Source: Candidatus Caldarchaeum subterraneum | GTDB lineage: Archaea > Thermoproteota > Nitrososphaeria_A > Caldarchaeales > Caldarchaeaceae | NCBI GenBank assembly: GCA_937934305.1 | Contig: CALHAG010000016.1 | Location: 1 to 48,659 of the forward strand | Reading direction: 5' to 3' | Length of the DNA: 48,659 nucleotides | Shown: positions 1 to 48,659 of the stretch, in pieces | How positions within the stretch are numbered: position 1 is the first letter of the stretch | How the letters are laid out: each line of letters opens with the position of its first letter | The notes under the pieces: model-generated | Databases searched by the model: none | Told to the model about the DNA's origin: nothing | The model's input: only the letters and a program-made list of their open reading frames with translations | Translations under genes and position numbers: made by a program

Positions 1-129
1 TTCAGGGATGAGTTGAACGAGCTAAGGGCCCGCAAGCCCACGCCGCTGGTGTATGAGCTGTCACCACCTGTAGGGGCCCCGCGGAAAATCGATTACCGCA
101 AGCTTCTCCGCAGCGTCCTAGGTGTTTGA
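1..129 (+). CDS. C-terminal end of an unidentified protein (5' end outside window)
   Basis: An open frame enters from the left edge and stops at TGA 127-129, giving a 42-residue C-terminus rich in Arg, Lys, Leu and Pro and ending in LLRSVLGV. I do not recognise the family. It lies on the same strand as the ATP synthase subunit E gene that follows about 40 bases later, so the two may be co-transcribed; whether it is itself an ATP synthase component cannot be told from this fragment. Confidence 0.55.
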   Translation, partial: FRDELNELRARKPTPLVYELSPPVGAPRKIDYRKLLRSVLGV

Positions 130-170
130 CATCTTTTTTAGGAGGGTGTATGTTCTCGGGTTGAGCAGTC

Positions 171-770
171 TTGTCGGTGCCGCTGTCCAAAGTGATTAAC
201 GAGGTTCTTCAGGACGCTTTGATGAACGGGTTGAAAGTTCTCGATCAAGCGGAGGCGGAGGCCCTCGAGGTGGTCAACCGCGTGGAAAGAGAAGTTATGC
301 AAGAGCTGGCCCAGATTGAGGAGGCGGGCAAAGCATCGCGCCAAGCATCCGTCCAAAGGATACTAAGCACAGCGGAAATCCAGTCCAAGAACATGGCGAT
401 AGCGGCCGTCGAGGAAGAAGTCAACAAAATATTCGAGTCTGTTCTCGAGAAGATAGCCAAGGAATCGGGGACGCCTGAGTTCAAAAAGGTGCTTACTAGG
501 TTATTGGATGAAACCGTGCAGGTTATGGGCCGTGACATAGTGGTTGAGACAAACGAGGTGGCTCTCCCACTCCTGAGAGAGGTGGTGGCTGAGAAGAAAT
601 ACGGAGTAAAAGTTGTTGTGTCTGGTAAGCCGGCGCCGATTAAGGCGGGGCTAAGAGCAACCTCAGTCGACGGCTCCATGAGATACGATAACTCCGTCGA
701 AGCGAGGCTCGAGAGGCTTAAGCCTGTTCTCCGGACAGAGATTGCGAAGATGCTGATGCAGAAGGAATAG
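171..770 (+). CDS. atpE: A/V-type ATP synthase subunit E
   Basis: Peripheral-stalk subunit of the archaeal A1A0 (V-type) ATP synthase, which with its stalk partner links the catalytic head to the membrane part. The 199-residue length fits the family. The N-terminal ~90 residues are a charged Ala/Glu-rich helix typical of the stalk coiled coil; the C-terminal globular part ends with the family pattern of a Gly/Asp-Gly turn (around residues 159-168) followed by a RLE-containing helix and a final IAKMLM helix. The TTG at 171 is the first possible start, because an upstream in-frame ATG at 150 runs straight into TGA at 162; a GTG at 177 is the alternative. A GGAGG lies at 141-145, too far to pair normally with 171. 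SurE follows after 2 bases, so they probably share a transcript. No other ATP synthase subunit is visible. Confidence 0.88.
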   Translation: MSVPLSKVINEVLQDALMNGLKVLDQAEAEALEVVNRVEREVMQELAQIEEAGKASRQASVQRILSTAEIQSKNMAIAAVEEEVNKIFESVLEKIAKESGTPEFKKVLTRLLDETVQVMGRDIVVETNEVALPLLREVVAEKKYGVKVVVSGKPAPIKAGLRATSVDGSMRYDNSVEARLERLKPVLRTEIAKMLMQKE

Positions 771-772
771 GC

Positions 773-1576
773 TTGAAGAAAATACTTCTCACCAACGACG
801 ACGGTGTTCTGAAGCCCGGTCTCTGGGCCATCTATGATGTTTTAAGTGATTTGGGCGAGGTCACGGTTGTTGCGCCCGAGTCGATGAAAAGCGCCGTCGG
901 CATGAGCATAACCCTCCACAAGCCGCTACGGCTAAGGAAAATTAAGTTCGGAGGACATGTAGCATACTCCTGCTCAGGCAGCCCCTCAGACTGCGTGATA
1001 ATGGCGGTTAGGCATGTCTACGGCGGCGAGGGCCCGGATTTCGTGGTCTCGGGGATAAACGAGGGTAACAACGTCTCGCTTCAGGCTGTTTATGGCAGCG
1101 GAACCATCGGCGCGGCCATAAGGGCTTGCCTGATGGGTTATCCGGCCGCCGCCTTCTCACTCTCGCTGCCGGAGGACAGTGTTCCGTCGGCCGAGTGGAT
1201 GAAAACCATGATGGCCAAAGCAGCGGCCAAAGCAAAGCCCATCATAAGCTATCTTCTTCAACACGGGCTTCCAAAGGGCGCAGACTATCTGAACGTCAAC
1301 TTCCCATACATGGTTTCAGACTCCACCCCCTACGTCATAACGAGGGCGGCGAGAAACCGTTACAAAGAGCTTGTCGAGGAGCGAATAGACCCCCGAGGCA
1401 AGCCATATTATTGGCTGAAGGGGGAGCTGCGTAAAGACCTTGAGCCAGGCACAGACGCCTACGCCGTTTTTGTGGAAAAGGCTATCTCTATTACCTTCAT
1501 GAAAGCGGATACATCCGCGGCGGAAAAGGTCGACGGGTCAGGGCTTCTAAACTATCTGAAGACCTGTGAAAAATGA
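773..1576 (+). CDS. surE: 5'/3'-nucleotidase SurE
   Basis: Metal-dependent phosphatase that releases phosphate from nucleoside 5'- and 3'-monophosphates (SurE family, cytoplasmic). The 267 residues begin with the diagnostic metal-binding motif TNDDG (residues 7-11), followed by the family motifs VVAPES, SGSPSDC, SGINEGNNV (metal-binding Asn) and the GTIGAA turn of the phosphate site. The start is TTG 773, two bases after the stop of subunit E, and puts the N-terminus directly before the first beta-strand, as in other SurE proteins. The C-terminal ~60 residues form the extended arm used in dimerisation in known SurE structures. Its place behind an ATP synthase gene probably only reflects transcript sharing. 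Confidence 0.93.
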   Translation: MKKILLTNDDGVLKPGLWAIYDVLSDLGEVTVVAPESMKSAVGMSITLHKPLRLRKIKFGGHVAYSCSGSPSDCVIMAVRHVYGGEGPDFVVSGINEGNNVSLQAVYGSGTIGAAIRACLMGYPAAAFSLSLPEDSVPSAEWMKTMMAKAAAKAKPIISYLLQHGLPKGADYLNVNFPYMVSDSTPYVITRAARNRYKELVEERIDPRGKPYYWLKGELRKDLEPGTDAYAVFVEKAISITFMKADTSAAEKVDGSGLLNYLKTCEK

Positions 1577-1644
1577 AGTTTTAAACAACCCGAACATGTT
1601 GTTTTAGGCGGTTTTGCGGCCGACGGCTTCGAAGGTGCACATGT

Positions 1645-2118
1645 ATGGCGCTGACGCTGAGGGAGAAGATTGAGCTGATGAGGCAGGGGATAATACATAG
1701 ATATGTTATCCCCATGCTTGAGGCCAGAGGATTTTTCGTAAGCAGCTGGAAACGGCCCATCTCTCTCGAGGACAAGGTCCTCCGAGACGACGGCTGGATA
1801 CCTGTTTACACAGCCTTCACAACATGGGAAACATACACCAGAAACTCGCCTCTCCATGTTTATTTCAACACTTTTTACGGCGACATCCATGAAAAAGCCT
1901 ACCGAATATGCTTCGTCGAATACATCCTTAACAAACACAACTACAAGCTTCCGCCCGCTGTTACCGGCGTCTTCACACGGCTAAACGTCGAGAACGGCTA
2001 CTACTGGAAGCACCGCGTACCCGTAAACCTCGACGTCCCCGAGTCCGCCGTAAACGATGTTGACAGCACATATGATGAGCTGCTTCTTCTCTTAACACGG
2101 GCCAAGGTCATCGACTAA
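1645..2118 (+). CDS. Conserved-looking hypothetical protein, 157 aa
   Basis: I do not recognise this family. The protein is rich in aromatic residues, with no signal peptide, membrane segment or cysteine pair motif; the middle holds many Tyr, Phe and His and the C-terminus a leucine run (ELLLLLTR). Codon use (GGC, CTC, GAG) resembles the neighbours, which supports a real gene. The start ATG 1645 lies 68 bases after surE. Its stop overlaps the stop of the convergent Lrp-family gene by 4 bases. Confidence 0.6.
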   Translation: MALTLREKIELMRQGIIHRYVIPMLEARGFFVSSWKRPISLEDKVLRDDGWIPVYTAFTTWETYTRNSPLHVYFNTFYGDIHEKAYRICFVEYILNKHNYKLPPAVTGVFTRLNVENGYYWKHRVPVNLDVPESAVNDVDSTYDELLLLLTRAKVID

Positions 2119-2546
2119 CTTTTCCTAACTTGCCTAAGAATAATGCTTGTGTTGGTTTCGCTGACACCGGATATGTTTCTAATAGCTTCGATGACCTTGT
2201 TAAGTGACGCCATCGAGGGAACCGTAATTATAGCCATGACGTCCCTTGTTCCCGTGATCTCGTAAACCTCCTCAACACCCTCTAACTTGATGAGCTTGTC
2301 GGCGACCTCGGGGGTGGGCACAGAGGGATGGACGCTGAGAAAGGTAACGGCCTTAACTCCATAGTCTTTGGAGAGAACCACGGTAAACCCTTTGATGACA
2401 CCTTTGTCCATGAGGTTTTTCACCCTCCGGCGCACAGCCCCCTCAGACAAACCAAGCACCTTCCCCACCTCAGTGAAATTTCTCCTAGCATCCTCCTTTA
2501 GCATCTCAATTATCTTTCTATCAATCTCATCGATGTCCGCCGACAT
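2115..2546 (-). CDS. Lrp/AsnC family transcriptional regulator (LysM-like)
   Basis: One-domain-plus-sensor regulator of the Lrp/AsnC family, 143 residues. Residues ~5-50 form the winged helix-turn-helix (IDRKIIEMLKEDAR, then GLSEGAVRRRVKNL as recognition helix); residues ~65-135 form the RAM ligand-binding and oligomerisation domain, with the GTRDVMAIITV segment typical of the effector site. It is divergently transcribed from lysY, the first gene of the LysW pathway, with 65 bases between the starts. In Sulfolobus the Lrp-family protein LysM occupies the same position and controls lysine genes, so by analogy this protein probably senses lysine, arginine or an intermediate; that role is inferred. 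A TATA-like AT run at 2567-2576 sits about 26 bases from the start, so the mRNA may be leaderless. Confidence 0.85.
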   Translation of the reverse strand: MSADIDEIDRKIIEMLKEDARRNFTEVGKVLGLSEGAVRRRVKNLMDKGVIKGFTVVLSKDYGVKAVTFLSVHPSVPTPEVADKLIKLEGVEEVYEITGTRDVMAIITVPSMASLNKVIEAIRNISGVSETNTSIILRQVRKS

Positions 2547-2611
2547 CGGCAGTAGAAGTAACGGAGTAAATAATATGCTTTATAAAAAAGGGGGCAGGAT
2601 ATGTGGCTGGA
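2547..2611. promoter_or_regulatory. Divergent promoter region between lrp-family gene and lysY
   Basis: The 65-base gap holds two AT-rich TATA-like boxes in opposite orientation: 2567-2576 (for the minus-strand regulator, centre about 26 bases from its start) and 2579-2588 (for lysY, centre about 28 bases from ATG 2612). They are adjacent, so polymerase or regulator bound to one should affect the other. A G-rich run at 2589-2597 precedes the GTG 2603. I see no clear palindrome for the regulator. Confidence 0.55.
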
Positions 2612-3670
2612 ATGGTTGTCCGTGTAGGTTTAGTCGGCGGCTCCGGATACACAGGAGGAGAGCTTCTAAGAATTCTCGCGGTCCATCCAAACGTTGAAGT
2701 AACCTATGTAACATCACGGGAATATGCTGGCAAGCCCTTTACAGCAATCCATCCTCATCTCCGCGGCTTCTACAAAGGTCTCAAGTTCTCCGAAGTAAAT
2801 GTCGAAGCACTTGTCGAGAAATGTGACACAGTCTTCGTCAACACACCACACGGCGTATCCTCCACATTGACACCGCAGTTCCTTGACAGAGGCCTCCGAG
2901 TCCTCGACCTCAGCGCCGACTTCCGCTTAAGAAAGCCCGCTGACTACGAGAAGTGGTATGAGACGAAGCATCCGAGGCCCGAGCTCTTGGACAAAGCGGT
3001 TTATGGTTTGCCCGAAATATACAGAGAATTTATCAAAACAGCGTCGCTCGTCGCTTGTCCCGGCTGCAACTCTACTGCAGCGTTGATAGCTCTTGTTCCC
3101 GCCGTAGAGCAGGGGTTGATTGATTTGGAGAGGATTGTTGTTGACGTCAAGGTTGGGAGCAGTGAGGCTGGGATAAAGCCTTCGCTGGGCACCCATCATC
3201 CGGAGAGAGCTAACGTGATGAGGCCGTATGAGGCGGAGGGGCATAGGCATGTTGCCGAGGTTGAGCAGGAGCTCTCTCTGCTTGCGAAAAAGCCGGTAAA
3301 GGTAGCACTGGTTCCGCACGCCGTCGGAGCAGTACGCGGAGCACTTGCAACAGCTCATGTATGGTTCCTAAACGAGGAAACTGATGAAAACAATGTCTGG
3401 AAAGTGTATGCAAGCCGCTACGCCAAGGAGCCCTTCATAAGGATAGTTCATGGGGCGCCTTTCAGGTATCCTGACCCAAAATATGTTGTGGGCAGCAATT
3501 TTGCTGACGTGGGTTTCGCCGTGGAGAAAAGGATAGGACGCGCGGCTCTTTTCGCGGCGATTGATAACCTGATGAAGGGTGCGGCTGGGCAGGCGGTTCA
3601 GTGTTTCAACATCATGCACGGCTTCGATGAAAGAGACGGTCTCAACTATCCTCCTCTGCGCCCAGCCTAA
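2603..3670 (+). CDS. lysY: LysW-aminoadipyl/glutamyl 6-phosphate reductase (LysY/ArgC)
   Basis: NADPH-dependent reductase that turns LysW-bound aminoadipyl (and possibly glutamyl) phosphate into the semialdehyde; member of the ArgC family. Length 355 fits. The Rossmann nucleotide motif GLVGGSGYTG is at residues 9-18, the catalytic cysteine is in ACPGCNST (Cys155), and the conserved VGSSEAG and HHPERANVMRPYEAEGHRH segments with catalytic His follow. The longest frame starts at GTG 2603, but ATG 2612 is better: it lies 28 bases from a TATA box at 2579-2588, as expected for a leaderless transcript, and places the first strand (VVRVGLVGG) at the N-terminus. First gene of the lysY-lysZ pair. Because lysW and lysX are in the same cluster it is assigned to the LysW route rather than the acetylated arginine route. 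Confidence 0.9.
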   Translation: MAGMVVRVGLVGGSGYTGGELLRILAVHPNVEVTYVTSREYAGKPFTAIHPHLRGFYKGLKFSEVNVEALVEKCDTVFVNTPHGVSSTLTPQFLDRGLRVLDLSADFRLRKPADYEKWYETKHPRPELLDKAVYGLPEIYREFIKTASLVACPGCNSTAALIALVPAVEQGLIDLERIVVDVKVGSSEAGIKPSLGTHHPERANVMRPYEAEGHRHVAEVEQELSLLAKKPVKVALVPHAVGAVRGALATAHVWFLNEETDENNVWKVYASRYAKEPFIRIVHGAPFRYPDPKYVVGSNFADVGFAVEKRIGRAALFAAIDNLMKGAAGQAVQCFNIMHGFDERDGLNYPPLRPA

Positions 3671-3688
3671 CCTTAAATCCACATCGGG

Positions 3689-4495
3689 ATGAGCTATTCC
3701 GTGATAGTTGTCAAGGCCGGTGGTAGAGCTCTCGCGTCGAACAGACAAAACATACTCCAGTCAGTCGCGCGGCATTCCTCGGATGGAGTGGTTTTCGTCC
3801 ACGGTGGGGGAGATATTGTTTCGGAGTTTGAGCGTCGGCTGGGTGTTGAGCCGAAGATAGTTGTCTCACCCTCGGGTGTGAGAAGCAGGCTCACCGACTC
3901 CGCTGAGATAGAGGTTTACACCATGGTTATGGCCGGAAAACTCGGCAAGGAGATTGCCGCCTACCTCAACAAGCTGGGCGTTAAAGCTGTAAACCTCTCG
4001 GGAGTAGATGCTTCGATCATCAAAGCCCAGAGAAAGAAGAAAATCGTGATAGTCGACGAAAGAGGACGCAAACGTGTGGTCGACGGCGGATACACGGGAA
4101 CAATCACAGAGGTCGACGCACAATTCATAAAACGTCTACTCGAGCTCGGGGTTGTGCTCGTTGTCTCACCACTCGCAATAGGGGAGGAAGGCGAATTACT
4201 CAACGTAGACGGCGACTCGGCCGCAGCCGCCATAGCAAGCAGCATACACGCAGACAAGCTGTATCTCCTCACCGATGTTGATGGGTTGCTGCTTGACGGT
4301 GAGCTGGTTAAGAGTCTAACCGCTGCACAGGCGCTTGAGATACTGGACAAAATAGGGCCGGGCATGAACCGCAAAGTGATGATGGCCGCCAGGGCCGTGC
4401 AATCAGGTGTAAAGAGGGCGCACATATGCACTGGGCTTGTCGCCGACCCTGTTGAAGCGGCTGATTTAGGCGGCGGGACGGTTATCGTCGGTTGA
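3689..4495 (+). CDS. lysZ: LysW-aminoadipate/glutamate kinase (LysZ/ArgB)
   Basis: Amino-acid kinase family enzyme that phosphorylates the side-chain carboxylate of aminoadipate (or glutamate) held on LysW. The 268 residues begin with the family's first strand and lysine (VIVVKAGGRAL), followed by the glycine-rich FVHGGGDIVSEF, the central NLSGVDASII and the C-terminal nucleotide-binding segment LLTDVDGLL, ending with GPGMNRKVMMAARAV. The start ATG 3689 is 18 bases after the lysY stop, so the two form an operon. As with lysY, dual use for lysine and arginine is likely because no second kinase is present in the window. Confidence 0.9.
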   Translation: MSYSVIVVKAGGRALASNRQNILQSVARHSSDGVVFVHGGGDIVSEFERRLGVEPKIVVSPSGVRSRLTDSAEIEVYTMVMAGKLGKEIAAYLNKLGVKAVNLSGVDASIIKAQRKKKIVIVDERGRKRVVDGGYTGTITEVDAQFIKRLLELGVVLVVSPLAIGEEGELLNVDGDSAAAAIASSIHADKLYLLTDVDGLLLDGELVKSLTAAQALEILDKIGPGMNRKVMMAARAVQSGVKRAHICTGLVADPVEAADLGGGTVIVG

Positions 4496-4615
4496 CGAAG
4501 GATGTTTAGACAATTACGATAATCGGAAAAAACCATCCGACCCACGACAAATTTCCACCACAATTATAACGATTTAAATAAGGGCGTTACGATTACGTCC
4601 CGCGAGGTAATGAGT
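4496..4615 (+). promoter_or_regulatory. Intergenic region with probable lysW promoter
   Basis: The gap between lysZ and lysW is unusually wide for this cluster. It holds a TATA-like tttaaata at 4573-4580 and a GAGGT at 4604-4608 that suits ATG 4616. A short inverted repeat (GGATG near 4500, CATCC near 4534) could be the terminator or a hairpin after lysZ. Together these suggest that lysW-lysX-lysJ form their own transcript. Confidence 0.45.
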
Positions 4616-4792
4616 ATGCCCTCTTTGAACTGTCCGGTCTGCGGAGCGTCCGTGGAGGTGCCGAACGACGCGTTGCCCGGCGAGTTGTTTGAGTGCGGGG
4701 ACTGCGGCGCCCAGCTGGAATACTTCATGGATGAAAAGAACACAGCTTCACTCAAAGTTGCTGAAGAGGTTGCGGAAGACTGGGGCCAGTAG
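4610..4792 (+). CDS. lysW: Amino-group carrier protein LysW, with a C-terminal Gln
   Basis: Small acidic carrier protein to whose C-terminal glutamate side chain the ATP-grasp ligase LysX attaches aminoadipate (or glutamate); the bound substrate is then passed through LysZ, LysY, LysJ and LysK. Two CxxC knuckles, CPVCG and CGDCG, make the zinc ribbon (residues 8-34), joined by the conserved PNDALPGELFEC segment, and an acidic tail ends in EDWG plus Gln. The last codon is CAG at 4787-4789, directly before TAG. Known LysW proteins as I recall them end in EDWGE, the Glu being the attachment point. ATG 4616 is a likely start because GAGGT at 4604-4608 is correctly spaced for it; ATG 4610 would overlap that site too closely. 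LysX follows after 3 bases. Confidence 0.93.
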   Translation: MSMPSLNCPVCGASVEVPNDALPGELFECGDCGAQLEYFMDEKNTASLKVAEEVAEDWGQ

Positions 4793-4795
4793 CGG

Positions 4796-5641
4796 ATGAA
4801 CATCGGCCTCTCCTACGACGTTGTGCGGTTTGAGGAGAAGGCTCTACTCCAGTCTATAAACAATCTCGGGCACAAACCTCTTCCCATACATGTTGTCGCG
4901 AGAGAATTTTGGATAAACGAGGGAAATGGCCTCGACGCCGACTTCATCATCCAACGCTGTGTCAGCTACAACAGGGCCGCCGCCACCACCGCCATATTTG
5001 AGAGAAGCGGCTACATAGTCGTGAACAACACCCAAGTGCTACGCAACTCAGCCGACAAACTTCTTACATCATGTCTGCTGGCCCGAAAAAACGTCCCCAC
5101 CCCCGTGACAGCGATTGCCTTAAACAGGGAAACAGCGTTGAAGGCCGCGAGGAAGATAGGGTTTCCAGTAGTTGTTAAACCTATTTCGGGAAGCTGGGGA
5201 AGAAACATCGCGAGAGCCTTCGATGAGCAGTCGCTTCTCGACATACTCGAGCTGAGGGAGAACATGCCAAATCCGCAGATGAAGATACACTACATACAGG
5301 AGCATGTCGACAAGCCCGAGAGAGATATCCGAGCCTTCTACGTATGGGGTGAAGTCCCCGTCGCAATTTACAGGGTGAGCAAAAACTGGAAAACAAACAC
5401 AGCCCTCGGCGGAAAAGCTCAGCCATGTCCCGTGACCGACGAGCTCGCAGACCTCGTCATCAAGGCAGGTGACGCCGTCGGCGGAGGAGTCCTCGGAGTA
5501 GATGTTCTCGAGTCACGGGAGAAAGGTATGCTTGTCAACGAGGTGAACGGCGTGGTCGAGTTCAGGAACACTGTACTTGTCACAGGCTATGATTTGCCGA
5601 CAAAGATAGTCGAGAAGAGTGTTGAGGTGCTGAAGCGGTGA
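4796..5641 (+). CDS. lysX: LysW--aminoadipate (glutamate) ligase LysX, ATP-grasp
   Basis: ATP-grasp ligase that joins the amino group of alpha-aminoadipate to the gamma-carboxyl of the last LysW residue using ATP; RimK-like family. The 281 residues show the family order: N-terminal alpha/beta domain, KLLTSCLLARKNVPTP linker, ATP-binding strand FPVVVKPISGSWG (around residues 124-136), RDIRAFYVWGEVPVAIYR, GGKAQPCP and the metal/ATP site LVNEVNGVVEFRN near residue 250. It starts 3 bases after lysW and overlaps lysJ by 4 bases (GTGA), so the three genes are translationally coupled. Only one such ligase is seen here; whether it accepts aminoadipate, glutamate or both cannot be read with confidence. 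The partner LysW carries Gln instead of Glu, so this enzyme may have altered chemistry or may act on a deamidated carrier. Confidence 0.92.
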   Translation: MNIGLSYDVVRFEEKALLQSINNLGHKPLPIHVVAREFWINEGNGLDADFIIQRCVSYNRAAATTAIFERSGYIVVNNTQVLRNSADKLLTSCLLARKNVPTPVTAIALNRETALKAARKIGFPVVVKPISGSWGRNIARAFDEQSLLDILELRENMPNPQMKIHYIQEHVDKPERDIRAFYVWGEVPVAIYRVSKNWKTNTALGGKAQPCPVTDELADLVIKAGDAVGGGVLGVDVLESREKGMLVNEVNGVVEFRNTVLVTGYDLPTKIVEKSVEVLKR

Positions 5642-6819
5642 CTGTTTCTCTGCTTAGGTTCGCCGCCCCCCGTGGACTGCGTGTGGCACGTGCTGAGGGG
5701 CAGTATGTGTGGGACAGCGGAGGCAGAAGATATCTCGATTTTTACATGGGATATGGTGCGGCTTTTCTCGGACACCGTCATCCACGTGTGGTGAAGGCTT
5801 TGGAGGAGCAGCTCAGCCGCTACATGACGATAACCCCAGCCTTCGACACCGACGTGCTAGATGAATGTCTTGACGCGCTTGGAAAAATCCTTCCACCCCA
5901 CCTGACACGCGTGTTTTTTCTAAACAGCGGCTCCGAAGCGGTGGAGATGGCTCTCAAGCTGAGCCGCAAGCTGACGGGCAGAAGAAAAGTGCTTGCCTTC
6001 AACAACGGTTTCCACGGCAGAACCATGGCCGCTCTCTCGGCGACTTGGAACCCGAAGTACCGAGAAGGTTTTGACCCGTTTCCGTTTGAAGTGGTTTTCG
6101 CACCATTCAACGACGCGGGAGCTGTTGAGGAGAAGCTGAGCGAGGAGTTTGCGGCGGTGATTTTTGAGCCTGTGCAAGGCGAAGGTGGCATCATCCCGGC
6201 GAAGCCAGAGTTTATGAGGGCTGTTGAGAAGAAGGCGAGGGAGCTGGGTGTGTATGTTATTGTTGACGAGGTTCAGTCTGGGTTTGGAAGAACTGGGGTT
6301 GTATGGGCCCATGAGAGGGGTGGGATTAAGCCGGATATGTTGACGGCTGCGAAAGCGGTTGCCGGGGGCTTCCCCGCGAGCCTGATAGCTGTTACGGAGG
6401 AGGTGGCCTCGAGGGTGAAGGACACGGACCATGGCTCAACCTACGGCGGCAACCCTCTCGCGCTCGCGGCCATAACCGCGGCGACACATGTTCTCCTCGA
6501 GGAAAACATCCCTGAGCAAGCCGAGGTCAAGGGAGCGATGCTGTCAGAAGAGTTCAAGCCTCTTCTACAAGACTATGGCCGGGTTTTCAGGGATCTTAGG
6601 CAGACGGGGCTGATGATAGGGCTTGAAATGCGGACGACAACCACCCAGTTTATCAAGATGCTTCAGAAAAATGGATTGATAGGGTTCAAGGCGGGTCTCA
6701 CAGTCCTCCGTTTTCTCCCACCCTACCTAATAACCCGAGAAGACATACTTTTCGCGGCTGAGACCTTGAGGAAAACCGCTGAAGAGTTTCAGCGTCTACA
6801 GCCTTCTGAGAAAAGTTGA
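5638..6819 (+). CDS. lysJ: LysW-semialdehyde aminotransferase (LysJ/ArgD)
   Basis: PLP-dependent class-III aminotransferase that converts LysW-bound aminoadipate semialdehyde to LysW-lysine (or glutamate semialdehyde to ornithine). The 393 residues contain the substrate/PLP pocket NSGSEAVEMALKLSR, the aromatic stacking motif FHGRTMAALS, the PLP-ring aspartate in VIVDEVQSGFGRTG and the Schiff-base lysine in LTAAKAVAGGFP. The GTG start overlaps the lysX stop (GTGA), so translation is coupled. The 3' end overlaps the convergent COG2403-type gene by 24 bases. Confidence 0.93.
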   Translation: MTVSLLRFAAPRGLRVARAEGQYVWDSGGRRYLDFYMGYGAAFLGHRHPRVVKALEEQLSRYMTITPAFDTDVLDECLDALGKILPPHLTRVFFLNSGSEAVEMALKLSRKLTGRRKVLAFNNGFHGRTMAALSATWNPKYREGFDPFPFEVVFAPFNDAGAVEEKLSEEFAAVIFEPVQGEGGIIPAKPEFMRAVEKKARELGVYVIVDEVQSGFGRTGVVWAHERGGIKPDMLTAAKAVAGGFPASLIAVTEEVASRVKDTDHGSTYGGNPLALAAITAATHVLLEENIPEQAEVKGAMLSEEFKPLLQDYGRVFRDLRQTGLMIGLEMRTTTTQFIKMLQKNGLIGFKAGLTVLRFLPPYLITREDILFAAETLRKTAEEFQRLQPSEKS

Positions 6820-8133
6820 CAACGGCGTGCCCGAAACCTGCTCAGCATCATACCACACCCTAACAAGAGGCTTCCCACAATCTATTAACTTGGTGAAATC
6901 GGCGGGGCTCGCGGAAACTATCATCTCTGCCTCGACTCTCCTGAGAGTTTCGCCAAGGTCTCTTAACTGCTCCTCGGTGTAGCCCAGAGCGGGAACAACC
7001 GGCCCTAGATGAGTATATTCTCGGTATAGTTTGGCTATGGTTCCGACGGCGTAGGGCCGTGGGTCGACGATTGATGCGCCCGCGTTTACGGCTGCTATGT
7101 AGCCGGCTCCCACACTCATCCCACCATGTGTGACCGACGGCGAATCCTCTACCACGACGACCCTTCGTCCTCTAAGCGATGCATCATCCTCTATACGTAT
7201 CTTGGAAGCCGTGGATACGACCTCCGCCCTAGGGTTCAAGCTTCTCACGATCTCAACTGCTTTGTCGAGCTGCTCCTTCGAAACTTTGTCAACCTTGTGC
7301 AAGACTACTACGTCGGCCATGTAGATGTTGGCCTCTCCTGGGTAGCTGTTGGTTATCAGTTCAGGCCGTGTCGCGTCTACAACGGTTATGTGGAGGTCTG
7401 GCCAGTAGAAGGGCAGGTCGTTGTTTCCACCATCCCAGACAATCACATCACCCTCTTTTTCAGCCTCCCTGAGAACCATCTCATAGTCGACGCCTGTGTA
7501 GACTATGTTGCCTTCTCGGAGATGCGGCTCAATCTCCTCCCGCTCCTCGATGCTGCATCTGTGAATTTCAAGGTCGTCTAGGCTGGAGAAACGTTGCACG
7601 ACCTGCTTCTCTAAAACGCCATATGGCATGGGGTGGCGGACGACAACGGGTTTAACACCCTTTTCCCTGAGAAGCTTGACGAGCAGCCGCGATACTGTGC
7701 TTTTCCCAGCACCGGTCTTCACAGCCGTAACCGCTACAACCTTCTTCCTTGACCTGAGCATTGTTGAGCGCGGGCCTAGAAGCATGAAGTCGCAACCCAG
7801 CGCAAGGACCTTGGAAGCCTTGTTCATCAACTCTACATGGGTAAGGTCGCTGTAGGAGAACGCAACAAGTCTGACGCCATGTCTCTCAACTATTTCTGGA
7901 AGCCTCTCTTCATCATATATGGGTATGCCGTCGGGGTAGAGTGGGCCAGAGAGTGTAGGGGGATAAACACGTCCAGCTATGCCAGGTATCTGAGCTGCCG
8001 TAAACGCCACAACCTCATATCGCTCGTTACCTCGGAAGAAGACGTTGAAGTTATGGAAATCGTGGGGCCTTCAGAGAAGGGCCCTGTCACGTCCCGCGGC
8101 TCCCATGATCACGGTTTTGACACGATCCGCCAT
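6796..8133 (-). CDS. COG2403-type P-loop protein (cyclic 2,3-diphosphoglycerate synthetase-like), reading frame interrupted by UGA
   Basis: Archaeal P-loop protein of the COG2403 group, often named as a GTPase related to cyclic 2,3-diphosphoglycerate synthetase; its true function is unsettled. The uninterrupted part runs from GTG 8010 (404 residues) with a P-loop KTGAGKST, a MAD-VV-hKVD guanine-type motif region and a strongly conserved VVEDSPSVTHGGM segment. The conserved N-terminus, however, lies upstream in the same frame: ATG 8133 begins MADRVKTVIMGAAGRD, and after a 27-base insert (8059-8085) containing TGA at 8071-8073 the frame continues FHNFNVFFRGNERYEVVAF into the GTG region. A gttaaaagg box centred about 8159, 26 bases from ATG 8133, supports that ATG as the transcript start. 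So either the stop is bypassed, or the insert is removed, or the gene is a truncated remnant. It interrupts the lysJ-lysK order on the opposite strand. Confidence 0.8.
8059..8085 (-). other. 27-base in-frame insert with UGA and hairpin inside the COG2403 gene
   Basis: Between the codons for GRD and FHNFN of the conserved motif there are nine extra codons (R A L L stop R P H D). The DNA folds into a hairpin at 8061-8091: CGTG pairs with CACG, GGGC with GCCC and CTTC with GAAG around a TCT loop, with an ACA bulge on one arm and a single C bulge; the UGA (8073-8071) begins in the loop. The insert is flanked by GAC and GAT, both Asp codons. I tested all four possible cut registers for a strict archaeal bulge-helix-bulge intron and none fits. 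Confidence 0.7.
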
Positions 8134-8216
8134 GCTTATCCAATCGTATCTGGTGTTAAAAGGGTTGCGTAAACACTTAATACAAAACTGTTTCACCAAG
8201 TTTTCTGGAAAAAGGA

Positions 8217-9299
8217 TTGAACGCGGTGGAAATCCACAGGGAGACAGCGGTCTCGACGCTTGTCCAGCTTCTCGAAGTTTACACACCGCCGGGGGAGGAG
8301 CGTAGGCTTGAGCGAACATGGTTCAGGGTCTGCAGCGACCTTGGTTACAGAGATTTTTGGCGGGATGAGGTGGGCAACTATTTCGCGGCCGCGGGAAGTG
8401 GCGGGAGGACGGTTATGCTGGTGAGCCACGTTGACACCGTTCCCGGGGAGCTTCGTGTCCGTGTTTCCGAGGGCAAGGTCTATGGCAGAGGCGCGGTTGA
8501 CGCCAAAGGCCCTCTCTCGGCCATGCTTCTCGCAGGAAGCGCAGCCGCATCAAAACTGAAAAACATCCGCCTCATAGTTGCCGGGCTGGTGGATGAGGAG
8601 GGCAATGGCTACGGTGCTAAGAAGCTTGTCGAAGAAGGTCTCGAAGCAGACGCTATAATCATAGGCGAGCCAACCGGGACAACTGGAATCGCCCTCTCAT
8701 ACAGAGGAAGCCTGAGCATAAAGGTGAGGGCCCAGGCACGTGGAGGCCATGCCTCAGCCCCCTACATCGCCGAATCGGCTCTCGAGAAAATTCTCCATTT
8801 ATGGAAACTTGTAGAAGAACACTATGGCGGGAAGAGGTATGAGGAGGTGACCTCCGCCCTCACAACGCTTCACGCTGGTGACTGGGTGAGCAGAATACCT
8901 GACAAAGCCGAGGGAAGCATCAACATCAGGTTCCCCCATCCATACAGCTCGAAGGAGATACTGTCAAAGCTGGAGGAGTTCGTGAAGATAGCTGACTGCC
9001 AGATAGAGGTCATCGACGTGACAGAGCCCGTGGTCACCAACGTGAACAACCTTGCTGCGAGAGCGCTTCAGAGGGCTATGCTCAGGCTGGGGCTGAAGCC
9101 GCGCATCGTGAAGAAAACTGGGACAAGCGACATGAACACACTCGTAGCCGTGACACCCAACATCGTTGCATGCGGACCCGGCGACTCAACCCTAGCCCAC
9201 ACATCCGCCGAAGCAGTCGAAATAAAAGACATCATGACAGCGGCCCAGATATATGTGGAGTTCGTCAGAGAGATGGACTCAGCTCAGCAATCTCTTTAA
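8217..9299 (+). CDS. lysK: LysW-lysine/ornithine hydrolase LysK (M20 peptidase)
   Basis: Metallopeptidase of the M20/ArgE family that releases lysine (or ornithine) from LysW. The 360 residues carry the first zinc ligand in LVSHVDTVPG, the bridging Asp in GRGAVDAKGP, the catalytic Glu pair in GLVDEEGNG, a further ligand in GEPTG, the dimerisation-domain His in ARGGHASAP and the last His in STLAHTSAEAVE. TTG 8217 gives the longest frame, preceded by AAAGGA at 8211-8216; GTG 8226 is possible. It has its own promoter region (ttaata near 8177-8182), separate from lysW-lysX-lysJ. Its stop overlaps the 3' end of the convergent argH by 21 bases. Confidence 0.9.
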   Translation: MNAVEIHRETAVSTLVQLLEVYTPPGEERRLERTWFRVCSDLGYRDFWRDEVGNYFAAAGSGGRTVMLVSHVDTVPGELRVRVSEGKVYGRGAVDAKGPLSAMLLAGSAAASKLKNIRLIVAGLVDEEGNGYGAKKLVEEGLEADAIIIGEPTGTTGIALSYRGSLSIKVRAQARGGHASAPYIAESALEKILHLWKLVEEHYGGKRYEEVTSALTTLHAGDWVSRIPDKAEGSINIRFPHPYSSKEILSKLEEFVKIADCQIEVIDVTEPVVTNVNNLAARALQRAMLRLGLKPRIVKKTGTSDMNTLVAVTPNIVACGPGDSTLAHTSAEAVEIKDIMTAAQIYVEFVREMDSAQQSL

Positions 9300-10712
9300 A
9301 CAATCTTCGAGAACACGCCGCTCCACTTCTACACGGTTTCTAATCTCCTCAACCGTTTTGAGGAGCTTTTCAACGTTCTCGGAGACCATGGTTGGGTTTG
9401 CCGAGCCAGGTGCCGTGTAGCGTTTAACGGCGGCGTCTGGGTTCATCAGAGAAAGAACTTCCCCGATTGCGTATAGTGGTTTTAGCCCATGCTCTTGGAA
9501 GATTGTGTCGAGCCTCTCCTGTGTGAGGTTTTGTTCGGCGATGCTTCGGCTGATTTTCGCCGCTATCTGATGTGCTTTCCTGAAGCCTATTCCATGTTTC
9601 AGGGTTAGGTGGTTTGCGAGCTCGACTGCGGCCGTGGGAGGGGCGCAGGCCTCCCAGGCCTTCTCCCTGTTAACCTCAATTTTCTCCACGAGTTTTCTCA
9701 TCATATGGAGGCTTTCAGAAACCTCTCTAAAAGCCTGCCAAACCTTCGGAGTCACCTGCTGTAGGTCAAGGTTGTAGCCGCTCGGCTGCCGCGACAAAAT
9801 CCCCGAAACCGTGGCGAGAAGCCCCAGCACCTCCGAGGCCTTTGTCCTCATTATCTCGGCTACGACGGGGTTTCTCTTCTGCGGCATGATGCTGCTGGTG
9901 GCGGCGAGCTCCTCAGGTATCTGGATGAGGCCGAACTCCTCCGACGCGTAGAGAACAATCTCCTCAGCGAATGAGGATAGAACCAAGGCTGTGACATGTA
10001 GAGGAGACAGAACTAGGGTAAGAAATTCGCGGGAAGCCGTGGCCTCAAGGGCGTTCAAGCTCGTTCTCCTAAACCCGAGGAGCTGAGCTATGTATTCGCG
10101 GTCCACGGGCACGGATGTTCCCGCAACAGCCGCGGAGCCGAGGGGAGACTCCTCACATGCCTCAAGCATGGTGAGAAGTGAGTTGCAGCACCTCAGTAGG
10201 CGGATTGCATAGGACTGTAAAACAAACCCGAACGTAGCGGGAGCGGCTCTCTGGAGATGGGTGTAAACAGGGAAAACCGTGGCCGCATGCTCGCCGCTTT
10301 TCCTCACAAGCGATTCAACAGCATCGAGCGCCATATCAGCGATTTTGTATGCTCTACGTCTCACCTCGATTTTCACGGCCGCGACGACCGCGTCATTCCT
10401 GCTTTTGCCGAGAGCGAGCATCTCAGCGGCCTCGGGTGCTTTTTCGGAAAGAAGTTGCTCGAGATAGATGTGGATATCCTCTACTGTGGGTGGTGGTGTT
10501 TGCCGAGTTTGGAGAAGATGTCTCAGGGTTGTGAGAGCCTTTTCCGCCGACTCCCTGTTTAGGAGGCCTTGTTTCTCGAGCATTTTGATGTGGGCCGCGT
10601 TGACGTAAACCGTGGTCTCGTAAATTTCTGTGTCGAATGCCGCGGATGATGTGTAGCGTGCCGCGTCCTCATCCATCCCTCGCGATAACGCCGCTCTATG
10701 TGGCGCATCCAT
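9279..10712 (-). CDS. argH: Argininosuccinate lyase
   Basis: Last step of arginine synthesis: cleaves argininosuccinate to arginine and fumarate. The 477-residue length fits. It shows the fumarase/aspartase-superfamily signature SSIMPQKRNP with the mobile catalytic-serine loop, the AGTSVPVDRE region, and TVFPVYTHLQRA with the His of the active site. The start ATG 10712 is 3 bases after the argG stop, so argG-argH are one operon. Being beside the lysXWZYJK genes, it supports the view that the LysW route also feeds ornithine to arginine here. Confidence 0.95.
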   Translation of the reverse strand: MDAPHRAALSRGMDEDAARYTSSAAFDTEIYETTVYVNAAHIKMLEKQGLLNRESAEKALTTLRHLLQTRQTPPPTVEDIHIYLEQLLSEKAPEAAEMLALGKSRNDAVVAAVKIEVRRRAYKIADMALDAVESLVRKSGEHAATVFPVYTHLQRAAPATFGFVLQSYAIRLLRCCNSLLTMLEACEESPLGSAAVAGTSVPVDREYIAQLLGFRRTSLNALEATASREFLTLVLSPLHVTALVLSSFAEEIVLYASEEFGLIQIPEELAATSSIMPQKRNPVVAEIMRTKASEVLGLLATVSGILSRQPSGYNLDLQQVTPKVWQAFREVSESLHMMRKLVEKIEVNREKAWEACAPPTAAVELANHLTLKHGIGFRKAHQIAAKISRSIAEQNLTQERLDTIFQEHGLKPLYAIGEVLSLMNPDAAVKRYTAPGSANPTMVSENVEKLLKTVEEIRNRVEVERRVLEDCLKRLLS

Positions 10713-10715
10713 CAG

Positions 10716-11900
10716 CTACTCCTTCTCCCTCAGACTGCTAAGCCGTGTCTCGAGGCTCCACAGCTTTGAAAAGCCTTCACCAGCCCTCTGGTCAAAAACA
10801 CTCTCACGAGCATAGGTGATGTATTTTGGCGAGTAGAGCGGCTTCTCTCCACGCCGACCAACTACCCGCAGCGAGCCTTTGTAAAGCCTTAGACGCACCT
10901 CCCCATCCAACCCCTTCTGCGACTCGTCGATAAACGCGTCAAGAGCCTTTCGCAGCGGGTCCATCCATAGACCCGAGTAGACAAGATCCGCCCAAAGGTT
11001 ATCCACCTGCTGCTTGAATGCTTGGAACCGTCTCCCAAGAAACATCTTCTCAAGATCCATGTGCGCGTTGATTAGGATGAGGGCCGCGGGGACCTCGTAA
11101 ACCTCTCGGGACTTTAGGCCAACGACGCGGTCCTCTACATGGTCGACCAACCCGTAGCCATGCATCCCTCCCAACACATTCAGCATTCTAACAAGTGTCA
11201 CGAGATCTTTTCTGTCGCCGTTGATGTATTCGGGGACACCGTTTCTGAAGCCTATGGTGAATTCCTCGGGCTTGTCAGGTGTTTGGTCGAGGGGTTTAAC
11301 GAGTTTGAAAGCCTCGGTTGGCGGCTCCGTCCATGGGTCTTCGAGTTCAGCGGCCTCTATAGAGCGGCCCCAGAGGTTCTCATCTATGCTGAAGCGGCTT
11401 TTGACAGGGTTGACGGGAAGGTTGTGCTCCAGTGCATACTCGATCTCCTCATCTCTGCTCATATTCCACTCTCTTACAGGAGCGATTATCTTGAGGTCCG
11501 GTGCAACGGCTGCGAAGGTCGCGTCAAACCGCAGCTGGTCGTTCCCTTTCCCCGTGCATCCATGGGCAACCGCGTCACATCCCTCCTTCAAAGCAACCTT
11601 CGCAGTCTCTTCGGCTATCAAAGGCCTGCTCAAAGCAGATGAAAGAGGATAGCTCCTTTCATACATCGCGTTCGCCTTAATCGCCCGTGAAAGAAACTCG
11701 TCGGCAAATTTTTTCTTCGCATCTATGCTGTAGTGCTTGACGGCGCCGCTTTTGTAAGCCTTCTCCTCTATTTCGGAAAAATCCTCATCCTGTCCAACGT
11801 CGACTGTAACTGTCACCACCTCGGCGTTGTATCTCTGGCTTATCCACTTAATCATCACAGTTGTGTCAAGTCCACCGCTGTAAGCTAACGCCACCTTCAT
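10716..11900 (-). CDS. argG: Argininosuccinate synthase
   Basis: ATP-dependent ligase that makes argininosuccinate from citrulline and aspartate. The 394 residues start with the PP-loop ATP site AYSGGLDTTVMIKW, followed by the conserved HGCTGKGNDQLRF (citrulline/aspartate site) and the SRFSIDENLWGRSIE segment. The ATG at 11900 directly precedes the first strand. It is the promoter-proximal gene of the argG-argH pair and starts 32 bases after the stop of the hypothetical at 11933-12343, so all five minus-strand genes from 13428 down may belong to one transcript. Confidence 0.96.
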   Translation of the reverse strand: MKVALAYSGGLDTTVMIKWISQRYNAEVVTVTVDVGQDEDFSEIEEKAYKSGAVKHYSIDAKKKFADEFLSRAIKANAMYERSYPLSSALSRPLIAEETAKVALKEGCDAVAHGCTGKGNDQLRFDATFAAVAPDLKIIAPVREWNMSRDEEIEYALEHNLPVNPVKSRFSIDENLWGRSIEAAELEDPWTEPPTEAFKLVKPLDQTPDKPEEFTIGFRNGVPEYINGDRKDLVTLVRMLNVLGGMHGYGLVDHVEDRVVGLKSREVYEVPAALILINAHMDLEKMFLGRRFQAFKQQVDNLWADLVYSGLWMDPLRKALDAFIDESQKGLDGEVRLRLYKGSLRVVGRRGEKPLYSPKYITYARESVFDQRAGEGFSKLWSLETRLSSLREKE

Positions 11901-11932
11901 GGCTTCTCAAATGAGATGACCTATTCTTAAGC

Positions 11933-12343
11933 CTAACCAGTGTCTTCACCAGACTTGGCGGCTGTCTCATCAATTTTCCTGAGAATAGTATCCCTTCTCA
12001 GTATGCCTGCTTCCAGAAGGTTAACCACCGAATTGGGGGAAGCAGTGCCTGTGAGTCGTCCGAAAGGGCCCTTTATCTGCCTCCACTTCAAGTCGGTGTT
12101 ACCGCTCTTGGACCGGTAAATCACTCCGAGAACATCGGCGACCTTCACAAACTTGACGTCACGCATCTCACGCAGCGGAACCTTTGACACCGCTTCGACA
12201 TAGATGGTGCCGTGCTCAGGATCTCTTTCGGGAAAAACCGATGTGTCATGCAGATAGGCTGCGGGCATGTAGGATGCACAAGTATTCAGTATGATGAATT
12301 GCCTGAATTTCTCGAGATGAGTCTTTTCATCGATTTCAACCAT
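11933..12343 (-). CDS. Hypothetical protein, 136 aa
   Basis: I do not recognise the family. It is a soluble protein without signal peptide or membrane segment; the N-terminal half holds a FIILNTCASYMPAAYLHD stretch and the middle a beta-rich region (IYVEAVSKVPLREM, VKFVKVADVLGVIYRS). It sits 3 bases after the PDCD5-like gene and before argG, all on the minus strand, so it is probably translated from the same transcript. No functional inference is made from the sequence. Confidence 0.62.
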   Translation of the reverse strand: MVEIDEKTHLEKFRQFIILNTCASYMPAAYLHDTSVFPERDPEHGTIYVEAVSKVPLREMRDVKFVKVADVLGVIYRSKSGNTDLKWRQIKGPFGRLTGTASPNSVVNLLEAGILRRDTILRKIDETAAKSGEDTG

Positions 12344-12346
12344 TTT

Positions 12347-12688
12347 TTACCACCCTGTGTTGCGCGACCTGAATTCTATTCGTGTCTCTTTCTTCTTTGG
12401 CATGATTTTGTCAAGGATTAGTTTGAGAGTTTCGTCGTCCACGGGGAGCCTGATGTTGCCTGTCTGGGAGACCTGAATAAGGTAGGTTTCAACCCTCTCG
12501 GCTATGTCGGGTTTGATGAGCTTGAGGTTGTTGAGCCTCTGCCTCGCCTCAGGTGTGAGTATGGCTCTCATTACGGCGGCTCGCTCAAGCTCCCTCTGCC
12601 TACGGGCCTGTTCCTCGGCAGCCCTCGCCTGAAGCTCGGCCATCTTTTGCTGACGTATTCTTTCCAGCTCCTCGTCTTCAGCCGACAT
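12347..12688 (-). CDS. PDCD5/TFAR19-family DNA-binding protein
   Basis: Small archaeal homologue of eukaryotic PDCD5, a nucleic-acid-binding or chaperone-associated protein. The N-terminal ~45 residues are a highly charged helix (EDEELERIRQQKMAEL, then many Glu/Arg/Ala), followed by the family core RAILTPEARQRLNNLKLIKP and a PVDDETLKLILDKI helix, with a basic tail. The frame extends to TTG 12697, but ATG 12688 is chosen: an AT-rich tttatctct box centred near 12715 is 27 bases away, as for leaderless archaeal genes, and the protein then begins MSAEDEELERI as usual for the family. In many archaea this gene lies with ribosomal-protein genes; here it lies with PAC2 and arginine genes. Confidence 0.88.
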   Translation of the reverse strand: MSAEDEELERIRQQKMAELQARAAEEQARRQRELERAAVMRAILTPEARQRLNNLKLIKPDIAERVETYLIQVSQTGNIRLPVDDETLKLILDKIMPKKKETRIEFRSRNTGW

Positions 12689-12726
12689 CCTGTCCAAAAT
12701 CCGTTATTCTAAGAGATAAATTTAAC

Positions 12727-13428
12727 CTAAACGGCCTCGTATTCCATCAAACTAAGTAGATAAGCTTTTGAAAGCTCTTCCGCCGAAGGAATCTTTATCG
12801 AGAGGTTGAGAAGCTTCGCCACAGCTTCTACGGCTCTTTTAGCGGCGAAGAAGTCTGGAGCCATTTCAGCGGTTTCGACCAGCATGGAGAAGTTCTTCAA
12901 CCCAGCCTCTGAAGCGAGAACCGTGAGAAGCCCCGCGGCGCCGACAATCTGTCCACTATATCTCACCCCATCCACCACTTTCATCCACCGCTCCAGCAGC
13001 TCCTCGTCAGTCGAGGAGCAGTAGACCGTTCTTTTCTCTGAAACCGTTTCCTTACCGTATCCCCCGATGGTGAAAACTGTTGAGCAGCCGATGTCTTTCG
13101 CTACCTGGATTATCTTGGTGCAGAGGTCGTATTGTCCGTAGCTGGTCGAGGGCTGTGCGTTGCCGTATAGAATGAGAAGCGGAGGGTCATGCTCAGCGAC
13201 ATAGATGTCTGCGAAACTGAAGATGATTTTGCCCTCTGAGATGTATCCAATGGCGGGGAAAAACGGTGAGTAGAACCTGACAACTTTCCTCGCCTTGAGG
13301 TTTTTGAGAAGATAGGCAACCGCGACCTTCGCCACAAGACCTATGCCCGGCAACCCCTCCACCAAAATACCGTCAGAAACCCTTACGTCCCTGCCCCCGT
13401 CCACAAAGCTTACCTCTGTCTCCAGCAT
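12727..13428 (-). CDS. PAC2-family (proteasome assembly chaperone-like) protein
   Basis: 233-residue protein of the archaeal PAC2 / COG2047 group, related in fold to the eukaryotic proteasome assembly chaperone PAC2. Visible family landmarks are VEGLPGIGLVAKVAVAYL near the N-terminus (typical GIGLVG turn), the FSPFFPAI-like FYSPFFPAIGY segment, TIGGYGKE and GAAGLLTVLASEAG, and a C-terminal EMAPDFFAAKRAVEAVAKLL. The ATG 13428 has a TATA-like attattaa about 27 bases upstream (near 13455), back-to-back with the tgtA promoter. Its biochemical role in archaea is not established. Confidence 0.85.
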   Translation of the reverse strand: MLETEVSFVDGGRDVRVSDGILVEGLPGIGLVAKVAVAYLLKNLKARKVVRFYSPFFPAIGYISEGKIIFSFADIYVAEHDPPLLILYGNAQPSTSYGQYDLCTKIIQVAKDIGCSTVFTIGGYGKETVSEKRTVYCSSTDEELLERWMKVVDGVRYSGQIVGAAGLLTVLASEAGLKNFSMLVETAEMAPDFFAAKRAVEAVAKLLNLSIKIPSAEELSKAYLLSLMEYEAV

Positions 13429-13505
13429 ACTGACCCTACTTCCAACACCGTGTTAATAATTGTTTACGCCTCGACTATATAAATGGAGAACCTCCACACA
13501 CCGTG
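13429..13505. promoter_or_regulatory. Divergent promoters of the PAC2 gene and tgtA
   Basis: Two TATA-like elements face away from each other: ttaataat at 13453-13460 for the minus-strand PAC2 gene (about 27 bases from its ATG) and tatataaa at 13476-13483 for tgtA (about 27 bases from ATG 13506). Both spacings fit leaderless mRNAs. Confidence 0.55.
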
Positions 13506-15062
13506 ATGAAGGCCGAGCTGGAGGTGAAGCACAAAGACCTTTTGGCGCGTGTTGGAACGCTTCACGTAGGAGGAAAAAAGGTTGAGACACCTGCCTTCGT
13601 TCCCGTGATAAACCCCGTGAGCCAAGTTGTTCCACCTGAAGAAATGAGGAGAAAATTCAGGTGTGGAATAGTCATCACGAACGCTTACATTTTGTTTAAA
13701 AGGTTTCGGTCAAGAGCTGTTGAGGAGGGTGTTCACAGGATTATCGGCTTCGACGGCGTGGTCATGACCGACTCCGGCGGCTACCAGGTGCTTGTCTACG
13801 GCGATGTCGAGGCCTCGCCCGATGATATCGCGTTTTTCCAAGAAGCTATTGGCTCGGACATAGCTGTGCCCCTTGATAGGCCGACGGGTTTGGTGGGCCG
13901 TCGAGAGGCCGAGAAAACTGTTGAGGAGACTCTCGCTAATGTGAGGCGGACTGTTGAGCTTGTGGGGCATGATGGACGCTGTGTCTGGGTGGGGCCTATA
14001 CAGGGTGGACTGTACTGGGACCTTGTCCAAAAATGTGTCGAAGAGTATAAGCGACTCGGCTTTAGCCTCTACTGTCTCGGCAGCCCAACCCCGTTGATGA
14101 CCGCCTACAGATACCGCGAGCTTGTCTCGATGATAACCACGACGCGTCAGGTGCTCGGCACCGTCAAACCCCTCCACCTCTTCGGCGCAGGACACCCCAT
14201 GATGTTTGGGCTGGCAGTTGCTCTTGGTGTGGACATGTTTGACTCGGCTTCTTACGCTCTTTTCGCCAAAGAGGGCCGCTACATTTTGCCCGAGGGAACT
14301 GTACGCTTGGAGCAGCTCAGCTACTTGCCCTGCAGCTGCGAGGTCTGCACACGGTTTTCGGCGAAAGAGCTGCGAGAGCTCGAAAGCGGAGAACGGTTTA
14401 GAAACCTTGCACTCCACAATCTGTCCGTCTGTTTTCAGGAGGTCGAGGCAATTAAGCAGGCTATTTGGGAGGGCAGGTTGTATGAGATGCTGGAGAGAAA
14501 GGCACGCTCACATCCAGCCGTCTATGAAGCATTTCAACAAATCATCACTGACGAGGAAACGCTAAAAACCATGGCCCAGCATACACCGATCTCAAAACGG
14601 CGAGGGCTGTTTCTTTTCGACGCCACAAGTTTGCAGAGACCCGAATACAGGAGGATGGTTGAGTGGGTGAAGCGCTGGAGCCCTTCATGCGTAGAGGCCG
14701 CTGTCCTAGTCAGCCACAGAGCAGTCACCAACAAAAAGCCTGAAAAGCTGTTTGACCAGGTTGCACAGGTGGTGGGTGACGGCTGTTTCGAAGTATTTGT
14801 CCACGACACACCATATGGATTGGTGCCGCTCTCGCTCTACCACGTTTTCCCCATCTCCCAAACAACATATCCCGAAACACTTGTCAAGCAACTTGAAGAC
14901 AGAATCTTCCGCGAAGCAGCCGAAACCCTCTCCAAACACGGCTTCAAAAAAATAATCATCATCGAGACAAAACGAGAAACCTACCCCGGATACAGCCGCA
15001 AACTGGCCCACAGTCTACAAACCCGCCTACATCGGCAAATCATCTACACAACGTCTAAATAG
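13503..15062 (+). CDS. tgtA: Archaeosine tRNA-guanine transglycosylase TgtA
   Basis: Exchanges guanine at position 15 of archaeal tRNA for preQ0, the first tRNA-bound step of archaeosine synthesis. The catalytic TIM barrel (residues ~1-340) has the substrate Asp in MTDSGGYQVL, PLDRPT, the GPIQGG motif, the LFGAGHP turn and the nucleophile region DMFDSASY, followed by the zinc site CSCEVC and a His in ALHNLS. Residues ~350-519 match the C1/C2 accessory region only loosely. At 519 residues it is shorter than full archaeal TgtA and I see no C-terminal PUA domain, so that domain may be missing or encoded elsewhere. ATG 13506 is favoured over GTG 13503 because of the TATA box at 13476-13483. Confidence 0.92.
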   Translation: MMKAELEVKHKDLLARVGTLHVGGKKVETPAFVPVINPVSQVVPPEEMRRKFRCGIVITNAYILFKRFRSRAVEEGVHRIIGFDGVVMTDSGGYQVLVYGDVEASPDDIAFFQEAIGSDIAVPLDRPTGLVGRREAEKTVEETLANVRRTVELVGHDGRCVWVGPIQGGLYWDLVQKCVEEYKRLGFSLYCLGSPTPLMTAYRYRELVSMITTTRQVLGTVKPLHLFGAGHPMMFGLAVALGVDMFDSASYALFAKEGRYILPEGTVRLEQLSYLPCSCEVCTRFSAKELRELESGERFRNLALHNLSVCFQEVEAIKQAIWEGRLYEMLERKARSHPAVYEAFQQIITDEETLKTMAQHTPISKRRGLFLFDATSLQRPEYRRMVEWVKRWSPSCVEAAVLVSHRAVTNKKPEKLFDQVAQVVGDGCFEVFVHDTPYGLVPLSLYHVFPISQTTYPETLVKQLEDRIFREAAETLSKHGFKKIIIIETKRETYPGYSRKLAHSLQTRLHRQIIYTTSK

Positions 15063-15094
15063 GTCTAATACCAAAAAATTCGCCGAAAAACCCC

Positions 15095-15168
15095 GGGCCG
15101 GTGGTCTAGCCTGGTATGACGCCACCCTGACGCGGTGGAGGTCGGCGGTTCAAGTCCGCCCCGGCCCA
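15095..15168 (+). tRNA. tRNA-Val (anticodon GAC)
   Basis: A full cloverleaf of 74 bases without intron. The acceptor arm GGGCCGG pairs with CCGGCCC, with discriminator A; the anticodon stem CCACC/GGTGG closes the loop CTGACGC, placing GAC at 34-36, which reads GUC valine codons; the T arm GGCGG/CCGCC closes a TTCAAGT loop. The CCA end is not encoded. It lies 32 bases after tgtA on the same strand. Confidence 0.93.
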
Positions 15169-15211
15169 CTACACATGAATTAAGCTTATTTTGCGCTAAG
15201 ACGTTATATCA

Positions 15212-15676
15212 GTGATGAGTGAGTTAGTTGAGGATAAAGGTTTTTGGCGAGATTTTGCGAGCACGGCTGCTTTCTTTTCGCCGGCGGTAAGCCCGCTCCA
15301 GCGCGAGTTTGGTGTGAGCTCCAAGGATTTAATGCGTAAAATAGGCGAAGAGTTTGGTAGAAAGGCTTCGGAATCAATTCCGGAAAAAGAGCTTCTCGCA
15401 TCTCTCAACCATCTCTCCGAAGTTTGGAGAAAACACTCCGTTGGAAGACTAGAGGTAATAACCGAGGAAACATTAACCATCAGAATATCTGACTGCATAA
15501 TTTGCGGGCAAATACCCGAGCTCGGCAAATTCTTTGAATGCAGCTTTCACGAAGGCTTTCTAAACGGTTTCCTCAGCCACAGACTAAAAACACCTGTCAA
15601 AGTATGGCAGGAAAGAGGTGAACCAGGGCAAGGGGGCACATGGACACGAACATTCAAAACAGATATCAAGCTCTGA
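15212..15676 (+). CDS. V4R-domain-like small-molecule-binding protein
   Basis: 154-residue soluble protein. The C-terminal half (residues ~85-130) has the pattern of the V4R (4-vinyl reductase) / hydrocarbon-binding domain: DCIICGQIP followed by FECSFHEGFLNGFLSHRL, with the Cys and Gly residues usual in that fold; the N-terminal half is helical. Archaeal V4R proteins are mostly uncharacterised and are thought to bind small hydrophobic or aromatic ligands. ATG 15215 is preferred over GTG 15212, since the AT-rich agcttatttt run at 15183-15192 is about 27 bases away. Without a search the family call is moderate. Confidence 0.6.
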   Translation: MMSELVEDKGFWRDFASTAAFFSPAVSPLQREFGVSSKDLMRKIGEEFGRKASESIPEKELLASLNHLSEVWRKHSVGRLEVITEETLTIRISDCIICGQIPELGKFFECSFHEGFLNGFLSHRLKTPVKVWQERGEPGQGGTWTRTFKTDIKL

Positions 15677-15791
15677 AAAACAATCCCTTTTTTATTTAAG
15701 CTGTAAACCATAGAAGGTGAAAACGCAACGCGTCGCGAAATGTAAGACGATTTTGTCGACAACACTTATATGCCGTTTTATGTGAGATGAA

Positions 15792-16685
15792 TTGTTGACC
15801 GCTGTGTCGCTGGATGGCTTGGTGAGGGCGGAGATAGTGGTTGACGGTGATGTTCAGGGGGTTGGGTTTAGGTATTTTGTTAGGAGGGCTGCGAGGCGGC
15901 TCGGTGTAAAAGGGCTTGTCGAGAATCTTGAAAACGGAGCCGTGAAAATAGTCGCCGAATCCACCAAAGATAAGGTCGAGAGGCTGATAGAGACGATCAA
16001 ATCCGCTCCACCGCCCATACATGTCGACGAAACAACAGTAACATACACCAAGCCGACTGGCGAATTCAAAACATTCAAGATAATTGTGAAGGATTTGGCG
16101 GAGGAGATGGTGGAAGGCTTTGCAACAGGAGCTTCTTACTTCGAGATAATGTTCGATAAACAGGATAAGGCTCTTGCGAAGCTGGACACGTTGATTGAGA
16201 AGCAGGACTTGATGTTGCATAAGCAGGACCAGATGCTGGAGAAGCAGGATCTTATGCTCCATAAACAGGACTTGATGCTTCAAAAGCAGGACATAATGAT
16301 ACAGAAGCAGGATGAAATGTTGCAGAAGCAGGATAAGATGCTGGAGAAGCAGGACTTGATGTTGCGAAAACAGGACGAGATGTTGCAGAAGCAGGACTTG
16401 ATGTTACAGAAAACGGACCTGATGCTTCAAAAACAGGACATAATGATACAAAAGCAGGACCAGATGCTGGAGAAGCAAGACCAGATGCTTGGGAAGCAGG
16501 ACCAGATGCTTCAGAAACAGGACTTGATGCTTCAAAAGCAGGATGAGATTTTGGGGAGGCATGATGTTTTGGTGGAGGAGGTTAGGGGGTTGAGACGGGA
16601 TATCTCATCTCTCTTTGAGGAGAGGATTGCCCGCATCGAGAGGGATATTGCGGAGATTAAGGCGCGGCTTGGTCTCACAGGCTAA
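15792..16685 (+). CDS. Acylphosphatase domain fused to a 20-heptad coiled-coil repeat
   Basis: Residues ~12-100 are an acylphosphatase domain: VQGVGFRYFVRRAARRLG contains the catalytic Arg27 and GLVENLENG the catalytic Asn45, both intact, so hydrolysis of acyl phosphates is possible. Residues 121-260 (DNA 16152-16571) are twenty consecutive seven-residue units close to LxKQDxM, with Leu/Met at the two hydrophobic heptad positions and an almost invariant KQD. Residues ~261-297 are a further charged helix (RGLRRDISSLFEERI and on). The repeat predicts a long, uniform coiled coil of roughly 20 nm, so the enzyme is probably a multimer or tethered to a partner. No signal peptide or membrane segment. 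The start is TTG 15792 (TTG 15795 or GTG 15804 possible); a TATA-like acttata lies near 15764-15770. It is followed by the pilin cluster. Confidence 0.85.
   Translation: MLTAVSLDGLVRAEIVVDGDVQGVGFRYFVRRAARRLGVKGLVENLENGAVKIVAESTKDKVERLIETIKSAPPPIHVDETTVTYTKPTGEFKTFKIIVKDLAEEMVEGFATGASYFEIMFDKQDKALAKLDTLIEKQDLMLHKQDQMLEKQDLMLHKQDLMLQKQDIMIQKQDEMLQKQDKMLEKQDLMLRKQDEMLQKQDLMLQKTDLMLQKQDIMIQKQDQMLEKQDQMLGKQDQMLQKQDLMLQKQDEILGRHDVLVEEVRGLRRDISSLFEERIARIERDIAEIKARLGLTG
16152..16571 (+). repeat. Twenty tandem 21-base units encoding LxKQDxM heptads
   Basis: The coding repeat has a strict 21-base period with units such as a Gln/Lys-Gln-Asp codon core aagcaggac or aaacaggac. Unit-to-unit differences are mostly at the residues between Asp and Met (L, I, E, Q, K) and at synonymous third positions. 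There are no spacers, so it is not a CRISPR array. Confidence 0.9.
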
Positions 16686-16730
16686 AGGAATTTGTTTAAT
16701 TCTTATTACTGACGTGGAGTTGTTGGCGTC

Positions 16731-18170
16731 ATGTATGGGGACCGGCGGGCCATAAGCACGGTCATCGCGGCGTTGGTGGTTACTGTTGTGTTTCTGGGCC
16801 TTGTTTCCGCTGCTCTCGGTATGCTTTACGCTCTTCAGGCTTCTTCGAGCGAGGCTGTTAGGAGGGAGGCGGAGAGGGCTATGGAGGCTTTCTTCATGAT
16901 TTACTGGGTGAACAGCACGCATGTTAGGCTTTTCAACAACCACAGCAGCTTAGCCGTTGTAATCAGGTACTGGATATCATCTGACAGCGGCGGTGTGAAC
17001 GTTATAGGGCCGCTTAATTCGGTGGATTGGTCTGTCCAGCCGAAAACATTCAGGGATGTTTTGGCTGCGGAGTCTCCACGCAATCCTAGCCGTCAATACA
17101 AGGTTGTCTCGGAGAGGGGGAGCGTTTTTACTGTTGGTGATGCTCCGTCGGAGCCCTGGTCTTTGTTTAGTCTGAGGGATGAGATGAGGTTGGTGAGGCC
17201 AGGGTTTAGCAGCGGTGTTAATGGGCCTTTGACCCAGCTTGTTTTGGCTACGGGGCCAGACTTCACAGGTGGTCCGGTGACCGTCAGCTGTGTCTCGGTC
17301 ACACCAGCGCCGGCTTCATGCTCCAGCTGGTCTGTGTCCTTCAACCCCTCTAGCCCCGTTACCGTGCCACCCGGTGGTGCTGTGGTGGTGAATATTTTGG
17401 CCAGCGTTCCGGCAGGCACTCCCATAGGGACATATTTTATGAGGATACGTGTTGACACGGGCGGGTTTGCGAGAGAGTTTCTCCTCAGGGTTGCTGTGGG
17501 TGATTTCACATTCGGCTTCACTCCGTCATCGATTAGCCTTGAGCAGGGCTGCGCCACAACCATCGGCTTAGTAGTAACACCAACCAACTACCGGTCGGAT
17601 GTTGGTTTCCGGGTCTCCACGATCTTTCCACCCGACACGAGGATTAACTACGCCGCATCCCCCGACCCGGTGCCGGTCAGGGATGCCGTGACCACGGCCG
17701 ACTTCTACGTCCACGTAAACGCCAGGCCCACCGGTTCAGGCACTAGGACTGTCGTGGTTGCGGGAGATGACGGCCTCGGCCCCGTTAAGACCAGCTCCTT
17801 TGTGATGACTGTGTTACCGGATTTCTGTATTTTGGTACCCTCTGGTGGGGGGAGTTTCGTTGTAAACGTCTTGATGCCCGCTGTTGTTGGATGTCGAGGA
17901 GACGCGGTGTCGGTTCCCGTCGAGATTTCGAGCTTGGGCGGATGGAGTGGCACCGTCACTTTGACGTTCACAGAATCACCAAACAACAACGTCATCAGAA
18001 CCGAGACCTTTACACCCAATCCCGTAACAGTGACCGCAGGCGGAACACATACCGCCACATTTAGCTTCGTTATATGGAGTGATGGGACAGTGACAGTAAT
18101 AGGTGAGAGCGGCTCCTTAACCTCCACCAGTAGCTTCACAGTGTCTAGGTTACCGCCTGCCGTATGCTGA
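16731..18170 (+). CDS. Large pilin-like surface protein with class III signal peptide
   Basis: 479 residues. The N-terminus MYGDRRAISTVIAALVV and the hydrophobic stretch to about residue 36 match the archaeal type IV pilin type: charged leader, cleavage by a PibD/FlaK-type peptidase near the RRA segment, then the assembly helix. The long remainder is beta-rich, Thr/Ser/Val/Pro-rich and cysteine-paired, resembling stacked Ig- or adhesin-like domains (segments around residues ~170-260, 265-370 and 385-475). It is much larger than ordinary pilins, so it may be a tip adhesin or minor pilin. ATG 16731 has an AT-rich element near 16694-16707. First of four pilin-like genes in a row. Confidence 0.75.
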   Translation: MYGDRRAISTVIAALVVTVVFLGLVSAALGMLYALQASSSEAVRREAERAMEAFFMIYWVNSTHVRLFNNHSSLAVVIRYWISSDSGGVNVIGPLNSVDWSVQPKTFRDVLAAESPRNPSRQYKVVSERGSVFTVGDAPSEPWSLFSLRDEMRLVRPGFSSGVNGPLTQLVLATGPDFTGGPVTVSCVSVTPAPASCSSWSVSFNPSSPVTVPPGGAVVVNILASVPAGTPIGTYFMRIRVDTGGFAREFLLRVAVGDFTFGFTPSSISLEQGCATTIGLVVTPTNYRSDVGFRVSTIFPPDTRINYAASPDPVPVRDAVTTADFYVHVNARPTGSGTRTVVVAGDDGLGPVKTSSFVMTVLPDFCILVPSGGGSFVVNVLMPAVVGCRGDAVSVPVEISSLGGWSGTVTLTFTESPNNNVIRTETFTPNPVTVTAGGTHTATFSFVIWSDGTVTVIGESGSLTSTSSFTVSRLPPAVC

Positions 18171-18400
18171 GAAGCGCTGAGTAATCGGAAACACATTCCA
18201 TAATTTAGGGAAATCATCATGGCTCAGTACTCCAAACTTCTAACAAAAATAGATAAATTCGGCCCGGGATATTTTTTGTGTCCGTGACTGTAAGAAACAA
18301 TTTTCTCCCCAATCTTAGGGATTTGGCCACGGTGAATGATTGCGGTAAATTTGCCTGGCCGAGATACTTTTGGTCGTGTTTGTTTCGGAGTTGTTTGCCT

Positions 18401-18805
18401 TTGGGTTCGCGTGGTCTTAGCTATATTGTGGGTGTGCTTCTGGTGCTTGGGGTTACTTTGGCGGCTGTGGTTGTTTTTACGCAGGCTGCTGGTTTTCAGT
18501 TTGGTGTGTTGAACCAGTTTGCGGCTTTGGATGTTCGTCGTGCGGGGGAAAGCTTGGTGGTTGCCGAGGCTCATGGGAGCGGTGTCATCATATTCTACAA
18601 CAACGGCGTACTCCCTGTCTGCGTCGCGGAGGTCCATGTTGTGCAGCTCGGCAGCGGAGTGGTCATCAACCCATGCTTGGAGATAAACCCCCGAGCCTAT
18701 GCCTCCTACCCTCTCCTAGCATCTGGATGGCCAACGGGCGAATACACGCTTCTGGTGAGAACATCATCAGGCAAAATTTTTTCCTTCCATGTGTTTGTGC
18801 CATAA
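18401..18805 (+). CDS. Pilin-like protein, paralogue A of a pair
   Basis: The N-terminus GSRGLSYIVGVLLVLGVTLAA matches that of the protein at 19433 (RSKGLSYIVGVLLILG), with the same basic-Gly-Leu-Ser leader/cleavage site and hydrophobic assembly helix. The mature parts also align, sharing RRAGESLVV and a YNNG...C..EV segment with a Cys pair. TTG 18401 is chosen by this alignment; the frame stays open to GTG 18278, and a gataaatt box near 18249-18256 is about 26 bases from that GTG, so a 41-residue longer leader is a real alternative. The 230 bases between the previous gene and TTG 18401 hold this possible extension and nothing else I recognise. Confidence 0.7.
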   Translation: MGSRGLSYIVGVLLVLGVTLAAVVVFTQAAGFQFGVLNQFAALDVRRAGESLVVAEAHGSGVIIFYNNGVLPVCVAEVHVVQLGSGVVINPCLEINPRAYASYPLLASGWPTGEYTLLVRTSSGKIFSFHVFVP

Positions 18806-18884
18806 ATCTCCGCGTATGAATTGGGGGCTATTGGCCAAAAGAACTTCATCAAAGTTTTTATGATCGGAAAAGGCCCGTGGCCAC

Positions 18885-19322
18885 ATGACTCGTTCAGGAG
18901 CTAGAGGTTTGAGCCCTCTTGTAGCCGTTATCCTGTTGATAGCGATAACCGTTGCAGCCGCCGTCGTCGTCTCAGGTGTGTTCTTCAACCTCGCAGGCAT
19001 AGCGGGCAGAAGACCCACGGCAGTAATAGACCAAGTAAGGGTCGTCGCCACCCCAGCCGGGGCCGGTACATGGGCCATAGTGGTCAAGAACACAGGAGAC
19101 GTCCCAATAACAACCATTGCAGCCACTTATCCGGGTGGATGCGCCCCAGCGTCAACGACTTTCGCCCCGCTTCCTCTCAACCCAGGAGGAACTGCCGCAG
19201 CAACGGCCAACGTTGCTACCGGCTGTACATTGGGAACAACTTACCGTATAGTCCTTACCATCACATTCCAAGATGGTTCTCAACAGGTTCTGGCTACACA
19301 GGCTACAGCCGTTATAGCATAA
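18885..19322 (+). CDS. Type IV pilin-like protein
   Basis: 145 residues. RSGARGLSPLVAVILLIAITVAAAVVV is the textbook archaeal pilin/archaellin N-terminus: a basic leader, cleavage after the Gly in RG|LSP, then a hydrophobic assembly helix. The mature domain is small, Ala/Thr/Gly/Pro-rich and beta-rich, with cysteines in GGCAP and TGCTL that could form a disulphide. This is the best candidate for the main filament subunit. ATG 18885 lies 27 bases from gtttttat at 18854-18861, so the mRNA is probably leaderless. Confidence 0.8.
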   Translation: MTRSGARGLSPLVAVILLIAITVAAAVVVSGVFFNLAGIAGRRPTAVIDQVRVVATPAGAGTWAIVVKNTGDVPITTIAATYPGGCAPASTTFAPLPLNPGGTAAATANVATGCTLGTTYRIVLTITFQDGSQQVLATQATAVIA

Positions 19323-19432
19323 ATAAACCAACGCCACTTATTTATTTTTGTGAGAGCAGTTTGGCACAATTTTCCACCGGCGAGAATGGTTCAAAAAGAG
19401 ATTTTACCCAGTATCTTCTAGAAAATGGGGGA

Positions 19433-19831
19433 ATGAGGTCGAAGGGTCTCAGCTATATCGTCGGGGTCTTGTTGATACTGGGGGTTACTCTGGCTGCTGT
19501 GGGGGTTTACACGGCCGTGGCCTCGCAGCAATCCAACATCCTAATGCAGTTCAACATCCTTGACATTCGCAGGGCCGGCGAAAGCCTCGTAGTCGTCGAA
19601 TATCACAGGGCTTCAGGCCAGCTGGTCCTCTACAACAACGGCCAGGTCCCTACCTGCCTCGTCGAGGTTGTGGCCGTTGGCGTGGGAGCCGTCTACAGCA
19701 ACCCCTCCTGCAGCCTCATCGACCCCTTGAGGACAGACACGATATCCCTCGGCCTGGTAAGCCCGCCACAGAAGATCACGCTAGTAGCCAGAACCATAAA
19801 CAACAAAATCCTCACCTACACAATCACCTAA
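19433..19831 (+). CDS. Pilin-like protein, paralogue B of a pair
   Basis: 132 residues, starting RSKGLSYIVGVLLILGV, a class III-type leader and assembly helix like that of the protein at 18401; the shared DIRRAGESLVVVEY, LYNNGQVPTCLVEV and a second Cys in NPSC show that the two are duplicates. ATG 19433 is chosen because it aligns with the paralogue, has a G-rich run at 19427-19431, and lies 28 bases from attttaccc near 19401-19409; the frame is open further upstream but that part overlaps the previous gene and reads as noise. Confidence 0.78.
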   Translation: MRSKGLSYIVGVLLILGVTLAAVGVYTAVASQQSNILMQFNILDIRRAGESLVVVEYHRASGQLVLYNNGQVPTCLVEVVAVGVGAVYSNPSCSLIDPLRTDTISLGLVSPPQKITLVARTINNKILTYTIT

Positions 19832-19871
19832 ACACATAAACCCCACCCAACCCAAAAAATACCGGGAAAAA

Positions 19872-20588
19872 TTGGCGACAAAACTACGCCGCGAAACCAT
19901 CAAACTCCTCAAAGAAGACTAAGAATTCCGCTACACCGTAGCAGGCCTCATAGGCCTCGACCAAATACTACAACGACACGACGAAATCGAGCAAGGACTA
20001 ACAGGGCTCCGAGAAGAACAGCTCAAACTCTGGGAAAACAGCAACAAGCTATAGGAGGGGGTGAAAGCATTACGGGAAGGGCAGAACAGGTTGTGGGAGG
20101 AGTTTAAGGCGTCACACGAGGGCCAGAACAGGCTTTTCGAGGGCTACAACCGTCTTGAGAAGGCTTTGGAAGAGCTTGCAGCTGTTCAGAAGAACCTGGC
20201 TAAGCAGGTTGGAGCCCTCTCCGACACCACTGGCTTCGGCATAGATGACATCGCACGCGTCATCGTCCCTGGCTGGCTGCTCCGCATCGAGGGAATAAAG
20301 ATGACCGACGAGTTTGTGAGAAGATGGGTCGTGGTCGGCGGCGAGGAGATTGAGGTGAACCTCTACGGCGAAGGCTACGGGAACGGTGAAAAGATGACTA
20401 TTATCGGGGAGGCTAAATCCAGGATTTACAGAAACGAGGTCATCAGCTTCGACAGGTGGGTGAGCCTTGTTGAAAAAGCCTTGGGCGGAACGGTTTACAA
20501 GTTTATGTGCGGATACCTCGTCCACCCATCTGCCGAGGAAGAGGCGAAAAAGAGAAACATAACCCTCATAGCATCATACATGCGCTAA
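19872..20588 (+). pseudogene. PD-(D/E)XK-type (DUF3782-like) gene interrupted by two stop codons
   Basis: Read from TTG 19872, one frame gives a typical archaeal DUF3782-like protein: a basic N-terminal helix, then EFRYTVAGLIGLDQIL, a coiled-coil region with repeated WE/GQNRL units, and a C-terminal restriction-endonuclease-like core with EEIEVNLYGEGYG and the catalytic-type IIGEAKSR (Glu-X-Lys). It is broken by TAA at 19920-19922 (where related proteins, as I recall them, have Pro) and TAG at 20052-20054. The part from GTG 20061 to 20588 (175 residues) is open and is preceded by a strong AGGAGGGG at 20053-20060, part of which lies in the stop codon, so this truncated form could still be translated. 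Its stop overlaps the convergent TadC-like gene by 4 bases. Confidence 0.7.
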
Positions 20589-21994
20589 ACAAAAGCAGAA
20601 GCTATGGAATAGACAAGCAACGTGGCGAGCACACCTGCTCCAGCTCTCCAGCAAGCAGCTATCGTCTGGTCCTCAATACGTCCCACAACCACGCCCAACA
20701 CATATGAGACAAGCATCGCAAGAGGAAGAACAGGCTCTATGCTTGGAACAGCTATGAGGCGCTGAACCTCCGTCGCCACATCTTGTGGAAGACCCGTGAA
20801 AGGTGCGAGCGTTATGGCTGAGACGGCGATGATTGCTGCGCCGCTTGCTATCGCAAGCGCTGTGTAGAGCTTCATACGTGCACGGGCCCCTGTGAAGCTT
20901 AGGTAGATGGAGAGGGCGAGCCTCGCCAAGAGGCTGAGGGCCTCAGCCCCCAGTCCACCCAGCCGCGCAATCTTCACGGTCTCCATCGCCAAAGCCATGA
21001 ACCTGTTATACGGGTTTATCTCAAGCCCATGTGCAATAGCCATCGCGTACCGCTTGTACCTCGGGTCAGCGACAGCCTCGAGACTTCGTCCAAGCGGATA
21101 CCCTGCTCTCAGCCGAGCCGCCACACCATCCAACAGGAGAAAAGATGCCTCACCCTCGGCAACAGCCCTCCGGACATACATGAAGTGGACAAACAAGCCC
21201 CACACAAGCGTCGCCACCCCCGCAACCACACCAAGCAGCACAGGCATGAAACCCAGCAGACTCGTAGCCAAAACCCCTCCAAAGACGAAGATGACCGCCG
21301 TCGAGATGAATGTGATGCTGCGTGGAAGATCTACGAGATGCAACGGCTCCGAGGCGCTGGACACAACGTAGAGAACAGCGGCGGCCGCAATAGCGATGAC
21401 AACAGAATAGATAAGCGGAAACCCGCCCAGCAGCCCGCCCACCACATAAATCAACGGAATCAACAATATCACAGATACGACAACCTCCCCGAGCGTCTCC
21501 ACACTGTCCACGTATCTTTTCCACCTGTCTGACTCACGTGAAATGGCCTGCTCAATCAGTTTCTCAACCTTCTCGACGACACCGAAGCCACTCTCCAAAT
21601 CCTCGCCAAGCGAACCCAGCAACAGCGTGAACTCACGGCTCGGATGAACATACTGTTTCAAACCATCGGCAAGAGTCCTCCTCTCAGACTCCCGCACCAG
21701 AAAAGACGAGACCTCGGAAAGGTGTTTGATATATCTTCTCCGCGAGGCTGCTTCTCTAAGGGACTGTAGCATTGTTTTTCCGCTCTTGAGGAAGACGTAG
21801 AGGATGACGAGGAAAAACGTCTGCTCCTTCTCTGCGCTGCTGCTCTTCTCCGATTCCTGTAGACGCCCGTATAGTCCAATCACTGTGGCAGCTAACCCAG
21901 CCATACTGAGATAGGGCCAATAAACCAGAACAAAATCAAGAATAGAACGTGTCACCGAGGTATCAAGCAACTTTGACGACCTCCACTTCGACAC
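20585..21994 (-). CDS. Type II/IV secretion (T2SSF/TadC-like) pilus platform membrane protein
   Basis: 469 residues with two halves each ending in hydrophobic helices, as in archaeal platform proteins (PilC/FlaJ/TadC type) on which the assembly ATPase acts. Membrane segments are seen near residues ~20-45, ~175-235 (double), ~245-290 and ~385-470; the cytoplasmic parts hold the family's helical bundles, such as EASFLLLDGVAARLRAGYPLGRSLEAV with the conserved Gly-Ser-Leu. It overlaps the TackOD1-like gene upstream by 32 bases and is last in the operon. Together with the ATPase it should assemble the pilins encoded convergently at 16731-19831. Confidence 0.85.
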   Translation of the reverse strand: MSKWRSSKLLDTSVTRSILDFVLVYWPYLSMAGLAATVIGLYGRLQESEKSSSAEKEQTFFLVILYVFLKSGKTMLQSLREAASRRRYIKHLSEVSSFLVRESERRTLADGLKQYVHPSREFTLLLGSLGEDLESGFGVVEKVEKLIEQAISRESDRWKRYVDSVETLGEVVVSVILLIPLIYVVGGLLGGFPLIYSVVIAIAAAAVLYVVSSASEPLHLVDLPRSITFISTAVIFVFGGVLATSLLGFMPVLLGVVAGVATLVWGLFVHFMYVRRAVAEGEASFLLLDGVAARLRAGYPLGRSLEAVADPRYKRYAMAIAHGLEINPYNRFMALAMETVKIARLGGLGAEALSLLARLALSIYLSFTGARARMKLYTALAIASGAAIIAVSAITLAPFTGLPQDVATEVQRLIAVPSIEPVLPLAMLVSYVLGVVVGRIEDQTIAACWRAGAGVLATLLVYSIASAFV

Positions 21995-22880
21995 CGAATG
22001 TCTCCGCTGTCTTCAGAGCAGCTTCGGCGAACTCGACACCCGCCATTATCCAGCGTATTCTACCCAAGGCCCCGGGGATGCTGGTTTTCTCCACGTCGAG
22101 CCTTTTAACAGCAAACCTGAGAAGCGTCTCGGCGTCGACAAAGTATCCAACCTCGTAGACGCGTGTCTCCTCCACCCTTACAGCCAGCAAGCTGATTTGA
22201 TGCGTGGCTCCGCTGACTCCGCGCAGGGACACGTTTTCAGATACTTTGAACCCCTCCTCGAGAAGCTTTCTAAGCAATACTCTGAGTGGGCTGCGGACCT
22301 CAAGCAGCAGTGAGCCGCTCTCCGTAGGCGTGTAGCGGCGGAGCGTCAGATAAACCATGTCAGACGCCTTGGCACTGAAGCCGCATGAAACACATTCGGA
22401 CACAACCTCAGGATGTTCAAAAACCTCTCCACAGCTGTTGCATACAAACCTTCCATGACTGTTTACAAAATCCTTTCTCTCAAGAACGTCGCCGCATTTT
22501 GGGCAAGTTTTCACAGAGGAGAGCAGTGTCTCAGGTATAGATGCCCCACAGTTATGAACATGAACAATAACTTTTTCGATGTCCTCTGAGCTGCATGCGG
22601 GACAGTTTAGATGAGGCTGGAAAAGCCCCTTCCCGCATCTCACGCATGTCGCAATCTTCTTCTCGAAAACACTCTTAACAAGCCCACGTGACTCCAGCCT
22701 GTCGAGAATCTTGAATAGTGAGGATCGGTCAAGCTTCATCGGAGGGTCTGCAACCAGTTTGACCTCGCCTGTCTTGGCGTCTACCTCAAATATCTTCACA
22801 CCCTTTTCCGAGCCCTGCATAAGATGGCTAAGCCAAGAAAGCACCTCGTATTCTTCGGCGGAGAAGTCAATCAGCGACAA
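21963..22880 (-). CDS. Winged-helix plus zinc-ribbon protein (TackOD1-like) in the pilus operon
   Basis: 305 residues. Residues ~1-75 look like a winged helix-turn-helix (DFSAEEYEVLSWLSHL, SLFKILDRLESRGLV). Residues ~80-170 carry at least four Cys pairs (CVRCG, CPAC, CPKCG, CNSCG, CVSCG) with an intervening HNCG, which resembles the multi-cysteine TackOD1 output domain known from TACK archaea. Residues ~175-305 are an alpha/beta region without motifs I recognise. It overlaps the ATPase gene by 14 bases and the platform gene by 32, so it is made with them. A regulatory or sensing role in pilus expression is plausible but inferred. Confidence 0.65.
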   Translation of the reverse strand: MSLIDFSAEEYEVLSWLSHLMQGSEKGVKIFEVDAKTGEVKLVADPPMKLDRSSLFKILDRLESRGLVKSVFEKKIATCVRCGKGLFQPHLNCPACSSEDIEKVIVHVHNCGASIPETLLSSVKTCPKCGDVLERKDFVNSHGRFVCNSCGEVFEHPEVVSECVSCGFSAKASDMVYLTLRRYTPTESGSLLLEVRSPLRVLLRKLLEEGFKVSENVSLRGVSGATHQISLLAVRVEETRVYEVGYFVDAETLLRFAVKRLDVEKTSIPGALGRIRWIMAGVEFAEAALKTAETFGVEVEVVKVA

Positions 22881-24072
22881 GCCGCAGCTCTCTCCGAAGC
22901 TTCTCCACCCGCTCAGATAATTGCTCCGCCCTCAGCTCCTCCCCCGAGGAAAGTACGGTCTCGAGAATGCTCAGCTTGTTTTCGTAGTCTCTTCTGAGTG
23001 ATGGGTTGTGCACCAACATAGGTGAATTCACGATCAGCTGCTTAGCTGTCTCGGGAAAGAATTTTCCAGTATCTTCGTCGAACCAGCTTATCAAATGCTC
23101 GCTCCCAGTCCTCTCAATCTCCCAGACACCGATAACCCTCCTGCCCTTCGAGGTGTTCCGCACAATCGCCACCACGTTGAGGAACGAGAGCTCCTCCTTT
23201 AGAACACCCATGCTGGCACCGGTCAGCCTCTGGTAAACATCCTCGAGGCTTTCGGCGTGAATGGTCGACGCCATACCGTGGCCTGTTGCGGCTGCCGAAA
23301 ACATAACCCTTGCCTCAACACCCCTAACCTCCCCCACAATGGTGTAGTCAGGCCTGTGTCGGAGGCTGAGCCTCAGGATATCTGCCAGGGAGTAGGCTGT
23401 TTCGCCAAGGGTTCGCCTCGTGACGAATCGGTGCCAGTTTCTATGCCATGAGAGGTTTATCTCGGGATGATAGTCCTCGAGCGTCAAAAGCTTAGCGTTG
23501 GATGGAAGCAGCTGGAGAAGTGCCGAGAGAAGCGTTGTTTTACCGCTTCCCGTCGGCCCAGCAACCATGACGAATTTCTTGTTCTCGAGAGCTGTCCAGA
23601 GGTAGGCGGCAGTTATGACCGTCAAGGTTCCCTTTTTTATCAGGTCGATGATGGTGTAGGGGCTGCGTGGAAACTTGCGTACAGTGATCGTGCTTGTGCC
23701 TGGAGTGAGTTCGCCTGCGTAGGTTAGCGCTATTCGGTCGCCTTCGACTGTCATGATCTCGGCTGCGGGTTTGGCGATGCTCAGCTCCGCCCCGTTCCGC
23801 TCGGCAAGCAGCCTCGCCTGTTTATCAAGCTCCTCAGCCGTGAGCACGATGCTGGTCTCTATCCAGCCGAGGTCTGGGTGACGCCTGTGAATGACGTATA
23901 CCGGACCCGGCTTCGTAATGGTTATGTCCTCGAGACCCTCATCCCTCAGAAGAGGCTCAAGCTTCCAACCACCCCGCAAATTCTTCCACAGAAAATATCT
24001 CAACACCTTTACACGGTCCTCATCTATATCATATTCTTCAAGAAGCTTGAAGGGGTCCACACCTTTCTTCAA
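22867..24072 (-). CDS. Pilus assembly ATPase (PilB/FlaI/VirB11 family)
   Basis: Hexameric secretion ATPase that powers pilin assembly. From TTG 24072 it is 401 residues: Walker A AGPTGSGKTT (about 171-180), Asp box TLEDYHPEI, Walker B TIVGEVRGVEA and the His box GHGMASTIHAES. The N-terminal domain is incomplete from this start: upstream, in the same frame and without a stop back to TAG 24196-24198, 41 further codons read SIIRQENRYRYVVEEPSLS and on, which matches the usual N-terminus of archaeal secretion ATPases. That stretch has no ATG, GTG or TTG. So the true start is either a rare codon (ATT or ATA), or the protein is joined to the upstream membrane ORF by reading through the TAG. It overlaps the next gene by 14 bases. 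Confidence 0.85.
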   Translation of the reverse strand: MKKGVDPFKLLEEYDIDEDRVKVLRYFLWKNLRGGWKLEPLLRDEGLEDITITKPGPVYVIHRRHPDLGWIETSIVLTAEELDKQARLLAERNGAELSIAKPAAEIMTVEGDRIALTYAGELTPGTSTITVRKFPRSPYTIIDLIKKGTLTVITAAYLWTALENKKFVMVAGPTGSGKTTLLSALLQLLPSNAKLLTLEDYHPEINLSWHRNWHRFVTRRTLGETAYSLADILRLSLRHRPDYTIVGEVRGVEARVMFSAAATGHGMASTIHAESLEDVYQRLTGASMGVLKEELSFLNVVAIVRNTSKGRRVIGVWEIERTGSEHLISWFDEDTGKFFPETAKQLIVNSPMLVHNPSLRRDYENKLSILETVLSSGEELRAEQLSERVEKLRRELRLVAD

Positions 24073-24195
24073 ATACTGTTGCTCAACCCGTCTAATAATC
24101 TCCTCCTCTTCATCCGATAGGCTGGGCTCTTCAACGACATACCTATACCGGTTCTCCTGCCTAATTATACTGACCTCAATAATCTCGTCTACTCT

Positions 24196-24198
24196 CTA
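24196..24198 (-). other. In-frame TAG between membrane ORF and ATPase N-terminus
   Basis: The stop codon of the 64-residue membrane ORF (24196-24390) lies in exactly the same frame as the pilus ATPase, and the codons after it encode conserved ATPase N-terminal sequence. No standard start codon lies between this TAG and TTG 24072. Confidence 0.75.
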
Positions 24199-24390
24199 CC
24201 GGTCGATGACTTCGGGAGAAGAGGTTTCCTCAACCTCTAAAACCTCCTCCACCACAACATCATCACTCTTCCGCTTCCTGAATAGACGCACCGCCGCCAA
24301 AGAAGCGGCTATCACCACCCCCGCCAGAACCAGTACCCCCAGCCAGCTTCCCGTGAAAAAACTCAACAGTCCAAAGTCCTCCAACAACAC
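24196..24390 (-). CDS. Small membrane-anchor ORF upstream of the pilus ATPase
   Basis: 64 residues from GTG 24390: a short N-terminus, one hydrophobic segment (WLGVLVLAGVVIAASLAAV, about residues 16-34), a basic RLFRKRK stop-transfer stretch and an acidic tail rich in Val and Glu. A tatttacc box near 24414-24421 is about 27 bases from the GTG, so transcription probably begins there and continues into the ATPase. The frame ends at TAG 24196-24198 in the same frame as the ATPase. It could be a separate small membrane protein or the membrane anchor of a longer ATPase form. Confidence 0.55.
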   Translation of the reverse strand: MLLEDFGLLSFFTGSWLGVLVLAGVVIAASLAAVRLFRKRKSDDVVVEEVLEVEETSSPEVIDR

Positions 24391-24568
24391 CCTCGCCGAA
24401 GATCATGGCCGCGGTAAATATACTCTTATCTGCCCTCATTTTGGAAAAATATTATCTAAATACCTTAATAGTTTGGGCAAATGCTTTCAACGATCTTTTC
24501 GGAGACGGGGTAGATTATTTTCCGTGGAGGGTGTAAACAGTTTTTACCCGGATATGTTTAGAGGAGGT

Positions 24569-25009
24569 ATGTTTAGGAAAGTTTTGGTCGCTGTGGATGG
24601 CTCCGAGTTTAGCAGAAAGGCTGTAGATGTGGCGGTTGGTTTATGTAAACAGATGGGAGCCGAGCTTATTTTCCTTCACGTTGTGCAGCAGCCGCCTTAT
24701 CTGTTCGCCGCGTCGGGTGTTCCTCCAGCGGCTTTGAAGCAGTTTTATGAAGATGCTGTGAGGGAGGGGAGACGCTATGTTGAGGAGGCTGTTGAGACGG
24801 CTGCGAGGATGGGTGTGAAGGCTGTTGGAGAGGTGTTGGAGATGAGGCCCTCGGTTGTCGAGGCCATCACCGGCTTCGCCGAAACACATGGTGTAGACCT
24901 TGTCGTTACTGGGACGAGGGGTTTAAGCGGCTTCAAGAAAGTGGTGCTGGGAAGCGTGGCGAGCGGGGTCGTGTCCCACGCCCACTGCTCAGTCCTCGTC
25001 GTCAAGTAG
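24569..25009 (+). CDS. Universal stress protein (UspA family, ATP-binding type)
   Basis: 146 residues of a UspA domain: RKVLVAVDGSEFSRKAVDVA at the N-terminus with the Asp that contacts ATP, and the C-terminal ATP-binding pattern GTRGLSGFKKVVLGSVASGV (G-x2-G-x9-G-S). Such proteins bind ATP and modulate stress responses; the partner is unknown. ATG 24569 is chosen because the protein then begins as family members do and a tttttacc box lies about 27 bases upstream; ATG 24554 is in frame. A GAGGAGGT at 24561-24568 directly abuts ATG 24569. The 178 bases from 24391 to 24568 hold the two divergent promoters and nothing else I recognise. The 3' end overlaps the next gene by 8 bases. Confidence 0.9.
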   Translation: MFRKVLVAVDGSEFSRKAVDVAVGLCKQMGAELIFLHVVQQPPYLFAASGVPPAALKQFYEDAVREGRRYVEEAVETAARMGVKAVGEVLEMRPSVVEAITGFAETHGVDLVVTGTRGLSGFKKVVLGSVASGVVSHAHCSVLVVK

Positions 25010-25454
25010 CCTGTTTGCGGAGACCAAGGGCGGCAAGCTCGTCGAGAACCTTTGAGACGAATCTGTCTACATCCTCCGGCTTGACACCTTTCTCCGCCAG
25101 CATCTTCTTAATGAGTGTCTCAACTTTCCAGTAGCTTTTGTAGCGTTCGTTGAGGGTCCGCCATTTTATCTCCGCAAGAGGCGTGGCTATGGCTGGGTCA
25201 TAGCTAAGCAGCCCCTTCACCATCAGGAAGGCGATTATAGGGTATCCTATGTAGTTTCGGTAGAAGGTTCCGTTGTCGTCGCTGTTGGCGATTTTTTTCT
25301 CTATGTCGACGTAGACCTTGTAGGTTCGCGTGCCCTCGGAGGCGTCAACCAAACAATTTCTATCATCCAAGACCTTGATCCTGCCGCCTGCCACAGCGCC
25401 CAGAGCCTCCAAAACCTTGACCCGCGGAGGAACCGCGAGCAAAACCTCTGCCAC
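25002..25454 (-). CDS. Conserved-looking hypothetical protein, 150 aa
   Basis: I do not recognise the family. The protein is soluble, alpha/beta, with an N-terminal VPPRVKVLEALGAVAGGRIKV region, a central NYIGYPIIAFLMVKGLL hydrophobic stretch that is probably the domain core, and a helical C-terminus whose last part (KGVKPEDVDRFVSKVLDEL) looks like a winged or helix-hairpin element. GTG 25454 starts it. It follows the ABC permease gene on the same strand with a 24-base gap, so it may belong to the metal-transport transcript. Confidence 0.6.
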   Translation of the reverse strand: MAEVLLAVPPRVKVLEALGAVAGGRIKVLDDRNCLVDASEGTRTYKVYVDIEKKIANSDDNGTFYRNYIGYPIIAFLMVKGLLSYDPAIATPLAEIKWRTLNERYKSYWKVETLIKKMLAEKGVKPEDVDRFVSKVLDELAALGLRKQAT

Positions 25455-25478
25455 ACCGAGAAAAAACCCGCTCCCACT

Positions 25479-26282
25479 CTATATCCTTATCCTAAGACTT
25501 CTCAAAACCAGACATAGAATCAGGAAAATCATCAAAACCATGACAGAGGATGCGCCCGGAGCGAGGGCGAGGTAGTATGAGATGAAGACACCCAAGGTCG
25601 TAGCCGTTGTGCCGAACAGGATAGATAGCAGGATTGATATTTTGAAAGAGTTTGAGATGAGCGAAGCCGCCATAGTCGGTATTGCGAGAAGCGCCGTGAC
25701 GAGAAGGACGCCGGCTATCTTTATGCCGGTAACGATTGAGAGTCCCGCGGCTACGGCGAAGACAAATGTGTATGCCCCGACCTGCACACCTCTAACTTTC
25801 GCGAGCTCCTCGCTCACCGTATAGACCAGTGTTTTCCCGAAGTTTCCGGCGACGAAGAGGGTTACAGCCGCGGCGACAGATACTCCCAAAATGATGTCTT
25901 CGACTTGGACTAGCAGGAGGCTTCCGAAGAGGACGGCGTTGAGGTTCACCCTTGCGCCTAGGGAGATGGCGAGGGAGGCTGTTGCCCCGCCTACTGCGAG
26001 TAATGCAGCGAGGGCTTGGTCGCCTGATACGTGAAACCGTCTCATAAGCTGGAGAATTGCGTAGATAGCTGCAACGGGAGCAAGGTATGTGAGAAGAGTT
26101 TCTCTGAAGCCGAGAAGGCTCGATAAAGCGATTACTGCGAATGCTGCGTGGGAGGAGGCGTCGCCTAGGAGAGAGAGCCTCTTGGGAACGAGATAGTTTC
26201 CTATTAGGGGTAGCAGCAGCCCTGTCACAACCGCTGCACCTAAAGCCCTCTGCATAAACGGTTGCGACAAGACATCAATCAT
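25479..26282 (-). CDS. Zn/Mn ABC transporter permease (ZnuB/MntB-like)
   Basis: Membrane channel of a metal-ion ABC importer of the ABC-3 family. 267 residues with about seven or eight hydrophobic helices; the N-terminal QPFMQRALGAAVVTGLLLPLIGNYLV and the conserved LSLLGDASSHAAFAVIA (the family pattern ALLGDALSHA with metal-site His) identify it. It overlaps the ATPase gene by 4 bases, as in a coupled operon of DtxR, binding protein, ATPase and permease. Confidence 0.9.
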   Translation of the reverse strand: MIDVLSQPFMQRALGAAVVTGLLLPLIGNYLVPKRLSLLGDASSHAAFAVIALSSLLGFRETLLTYLAPVAAIYAILQLMRRFHVSGDQALAALLAVGGATASLAISLGARVNLNAVLFGSLLLVQVEDIILGVSVAAAVTLFVAGNFGKTLVYTVSEELAKVRGVQVGAYTFVFAVAAGLSIVTGIKIAGVLLVTALLAIPTMAASLISNSFKISILLSILFGTTATTLGVFISYYLALAPGASSVMVLMIFLILCLVLRSLRIRI

Positions 26283-27028
26283 GTCTCAGACCATCTATGA
26301 CCATGCTGAATCGTGTAGACGTGGAAGCCGTATATTCTGCAGAGCTCCTCTGAGCTGAGAAGATGAGTTATGTCGCCGTCGTAGAGAGCCGTCCGGTTAA
26401 TGCATACAACTCTTGATGCAAGGGTTGAGATGGCCGCCACATCATGTGTCGCTATTATCACCGTCACACCCCAGTCCCTATTAACCCTGTTGATAACATT
26501 CATCAAAGCCGCGACGCCTGTCTGATCAACGTATACGGTGGGTTCGTCGAGGATGAGGAGCTGCGGCTTGTTTATCAGGGCGAGGGCTAGCATGGTTTTC
26601 TGCAAGTTTCCGCCGGAGAGGTCGCTGACACGTCTGTGTATGATTTTGTCCGGTTCATCCACCCCAACCAGTGAAAGGGTCTCGACGGGGTCAAGCGCTT
26701 TACCTGTATGCATACCCGAGCGGAGAAGCTCCCCGACGCTGAGCGGAGTTCTCTCGAAGAGTGTGGCAGCGTTCTGAGGCACATACCCAACCCTCCACCA
26801 TTCTCTGAACCGTTGAACAGCGACGCCAAAAAGCCTGACCACACCGCTGTCGGGCCTCAGTACACCGACCATGGTCTTTAGCAACGTTGTCTTACCTCCG
26901 CCGTTTGGCCCGATAATGAAGAGCCTCTCACCCATGTTGACCCTCAAGCTGACCTTGGAAAGTATAGGTTGGTCTCGGGTATATGAGACCGTGACATCCT
27001 CTAGCTCTACCGCAGGTTCAGTGTTCAA
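26279..27028 (-). CDS. Zn/Mn ABC transporter ATPase (ZnuC/MntC-like)
   Basis: 249-residue nucleotide-binding protein: Walker A GPNGGGKTT, Q-loop in VGYVPQNA, signature LSGGNLQK, Walker B LLILDEPT with catalytic Glu, and switch His in ATHD. It overlaps the permease by 4 bases and the binding-protein gene by 11. Metal specificity (Zn or Mn) cannot be read from the ATPase. Confidence 0.93.
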   Translation of the reverse strand: MNTEPAVELEDVTVSYTRDQPILSKVSLRVNMGERLFIIGPNGGGKTTLLKTMVGVLRPDSGVVRLFGVAVQRFREWWRVGYVPQNAATLFERTPLSVGELLRSGMHTGKALDPVETLSLVGVDEPDKIIHRRVSDLSGGNLQKTMLALALINKPQLLILDEPTVYVDQTGVAALMNVINRVNRDWGVTVIIATHDVAAISTLASRVVCINRTALYDGDITHLLSSEELCRIYGFHVYTIQHGHRWSET

Positions 27029-27953
27029 ACGTATCGACCAGCGCCGACAAATTATGACGCATCTTCATGATATATCCTTGTCCCCTTAGATAGTCGTCGT
27101 AATGTAGAGTCTCCATCGTGTATAGTGTTTTGATTTCCATTCCGAGGTCGCGGGCTATGTTTTCTAACACGGGGCTGATGCTACCATCCTCCGCGAAGAT
27201 GGTCTTGACACCATTTCTCTCAATTAGTTCATAAATTTCTGCGAGATGCGCCGCCGACGGCTCCTCCTCTTCACCGCTTAGCACAGCCACCGTTTCGAGG
27301 CCGAAGGCTGTGGCGAGGTATCTGAAAGCGTTGTGCTGCGTGATGAAGGTTTTTCCACGATGTCTCGACAGCGCCTCCTCAAACTGTTGCCTGAGCTGCA
27401 GTATTTCCCGGATGTATGCCTCGCTGTTTTTCTGTATAGCCTCCTTTTTTTCCGGAAACTCGTCGGAGAGGATTTGTGCCATGTTTCGGACGACTGCGGC
27501 GAATCTTTCTGGGTCGAGCCAGAAATGCGGGTCATAGGCTCCGATTATATGTTCATGGTTCATGGCGTCGCCGTGTCCGTTTTCATAAGGCATTAACTCG
27601 ACCCCTGTTGACACCTTAAAGGCCTTTACGTTAGCTGATGCCGCAAGCTTCTCCCCCCAGTCGTCAAACCCCTCCACTGTCCAGAAGAGTATCCTCGAGT
27701 TCCTCACCTTCTCCAGCACGTCGGGAGCCGGTTCCCAGTCATGGATCTCTGCGCCGGGTGGGAGAATCTGGTAAACCGTAACAGTGCCATCCGTCAGCCT
27801 ATGCACCACTTCGCCCAAAAGACCCCAAGTCACCGCCACTGTCTCACTGTCTTGCTGCCCCTGAGTAAAGATATTTTGCGATGCTATGAATAATGTGGCG
27901 AGAACTGCTGCAGCGACTATGGAGAGGGTTATGATTGCTGTTTTTGCACGCAT
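27018..27953 (-). CDS. Metal-binding lipoprotein-like substrate-binding protein (ZnuA/cluster A-I)
   Basis: 311 residues. An N-terminal hydrophobic segment (residues ~6-26) anchors or exports the protein; no lipobox Cys is visible. Metal ligands of the cluster A-I fold are present as His in AEIHDWEP, His in YDPHFWLDP, His in ITQHNAFRYL and an acidic residue in IFAEDGSISP. A His/Asn-rich loop (NGHGDAMNHEH) lies before the second ligand, a feature usually linked to zinc. It overlaps the regulator gene by 25 bases. Confidence 0.9.
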   Translation of the reverse strand: MRAKTAIITLSIVAAAVLATLFIASQNIFTQGQQDSETVAVTWGLLGEVVHRLTDGTVTVYQILPPGAEIHDWEPAPDVLEKVRNSRILFWTVEGFDDWGEKLAASANVKAFKVSTGVELMPYENGHGDAMNHEHIIGAYDPHFWLDPERFAAVVRNMAQILSDEFPEKKEAIQKNSEAYIREILQLRQQFEEALSRHRGKTFITQHNAFRYLATAFGLETVAVLSGEEEEPSAAHLAEIYELIERNGVKTIFAEDGSISPVLENIARDLGMEIKTLYTMETLHYDDYLRGQGYIMKMRHNLSALVDTFEH

Positions 27954-28366
27954 CTGAGATGCTTCACCTCTTTACCGTGTATGCATGTTGCGGGATTGTT
28001 GAGGCGTTGGCAAAGTCTTTTGACCACTTCGTCGCCGATGAGATAGTCTATTCGCCCAGCTTCTATGCAGGCTTCACCGGCTTCCAACCCTAGTTCTCTG
28101 TGAAAGAATGTTTCGAGGATGCGGTGGTTGTGTATGACCCGCAACGCGAGCGCGTGTCCCCGTGGTGTGAGCCTAAATTTTCCCCACCCTGTTCTGGCGA
28201 CCAATTTTTTCTCGGAAAGCCTATTGAGAACATCTATGGCAGAGGCTGGTTTGACAGCGAATGTCTTGGCGAGCTCTCCTGTAGTTGGTGTGTGCTGGTT
28301 TTCATGAGCTCTGTACAGCTGTAGGAGATAGGATGTTTCTACCTGTTGGAGACTTATTTTAGGCAC
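27929..28366 (-). CDS. DtxR/MntR-family metal-dependent repressor
   Basis: 145 residues. The N-terminal winged helix (ETSYLLQLYRAHENQHTPTTGELAKTF then VKPASAIDVLNRLSEKKLV) is the DtxR DNA-binding domain; residues ~80-125 form the dimerisation and metal domain (HNHRILETFFHRELGL, EACIEAGRIDYLIGDEVV) with His and Glu metal ligands. The start is GTG 28366. Two tandem operators described below overlap its start, so it probably represses its own operon when metal is plentiful. Confidence 0.88.
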   Translation of the reverse strand: MPKISLQQVETSYLLQLYRAHENQHTPTTGELAKTFAVKPASAIDVLNRLSEKKLVARTGWGKFRLTPRGHALALRVIHNHRILETFFHRELGLEAGEACIEAGRIDYLIGDEVVKRLCQRLNNPATCIHGKEVKHLRCVQKQQS

Positions 28367-28404
28367 GTCCTAATATTAGGTTATGCCTAAATTTAAGCCT
28401 AAAT
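28359..28404. promoter_or_regulatory. Tandem DtxR-type operators in the divergent promoter
   Basis: Two 15-base palindromes TTAGG-n5-CCTAA occur at 28359-28373 and 28376-28390, with centres 17 bases apart, close to the half-site pattern of DtxR/IdeR boxes. A third CCTAA half-site at 28398-28402 is preceded by TTAAG. The first box covers the GTG start of the repressor gene; AAATTTAA near 28389-28396 is its likely TATA, about 26 bases from that start. Taatatta at 28371-28378 could serve the Nudix gene on the other strand. Confidence 0.75.
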
Positions 28405-28411
28405 AAACATC

Positions 28412-28942
28412 ATGCCTCAACGGGTCTCTATGAAGGGTTCGACGGTTTACCGGGGAAAACTCTTTGACGTGGTGCATGTTGTTCACGAGGTTGATGGGGC
28501 TCGGTTTGTTAAGGAGATTGTTGTCCATCCGGGCGCAGTCGCGATTGTTCCTTTGATTAGCGATTCAGAGCTTGTTTTGGTTGAGCAGTATAGGGCTGCT
28601 GTGGATGAGGTGCTTGTCGAGGTTCCCGCCGGCACTTTGGAAAATGAATCGCCTGAAGAATGTGCGGTACGTGAGCTGGAGGAGGAGACCGGTTACATAG
28701 CAGGCTCTATTGAGAAAATCGGGGAATTCTATCTTGCCCCAGGCTATTCAACCGAGTTGATGCATGTCTTTCTCGCGAAAAACCTGCGTAAAACGGCGAG
28801 CCGCAATATGCCAGACGAGAAGATCAGAGTCATCACCTGCGGTGTGGAAGAAGCTTTTGAGATGGTTCGGAGGGGGAGGATAAGGGACGCGAAAAGCATC
28901 GCAGCCCTCTCCCTCGCTAGACTGGTCAACGGATTGGGCTGA
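28412..28942 (+). CDS. Nudix hydrolase, ADP-ribose pyrophosphatase-like
   Basis: 176 residues of the ADP-ribose/nucleoside-diphosphate-sugar pyrophosphatase type. The Nudix box G-x5-E-x7-REUXEEXGU is complete in GTLENESPEECAVRELEEET followed by GY, and the upstream VALIVEQYR-type segment reads LVLVEQYRAAVDEVLVEVPAG. It begins at ATG 28412, next to the DtxR operators, so its expression may be metal-controlled. It overlaps the convergent thiL by 17 bases. Confidence 0.9.
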   Translation: MPQRVSMKGSTVYRGKLFDVVHVVHEVDGARFVKEIVVHPGAVAIVPLISDSELVLVEQYRAAVDEVLVEVPAGTLENESPEECAVRELEEETGYIAGSIEKIGEFYLAPGYSTELMHVFLAKNLRKTASRNMPDEKIRVITCGVEEAFEMVRRGRIRDAKSIAALSLARLVNGLG

Positions 28943-29885
28943 AGTGCTGCCAGCCTCTTCTCTCCACAGGCTTACCCCGATAAAACACACCCTGCTCCTC
29001 GATGACAGACCCTATCCAGACAACCCTTCCCCCCAAACGCTCCAAAGCATTCTCCACAAAATTCCGGCATCCCGGCTTGACGGTGAGAACCAGCTCATAC
29101 TCTTCACCGCCGTAGAAAACAGCCTCCACGACGTCAAGCATGTTGTCGACACAGTATTTCTGTGCTGTGGAGTCGATGGGCAGCGATTCAACCATGAAGC
29201 CCACCCTGTTAAGCTCGCTAAGCTGGTACAGCGACTCCGCCAATCCATCGCTCGAATCTATACAGGCCGAGACGCCTCCGCAGCCGGCGAGGGCCACACC
29301 CTCGTCAACACGGGCCACTGGGAAGTAAACCGCCTCAGACAAAACTTGTTCAACTGGCCGAGAATTCATAGCCGCATGTAGGCCGGCGAATGTTTTGCCG
29401 AACAAGCCTGTGCAGGCGAGCATGTCTCCCGGACATGTTCCGACGCGGCTGAGAAGTTTTTCGGAGGAGCCGAGCGCGGTTACGGATATGGATGGTGAAC
29501 TGGTTTCGTTTATGTCTCCGCCGGCAATTGATGCTCCATATTTTTTCGCAGCCTCTTGGGCGCCGGTTATGAGTTCGACAAAATCGTTGAACTCTGTAGA
29601 GGGGTTGATCGAAAGAGAGAGAAGGATGTATCTTGGCCGCGCTCCCTTTGCAGCCAAGTCGCTAACAGCGGCTGTTACCGCTTTCCAGCCCGCTTGACGG
29701 GCCGTCATCCCCGGTGGAACATCCGTTTCCCAGACGAGGGTGTCCACAGATGCGACAAGCTGGCCTGTAAACCAGAAGGCTGCGGCATCGTCACCGGGCG
29801 GCAGAAGACCGTTCTCGGGCCAGTCAAGATGCTCAACCAAGTATCGTATCAAATATCTCTCCCCGAGCTCCGATAGTTTCGCCAA
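28926..29885 (-). CDS. thiL: Thiamine-monophosphate kinase
   Basis: Phosphorylates thiamine monophosphate to thiamine diphosphate; PurM/ThiL-type fold. 319 residues with the metal/ATP site PPGDDAAAF near the N-terminus, KAVTAAVSDLAAKGARP, the GGDINETSS metal site and the DSSDGLAESL motif in the second domain. It lies 6 bases downstream of the glycosyltransferase gene in a J-domain/glycosyltransferase/thiL transcript. Confidence 0.93.
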   Translation of the reverse strand: MAKLSELGERYLIRYLVEHLDWPENGLLPPGDDAAAFWFTGQLVASVDTLVWETDVPPGMTARQAGWKAVTAAVSDLAAKGARPRYILLSLSINPSTEFNDFVELITGAQEAAKKYGASIAGGDINETSSPSISVTALGSSEKLLSRVGTCPGDMLACTGLFGKTFAGLHAAMNSRPVEQVLSEAVYFPVARVDEGVALAGCGGVSACIDSSDGLAESLYQLSELNRVGFMVESLPIDSTAQKYCVDNMLDVVEAVFYGGEEYELVLTVKPGCRNFVENALERLGGRVVWIGSVIEEQGVFYRGKPVERRGWQHFSPIR

Positions 29886-29891
29886 CCCTGT

Positions 29892-30614
29892 TCACCGTCT
29901 CATCATTCTTTTAAGCATCGTCTTCAAACACCAGCGGAGGAAGTTGAAGATTTCTTTTTTCGAGAGCTTCGATTCGCCCGCCATTCTCGGCATGAAGACT
30001 AAGGGTATCTCGACGACCTTGTAGCCTTCGCGCAGCAGGCGATACAGCAGCTCCACTTGGAAGACGTAGCCCCTTTCAAATGGTTTTTCGACAAGGTGTT
30101 TGACGGCTCTTTGGCTGTAGGCTCTGTAGCCCGAGGTCATGTCCCTTACCCCCGCTCCCGTGGATATGCGTGCGAGGAGGTTTGCTCCTCTGCTGACAAG
30201 CATGCGGATAAGGTTCGATGACCATTTGCCTCCCTTGATGTAGCGCGAAGCAACAGCGGCATCGGCGCCGCTTTCAACGGCTTTGACAAGCTCGGGAACC
30301 AGCTCAACCGGGTGGGAGCCGTCGGCATCCATAGAAAGTATGACACGTGGACTTAGGGTGAGAGCTATTTTGAAGCCTTCGTAGTATGCGGAGCCGAGGC
30401 CTTTCTTCGCGCCTCTGTTATGCAAAATTACGCGGTGGTTTGTTTCGCCAATTTTTTTCACGACATCAGCTGTGCCGTCGGGGCTTCCGTCATCGACAAC
30501 AACCGCCCAAAGGTTGGGGATAGGCAGCTCCATAAGCTGGTGGAGCACTCTCCCTATGTTCATCGCCTCGTTGTAAGTGGGGATGACCACACACACGTCG
30601 GCAGCCCTCTCCAT
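29892..30614 (-). CDS. Dolichol-phosphate mannosyltransferase-like glycosyltransferase (GT2)
   Basis: 240-residue GT-A fold glycosyltransferase of the DPM1 type, which transfers a sugar from a nucleotide sugar to a polyprenyl phosphate for protein glycosylation. Seen are VVIPTYNEAMNIG, VDDGSPDGT (nucleotide site), the DxD motif in LSMDADGSHPVEL and the acceptor-side MTSGYRAYSQRAV. The C-terminus lacks membrane helices, as in the soluble DPM1 type; a basic LKRMMRR end may touch the membrane. Glycosylation of the pilins encoded nearby is conceivable but not shown. Confidence 0.9.
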   Translation of the reverse strand: MERAADVCVVIPTYNEAMNIGRVLHQLMELPIPNLWAVVVDDGSPDGTADVVKKIGETNHRVILHNRGAKKGLGSAYYEGFKIALTLSPRVILSMDADGSHPVELVPELVKAVESGADAAVASRYIKGGKWSSNLIRMLVSRGANLLARISTGAGVRDMTSGYRAYSQRAVKHLVEKPFERGYVFQVELLYRLLREGYKVVEIPLVFMPRMAGESKLSKKEIFNFLRWCLKTMLKRMMRR

Positions 30615-30618
30615 ACCG

Positions 30619-31287
30619 TCAGCGGATGTATCGCCGCCTTATTTTTAGGTAGACTTCCCAAAGTTTCTCAACAAGGTCGTGAACTTCTTTGGGTGTATTT
30701 TCTCGACCGTTTCCTGTGCTGGTGTAGCGGCGTGCGGCTGCGAGTATCTCGAACTCTTCTACGCTGATGACGTCGTTGATCATGAGGTCTGTCAAAAGGT
30801 CATAGTAGTGGGCTGTCCGTCCTACAAGGCCGGCGGCCCTGTGTAGGGATTTGACGAGTGTTTCCGCGGCTGTGTAGGCGTTTTCCAGAGCTTTTCTCAC
30901 CTCCTTATCCACGGCTATTCTCGCTGACTTGAGCATCTCCTCAACCGGCGCCAGCTCCTCTTCCCTAAGTGTCAGCTTTCTGGGCTCAACTGCACGAAGC
31001 GACAAAATAGTTTTGTAGGCTGTGTTCAGCTTGATGAGCCGCTCCTCATACAGTTTTCTCACCTGTGGAGAAGCTTCTCGGGGAAGGTTGTCGGGGTGAA
31101 ATTTTTTCACAAGACTTCGGTATGTTTTCTTTATCTCGTCAAGGGAGTCGTCCGGGTCTACTCCTAGAACCGAGAAGGGCCACTCCGAGGCCCTGCTTTT
31201 GCCGCTGCGTGCTCTCTGGAGGCTGTATGCGATTAGGGCTGCTGTCGCCCCTGTCAGGGCAACTGCGAGGGCCTCGAGAGGCGTCAT
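30619..31287 (-). CDS. Membrane-anchored J-domain protein
   Basis: 222 residues. A short hydrophobic N-terminus (LEALAVALTGATAALIAYSL) suggests one membrane segment. Residues ~35-95 form a J domain with the HPD motif in KKFHPDNLP and the usual YRSL.. helix II and AYKTILSL helix; such domains stimulate Hsp70 ATPase. The remainder is helical, with a KEVRKALENAYTAAETLVKSL stretch, and shows no zinc finger. It precedes the glycosyltransferase gene by 4 bases. Confidence 0.85.
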   Translation of the reverse strand: MTPLEALAVALTGATAALIAYSLQRARSGKSRASEWPFSVLGVDPDDSLDEIKKTYRSLVKKFHPDNLPREASPQVRKLYEERLIKLNTAYKTILSLRAVEPRKLTLREEELAPVEEMLKSARIAVDKEVRKALENAYTAAETLVKSLHRAAGLVGRTAHYYDLLTDLMINDVISVEEFEILAAARRYTSTGNGRENTPKEVHDLVEKLWEVYLKIRRRYIR

Positions 31288-31320
31288 AGGGGACGAGGTG
31301 TCAAACGGTTGACGATGTTT

Positions 31321-31746
31321 TTACGTTTTTGCACTCGAAATGTCTAAAATATTCCTAAGAATTATTTCGTGTAACGGGACAGCCTTTCCTGTCTTTATGT
31401 CGACCATGATGTAGGTTATGTGCCCATGGGCCAGAACCTCGCCTTGCATGTTCATCAGTTTGAAGACGACTTTGAGGGATTTGTTCCCCGCCTCAGCCGA
31501 TACAATCTCCGCCTCGACCTCGTCATCATAGCCAGACGGCTTCTCTATTCTACAGTGGTACTCTCCTATGACGAGGGTTGAGTTCAACAAAGTGTCTCCC
31601 ATCCTCAAACGGCCCTGTTTGTCGAAAACCACCCCCTGGCTGCGTAGGTGCTCTATGAAAGCTATGTCAAACCATTTGACGTATGTTGGGAAGTAGACGC
31701 GGCCCGTGGAGTCGGTGTCCTGAAACCCTATCCTGAACCTAGTCAT
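31321..31746 (-). CDS. Acyl-CoA thioesterase, 4-hydroxybenzoyl-CoA thioesterase type
   Basis: 141-residue hot-dog-fold thioesterase. The N-terminal FQDTDSTGRVYFPTYVKWFD has the catalytic Asp and the Gly-x-Val-x-F pattern of the 4HBT family; the central GEYHCRIEKPSGYDDEVE and HITYIMVD strands complete the fold. It ends the acyl-CoA operon, overlapping the DUF35 gene by 4 bases. Substrate unknown. Confidence 0.85.
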   Translation of the reverse strand: MTRFRIGFQDTDSTGRVYFPTYVKWFDIAFIEHLRSQGVVFDKQGRLRMGDTLLNSTLVIGEYHCRIEKPSGYDDEVEAEIVSAEAGNKSLKVVFKLMNMQGEVLAHGHITYIMVDIKTGKAVPLHEIILRNILDISSAKT

Positions 31747-32156
31747 GCGGATGGGGAAAAAGTGTAGAGTGTTATCTCTGGAGTTGCTTCTCTGAAACTT
31801 ACCTTAACCCGTTGACCAACTCTTACCTGCTCGGGAGATGCCTCAACACGCGCATACATCCTCACACCCTCGTCTAGGTCAACCTCAGCAATGACGAAAG
31901 GAATATCACGCTGGAAATCAGGCGAATTAGCCACAACCCTGCGAATGACGGTGAAGGAGTGTATGGATCCTTTTCCGGAAGACTGTCTCCACCCGAGGTC
32001 GAGAGATCCGCATGAGGTGCAGGATGGCCTCGGATACCACTGTTTATGGCCGCATCTTCTACATTCTTGAATCATCAGTTGCCCGTTTTTTGCAGCCTGC
32101 CAAAAAGCCTGTGTGTATTCGGTTATTTGCGGAAGCGGGCGTTTGTATTCGCTCAC
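31743..32156 (-). CDS. DUF35 zinc-ribbon OB-fold protein
   Basis: 137 residues: an N-terminal helix (YTQAFWQAAKNGQL), the rubredoxin-like zinc ribbon CRRCGHKQWYPRPSCTSCGS (two CxxC pairs), then an OB-fold that binds acyl-CoA in related proteins. DUF35 proteins work as obligate partners of thiolase-fold proteins; its gene is 2 bases after the thiolase-like gene here, and the pair is the expected complex. Confidence 0.9.
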   Translation of the reverse strand: MSEYKRPLPQITEYTQAFWQAAKNGQLMIQECRRCGHKQWYPRPSCTSCGSLDLGWRQSSGKGSIHSFTVIRRVVANSPDFQRDIPFVIAEVDLDEGVRMYARVEASPEQVRVGQRVKVSFREATPEITLYTFSPSA

Positions 32157-32158
32157 CG

Positions 32159-33340
32159 CTACTCACCTCCGAATATTATGGCATAGTTGTTGATGAATGT
32201 TCCGCCGTGTTCCAGCGCTCCCACCGATGTTACGAGTGAGTATCGGAGGTCTTTGACCTGTCTCTCACCTGCCTCGCCCCTCTGCTGCCGCACAGCTTCG
32301 ACGAGATGATGCATGCCGCCCGCCATTCCAGCTTGTCCGTATGAGAGGAGGCCGCCTCCCGTGTTCAGAGGCAGTTCTCCCCTATAGGTTATGTCTGTCT
32401 CCTCGAGGAATTTTCCAGCCTTACCTTTTTCGCAGAACCCGGCGTCCTCCAGCTGCATTATCACGACGGGGGTGTAGTCATCGTAGGCGTTGAAAAGCCC
32501 GATATCTTTTAGCTTGATCCCGCTCATCTCCAAAGCTTGTTTGACAGCGTTTTTGACACCTGTTGTCGTGATGTCCTTTAGGCTGTTGGATGCGTCGAGG
32601 TTGTGCCATGAGCCGAAGCCCGCTACCTTAACAAGCTTGTCTGTGACCTTTTTCGCGACGGTGTCTCTTGAAAGTAGTAGGGCGAAGCCTCCGTTTACGA
32701 ATGGGCAGATGTCGAGCATCCGCAGCGGGTCTGAGATAAGCGGCGAGTTGAGATATTCCTCCATCTTTAAGGGTGTGCGGAAGTATGCGTTGGGGTTTTT
32801 GGACGCGTTCTCCCGCTGGGAGACCGAGATTTTGCCGTAGTGTTCGGGCTTGTAGCCGTATTGATGTATTTGGCGCTGCATCATCATAGCGGCCATGCTG
32901 TTGGGCCCCATCATCCCCACGGGCATCAGGTAGTCGAGCTCATACCGCCAGGTTAGAGCCGCTTCTCCCGTGATGTTCATGGGTGTGTCGGCACCGAGGA
33001 TGAGGAAGTGGTCGACGTAGCCGGCCTGTATTGCCAAGGCTCCCGCCACAAGCAGAGCAGCCCCATTAGCTCCGCCATGGTCTCCTCGTAGCAGCAACCG
33101 CGGCTCCAGTCCAAGGTTTTGAACAACCTCAGCCGACCAAATCTCCGCACGCGGATAAGCAGACCCGGTCACACCCACACCTATCCCCCTAAAATCACTT
33201 AGAGATAGGCCCGTCTGCTCGAGAACCATGTTCAGGGCCCATGCATAATATTGTTCAATTGTTAGCTTCTTCTCACCTTTGTCGACGCGTGCTCTGCTTA
33301 CAGGTGTCTCCGCATATGCTGTAACAAATATTTTGGTCAT
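32159..33340 (-). CDS. Thiolase-fold protein of the SCP-x/Ltp2-like type, lacking canonical catalytic residues
   Basis: 393 residues with the two-domain thiolase fold: N-terminal half to about residue 260, then the C-terminal half with NTGGGLLSYGQAGMAGGMHHL. In canonical thiolases a nucleophilic Cys lies in the motif before the first long helix; here that place reads RGDHGGANGAALLVAG with no Cys. The NEAF-type His motif is replaced by FNAYDDYTP and the GHP motif by YGQAG. These changes match the thiolase-fold proteins that pair with DUF35, among them the steroid side-chain retro-aldolase Ltp2. So carbon-carbon bond cleavage by a non-thiolase mechanism is as likely as thiolysis. Start ATG 33340. 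Confidence 0.82.
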   Translation of the reverse strand: MTKIFVTAYAETPVSRARVDKGEKKLTIEQYYAWALNMVLEQTGLSLSDFRGIGVGVTGSAYPRAEIWSAEVVQNLGLEPRLLLRGDHGGANGAALLVAGALAIQAGYVDHFLILGADTPMNITGEAALTWRYELDYLMPVGMMGPNSMAAMMMQRQIHQYGYKPEHYGKISVSQRENASKNPNAYFRTPLKMEEYLNSPLISDPLRMLDICPFVNGGFALLLSRDTVAKKVTDKLVKVAGFGSWHNLDASNSLKDITTTGVKNAVKQALEMSGIKLKDIGLFNAYDDYTPVVIMQLEDAGFCEKGKAGKFLEETDITYRGELPLNTGGGLLSYGQAGMAGGMHHLVEAVRQQRGEAGERQVKDLRYSLVTSVGALEHGGTFINNYAIIFGGE

Positions 33341-33364
33341 GCGTCTCCACCTATTTGGGTTAAT

Positions 33365-35746
33365 TTATTGGTTGCGAGAAGTTTTCTGGAGAATTTTCTG
33401 CAGCTGCTCAGGCTTGATGTGTGAAGACGTTATCTCTGTTTGGACAGCGTCTTCGACGGCGGCCACTATCGCGGGAATCGGTGCGCCGCATCCCTCGCCA
33501 ACACCCTTGGCTCCGAGAGGTGTGAACGGCGAAGGTATCATAAACCTCTCCATCTTGAACATAGGTATCTCCACAGCTGTTGGCGCGAGATAATCTGAGA
33601 AATTGGATGTGAGAAGAACACCGTCCTCGTTGTATTCAAAGTTCTCGTAGAGAACTGCGCCGATGCCATGGTAAGCGGCCCCGTGAACCTGTCCATCTAC
33701 TATAGCGGGGTTGATGACACGTCCGCAGTCGTCGACTATGGCGTAATCGAGGATTTTCACTTTGCCTGTTTCTGGGTCTACTTCGACGACTACTGCGTGT
33801 GCTTGGTAGGAGTATGTTAGGGTGAGGTTGCCAACCTTGTTTTCGTCAGGGGGCTGGAATGGTGGGCTGAATACGGCATGGGCTGTCAACCCGGGCTCCA
33901 TGCCTTCGGGGAGCTCAAACGGGTTGGCGTAAGCTGTTCGCGCAATCCGTTTGAAGGAGACTTTTCTCTCCGGCGCGTCCCTGACATATGCAACCCCGCC
34001 CTGCACAACTATGTCCTCTTTCCTTGCCTCGAGAATCTTAGCCGCAACGGCTGCAACCATGTCCTTGAGCCTCTGAGCGGCCAAGTATGTGGCAACCATT
34101 CCTGTGCCGGCGAACCTGCTCGCATAGGTTCCCGAGTGGAGGGTGTAGGGATGGGAGCCTGAGTCAAACCCGGTTGCGACAGTGATGTCCTCGTAGTCTA
34201 TGCCAAGCACGTCTGCGACTATCTGGGATGCGATGGTTTCATGGGACTGGCCCTGTGGAATGGTGCCGAGTTTGACGAGGATTTTTCCGTCGGGTGTCAT
34301 CTGTACTGTGGCGGCCTCGCTTGTGCCGACGTTTGGGAGAGATGGGTTGAGCATCCTTACCTGCCCAAAGTTGGCCGCGCCCGAGTCAATCGTGACACCT
34401 ACCCCCACACCTATGTATCTGCCCTCAGCCCTTAGCTGCTCCTGCCTCCTTCTCCAGCCCCAGTAATCAACCATCTCAGCCGCCTTCTCAAGAGCTCCAA
34501 AATAGTCTCCGCCGTCGTAGACGCATCCGTTGAGGGTTCGGTAGGGCTGCATATCTTTTGTCACGTAGTTGATTCTCCTCACCTCTACAGGGTCTTTGCC
34601 CAGTTCATGTGCTATTTTGTCCAGAACCCGCTCAATCATGAACTGGTGAGGTGCTCTGGAAAAGCCTCTGTTGGGCCCGGCAGGGCACTTGTTTGTGAAA
34701 ACGGCGTACATCCGTTGTCGGAGATGCTTGAATTTGCAGCAGCCCGAGGCGACCTGAGCCCAGACAGTCAGCCCAGCCGGCTCGTGACGCGCATAGGCAC
34801 CTATGTCATCGACTGTGACAACGTTTAGCCCGAGAAGGGTGCCGTCGTTCTTCACAGCCGCCTCAACGTTGAAATATCTATCGGCTCCGTGGGAGCTCGC
34901 CATCATGTGCTCCGACCTCGTCTCTATCCATTTGACAGGTCTTCCCACAAGCCTTGACAAGGCGGCTACCAGAACCATGTATGTATAGTTGATGATCTTG
35001 ACGCCGAACCCTCCTCCGATGTCTTGCGTGATTATTCTCACGTGTGTGATGTCTGTGTCGAGGGCCCTGAGGATGGATGGGGAAAGGAACATGGGCATCT
35101 GGTTGTTGCAGTAGATTGTGTATCCGTCTTTTTCGTCGTAGGATGCGAGGACCCCGTTCGGCTCAAGAGGTGTTGAGCTGAAGCGGTGGAAGACGAGGCT
35201 TGTGCGGATAATGCGGTCGGCTTGAGCTGCTGCGCTATCGTAGTCGCCGTAGTTGTAGTCAACGGTGGCTGCGATGTTCGTGCCGGCTTCCTCGTGGATA
35301 AGCGGCCCTTCTCCACTCAAAACCTTCATTGGGTTTACAATAGGTTCAAGAGGCTCGTACTCTACATCAATAAGCTCAACAGCGTCACGGGCTTGGTACA
35401 CGCTTTCTGCAACAACCGCTGCAACAGGTTCGCCGACAAACCTCACCTTCTTCACAGCCATCGAGTAGTCAACAACCTTCGACGCAGGTGGAACAGTCAA
35501 CTGGGGAAATGGTTTGGTGACAGCCGCTATGTCCGCTCCTGTAAAAACTCCCAGAACACCATCAGCCCTAGCCGCACGCGAAACATCTATCGATTTAATC
35601 AATGCATGCGGATAAGGAGAACGGAGAAAAGAAACATAGGCCATGCGTGGGAGAACAACATCGTCGACAAACCTTCCGCGGCCCCTAACATGTCTCAGCC
35701 CCTCCTTGGTTTTAACTGGAGAGCCTACCACTTGGAAATTCATCAA
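33365..35746 (-). CDS. Molybdenum hydroxylase large subunit (xanthine dehydrogenase/CO dehydrogenase family)
   Basis: 793 residues, the usual length of the large molybdopterin-binding subunit. Visible are the N-terminal domain GRFVDDVVLPRMAYVSFLRS, the QDIGGGFGVKI motif, the Mo-site neighbourhood GPNRGFSRAPHQFMIERVLD, the TIPQGQSHETIASQIVAD motif and the C-terminal GAKGVGEGCG with the catalytic Glu. The segment NRGFSR takes the place of the AYxCSFR loop of true CO dehydrogenase and the AYRGAGR loop of form II, so CO oxidation is unlikely. No small iron-sulfur or medium FAD subunit is encoded nearby. It lies between the acyl-CoA dehydrogenase and the thiolase-fold gene. Confidence 0.88.
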   Translation of the reverse strand: MMNFQVVGSPVKTKEGLRHVRGRGRFVDDVVLPRMAYVSFLRSPYPHALIKSIDVSRAARADGVLGVFTGADIAAVTKPFPQLTVPPASKVVDYSMAVKKVRFVGEPVAAVVAESVYQARDAVELIDVEYEPLEPIVNPMKVLSGEGPLIHEEAGTNIAATVDYNYGDYDSAAAQADRIIRTSLVFHRFSSTPLEPNGVLASYDEKDGYTIYCNNQMPMFLSPSILRALDTDITHVRIITQDIGGGFGVKIINYTYMVLVAALSRLVGRPVKWIETRSEHMMASSHGADRYFNVEAAVKNDGTLLGLNVVTVDDIGAYARHEPAGLTVWAQVASGCCKFKHLRQRMYAVFTNKCPAGPNRGFSRAPHQFMIERVLDKIAHELGKDPVEVRRINYVTKDMQPYRTLNGCVYDGGDYFGALEKAAEMVDYWGWRRRQEQLRAEGRYIGVGVGVTIDSGAANFGQVRMLNPSLPNVGTSEAATVQMTPDGKILVKLGTIPQGQSHETIASQIVADVLGIDYEDITVATGFDSGSHPYTLHSGTYASRFAGTGMVATYLAAQRLKDMVAAVAAKILEARKEDIVVQGGVAYVRDAPERKVSFKRIARTAYANPFELPEGMEPGLTAHAVFSPPFQPPDENKVGNLTLTYSYQAHAVVVEVDPETGKVKILDYAIVDDCGRVINPAIVDGQVHGAAYHGIGAVLYENFEYNEDGVLLTSNFSDYLAPTAVEIPMFKMERFMIPSPFTPLGAKGVGEGCGAPIPAIVAAVEDAVQTEITSSHIKPEQLQKILQKTSRNQ

Positions 35747-35774
35747 ATAGATAGAAGTGTGTCAATTATTAAAG

Positions 35775-36944
35775 TTAGAAACTCCTCGGCATGTTGAGGA
35801 CCCGTGTGCCGATGTAGTTGAGAACCATCTCCTCAGGAACTGGCGCTGTTTTGAACAGCCTGGCGTCGCGGAAGAACCTCTCGATATCGTTGTCTTCGGC
35901 GAAACCGTTTCCTCCGAATGTTTGTACAGCTCTGTCAGCGGCCTTGAACGCGACCCTCGCGGCTGTGAAGGCAGCAACATTTGCTTCAAAAGCGCATTCT
36001 TTGCCGTTGTCAAAGAGCCAAGCGGCTTTTCGCGTCATCAGCCGTGCAACCTCGAGCTCAGCCTTCACCTCGGCCAAGGGAAACTGTATGGCTTGGTTGC
36101 TTCCGATGGGTCTTCCGAAAACACGTCTGTTGGAGGCGTAGTCCACGGACCTGTTGAGCAGGTGCTCGGCTACACCTATTGATATGGAGGCTGTGCAAAC
36201 CCGTTCGGCGTTTAGGAGAGATGTAAGCGCCTCCCACCCCTTGTCCACCTCGCCGAGGACATGAGTCGCCGGAACCCAAGCATCCTCAAAGTAGACCACG
36301 TTGCTCGTAAGCGGCCTCAAAGCCATTCCAGGTATCTTTGATGTCTTGACGCCGGGCTGTTTTGCGTCTACGAGGAAGAGGGTTAGGCCTTCAGACTTTT
36401 TTCTTGCTTTATCTTTGGGTGTGGTGCGTGCAACTGTAATTATGATGTCGGCGAGGTGTGCGAGGGTTATCCAGATTTTCTGACCGTTAAGTCTGTAGCC
36501 GTCTCCTTCTCTAACGGCCGATGTTTGTATGTCGAAGGTGTTTACGCCGGCGTTTGGCTCCGTGTGTCCGAAGGAGCATATGAGCTCGCCCTTGACAAGT
36601 CTAGGCAAATAATTTTGTTTAACCTCCTCCCTGCCAAGCCTCTCGATAGTCATGCCGGCGAAAACATTTGTCCGCATCAACAAGTCTCCCGCCGGTAATC
36701 CTCCGCCTTCAGCCGCCACACCGATAATCGCCTCCGAGACCGCCTGCAGCCCGAGACCAAGCCCACCATACTGCTCACTGATGCAGATGCCGAGAAACCC
36801 CTGCTCAGCCGCCGTTTTCCAATATTCTTCTGGAAAACGCCTCTCTACATCAGCCTTACGCCAATACTCGAGCGGAAACCGTTTCATAAACTCGGAAACC
36901 GATCTTCTTATGAACAATATTTCCTCGTCTTCCTCGAAGTTCAC
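35775..36944 (-). CDS. Acyl-CoA dehydrogenase
   Basis: FAD-dependent enzyme that forms the 2,3-double bond of an acyl-CoA. 389 residues: helical N-terminal domain (EEYWKTAAEQGFLGICISEQYGG), the middle beta domain with AVREGDGYRLNGQKIWITLA (flavin contact), and the C-terminal FAD-binding helices with RAVQTFGGNGFAEDNDIERFFRDAR and the final MVLNYIGTRVL. A catalytic Glu could lie near the end of this segment. GTG 36944 is the start. It is the first gene of the minus-strand acyl-CoA operon; the next gene begins 28 bases on. Confidence 0.92.
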   Translation of the reverse strand: MNFEEDEEILFIRRSVSEFMKRFPLEYWRKADVERRFPEEYWKTAAEQGFLGICISEQYGGLGLGLQAVSEAIIGVAAEGGGLPAGDLLMRTNVFAGMTIERLGREEVKQNYLPRLVKGELICSFGHTEPNAGVNTFDIQTSAVREGDGYRLNGQKIWITLAHLADIIITVARTTPKDKARKKSEGLTLFLVDAKQPGVKTSKIPGMALRPLTSNVVYFEDAWVPATHVLGEVDKGWEALTSLLNAERVCTASISIGVAEHLLNRSVDYASNRRVFGRPIGSNQAIQFPLAEVKAELEVARLMTRKAAWLFDNGKECAFEANVAAFTAARVAFKAADRAVQTFGGNGFAEDNDIERFFRDARLFKTAPVPEEMVLNYIGTRVLNMPRSF

Positions 36945-36999
36945 ATCACAAAAGATAATGCTGCTATTCTTTAGGATATTTCATGTCAATTCTCTAAAG

Positions 37000-37030
37000 C
37001 TTATATATTTCACAAATATTTGAAATGTGA
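37000..37030 (+). promoter_or_regulatory. Leaderless promoter of trpB2
   Basis: A strong TATA element ttatatattt at 37001-37010 lies about 26 bases from ATG 37031, placing the transcript start at or next to the start codon. Confidence 0.6.
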
Positions 37031-38431
37031 ATGAACCGTAAAATCGTCCTAGATGAAAACAGCCTGCCGAAATATTGGTACAACATTTTGCCTGATTTGC
37101 CGAAGCCTCTGCCACCGCCGATAGACCCGTCGACAAAAGGGCCCATCGACCCCGCCAAGCTCGAGAGAATCTTTCCCAAAGAGCTGATTCGGCAAGAGCT
37201 GAGCCCGGAGCGGTGGATACCCATTCCCGAAGAGGTGCGGGAAATTCTCCGAATTTGGAGACCGACTCCGCTCTATAGAGCAGTCAATCTCGAGAAGATG
37301 CTCAAGACACCTGCACGCATCTACTATAAGCACGAGGGTGTCTCGCCTCCTGGTTCGCACAAGCCAAACACAGCGGTGGCGCAGGCCTATTACAACATGA
37401 AAGAGGGTGTGGAGAGGTTGACGACGGAGACTGGTGCGGGACAGTGGGGAAGCGCTTTGTCCTTCGCCACGAGGATGTTTGGGCTTAAGTGCACCGTCTA
37501 CATGGTGAGGGCGAGCTACCTGCAGAAACCCGCGCGCAAGATGTTGATGCATTCATGGGGTGCGGAGGTTTATCCAAGCCCAAGCGACAGAACAAACTTT
37601 GGTAGAAGCATGCTTGCAAAGGACCCGAACCATCCCGGCAGCCTCGGCATAGCCATAAGCGAAGCCCTCGAAGATTGTGTAACCCATGAGAACACCAAAT
37701 ACAGTCTCGGCAGCGTCCTCAACCACGTGCTTATGCATCAAACGGTCCAGGGCCTCGAGGCTCTTGAGCAGCTGAAACAGGTTGACGATTATCCAGACAT
37801 AGTTGCGGGATGCGTCGGCGGTGGAAGCAGCTTCTCTGGTTTGACGTGGCCGTTCTACTATGAAGTGATTTCGAAGAAGGCTCCTAAGAAGGTTCAGTTC
37901 GTCGCCACAGAGCCGACAGCCTGCCCAACCATGACCAAGGGTATATACACCTACGACTTCGGGGACACAGCTAAGATGACGCCGCTCCTACCCATGTACA
38001 CCCTCGGCTCAGACTTCGTACCTCCACCAATCCACGCAGGCGGGCTACGCTACCACGGCGACGCACCGACACTATGTCTTCTCCTCCACGAAGGCTGGAT
38101 AAAACCATACGCATACGACCAAGTGTCTGTGTTTGAGGCGGCGGTGACTTTCGCGAGGGCTGAAGGGTTCCTGCCAGGGCCCGAGCCATCGCACACAATT
38201 CGCTTCGTCATCGACGAGGCCCTGCGATGCAAGCAAACGGGTGAGGAGAAGGTGATACTGTTCAACCTCTGTGGACACGGTGCCTTCGACCTCCACGCAT
38301 ACGAAGAGTTCTTCGAGGGCAAGCTGCCGCCATGGCAGTATCCTGAGGAGGAGATCAAGAAATCCATAGAGCGTCTAAGGAAGGAGCTGGATTGGCTGCC
38401 CGAGGTTGAGAAACAGTTCCTCGGCGCCTAA
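37031..38431 (+). CDS. trpB2: Tryptophan synthase beta-like protein, TrpB2 type
   Basis: 466 residues, longer than TrpB1 and with the N-terminal [19 protein letters not shown] segment typical of the TrpB2 group found in archaea. PLP lysine K111 is in [23 protein letters not shown] (catalytic Glu) and the phosphate loop [11 protein letters not shown] follow, with the C-terminal [12 protein letters not shown]. TrpB2 proteins make tryptophan from indole and serine or O-phosphoserine and often work without TrpA; no trpA lies here. It overlaps the convergent XPF nuclease gene by 4 bases. Confidence 0.9.
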
Positions 38432-39111
38432 CCCTCCCCACCATACACAGTGTTAGCCACCTCAACCATTTTTTTCACAGTTTTCTCCGGTATTCTCCTA
38501 CCACCGACCTTGATTTTTCCCAGCTCATGCATATTTTCAGGTGTCAGCGCAGTGAAGACGTTTCTGAGTGTCCTGTAATGGCTGAGAAGCGCTTTGGCTG
38601 TCTCGTGTCCGCAGAGGCCTTCGAGAACGAATAAAGCCTGCTCCTCCGCCGTCAGCCCTTTTCTCTTAACTCGCAGCGGATATTCGCGGAACTCCTCAAC
38701 CTCGCCGAGGGACTTGTTTTTCCACACGAGGTATGTGAGTGTTCCACGGATGTCTGGTGTGGGGATGATGGGTATCCCCCAGTCATGCACAATTTTGTCC
38801 ATCAAAGCGAGGATGGAGACCTCTTTCCATCCCCGTTTTCTATACAGCCCGAGGTATCCCTCAAGGATGAGAACCTTCTCTCCCTCAAACATTTTCATGG
38901 TTGAGAGTTGTTCCCACAGCCTCCCCTTCAGGCTGTTTAGAAAATCCATCACAGTTTTCCTCTCCACCAAAGCATGCTTCTCCCTACCGACAATCAAGTA
39001 ATCGCCTGCCTGCAGAGGCTTCACAGCAGTCTCGACAACTTTCGCCAGCGACTCCACCAACCTACTGTTTTCAGAAGCCTCGTTGCTGTCAACCACAATC
39101 ATAAAAAACAT
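38428..39111 (-). CDS. Short XPF/ERCC4-type structure-specific nuclease
   Basis: 227 residues. The N-terminal nuclease domain has VDSNE (first acidic residue), the catalytic [15 protein letters not shown] (ERKxxxD core) and GEKVLILEG; the C-terminal part has a double helix-hairpin-helix ([17 protein letters not shown] and [11 protein letters not shown]), as in the short archaeal XPF that acts with PCNA on flaps and forks. There is no helicase domain, unlike euryarchaeal Hef, which fits the TACK archaea. ATG 39111 is the first start; ATG 39102 (MIVVDSNE) matches the family better. Confidence 0.9.
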
Positions 39112-39182
39112 CAGCCCGCGGTCGTTTTAAACACACCCCTTTCTGGATAACCTATAAATAATTCACATAAGCGATTAACTGC

Positions 39183-40511
39183 GTGAACAAGAGTATAAAG
39201 GCTGTAAGTAGAACGGCTGTTGTAGCACTGGTCGTTGTCGTGATAGCGGTCGCCGCTGTCGCGGGAATTTTTCTAACCGGTGTCTTTACACCTGAGCAGC
39301 AGAAGAGACAGATCATCATAGGGCTCTCGCTTCCTCTCACCAACCCTGTAGGCATCCACGCCAAATACGCCGCCGAGATGGCTGTCGAGGAGATAAACGC
39401 CGCAGGCGGAGTAGTACTCAACGGAACAAGATATGAGCTCGTTTTGGTAGCCGAGGACACTAACGAGATGGACCCGCTCATCCCAGTAGACCAAGGCGTT
39501 ACAGCGTTTAAGAGGCTGGTCGAGGTTCACGGAGCCCACGTCATCGTGGGAGGTGTGAGAACAGACATCGTCGTCGCACAAACTCAGCTACTATCCCAGT
39601 ACAAGATTGTCTACCTAGACATCGAGTCCAACCAGCGCATCGTCGAGGACCTTGTCCAAAACGACTATGAGAATTACAAGTACTATTTCCACTTCTTCGC
39701 TGGAGGACGCAACTCCAGCGCAGGGCCCTACATAGCAGCCATCCCCAGCGCGCTTCGAAACGCTGCACAAAACAACCCCAATTATCCCAACGTGACTAGG
39801 ATTGCTCTTGTTGCCGAGAACGCTCTCTGGACTGTTGGCTTGGCCGGCAGGCCTGCGGGCAACTCCACGTTCTTCAAGAGACTGCAGGCCCAAGGCTTCG
39901 ACCTAGTCTTCGCAGAGCTCTACCCAACCACTCAATCAGACTTCTCCAGCTACCTTGCAAGAATCAAAGAGAAGTGCGCCGGCTTGATTATCCTCCTGTT
40001 CTCAGGCCCGCCCGGAGTGGCTTTCACCAAGCAGTGGGCTGCTTATGACTGGTCCCCCTGTAAGAAACCGATAATCTTCGGACCCGGGCTGCTGGGCGGC
40101 TTCTCATGGTTCTGGACGCAGACTGAGGGTGCTGCACAGGGAACTATCTGGTGGCCAGCCACGGTCAAAGTCCCCGTCACGCCGAAGACCATACCCTTCA
40201 TAGAGAAGTTTACGGGACGGTTTAAGGAGACACCGAACACAGCCGCCTTCGACACCTACGACGCCATATATGTCCTTAAAGAGGCCCTCGAGAGAGCAAA
40301 CACATGGAAAGCCGATAGACTGGTAGCCGCCTTGGAGCAGACAGACTACGAGGGAGTGATCGGGCGGATACAGTTTAACAGGAAACTACACGGCCTCAAC
40401 CTCGCGTTACCGAACCTCTACTGGTATTTTGGACAGTGGCAGAACGGCGAGCTCGTGCCTGTGTGGAGCCCAGACCAACCACAGACAGTCCGCAACCTAG
40501 TGCTGCCGTAA
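39183..40511 (+). CDS. Branched-chain amino-acid-type ABC substrate-binding protein (LivK-like)
   Basis: 442 residues. A hydrophobic N-terminal segment (about 9-30) anchors the protein; after a Pro/Gln-rich linker the periplasmic-binding-fold type I begins with IIIGLSLPLTN and contains MAVEEINAAGGV and VHVIVGG-like strands, with a conserved late YDAIYVLKEALERA. Ligand residues are not clear enough to name a substrate; the family takes branched-chain amino acids, amides, urea and aromatic acids. A strong tataaata near 39153-39160 is about 27 bases from GTG 39183, so the operon of five genes probably starts there without leader. Confidence 0.9.
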   Translation: MNKSIKAVSRTAVVALVVVVIAVAAVAGIFLTGVFTPEQQKRQIIIGLSLPLTNPVGIHAKYAAEMAVEEINAAGGVVLNGTRYELVLVAEDTNEMDPLIPVDQGVTAFKRLVEVHGAHVIVGGVRTDIVVAQTQLLSQYKIVYLDIESNQRIVEDLVQNDYENYKYYFHFFAGGRNSSAGPYIAAIPSALRNAAQNNPNYPNVTRIALVAENALWTVGLAGRPAGNSTFFKRLQAQGFDLVFAELYPTTQSDFSSYLARIKEKCAGLIILLFSGPPGVAFTKQWAAYDWSPCKKPIIFGPGLLGGFSWFWTQTEGAAQGTIWWPATVKVPVTPKTIPFIEKFTGRFKETPNTAAFDTYDAIYVLKEALERANTWKADRLVAALEQTDYEGVIGRIQFNRKLHGLNLALPNLYWYFGQWQNGELVPVWSPDQPQTVRNLVLP

Positions 40512-40512
40512 C

Positions 40513-41379
40513 ATGATAACCTCAGAGGCCGCGGCGACAGTACTGGTCTACGGATTCATAACCAGCCTCGTCTACGCCCTCTTCGCGGAGGGCTTCTCCC
40601 TTATTTTTGGTGTGGCCCGGATGATTGACGCCGCCTACGGCATGTGGTACACGGCAGCCGCGTACATGTCCTTCGCCCTCGTAACGGTATACAATATTCC
40701 TTCTTTGGTGACTTTTTTCGCAACGATCGCGGCTCTTTTCGCAGCGGGGTTCGTCTATTATTGGGCTGTGCTGCGCAGAATAAAGGACCACATAGAAATG
40801 ATTATGACCACTTTCCTCATCGCCTTGGTCATCCAAAACCTGATAGTTCTTCTCTTCACCAACTTTCCGTGGTCGACGCCCGTGGTTCTGCCCGGGTCGA
40901 CGTTGGTTTTCGGAGTCTCTGTATTCAACCAGCAGCTGGCCGCGGCTATTGCCGCATCGACGCTGCTCATTCTCCTCTGGCTACTTATCTACAGAACCAA
41001 GGTTGGGCTGGCGATACGGAGCGTTGCTCAGGATCTTGACGCTGCTGTCTGCGTGGGAATAAGACCCGAAAGAACCATGGCCCTTGTCCTCGGCCTCTCA
41101 ACGGCTTTAGCAGGACTCGCAAGCCTGTTGGTCACACCACAGAGCACCATCACACCAGTTCTCGGATGGCCCATGCTCACCCTAGCCTTCGCCATCGTCG
41201 TGCTCGGAGGCCTTGGCGACTACCGTGGAACTCTTCTCGCAGCCTTCGTCATAGGTTATGTGGAGATAGCTGTCCAGAACCTCGTAAGCCCGCTTTACTC
41301 GGGAGCGGCGTCGCTCATCACCGTGCTGTTGACTCTGTGGCTGAGGCCAAAAGGAATATTTGGCAGAAGTGTAGAATGA
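40513..41379 (+). CDS. Branched-chain-type ABC permease, LivH-like
   Basis: 288 residues, about eight hydrophobic helices, with the family's NLIVLLFTNFPW and RTKVGLAIRSVAQD loop (contact with the ATPase) and the late LVVTPQST-type and TLAFAIVVLGGLGDYRGT motifs. It starts one base after the binding-protein stop and overlaps livM-like by 4 bases (ATGA), so all are coupled. Confidence 0.92.
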   Translation: MITSEAAATVLVYGFITSLVYALFAEGFSLIFGVARMIDAAYGMWYTAAAYMSFALVTVYNIPSLVTFFATIAALFAAGFVYYWAVLRRIKDHIEMIMTTFLIALVIQNLIVLLFTNFPWSTPVVLPGSTLVFGVSVFNQQLAAAIAASTLLILLWLLIYRTKVGLAIRSVAQDLDAAVCVGIRPERTMALVLGLSTALAGLASLLVTPQSTITPVLGWPMLTLAFAIVVLGGLGDYRGTLLAAFVIGYVEIAVQNLVSPLYSGAASLITVLLTLWLRPKGIFGRSVE

Positions 41380-42314
41380 TGAAAAGGCTCGACAAAATTT
41401 TTGTGGTAACCTTGCTCGCGGTCTTAGCGGCGATGGCGGTATTGCCAATAGCGCTGAACTTGCGATTCATCATATTCATCCTCACGCTAACCAACATATT
41501 CGCCATGCTCGCGGTCAGCTGGAACCTCCTCTCAGGCTACATGGGGCTGCTCAGCCTCGGCCACTCGTTTTTCTTCGCTGGAGGAGGATACGCCGCAGCC
41601 ATTTTGAGCATCTCCTACGGTGTGCCTCCTGTGGCCGCTGTTTTTCTCGGGGCCTTGGTCATCACGGGTCTAGGAAGCTTGATTGGTTTGCCGAGCCTCA
41701 AGCTACGAGGCCACTTCTTCGCGCTCGTCACACTAATAATTCCCATTATAGCTTATCAGGTGACCAACGCCATCCCCCAGCTAGGTGGACATGACGGCAT
41801 CTTCGGAATACCGTCTCTCTTCCAGAGCGCTGAAGCATTCTACCTCGCGAGCTTGGCCGCCATGGCTGGAAGCGTGATGGTCAGCTACCTCGTCATGAGA
41901 AGCCGTCTCGGAATAATCTTCACATGCATAAAGGATGATGAAATAGCTGCGAAAGCCGCGGGAATAGATGTTCCACGCTACAAGCTTCTCGGCCTAGCCA
42001 TCAGCATCTTCATAGCAGGTGTCGCCGGCGCTTTCTACGCCTATCTCAACGGAGTCATTAGCCCAGCCACCTATGAGCTCGAGAAAGCCAGCCTACCCCT
42101 GTTAATGACGCTGCTCGGGGGAAGAGCAACCATACTCGGCCCAGTCGTCGGGGCCTACATAATCGAGATACTGATAGAGACGCTGAAGATAGAAGTATTG
42201 GTTAGAGCACGTCTCCTGATATACTCGGCTCTGGCCTTACTTATCTTCATGATTTTCCCCAGCGGAATAGTCGGTTTTCTGAGGAGGAAGGTTTATGGAG
42301 ATACTGCGGGTTGA
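41376..42314 (+). CDS. Branched-chain-type ABC permease, LivM-like
   Basis: 312 residues from ATG 41376, which overlaps the livH-like stop as ATGA; the longer frame upstream belongs to another reading of livH-like. It shows the LivM core NLLSGYMGLLSLGHSFFFAGGGY, the LRGHFFALVTL motif and FTCIKDDEIAAKAAGID (the ATPase-contact loop), with about nine membrane segments. It overlaps the first ATPase gene by 20 bases. Confidence 0.92.
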   Translation: MMKRLDKIFVVTLLAVLAAMAVLPIALNLRFIIFILTLTNIFAMLAVSWNLLSGYMGLLSLGHSFFFAGGGYAAAILSISYGVPPVAAVFLGALVITGLGSLIGLPSLKLRGHFFALVTLIIPIIAYQVTNAIPQLGGHDGIFGIPSLFQSAEAFYLASLAAMAGSVMVSYLVMRSRLGIIFTCIKDDEIAAKAAGIDVPRYKLLGLAISIFIAGVAGAFYAYLNGVISPATYELEKASLPLLMTLLGGRATILGPVVGAYIIEILIETLKIEVLVRARLLIYSALALLIFMIFPSGIVGFLRRKVYGDTAG

Positions 42315-43011
42315 GCAACTGATTAAACGCTTCGGCGGAATAGTCGCCGTCGACAACGTCTCCTTCACTCTCCAAAAAAACGAGATACTTGGAATCATTG
42401 GGCCCAACGGCGCCGGCAAAACAACGCTTTTCTCACTCATCTCGGGGACGGAGAAACCTGACTCGGGAAAAATCTACCTAAACGGCGAAGACATCACCAA
42501 CACAAAACCATATCACCGCGCCCTCAAAGGGCTCGTCAGAACCTTCCAGATAGTCAGGCCCTTCAAATCTCTCACAGTTGAACAAAACCTCCACGCGCCT
42601 CTCACCGTTAGAAAAATCCACTTCAACCAGGAGGAGGCCATTCAGCTTCTCAAAAAACTCGGTCTGATTCAAAAAAGAAACATCCCCGCAGCTTATCTCA
42701 CACATGGAGAAATGAAGAAACTCGAAGTAGCGAGAGGCCTTATAGCTAAGCCCCGCATCCTCATGCTTGACGAACCCTTCGGCGGCTTGACTGTCGCAGA
42801 AATAGGGGAAGTCACCTCTGTGCTAAGAGAGTATTATGAAGAGGGAGGTACGCTTGTGATTATTGAGCATAGGCTGCGTGAGTTGATGAAGCTTATTCAA
42901 CGGGCTCTGGTGATGGACCAGGGTAAGCTGATTTTCGAGGGTGCGCCTGCCGATGTTGCTAAGAGCGAGGCAGTCATAAAAGCGTATCTGGGAACCGACA
43001 CGGTGATTTGA
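42295..43011 (+). CDS. Branched-chain-type ABC ATPase, LivG-like
   Basis: 238 residues: Walker A GPNGAGKTT, signature variant LTHGEMKKLEVA, Walker B RILMLDEPFGGL, switch His in IIEHRL. LivG proteins have a loose signature like this one, so activity is expected. It lies directly before the LivF-like gene. Confidence 0.92.
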   Translation: MEILRVEQLIKRFGGIVAVDNVSFTLQKNEILGIIGPNGAGKTTLFSLISGTEKPDSGKIYLNGEDITNTKPYHRALKGLVRTFQIVRPFKSLTVEQNLHAPLTVRKIHFNQEEAIQLLKKLGLIQKRNIPAAYLTHGEMKKLEVARGLIAKPRILMLDEPFGGLTVAEIGEVTSVLREYYEEGGTLVIIEHRLRELMKLIQRALVMDQGKLIFEGAPADVAKSEAVIKAYLGTDTVI

Positions 43012-43728
43012 TTGGGGAAAATGCTTGAGGCTGTGGATCTGACCGCGGGCTACGGCCCTGTGACAATCATCGAGAACATCAACATCGAGGTTCATGAGAA
43101 GGAGATAGTGGCCGTTATTGGGCCTAACGGCGCCGGAAAGACGACGCTCATGCTTGCGCTGGCCGGGCTTGCAACCGTCAAATCAGGCAAGACACTGCTC
43201 AACGGCGAGGACGTAACACGGCTTCCGCCTTATGACCGCGTCGTCAAAGGCCTTGTTTTATCACTGGAGAGAAGACGGCTTTTCCCCGACATGACTGTGT
43301 ATGAGAATGTGATGGCGGGCGCCTACAGACGAAAAGATAGAGAAGAAATCATGAAGGATTATGAAATGGTGTCTGAGCTTTTCCCCATCGTCGAGAAGAG
43401 GCGGAAACAGCTTGCGGGCACTCTCAGCGGTGGTGAGCAGCAGATGGTTGCGCTTGCCCGGGCCTTGATGGCGAGGCCCCGGATTCTTCTTCTCGACGAG
43501 CCTAGTGTGGGGCTGGCTCCCATAGCACGTATAGCCGTTTTTGAGAAGGTTAGAGAGATCAGGGAGAGGCAGGGTATCGCCATCCTAGTGGTGGAGCAGG
43601 ACGCCGCTCTCGCTCTACAAACAGCCGACAGAGCCTACGTCATGGAGGGAGGAAGAATAGCCCTTGAAGGATCCGGCACCGGGCTACTCAACTCGCCGAA
43701 GATAAGAGAGAGCTACATAGGCCTCTGA
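43012..43728 (+). CDS. Branched-chain-type ABC ATPase, LivF-like
   Basis: 238 residues from TTG 43012, or 235 from ATG 43021 (GGGG at 43014-43017 is too close to TTG but suits this ATG). Walker A GPNGAGKTT, signature LSGGEQQM, Walker B ILLLDEPSVGLAP and the LivF-type GLVLSLERRRLFPDMTV segment are intact. Its 3' end overlaps the convergent amidohydrolase by 16 bases. Confidence 0.92.
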   Translation: MGKMLEAVDLTAGYGPVTIIENINIEVHEKEIVAVIGPNGAGKTTLMLALAGLATVKSGKTLLNGEDVTRLPPYDRVVKGLVLSLERRRLFPDMTVYENVMAGAYRRKDREEIMKDYEMVSELFPIVEKRRKQLAGTLSGGEQQMVALARALMARPRILLLDEPSVGLAPIARIAVFEKVREIRERQGIAILVVEQDAALALQTADRAYVMEGGRIALEGSGTGLLNSPKIRESYIGL

Positions 43729-45056
43729 AGACCAAGCCTCTCCGCAACATTTTCAGCAGCTATCTCAGACTCTTTAACCAGCTTCTCGGCATCCACTCCC
43801 TTGACTTTTCTCCCTTCGACGACAACTCTCCCGTCCACAATAACCGTGTCAACGGCGGCACCGGTAGCGGAGAAGACCAGGGCCTGGAACACGTCGCGTA
43901 GGGGGGTGAAGTCGGGGCCACGCATGTCGAGGAGAATGATGTCTGCTTTCTTTCCTTTTTCCAGCGAGCCAATTTGGTTTCCGAGTCCGAGAAGGTCTGC
44001 GGCTGTCGACGTAACAGCTCTGACAGCGTCTTTTGCAAGTGGCAGCGAGGCATTCATTCTCATGTCTCTGCAAAGCCCTGTGAAAAGAGACAAGGTCCTC
44101 AACATGTCTACGTGTTGAGCGGAGGGCGCCCCGTCACCACCCAGCCCAACACGCACGCCTCTCTCAAGCAGCTCGGGAAACACGCCACTAACACTGAGGC
44201 CCTTCCCCTTCTTGAGCGAAGAATAGGGGCAGGAAACAACACCAGCCCCCGAGGCAACAAGCCGCTCAACATCATCCATGCTCAGATGAATGCCGTGAAG
44301 AATGTTAACATCCCGGTTGAGAAGACCATGTTCAGATAGATACTGCACAGGGGTAACGCCCCAGCTTGACAAAGTTTTCTCAACCTCTTCCCTGAACGAC
44401 GAAACATGTATGAATGTTTTCACACCATTTTCCCGAGCCCACTCCACCACCTGTCGAAGCAGGTTTTCGCTGCATGTGGTTACGCTGATAGGTGTGGCGC
44501 ATATGGAGAGGCGGCCTCCATATCCTCCGTTGAGCTCATGATGCAAATGTGTTAGCTCCTTGAAAGCCTCGTCGGTTGTCTTGGGAATGATGTCAGCCCT
44601 GTCCCAGCACCATGTTGATGTGAGACAGCGGAGAGGGACCTCGTTCAACGTTTCGAGGGATGACGAGGGGTAGAGCAATCCTCCGTCGGCGAATGTTGTC
44701 ACACCGTTCAAAGCCATCGCGTAGAGAGCAAGCTTGAAAGCAGTCTTCTCCTCCTCGGGGGTCAAGGCGGCGTGATAGGGTAGACAATAGTTGTTGAACC
44801 ATGTTGTTTCGCCGTGCCCGTCTGGAAACATGGTTTGAGAAAGCTGCTCACGAGAGTGGTAATGGCAGTTCACGAGACCCGGCAAAACTATTTTCCACTC
44901 ATCTCCGATAACAGTGTCGCAGCGGTGTTTCTTCTTAAGGTCTCCAAAATACCCGACATCGACTATCCTATTGTCTTCCACAACCACTGCCCCGTCCCTT
45001 AAAACACGGTTAAAATCATCTACAGTAACTACAAACCGTCCTCTGACGATAAACAT
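43713..45056 (-). CDS. Amidohydrolase (TrzN/AtzA/guanine-deaminase-like superfamily)
   Basis: 447 residues from ATG 45056. The longer frame to 45215 runs into the 23S rRNA and is not used; a TATA element ttttatacc-like (aactttatacc on this strand, centred near 45082) is about 26 bases from ATG 45056. Metal ligands are seen as His-x-His in LVNCHYHSRE, a His in FIHVSSF, a His in HGIHLS and an Asp in GGDGAPSAQHVD; the N-terminal small beta domain (MFIVRGRFVVTVDDF) and C-terminal KADIILLDM are also typical. It removes amino or halogen groups from heterocycles in known relatives. Being convergent with the LIV-type transporter, it may act on what that transporter brings in. Confidence 0.82.
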   Translation of the reverse strand: MFIVRGRFVVTVDDFNRVLRDGAVVVEDNRIVDVGYFGDLKKKHRCDTVIGDEWKIVLPGLVNCHYHSREQLSQTMFPDGHGETTWFNNYCLPYHAALTPEEEKTAFKLALYAMALNGVTTFADGGLLYPSSSLETLNEVPLRCLTSTWCWDRADIIPKTTDEAFKELTHLHHELNGGYGGRLSICATPISVTTCSENLLRQVVEWARENGVKTFIHVSSFREEVEKTLSSWGVTPVQYLSEHGLLNRDVNILHGIHLSMDDVERLVASGAGVVSCPYSSLKKGKGLSVSGVFPELLERGVRVGLGGDGAPSAQHVDMLRTLSLFTGLCRDMRMNASLPLAKDAVRAVTSTAADLLGLGNQIGSLEKGKKADIILLDMRGPDFTPLRDVFQALVFSATGAAVDTVIVDGRVVVEGRKVKGVDAEKLVKESEIAAENVAERLGLQRPM

Positions 45057-45463
45057 GTCGGAACCATGAGATAAGGCGGTATAAAGTGTTACGCGTCCAA
45101 GTAGGGTGGGATGCGTTTTCGCCTGGACGGCTTCCTTAGGCCACTCGGGCGGTTGGGAGCGGCGGGCTGAGGATGTCCGGCCGAAGCCTCCATCCGTACA
45201 CCCCCGCCCCATCAAACCCGTCTTCTACGGGAGCCCTCGTCGCCGGTATAGGCCCGTTGCCGAGCCCTCACCCGGCGAGTGGCTGCCTGTTTTCGGGAGC
45301 GGCTTCGGGCTTAGATGCTTTCAGCCCTTATCCGCGGGGGCGCAGCTGCCCGGCACTGCCCTGTAGGACAACCGGTACACCGTTGGCCCCGGCGCTCCGT
45401 TCCTCTCGTACTGGGAACACCTTCCCCTCAGGCAGCCAGCACTCCCAACAGGTAAAATCCGAT

Positions 45464-45506
<43 letters not shown>

Positions 45507-45587
45507 CGGCGAACAGCCGCACCCTTGGCCGCTTCTGCACGGCCAGGTTGGGAAGAGCCGACATCGAGGTACCAAGCCGCGGGGTCG

Positions 45588-46437
45588 ATTTATCCTCCCG
45601 CCCATTGTTGGAGGAGCGAAACCTTACGGCTGCAGCGCATTTTAGATGCAACTTTATCAACCAAAACAGGGAGTTGACCACGTGGAATTCTTAAAACAAT
45701 CGATTCATCGTCCCTAACTGTGAAAAATTTTACGCCCAATCTTCTCAATAAGTAGGCGTAGAGTCCAAACTCAAAATTACCTGATTTTTTCCTCAACGAC
45801 ACGGAGATGGTTACTCTCTTTTTATTATGCTCACATCCGCCTTCCGCGTCGAGCAAACCTGCCATAAATGAAGCTGCAACCTCTTCTCCAGAGGAATCAC
45901 ATATTGCCCGTAACGATTGCTCGATTTGGTTCATGACTTTTGTTCTTAATGCACCATTCTGAACAAACACAGCGTATATCCACGGCCCAAACATTGTATT
46001 CTCTATCACCTCAACTGGGGTGGTTGGGAGGTTTATGGTAGTCGTTGGCTCGATGGTTATGTTGCTGCTCTTTTTTATGACAAGAATCTTAGGATTGTCT
46101 TGTTTCATCTTTTTTCGCAGGAACCAGTAAAAGGCGTCTATTAGTTCAACGTCTTTGTTTTTAATGCCTACCCTTGATTTTCCTCCCCATCTATCGCCTA
46201 GCCACAGTCCGATGTTATATGAGCATTCTTGGTCGAAGTAAATGTAACGTGGTAAGATGTCTCTGAACCGTTTGCCACCACTTGTACCCTCAACTATTAT
46301 CAGCTCCTCGTCAACTGATCTGACATATCTACGGATGTAGGTGGGTGGCAAAGCTGCTAAGACGTCAAACGTCTCTAGACCCATCTCTCCTCTCTAATCC
46401 TCTGGATTATTTATCCGCTCCCCCAACGGGCGCGGGA
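45588..46437 (-). mobile_element. Archaeal 23S rRNA intron near the peptidyl-transferase loop
   Basis: The exon sequence GAGAGTCCCC-ATC-GACCCCGCGG is broken after CCCC(ATC) by about 850 bases; the ATC is present on both sides, so the cut is uncertain by 3 bases. By alignment to the general 23S sequence the site is near E. coli position 2478-2480, downstream of the A2451 loop. Intron ends pair (CCCGTTG with CAATGGG), as for bulge-helix-bulge introns removed by the tRNA-type endonuclease. It encodes a LAGLIDADG protein. Confidence 0.85.
45590..46384 (-). CDS. LAGLIDADG homing endonuclease in 23S rRNA intron (downstream intron)
   Basis: 264 residues, two LAGLIDADG-type helices: YNIGLWLGDRWGG near residue 58 and SFMAGLLDAEGG near residue 168, each starting a repeat, so it should act as a monomer that cuts intron-free 23S genes at the insertion site. 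The stop TAA falls on the last bases of the intron (45590-45592). The protein is Lys-rich and AT-richer than the neighbouring rRNA, as expected for a mobile gene. Probably active, since both acidic motif ends (Asp/Glu) are kept. Confidence 0.88.
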   Translation of the reverse strand: MGLETFDVLAALPPTYIRRYVRSVDEELIIVEGTSGGKRFRDILPRYIYFDQECSYNIGLWLGDRWGGKSRVGIKNKDVELIDAFYWFLRKKMKQDNPKILVIKKSSNITIEPTTTINLPTTPVEVIENTMFGPWIYAVFVQNGALRTKVMNQIEQSLRAICDSSGEEVAASFMAGLLDAEGGCEHNKKRVTISVSLRKKSGNFEFGLYAYLLRRLGVKFFTVRDDESIVLRIPRGQLPVLVDKVASKMRCSRKVSLLQQWAGG

Positions 46438-46946
46438 TGGGGACTCTCGCCCGCGACGAGCCTGTTATCCCTGGGGTAACTTTTCTGTCACCACCGGCCC
46501 CCACTGGTAGGAGCCGATGGATCGCTAGGCCTGGGTTTCCCCTCAGGGCCCCTGGCTTTCAAGGGCCCTGTCAAGCCGGCTTTTGCCCTTGCACTTCACG
46601 GCGGGTTTCTGTCCCGCCTAAGCCGACCTTTGGGCCCCCTCGATATTTTTTCGAGGGGGTGCCGCCCCAGCCAAACTGCCCACCTGCCGTTGTTCCAGCG
46701 CTCTCGCGCCGGTGAGAGATGCAGACAGACGTGGCCGGTGTTACATTGTCGCCTCCCCCCGCCCCCGGAGAGACGGGGATCGACGGCTCCCGGCTACGCT
46801 CTGCACATCCGTCCACATCCCAGCGACAGGCTGCAGTAAAGCTCCACAGGGTCTTCTTTCCCCGTTGGGAGTTCGTGGACTGTTCGCCCACGTTACGTGG
46901 GTTCACGGGGCTCCAGGCGGGGACAGTGGGGCCCTCGTTGATCCAT

Positions 46947-47555
46947 TCATGCACGTCGGAACTCTCGGGGGGCTCGGAGGACCTGGCTCGGGTGTTGGAG
47001 TGGAACCGTTGAGTAAAACAGGATAATGTTTTTATGGGCTGCGCGGGAAACTTCAAGACAAAACTCGAACAGCCTACTTTTTCGTCTACCGAGTTTATAG
47101 AGGCGTGTATTAACTCCTACATCGGCCAGTACAGTCGCAATAAACTCTAGTGGTGGGCATCTGTTGACCTCATACCAAGACTGCCAAAACCTTATCCTAT
47201 GTCCTTTTTTATCTCCTTCAGCGTCATAGAAACCGGCGATATACCATAGCTGTTGACTCAACGGTGCCCGTTCAATTATCGGCGGAGTATCCATGGGTCT
47301 ATTGTCAACATGCGCATCCTCAATTAATTTTTCAACCATCCGCTTTGAGTTGACTTTTAGTTCAAAAAGCCCATCCCTTCTCATCCTCACCCTAATTTTA
47401 CTAAAGCCAAACACATGCTGCATCACAGGTTTAATCACGTCAGTGAGCCATCTTGCGTCTTTCTGAACAAACTTCAGCTCATGCTCCGGGATGTACACGC
47501 ATGCGTCGCGGATAGCGCCTAGCAAGTATGCATAGTATTCGTCGACGTCTCCCAA
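46947..47555 (-). CDS. LAGLIDADG homing endonuclease in 23S rRNA intron (upstream intron, I-DmoI type)
   Basis: 202 residues with two motif helices, AYLLGAIRDACV (about residues 9-20) and WYIAGFYDAEGD (about 104-115), the second with the catalytic acidic end. The frame runs 15 bases past the inferred intron end into the downstream rRNA exon, so the last few residues are encoded by rRNA sequence. It is similar in size to I-DmoI. The unusual motif 1 end (RDAC) still keeps an Asp. Confidence 0.88.
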   Translation of the reverse strand: MGDVDEYYAYLLGAIRDACVYIPEHELKFVQKDARWLTDVIKPVMQHVFGFSKIRVRMRRDGLFELKVNSKRMVEKLIEDAHVDNRPMDTPPIIERAPLSQQLWYIAGFYDAEGDKKGHRIRFWQSWYEVNRCPPLEFIATVLADVGVNTRLYKLGRRKSRLFEFCLEVSRAAHKNIILFYSTVPLQHPSQVLRAPREFRRA

Positions 47556-47630
47556 CTACGCACCTGCCCACCTCTGTCTAAATGGAAAAATAAACCTTCC
47601 ACTCCAAGCGCATTCCAGGTCGCCGTAGCC
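46962..47630 (-). mobile_element. Archaeal 23S rRNA intron at the I-DmoI-type site
   Basis: The exon string TTGTCGGGTAAG / TTCCGACGTGC is interrupted by about 669 bases between AAG and TTCC. This matches the I-DmoI target (E. coli position about 1927-1931), apart from a paired C-to-T/G-to-A change that keeps the GTCGG/CCGAC stem. Intron ends pair as TTGGAGTGG (47599-47607) with CCACTCCAA (46995-47003), plus GACCTGG with CCAGGTC closer to the splice sites. It encodes a LAGLIDADG protein. Confidence 0.9.
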
Positions 47631-47855
47631 CTTACCCGACAAGGCATTTGGCTACCTTAAGAGAGTCAGAGTTACTCCCGGCGTTTACGGGCCCTTATAC
47701 CGGTTGAACCCGGTTTTCGAGTACCCGCACTGGCCAGGATTCGATAGCCGTTCAAAACCTTTCGGTCTCGCGGCTACCTAGGTTTTTATTAAACTGTCAG
47801 GACCCCCTAGTCACTGCGACCTAAGGCCCCAGCCTCGCGGCCAAGGCCTCAGGCA

Positions 47856-47888
<33 letters not shown>

Positions 47889-47910
47889 GAGTTCCCTCGC
47901 CCTGGAGTGA

Positions 47911-47945
<35 letters not shown>

Positions 47946-48659
47946 TGTGTCGGTTCTTGGCACGGTCTCCGGAGATCCTTGCCGATGTCTTTTTCATGGG
48001 CTCCAGGGATCAGCTGAACCGCCCATACGGGCGGCCGTTCACGCTTTCACCTGGTTCTCGGCTTTACGCCACTCCCCAGGCTTATGCGTTTAGACAGGGC
48101 TACGGCCCCGCTCAGCCTACCCCGAAGCGTCAGACACCGGCCTTGCGTCGCCGCACGTACTCCGGAGGCACCGGAATATTAACCGGTTTCCCTTTCGCCC
48201 TACCCGGTTAAGGTCGGGCTTAGGACCGGCTTACTCCCGGCCGACGACGCGTTGCCGGGAGACCCTTGCCCCTTCGGCGGCGGGGATTCTCACCCCGCTC
48301 CGCTGTTACTACCACCGGGATCTACATTGGCGGCCGGTCCACAGGACCTCACGGCCCTGCTTCCGCCCAACCGCCACGCCCCCCTACCTCCACCCAGCAT
48401 CGGCTGGGTGAACCCGGGTTTCGGCGGCCCGCTTAGACCCGTCAATTTTCGGGGCCCCCCTCCTCGGCGGGTAAGCTGTTACGCACTTCTTAGCCGATGG
48501 CTGCTTCTAAGCCTACGGCCCCGCTGTCTTAGGAGGGAGACGCCCTTTGGTTTGTCACTTAGCGGGCACTTTGGGGCCTTAACCCGCGGTCTGGGTTGTT
48601 CCCCTCTCGGCGTGCGAGCTTACCCCGCACACCCCACTCCCGGCATCTACGGCGTCCGC

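Follow-up and report, generated by a model that had tools for sequence, protein, structure and literature searches.

LysW is described as an amino-group carrier protein with an indispensable C-terminal Glu. The gamma linkage of the substrate to this residue is established for the LysW proteins of Thermus, Sulfolobus and Thermococcus, the GSWGR motif of the ligase LysX is reported to recognise the EDWGE tail, and a haloarchaeal argW(E54A) mutant is an arginine auxotroph, which makes the terminal Glu essential (PMC10433800). In Sulfolobus, one LysW is common to ArgX and LysX (PMC10433800). All the solved LysW structures that we found end in EDWGE, as do the two bacterial plasmid copies examined, one from a Deinococcus and one from a Streptomyces. 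A C-terminal Gln is known from Pup: some species encode Gln and others Glu, and Dop deamidates the Gln form by activating the PupQ amide oxygen with ATP (PMC8599861).

The window analysed here, a stretch of 48,659 nucleotides from Candidatus Caldarchaeum subterraneum, harbours a lysW gene (Table 1) that translates as MSMPSLNCPVCGASVEVPNDALPGELFECGDCGAQLEYFMDEKNTASLKVAEEVAEDWGQ. Its 3' end reads GAA GAC TGG GGC CAG TAG, giving a protein tail EDWGQ. The initial annotation had pointed out this terminal Gln in place of Glu, as well as the coupled order of lysX and lysJ after lysW; both observations hold, and lysY and lysZ lie upstream. The protein scores 79.8 bits against NCBIfam NF041070 (cut-off 75) and 53.9 against Pfam PF21344 (cut-off 27), and 38 against TIGR01206, under the cut-off of 53.2. 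The four metal ligands of the zinc ribbon are present as CPVC and CGDC pairs, and lysX, lysY, lysZ, lysJ and lysK are all found in the window, as in LysW/ArgW operons. The encoded terminal residue is Gln, not the Glu that bears the substrate in LysW and ArgW. As encoded, the protein is thus a homologue and a variant of LysW rather than a standard member, unless its mature form is Glu-ended.

Table 1. Features of the lysW locus in the window.
Feature	Position	Strand	Evidence
lysY, reductase (ArgC-type)	2603..3670	+	TIGR01850, 427 bits, over cut-off
lysZ, [LysW]-aminoadipate/glutamate kinase	3689..4495	+	NF010662, 315 bits, over cut-off
lysW, amino-group carrier protein, Gln-ended	4610..4792	+	NF041070, PF21344
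CAG, C-terminal Gln codon replacing Glu	4787..4789	+	sequence; common to G002, G003, G005 and others
lysX, ATP-grasp ligase loading LysW	4796..5641	+	TIGR02144, 325.5 bits, over cut-off
GSWGR motif of LysX, EDWGE-tail recognition	5189..5203	+	motif check; role from PMC10433800
lysJ, [LysW]-aminoadipate/glutamate semialdehyde transaminase	5638..6819	+	NF045491, TIGR00707
404 aa P-loop protein between lysJ and lysK	6796..8010	-	CobW match weak
lysK, M20 hydrolase releasing Lys/Orn from LysW; proposed LysW(Gln) deamidase	8217..9299	+	best named matches PRK00466, TIGR01902; PDB 5xoy
argH	9279..10712	-	by-eye assignment from translation; syntenic homologue in G002, 84%
argG	10716..11900	-	by-eye assignment from translation; syntenic homologue in G002, 98%

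No second LysW was found in the 97%-complete genome to which the window belongs (G000), which rules out rescue of the pathway by another carrier. Two LysX-family ligases are encoded there, the window copy and one on contig C5, and ArgJ was looked for and not found. Because two ligases accompany a single LysW and ArgJ is missing, lysine and arginine biosynthesis should both depend on the sole, Gln-ended carrier, as in Sulfolobus. The P-loop protein encoded between lysJ and lysK is kept at the same place in G002 (88%) and HR01 (52%).

We compared this LysW with those of close relatives, as proposed in the initial annotation. The Gln end is shared by three Caldarchaeum species, among them G002 (a single contig) and G003, as well as by HR01 (G005), from the same family, at identities to the window protein of 90%, 84% and 69-71%, respectively. 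In G002 and G003, GGC CAG also precedes the stop, and the stop codons and LysW sequences differ. In the sister genus g2 (Pelearchaeum), LysW ends in Glu.

To survey the phylum, 398 of its genomes were searched with the DNA pattern [DE][DE]WG(E/Q)-stop and then with the Gln form alone. The latter matched in 91 genomes, about 85 of which were kept after removal of chance matches (G072, G275), of genomes with TGG in place of the stop (G061, G154, G366) and of the unchecked G094; one further chance match occurs in G226. For 27 of these ~85 genomes full LysW proteins were read, the others resting on the DNA pattern. Family names such as Nitrosopumilaceae-like were deduced from gene content and annotation. 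Among the LysW proteins read, the last position is occupied by Glu or Gln and nothing else. On a tree of the adjacent LysX ligases, Glu/Gln changes number 9, at least 5 of them forced by starred branches. In genus g9 of family f4, the same gene order surrounds a Gln-ended LysW in G027 and G033 and a Glu-ended one in G021, G023 and G034; G055 and G266 are likewise close relatives that differ in having Gln and Glu at the same locus. Since close relatives differ in this manner, Glu and Gln are, judging from the sequences, interchangeable at the LysW terminus.

Retention of Gln is seen in f7, a family of 62 genomes that looks like Nitrosopumilaceae, 61 of which have at least two pattern matches. 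We analysed in detail five two-match genomes with a Gln-ended carrier, plus G266. An arginine-side cluster, argG-lysW(E)-argX-lysY-lysZ-lysJ-lrp, is found together with a lysine-side cluster made of a homocitrate-synthase-like gene, lysW(Q), lysX, lysK and the diphthine synthase gene, the two being ~5.8 kb apart where the carriers lie together. The lysine-side LysW ends in Gln in 61 of the 62 genomes, the sole exception being G266, with Glu at the same place. Among the 61 Gln copies, the Gly just before Gln is encoded by GGA (31), GGG (14), GGC (13) or GGT (3), and Asp, too, is encoded variably. Because CAG is invariant while its neighbours vary, it is the amino acid Gln that has been retained, and across a deep family. 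The overlapping GTG start of lysX (GTGA overlap) fixes the last base of CAG, but the first base is free. We rejected the idea that this overlap forces CAG, as GAG overlaps equally well in G266 and the window lysW stop does not overlap the lysX start.

Other families combine the two types of carriers differently. In f41, the arginine-side carrier ends in Glu and the lysine-side one in Gln. In f45 (Nitrososphaeraceae-like), G282 has one Glu- and one Gln-ended carrier, G236 and G389 each have two carriers, both Gln-ended, and G226, G325 and G353 have one Gln-ended carrier and two ligases. The loci of the latter three (L088, L094, L095) belong to one Nitrosocosmicus-like genus, which has lost the argG-linked carrier and kept both ligases; arginine biosynthesis, too, appears to rely on its lysine-side Gln carrier. 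Gln as a tag that separates lysine from arginine carriers was therefore rejected as a general rule, because Gln is found on both carriers in G115, G236 and G389 and a single carrier is shared in G226, G325 and G353.

Several loci deserve separate mention. The second carrier of G115 (L097:7433-7606, f7) is Gln-ended, unlike those of its family, with no adjacent ligase on a short contig. L067:4811-11612 and L068 harbour two full carrier-ligase pairs in one neighbourhood, one argG-linked (Glu) and the other linked to homocitrate synthase and lysK (Gln), an indication that arginine and lysine have separate carriers in that family. A Glu-ended LysW of G310 (L075:6880-7047) adjoins neither a ligase nor an arginine gene, and the Gln-ended copy of this genome keeps lysX-lysK. 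Finally, in f5 and f26 (L047:1297-2782, L043, L058, L065) a Glu-ended LysW adjoins a RimK/LysX-like protein of 392-393 aa, followed by lysY. With 78.8 bits against a LysX cut-off of 275.6, this protein is a divergent ligase replacing canonical LysX.

The partners of the Gln- and Glu-ended carriers are alike. All 23 canonical Glu partners have GSWGR, as do 27 of the 28 Gln partners; the remaining one has GSHGR. No LysX position cleanly separates Gln from Glu partners, the best-scoring columns being noisy, and specialisation of the ligase for Gln carriers was rejected for lack of a clean covarying site. Similarly, no LysK position cleanly tracks the type of carrier, and LysK specialisation was rejected on the same grounds. 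These comparisons thus do not single LysK out as a deamidase. The window LysK aligns over 331 residues with the solved Thermus LysK (5xoy; 6e-40), with conserved M20 residues H71, D73, D95, E127, E128 and H328. LysK is present in all 30 genomes tested, with its catalytic residues in every Gln genome among them; Glu genomes have LysK too. Seven genomes with a Gln-ended carrier (G055, G115, G138, G226, G236, G325 and G389) have no M20 match other than LysK.

We propose that the product of the window lysW is a pro-carrier, to be loaded once its C-terminal Gln has been deamidated to Glu, and assign to this a probability of about 0.6. LysW would be translated with its Gln, hydrolysis of the side-chain amide to Glu would yield the competent carrier, and LysX and the second LysX-family ligase would then load the gamma-carboxyl with aminoadipate or glutamate. 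LysK hydrolyses the gamma-glutamyl amide at the terminal residue of LysW, freeing lysine or ornithine. It would be the most likely deamidase, because hydrolysis of the Gln side chain breaks the same bond and releases ammonia instead. Removal of ammonia would be a small step, because LysK already hydrolyses an amide on the same gamma-carboxyl. If deamidation takes place, we tentatively favour LysK for it, at somewhat less than even odds. Its presence would be necessary, not sufficient, for this role, and the absence of a dedicated gene beside the Gln carriers weakly favours it. With LysK as the deamidase, a lineage could switch from Glu to Gln without a new gene. We know of no advantage of encoding Gln.

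Known deamidases were searched for in 30 genomes. The initial annotation had likened the Gln end to that of Pup and proposed to look for a Dop-like gene. The likeness stands as regards the interchange of Glu and Gln, the unchanged ligase and the restriction of the terminus to these two residues; it fails with Dop, as no Dop/PafA homologue (PF03136) was detected in any of the 30 genomes, with a positive control in Corynebacterium glutamicum. Dop/PafA was thus rejected as the deamidase. So was the protein-glutamine deamidase CheD, found in 4 of the 30 genomes and missing from most Gln genomes, including that of the window.

A different chemistry would dispense with maturation altogether. The ligase might attach the substrate at the main-chain alpha-carboxyl of the last residue, in the way that RimK modifies ribosomal protein S6; LysX is indeed one of the RimK-type alpha-L-glutamate ligases (TIGR00768), and interchangeability of Glu and Gln would come automatically. 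We nevertheless consider this unlikely, given the gamma linkage established in Thermus, Sulfolobus and Thermococcus and the loss of function caused by E54A (PMC10433800). In addition, Gln and Glu partners agree in GSWGR and in other conserved ligase residues, and alpha linkage would not require a terminus restricted to Glu and Gln, yet the carriers read always have one or the other.

Alternatively, a minor pool of Glu-ended LysW might form without any dedicated step and suffice because the carrier is recycled. Such a pool could arise by spontaneous deamidation or by mis-incorporation of Glu from Glu-tRNA(Gln), which is allowed by the indirect route by which archaea make Gln-tRNA. The carrier acts catalytically, and the relatives of Caldarchaeum are thermophilic, with chemical deamidation being faster in heat. 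However, C-terminal Gln deamidates very slowly, and its retention in 61 of the 62 f7 genomes is unlike a tolerated defect. Moreover, Gln is the only form in a mesophilic, Nitrosocosmicus-like genus: N. exaquare, cultivated as an enrichment in mineral medium with ammonium, has its optimum at 33 C, and organic carbon stimulates its growth (PMC5398378). We therefore regard a minor pool as a quite improbable explanation.

The ligase itself could take the amide, through hydrolysis or through its replacement by the substrate amine. The ATP activation of the PupQ amide by Dop makes ATP-driven amide chemistry conceivable (PMC8599861), but Dop is not an ATP-grasp enzyme and no active-site change is seen consistently among the LysX proteins paired with Gln carriers, and we hold this mechanism to be very improbable. 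As for the read error or isolated GAG-to-CAG change that the initial annotation had kept as the simplest alternative, or a decayed, non-functional carrier, GAG and CAG are indeed one base apart, but Gln recurs and is conserved in independent genomes through different codons (CAG, CAA), some of them without any other carrier, and the zinc ribbon, operon and remaining tail are all intact, leaving this explanation a negligible likelihood.

Deamidation of an encoded Gln thus remains our preferred reading, and maturation of LysW from Gln to Glu appears undescribed so far. Neither EDWGQ nor LysW deamidation was found in the open-access literature to which the search was confined; an earlier notice might exist elsewhere. 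A Nitrosopumilus metabolic model mentions one LysW gene, in passages that do not discuss its terminus. A large archaeal group, apparently including abundant ammonia oxidisers, encodes no Glu on its lysine carrier, which in some members is the sole carrier. Deamidation, if correct, would add to the pathway a maturation step that has not been described, and would be a second case, unrelated to the first, of a Gln cap in the style of Pup; if it is wrong, the linkage chemistry departs from the textbook. A broader proposal, which we deem possible albeit doubtful, is that much of the class to which the ammonia oxidisers belong makes lysine, and locally arginine, on a Gln-capped pro-carrier, with LysK both uncapping the carrier and releasing the product, in convergence with PupQ and Dop.

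The closest described systems are the LysW/ArgW proteins of Thermus, Sulfolobus, Thermococcus and Natrinema, with which the window LysW shares the zinc ribbon, the EDWG tail, an adjacent LysX and the downstream enzymes. Every solved LysW that we found ends in the substrate-bearing Glu, whereas the window gene encodes Gln. Its LysK is homologous to that of Thermus (5xoy), with conserved catalytic residues, and deamidation of LysW(Gln) is a newly proposed role for it. As in the Pup/Dop system, the C-terminal Gln of a small protein would have to become Glu before ligation through the gamma-carboxyl, and one enzyme, Dop or putatively LysK, could both deamidate the protein and cleave its conjugate. 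The two systems differ in that the carrier proteins and their functions are unrelated, the ligase is an ATP-grasp enzyme (LysX) rather than a glutamine-synthetase-like one, and LysK is an M20 metallohydrolase unrelated to Dop.

Follow-up and report, generated by a model that had tools for sequence, protein, structure and literature searches.

The interrupted ATPase gene and its pilus operon

The window, that is, the entire analyzed stretch of 48,659 nucleotides of contig C16 of a Ca. Caldarchaeum MAG (G000; 1.56 Mb, 97% complete), encompasses on its minus strand a gene (22867..24390) that codes for an archaeal secretion (type IV pilus) ATPase with a membrane anchor and is interrupted by a single in-frame TAG (24196..24198). 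Upstream of this codon is a 64-codon ORF (MLLEDFGLLSFFTGSWLGVLVLAGVVIAASLAAVRLFRKRKSDD...EVIDR; 24199..24390) that opens with GTG 24390 and has the TAG as its terminator; beyond it, the same frame stays open for 442 codons, until TGA 22867-22869. The short ORF encodes an anchor that consists of one predicted transmembrane (TM) helix (residues 16-41; 24268..24345), a basic stop and an acidic linker, with the last five codons falling, according to both the alignment and the predicted structure, within the first strand of the N-domain. The downstream frame encodes a T2SSE secretion ATPase (Pfam PF00437, E 1.2e-30), in agreement with an earlier note on this DNA, and its best sequence matches in the PDB are GspE (2OAP, E 8.5e-63) and FlaI (4II7, E 6.8e-54). 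The combination of the T2SSE core with an intact Walker A motif, GPTGSGKTT (23533..23559), identifies a type IV pilus/secretion ATPase (T2SSE, VirB11-like); the gene itself is a member of this family although the window allele lacks a complete N-domain with a start codon.

Between the TAG and the earliest possible in-frame restart, TTG 24072 (24070..24072), which corresponds to residue 107 of the full-length frame, lies an N-domain segment (24073..24195) without a single in-frame ATG, GTG or TTG. The layout is as the earlier note described it, with an ATPase frame that is devoid of these starts over this segment and is in frame with the 64-residue membrane ORF. The lack of a start codon 3' of the TAG is to be expected because this stretch is internal coding sequence, and the in-frame arrangement of the two halves is not due to chance because relatives carry both as one gene.

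A TATA-like element, TATATTTA (24415..24422, minus strand), is recognizable in the sequence and in the alignment with the same-genus genome G002: TATATTTACCG, at about 24422, is located ~28 nt 5' of GTG 24390 and has a counterpart about as far from the ATG of the G002 gene. A leaderless promoter ahead of GTG 24390, as proposed in the earlier note, is plausible on these grounds; the part of that proposal that assigned it to the anchor as a separate unit did not hold, the promoter belonging to the fused gene as a whole.

The rest of the operon, also on the minus strand, is intact. The next gene encodes a TackOD1/arCOG06883-type double zinc-ribbon protein (21963..22880; PF18551, E 2e-21) that is one uninterrupted ORF in G002 (78% identity). 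A TAG that seemed to be in frame in the HR01 match to the zinc-ribbon protein was rejected: it appears to lie only at the edge of the match, and the frame itself is open. The ATPase gene also adjoins a gene for a TadC/FlaJ-like membrane platform protein (T2SSF; 20585..21994), which is 87% identical in G002 and for which the PF00482 score is weak (E 3.5e-4, below the curated cut-off). The operon order is kept in G002. Proteins of the arCOG06883/TackOD1 type occur in thaumarchaeal pilus loci, according to excerpts of two publications (PMC4858521, PMC5847659).

Several plus-strand genes nearby (16731-18170, 18278-18805, 18885-19322 and 19070-19831) encode proteins of a secreted or pilin-like type, with hydrophobic segments at the N-terminus (e.g. 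MTRSGARGLSPLVAVILLIAITVAAAVVVS); these genes adjoin the motor operon and are likely to be the filament genes of the same pilus. Another plus-strand gene (15792-16685) encodes a protein with an acylphosphatase-like N-terminus (VDGDVQGVGFRYFVRRAARRLG), after which a 21-base unit, repeated ~17 times, codes for KQD-x-ML heptads that are predicted to form a long coiled coil; the ortholog in G002 is 73% identical. At the contig end (46466-48659), identity to G002 rises to 95-99%, from about 83-85% in other parts, pointing to a mobile element or one that was shared recently.

Orthologs, the tyrosine codon and the predicted fold

We compared the interrupted gene with its orthologs in four close relatives, namely, G002 (a closed genome of 1,680,938 bases from the same genus), G003 (Candidatus Caldarchaeum sp.), G005 (HR01) and G039 (Benthortus; Ca. 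Benthortus lauensis), which are, respectively, 88%, 78%, 66% and 63% identical to the window gene over the ATPase. In all four, the gene is a single ORF in which the ATPase frame is continuous with upstream codons for a hydrophobic helix, a basic stop and an acidic linker. The Kyte-Doolittle peak upstream of the N-domain (KD19) reaches 2.5-2.8 in the four fused relatives, compared to 1.4 at most in the other relatives checked, and the structural model places a helix in the same position.

In these orthologs, the TAG is aligned to a tyrosine codon, TAT in G002, G005 and G039, and TAC in G003. In the wider alignment, Tyr is present in all 16 sequences that extend to this column; the gapped sequences are trimmed ones, and Tyr was seen in several of their translations. 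No stop was found at this position in any of the aligned relatives. With four intact close orthologs carrying a sense codon where the window has a stop, the window gene resembles a nonsense-interrupted gene in this respect, and of the three readings in the earlier note, the tests support that of a former fusion gene broken by a nonsense mutation.

The fused and the separate arrangement are both found among the relatives. In a sister clade of the same order (G029, G035, G037, G038 and G043), the ortholog is a separate, anchor-less protein of 445 residues that starts ~16 residues before the Tyr and retains it. Because anchor-less orthologs are found in one clade of the order, the anchor must have been gained or lost within the order.

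An AF2 model of the full-length frame (24 sequences, mean pLDDT 86.5), in which the stop was read as an assumed Tyr 65, has a TM helix at residues 16-41 and shows the best structural matches to GspE and FlaI. The first strand of the N-domain (residues 60-66) contains the stop, so the TAG is predicted to lie inside a beta strand rather than at a domain boundary. The next elements are strands 72-78 and 81-87 and helix 93-109; both strands and most of the helix are encoded by the segment between the TAG and TTG 24072. Given that TTG 24072 corresponds to residue 107, a restart there would entail the loss of three strands and most of a helix.

These observations bear on the possibility, part of which was raised in the earlier note, that a separate, soluble ATPase is translated from a rare AUU/AUA start just 3' of the TAG or from TTG 24072. 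The anchor-less orthologs of the sister clade indicate that a soluble form can work, and GAGGT is present 4-7 nt ahead of in-frame ATA/ATT codons. However, the anchor-less proteins themselves begin ahead of the Tyr, whereas an AUU start would forfeit this invariant residue together with the first strand, an arrangement without a parallel in the relatives; the damage caused by the TTG start would extend even further, and no conserved start was found either just after the TAG or at TTG 24072. We therefore consider separate translation of the ATPase to be very unlikely.

Taken together with the genome-wide results given below, the comparison makes it highly probable that the locus is a single gene, cut by one nonsense codon (TAY to TAG), that codes for an archaeal type IV pilus assembly ATPase with a membrane anchor. 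The TAG would go back either to a null mutation of recent date or to a wrong base in the MAG consensus, rather than being an evolved recoding site. The intact protein would be oriented N-out/C-in, and its single helix would keep the motor ring close to the TadC-like platform. In the presence of the TAG, only the 64-residue anchor would be made, accompanied at best by a damaged ATPase initiated at TTG 24072. The genome encodes further T2SSE ATPases (on contigs C9, C28 and C2), so the loss of the interrupted copy could be tolerable and need not be lethal.

TAG codons in the genome and the age of the change

The earlier note also put forward that the UAG is suppressed and yields a free anchor along with an anchored full-length ATPase, thus setting the anchor-to-motor ratio. 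If such suppression, programmed or natural, were shown to occur here, it would be a case of read-through without pyrrolysine in archaea. The conservation of the frame on both sides of the UAG and the conserved leaderless-type promoter at the start of the anchor are compatible with this proposal, and a second in-frame TAG in the genome, described below, would be another substrate. The evidence from the rest of the genome points in the opposite direction. The search for pyrrolysine genes that had been recommended yielded nothing over the cut-off in this 97% complete genome for the models of the PylS C-terminal, PylS N-terminal and PylB (TIGR02367, TIGR03912 and TIGR03910; each model is passed by one of the 14 control genomes). 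Among the 42 tRNA matches, none was read as CUA, with the qualification that the set lacks at least tRNA-Trp and that not all of the tRNA genes with introns could be resolved. Moreover, TAG terminates 102 of the 353 orthologous genes (29%), most of which end in TAG in G002 as well, so that UAG is neither rare nor avoided as a terminator, contrary to the expectation for pyrrolysine read-through. The RNA 3' of the UAG does not fold any better than shuffled sequences (z 0.18 for 116 nt; the other value is z 1.71), and this region has no Rfam match. Add to this that no relative has a stop at the site and that the cut falls inside a beta strand, and that Sec and Pyl are the only cases of archaeal read-through described in the consulted passages of a review (PMC8211752). 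Suppression of the UAG at this site thus appears highly improbable. Genome-wide UAG recoding can be discarded given the fraction of TAG stops, the failure to find PylS and PylB, and the paucity of internal TAGs.

The background of broken genes was assessed by comparing ~1.06 Mb of the window genome with ~1.08 Mb of G002, roughly two thirds of each, which comprised 536 coding orthologs with 158,820 codons. Once 5' extensions and antisense ORFs had been set aside, the survey left two clear in-frame stops, both TAG, along with a few candidate frame breaks. This rate of interruption is an unremarkable background. Suppression would also produce internal stops that are all TAG, and to that extent the observation counts against a nonsense break, but with n=2 it proves nothing. 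The second TAG is located in a poorly conserved Methyltransf_11 gene (G000:C2:49846-49848, minus strand), where GDE-TAG-RVVVDVG corresponds to GDE-TTG(L)-RVVVDVG in G002; this gene, too, has no start codon directly after the TAG. All remaining apparent stops in the survey are 5' extensions or antisense shadow ORFs. Within the window, no other interrupted ortholog was found; ArgC (~2600) was a candidate for a second broken gene, but its frame break is in a 5' non-coding stretch, outside the gene.

Neither half of the interrupted gene shows decay and the rest of the operon is intact, which speaks against a nonsense break and implies that the change is either recent or a consensus error. Between the window and G002, the dN/dS ratio is 0.21 for the anchor, 0.19 for the UAG-to-TTG segment and about 0.05 for the rest of the gene. 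The anchor and the UAG-to-TTG segment are the fast-evolving ones between other pairs of genomes too, and the value for the latter segment is an apparent signature of purifying selection. No extra divergence, such as relaxed selection would cause, was found on the window branch, in what is a weak test because the synonymous sites are near saturation; the identity of the UAG-to-TTG segment to G003 is 41% for the window and 37% for G002. This pattern of divergence is compatible with a nonsense mutation of recent date, with an error in the consensus, and with translation that has continued; the last of these is opposed by the other evidence.

With respect to the origin of the TAG, the narrower possibility is that it merely reflects a wrong consensus or base call in the MAG, whereas the living cell has a Tyr codon and makes the normal fused protein. 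A change from TAT or TAC to TAG involves one base, the lack of decay on either side and the intact operon are what such an error would leave, and there is a precedent, reported in a section of PMC8211752, in the aIF1 gene of S. solfataricus, which was annotated as interrupted but proved full-length on resequencing. Nonsense errors must, however, be rare because the other orthologs in the window and nearly all of the 536 are uninterrupted, and the flanking codons, CGG and AGA, also differ from those in the relatives, so that the window departs from them at this spot by more than one odd base. We regard an error as a serious possibility, somewhat short of an even chance, within the preferred reading of a fused gene cut by one nonsense codon.

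The anchored motor among known systems

The stop codon itself looks ordinary. The mildly new aspect is the intact gene of the relatives, in which a membrane anchor is fused to the N-terminus of an archaeal type IV pilus ATPase, an arrangement seen here only in some Caldarchaeales. Secretion ATPases normally are soluble rings that dock on a membrane platform. A motor fused to its own membrane helix in one archaeal lineage would constrain the models of the contact between the ring and the platform.

The pilus loci of TACK clade 4 described in parts of PMC4858521 and PMC5847659 likewise contain an ATPase, a TadC-like platform protein and a double zinc-ribbon protein, with pilin-like genes nearby; in those parts of the census, no mention of a membrane-anchored ATPase was found. 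The ATPase analyzed here shares the fold and the motor motifs with GspE (2OAP) and FlaI (4II7, 4IHQ). In contrast to these proteins, the N-domain is preceded in the ATPases of the close relatives by a TM anchor at the N-terminus and an acidic linker, and in the window copy the first strand of this domain is broken by a stop.

The interruption resembles the pyrrolysine read-through of UAG in methanogens in that an in-frame UAG is embedded in a conserved archaeal frame, but differs in that Pyl genes were not found here, UAG is a frequent normal stop, and the site is occupied by Tyr in the relatives. No clear difference was seen from the interrupted genes and pseudogenes of archaea that are reviewed in PMC8211752: here, too, a single stop cuts an ORF that is conserved otherwise, and the genome contains few interruptions of this kind.
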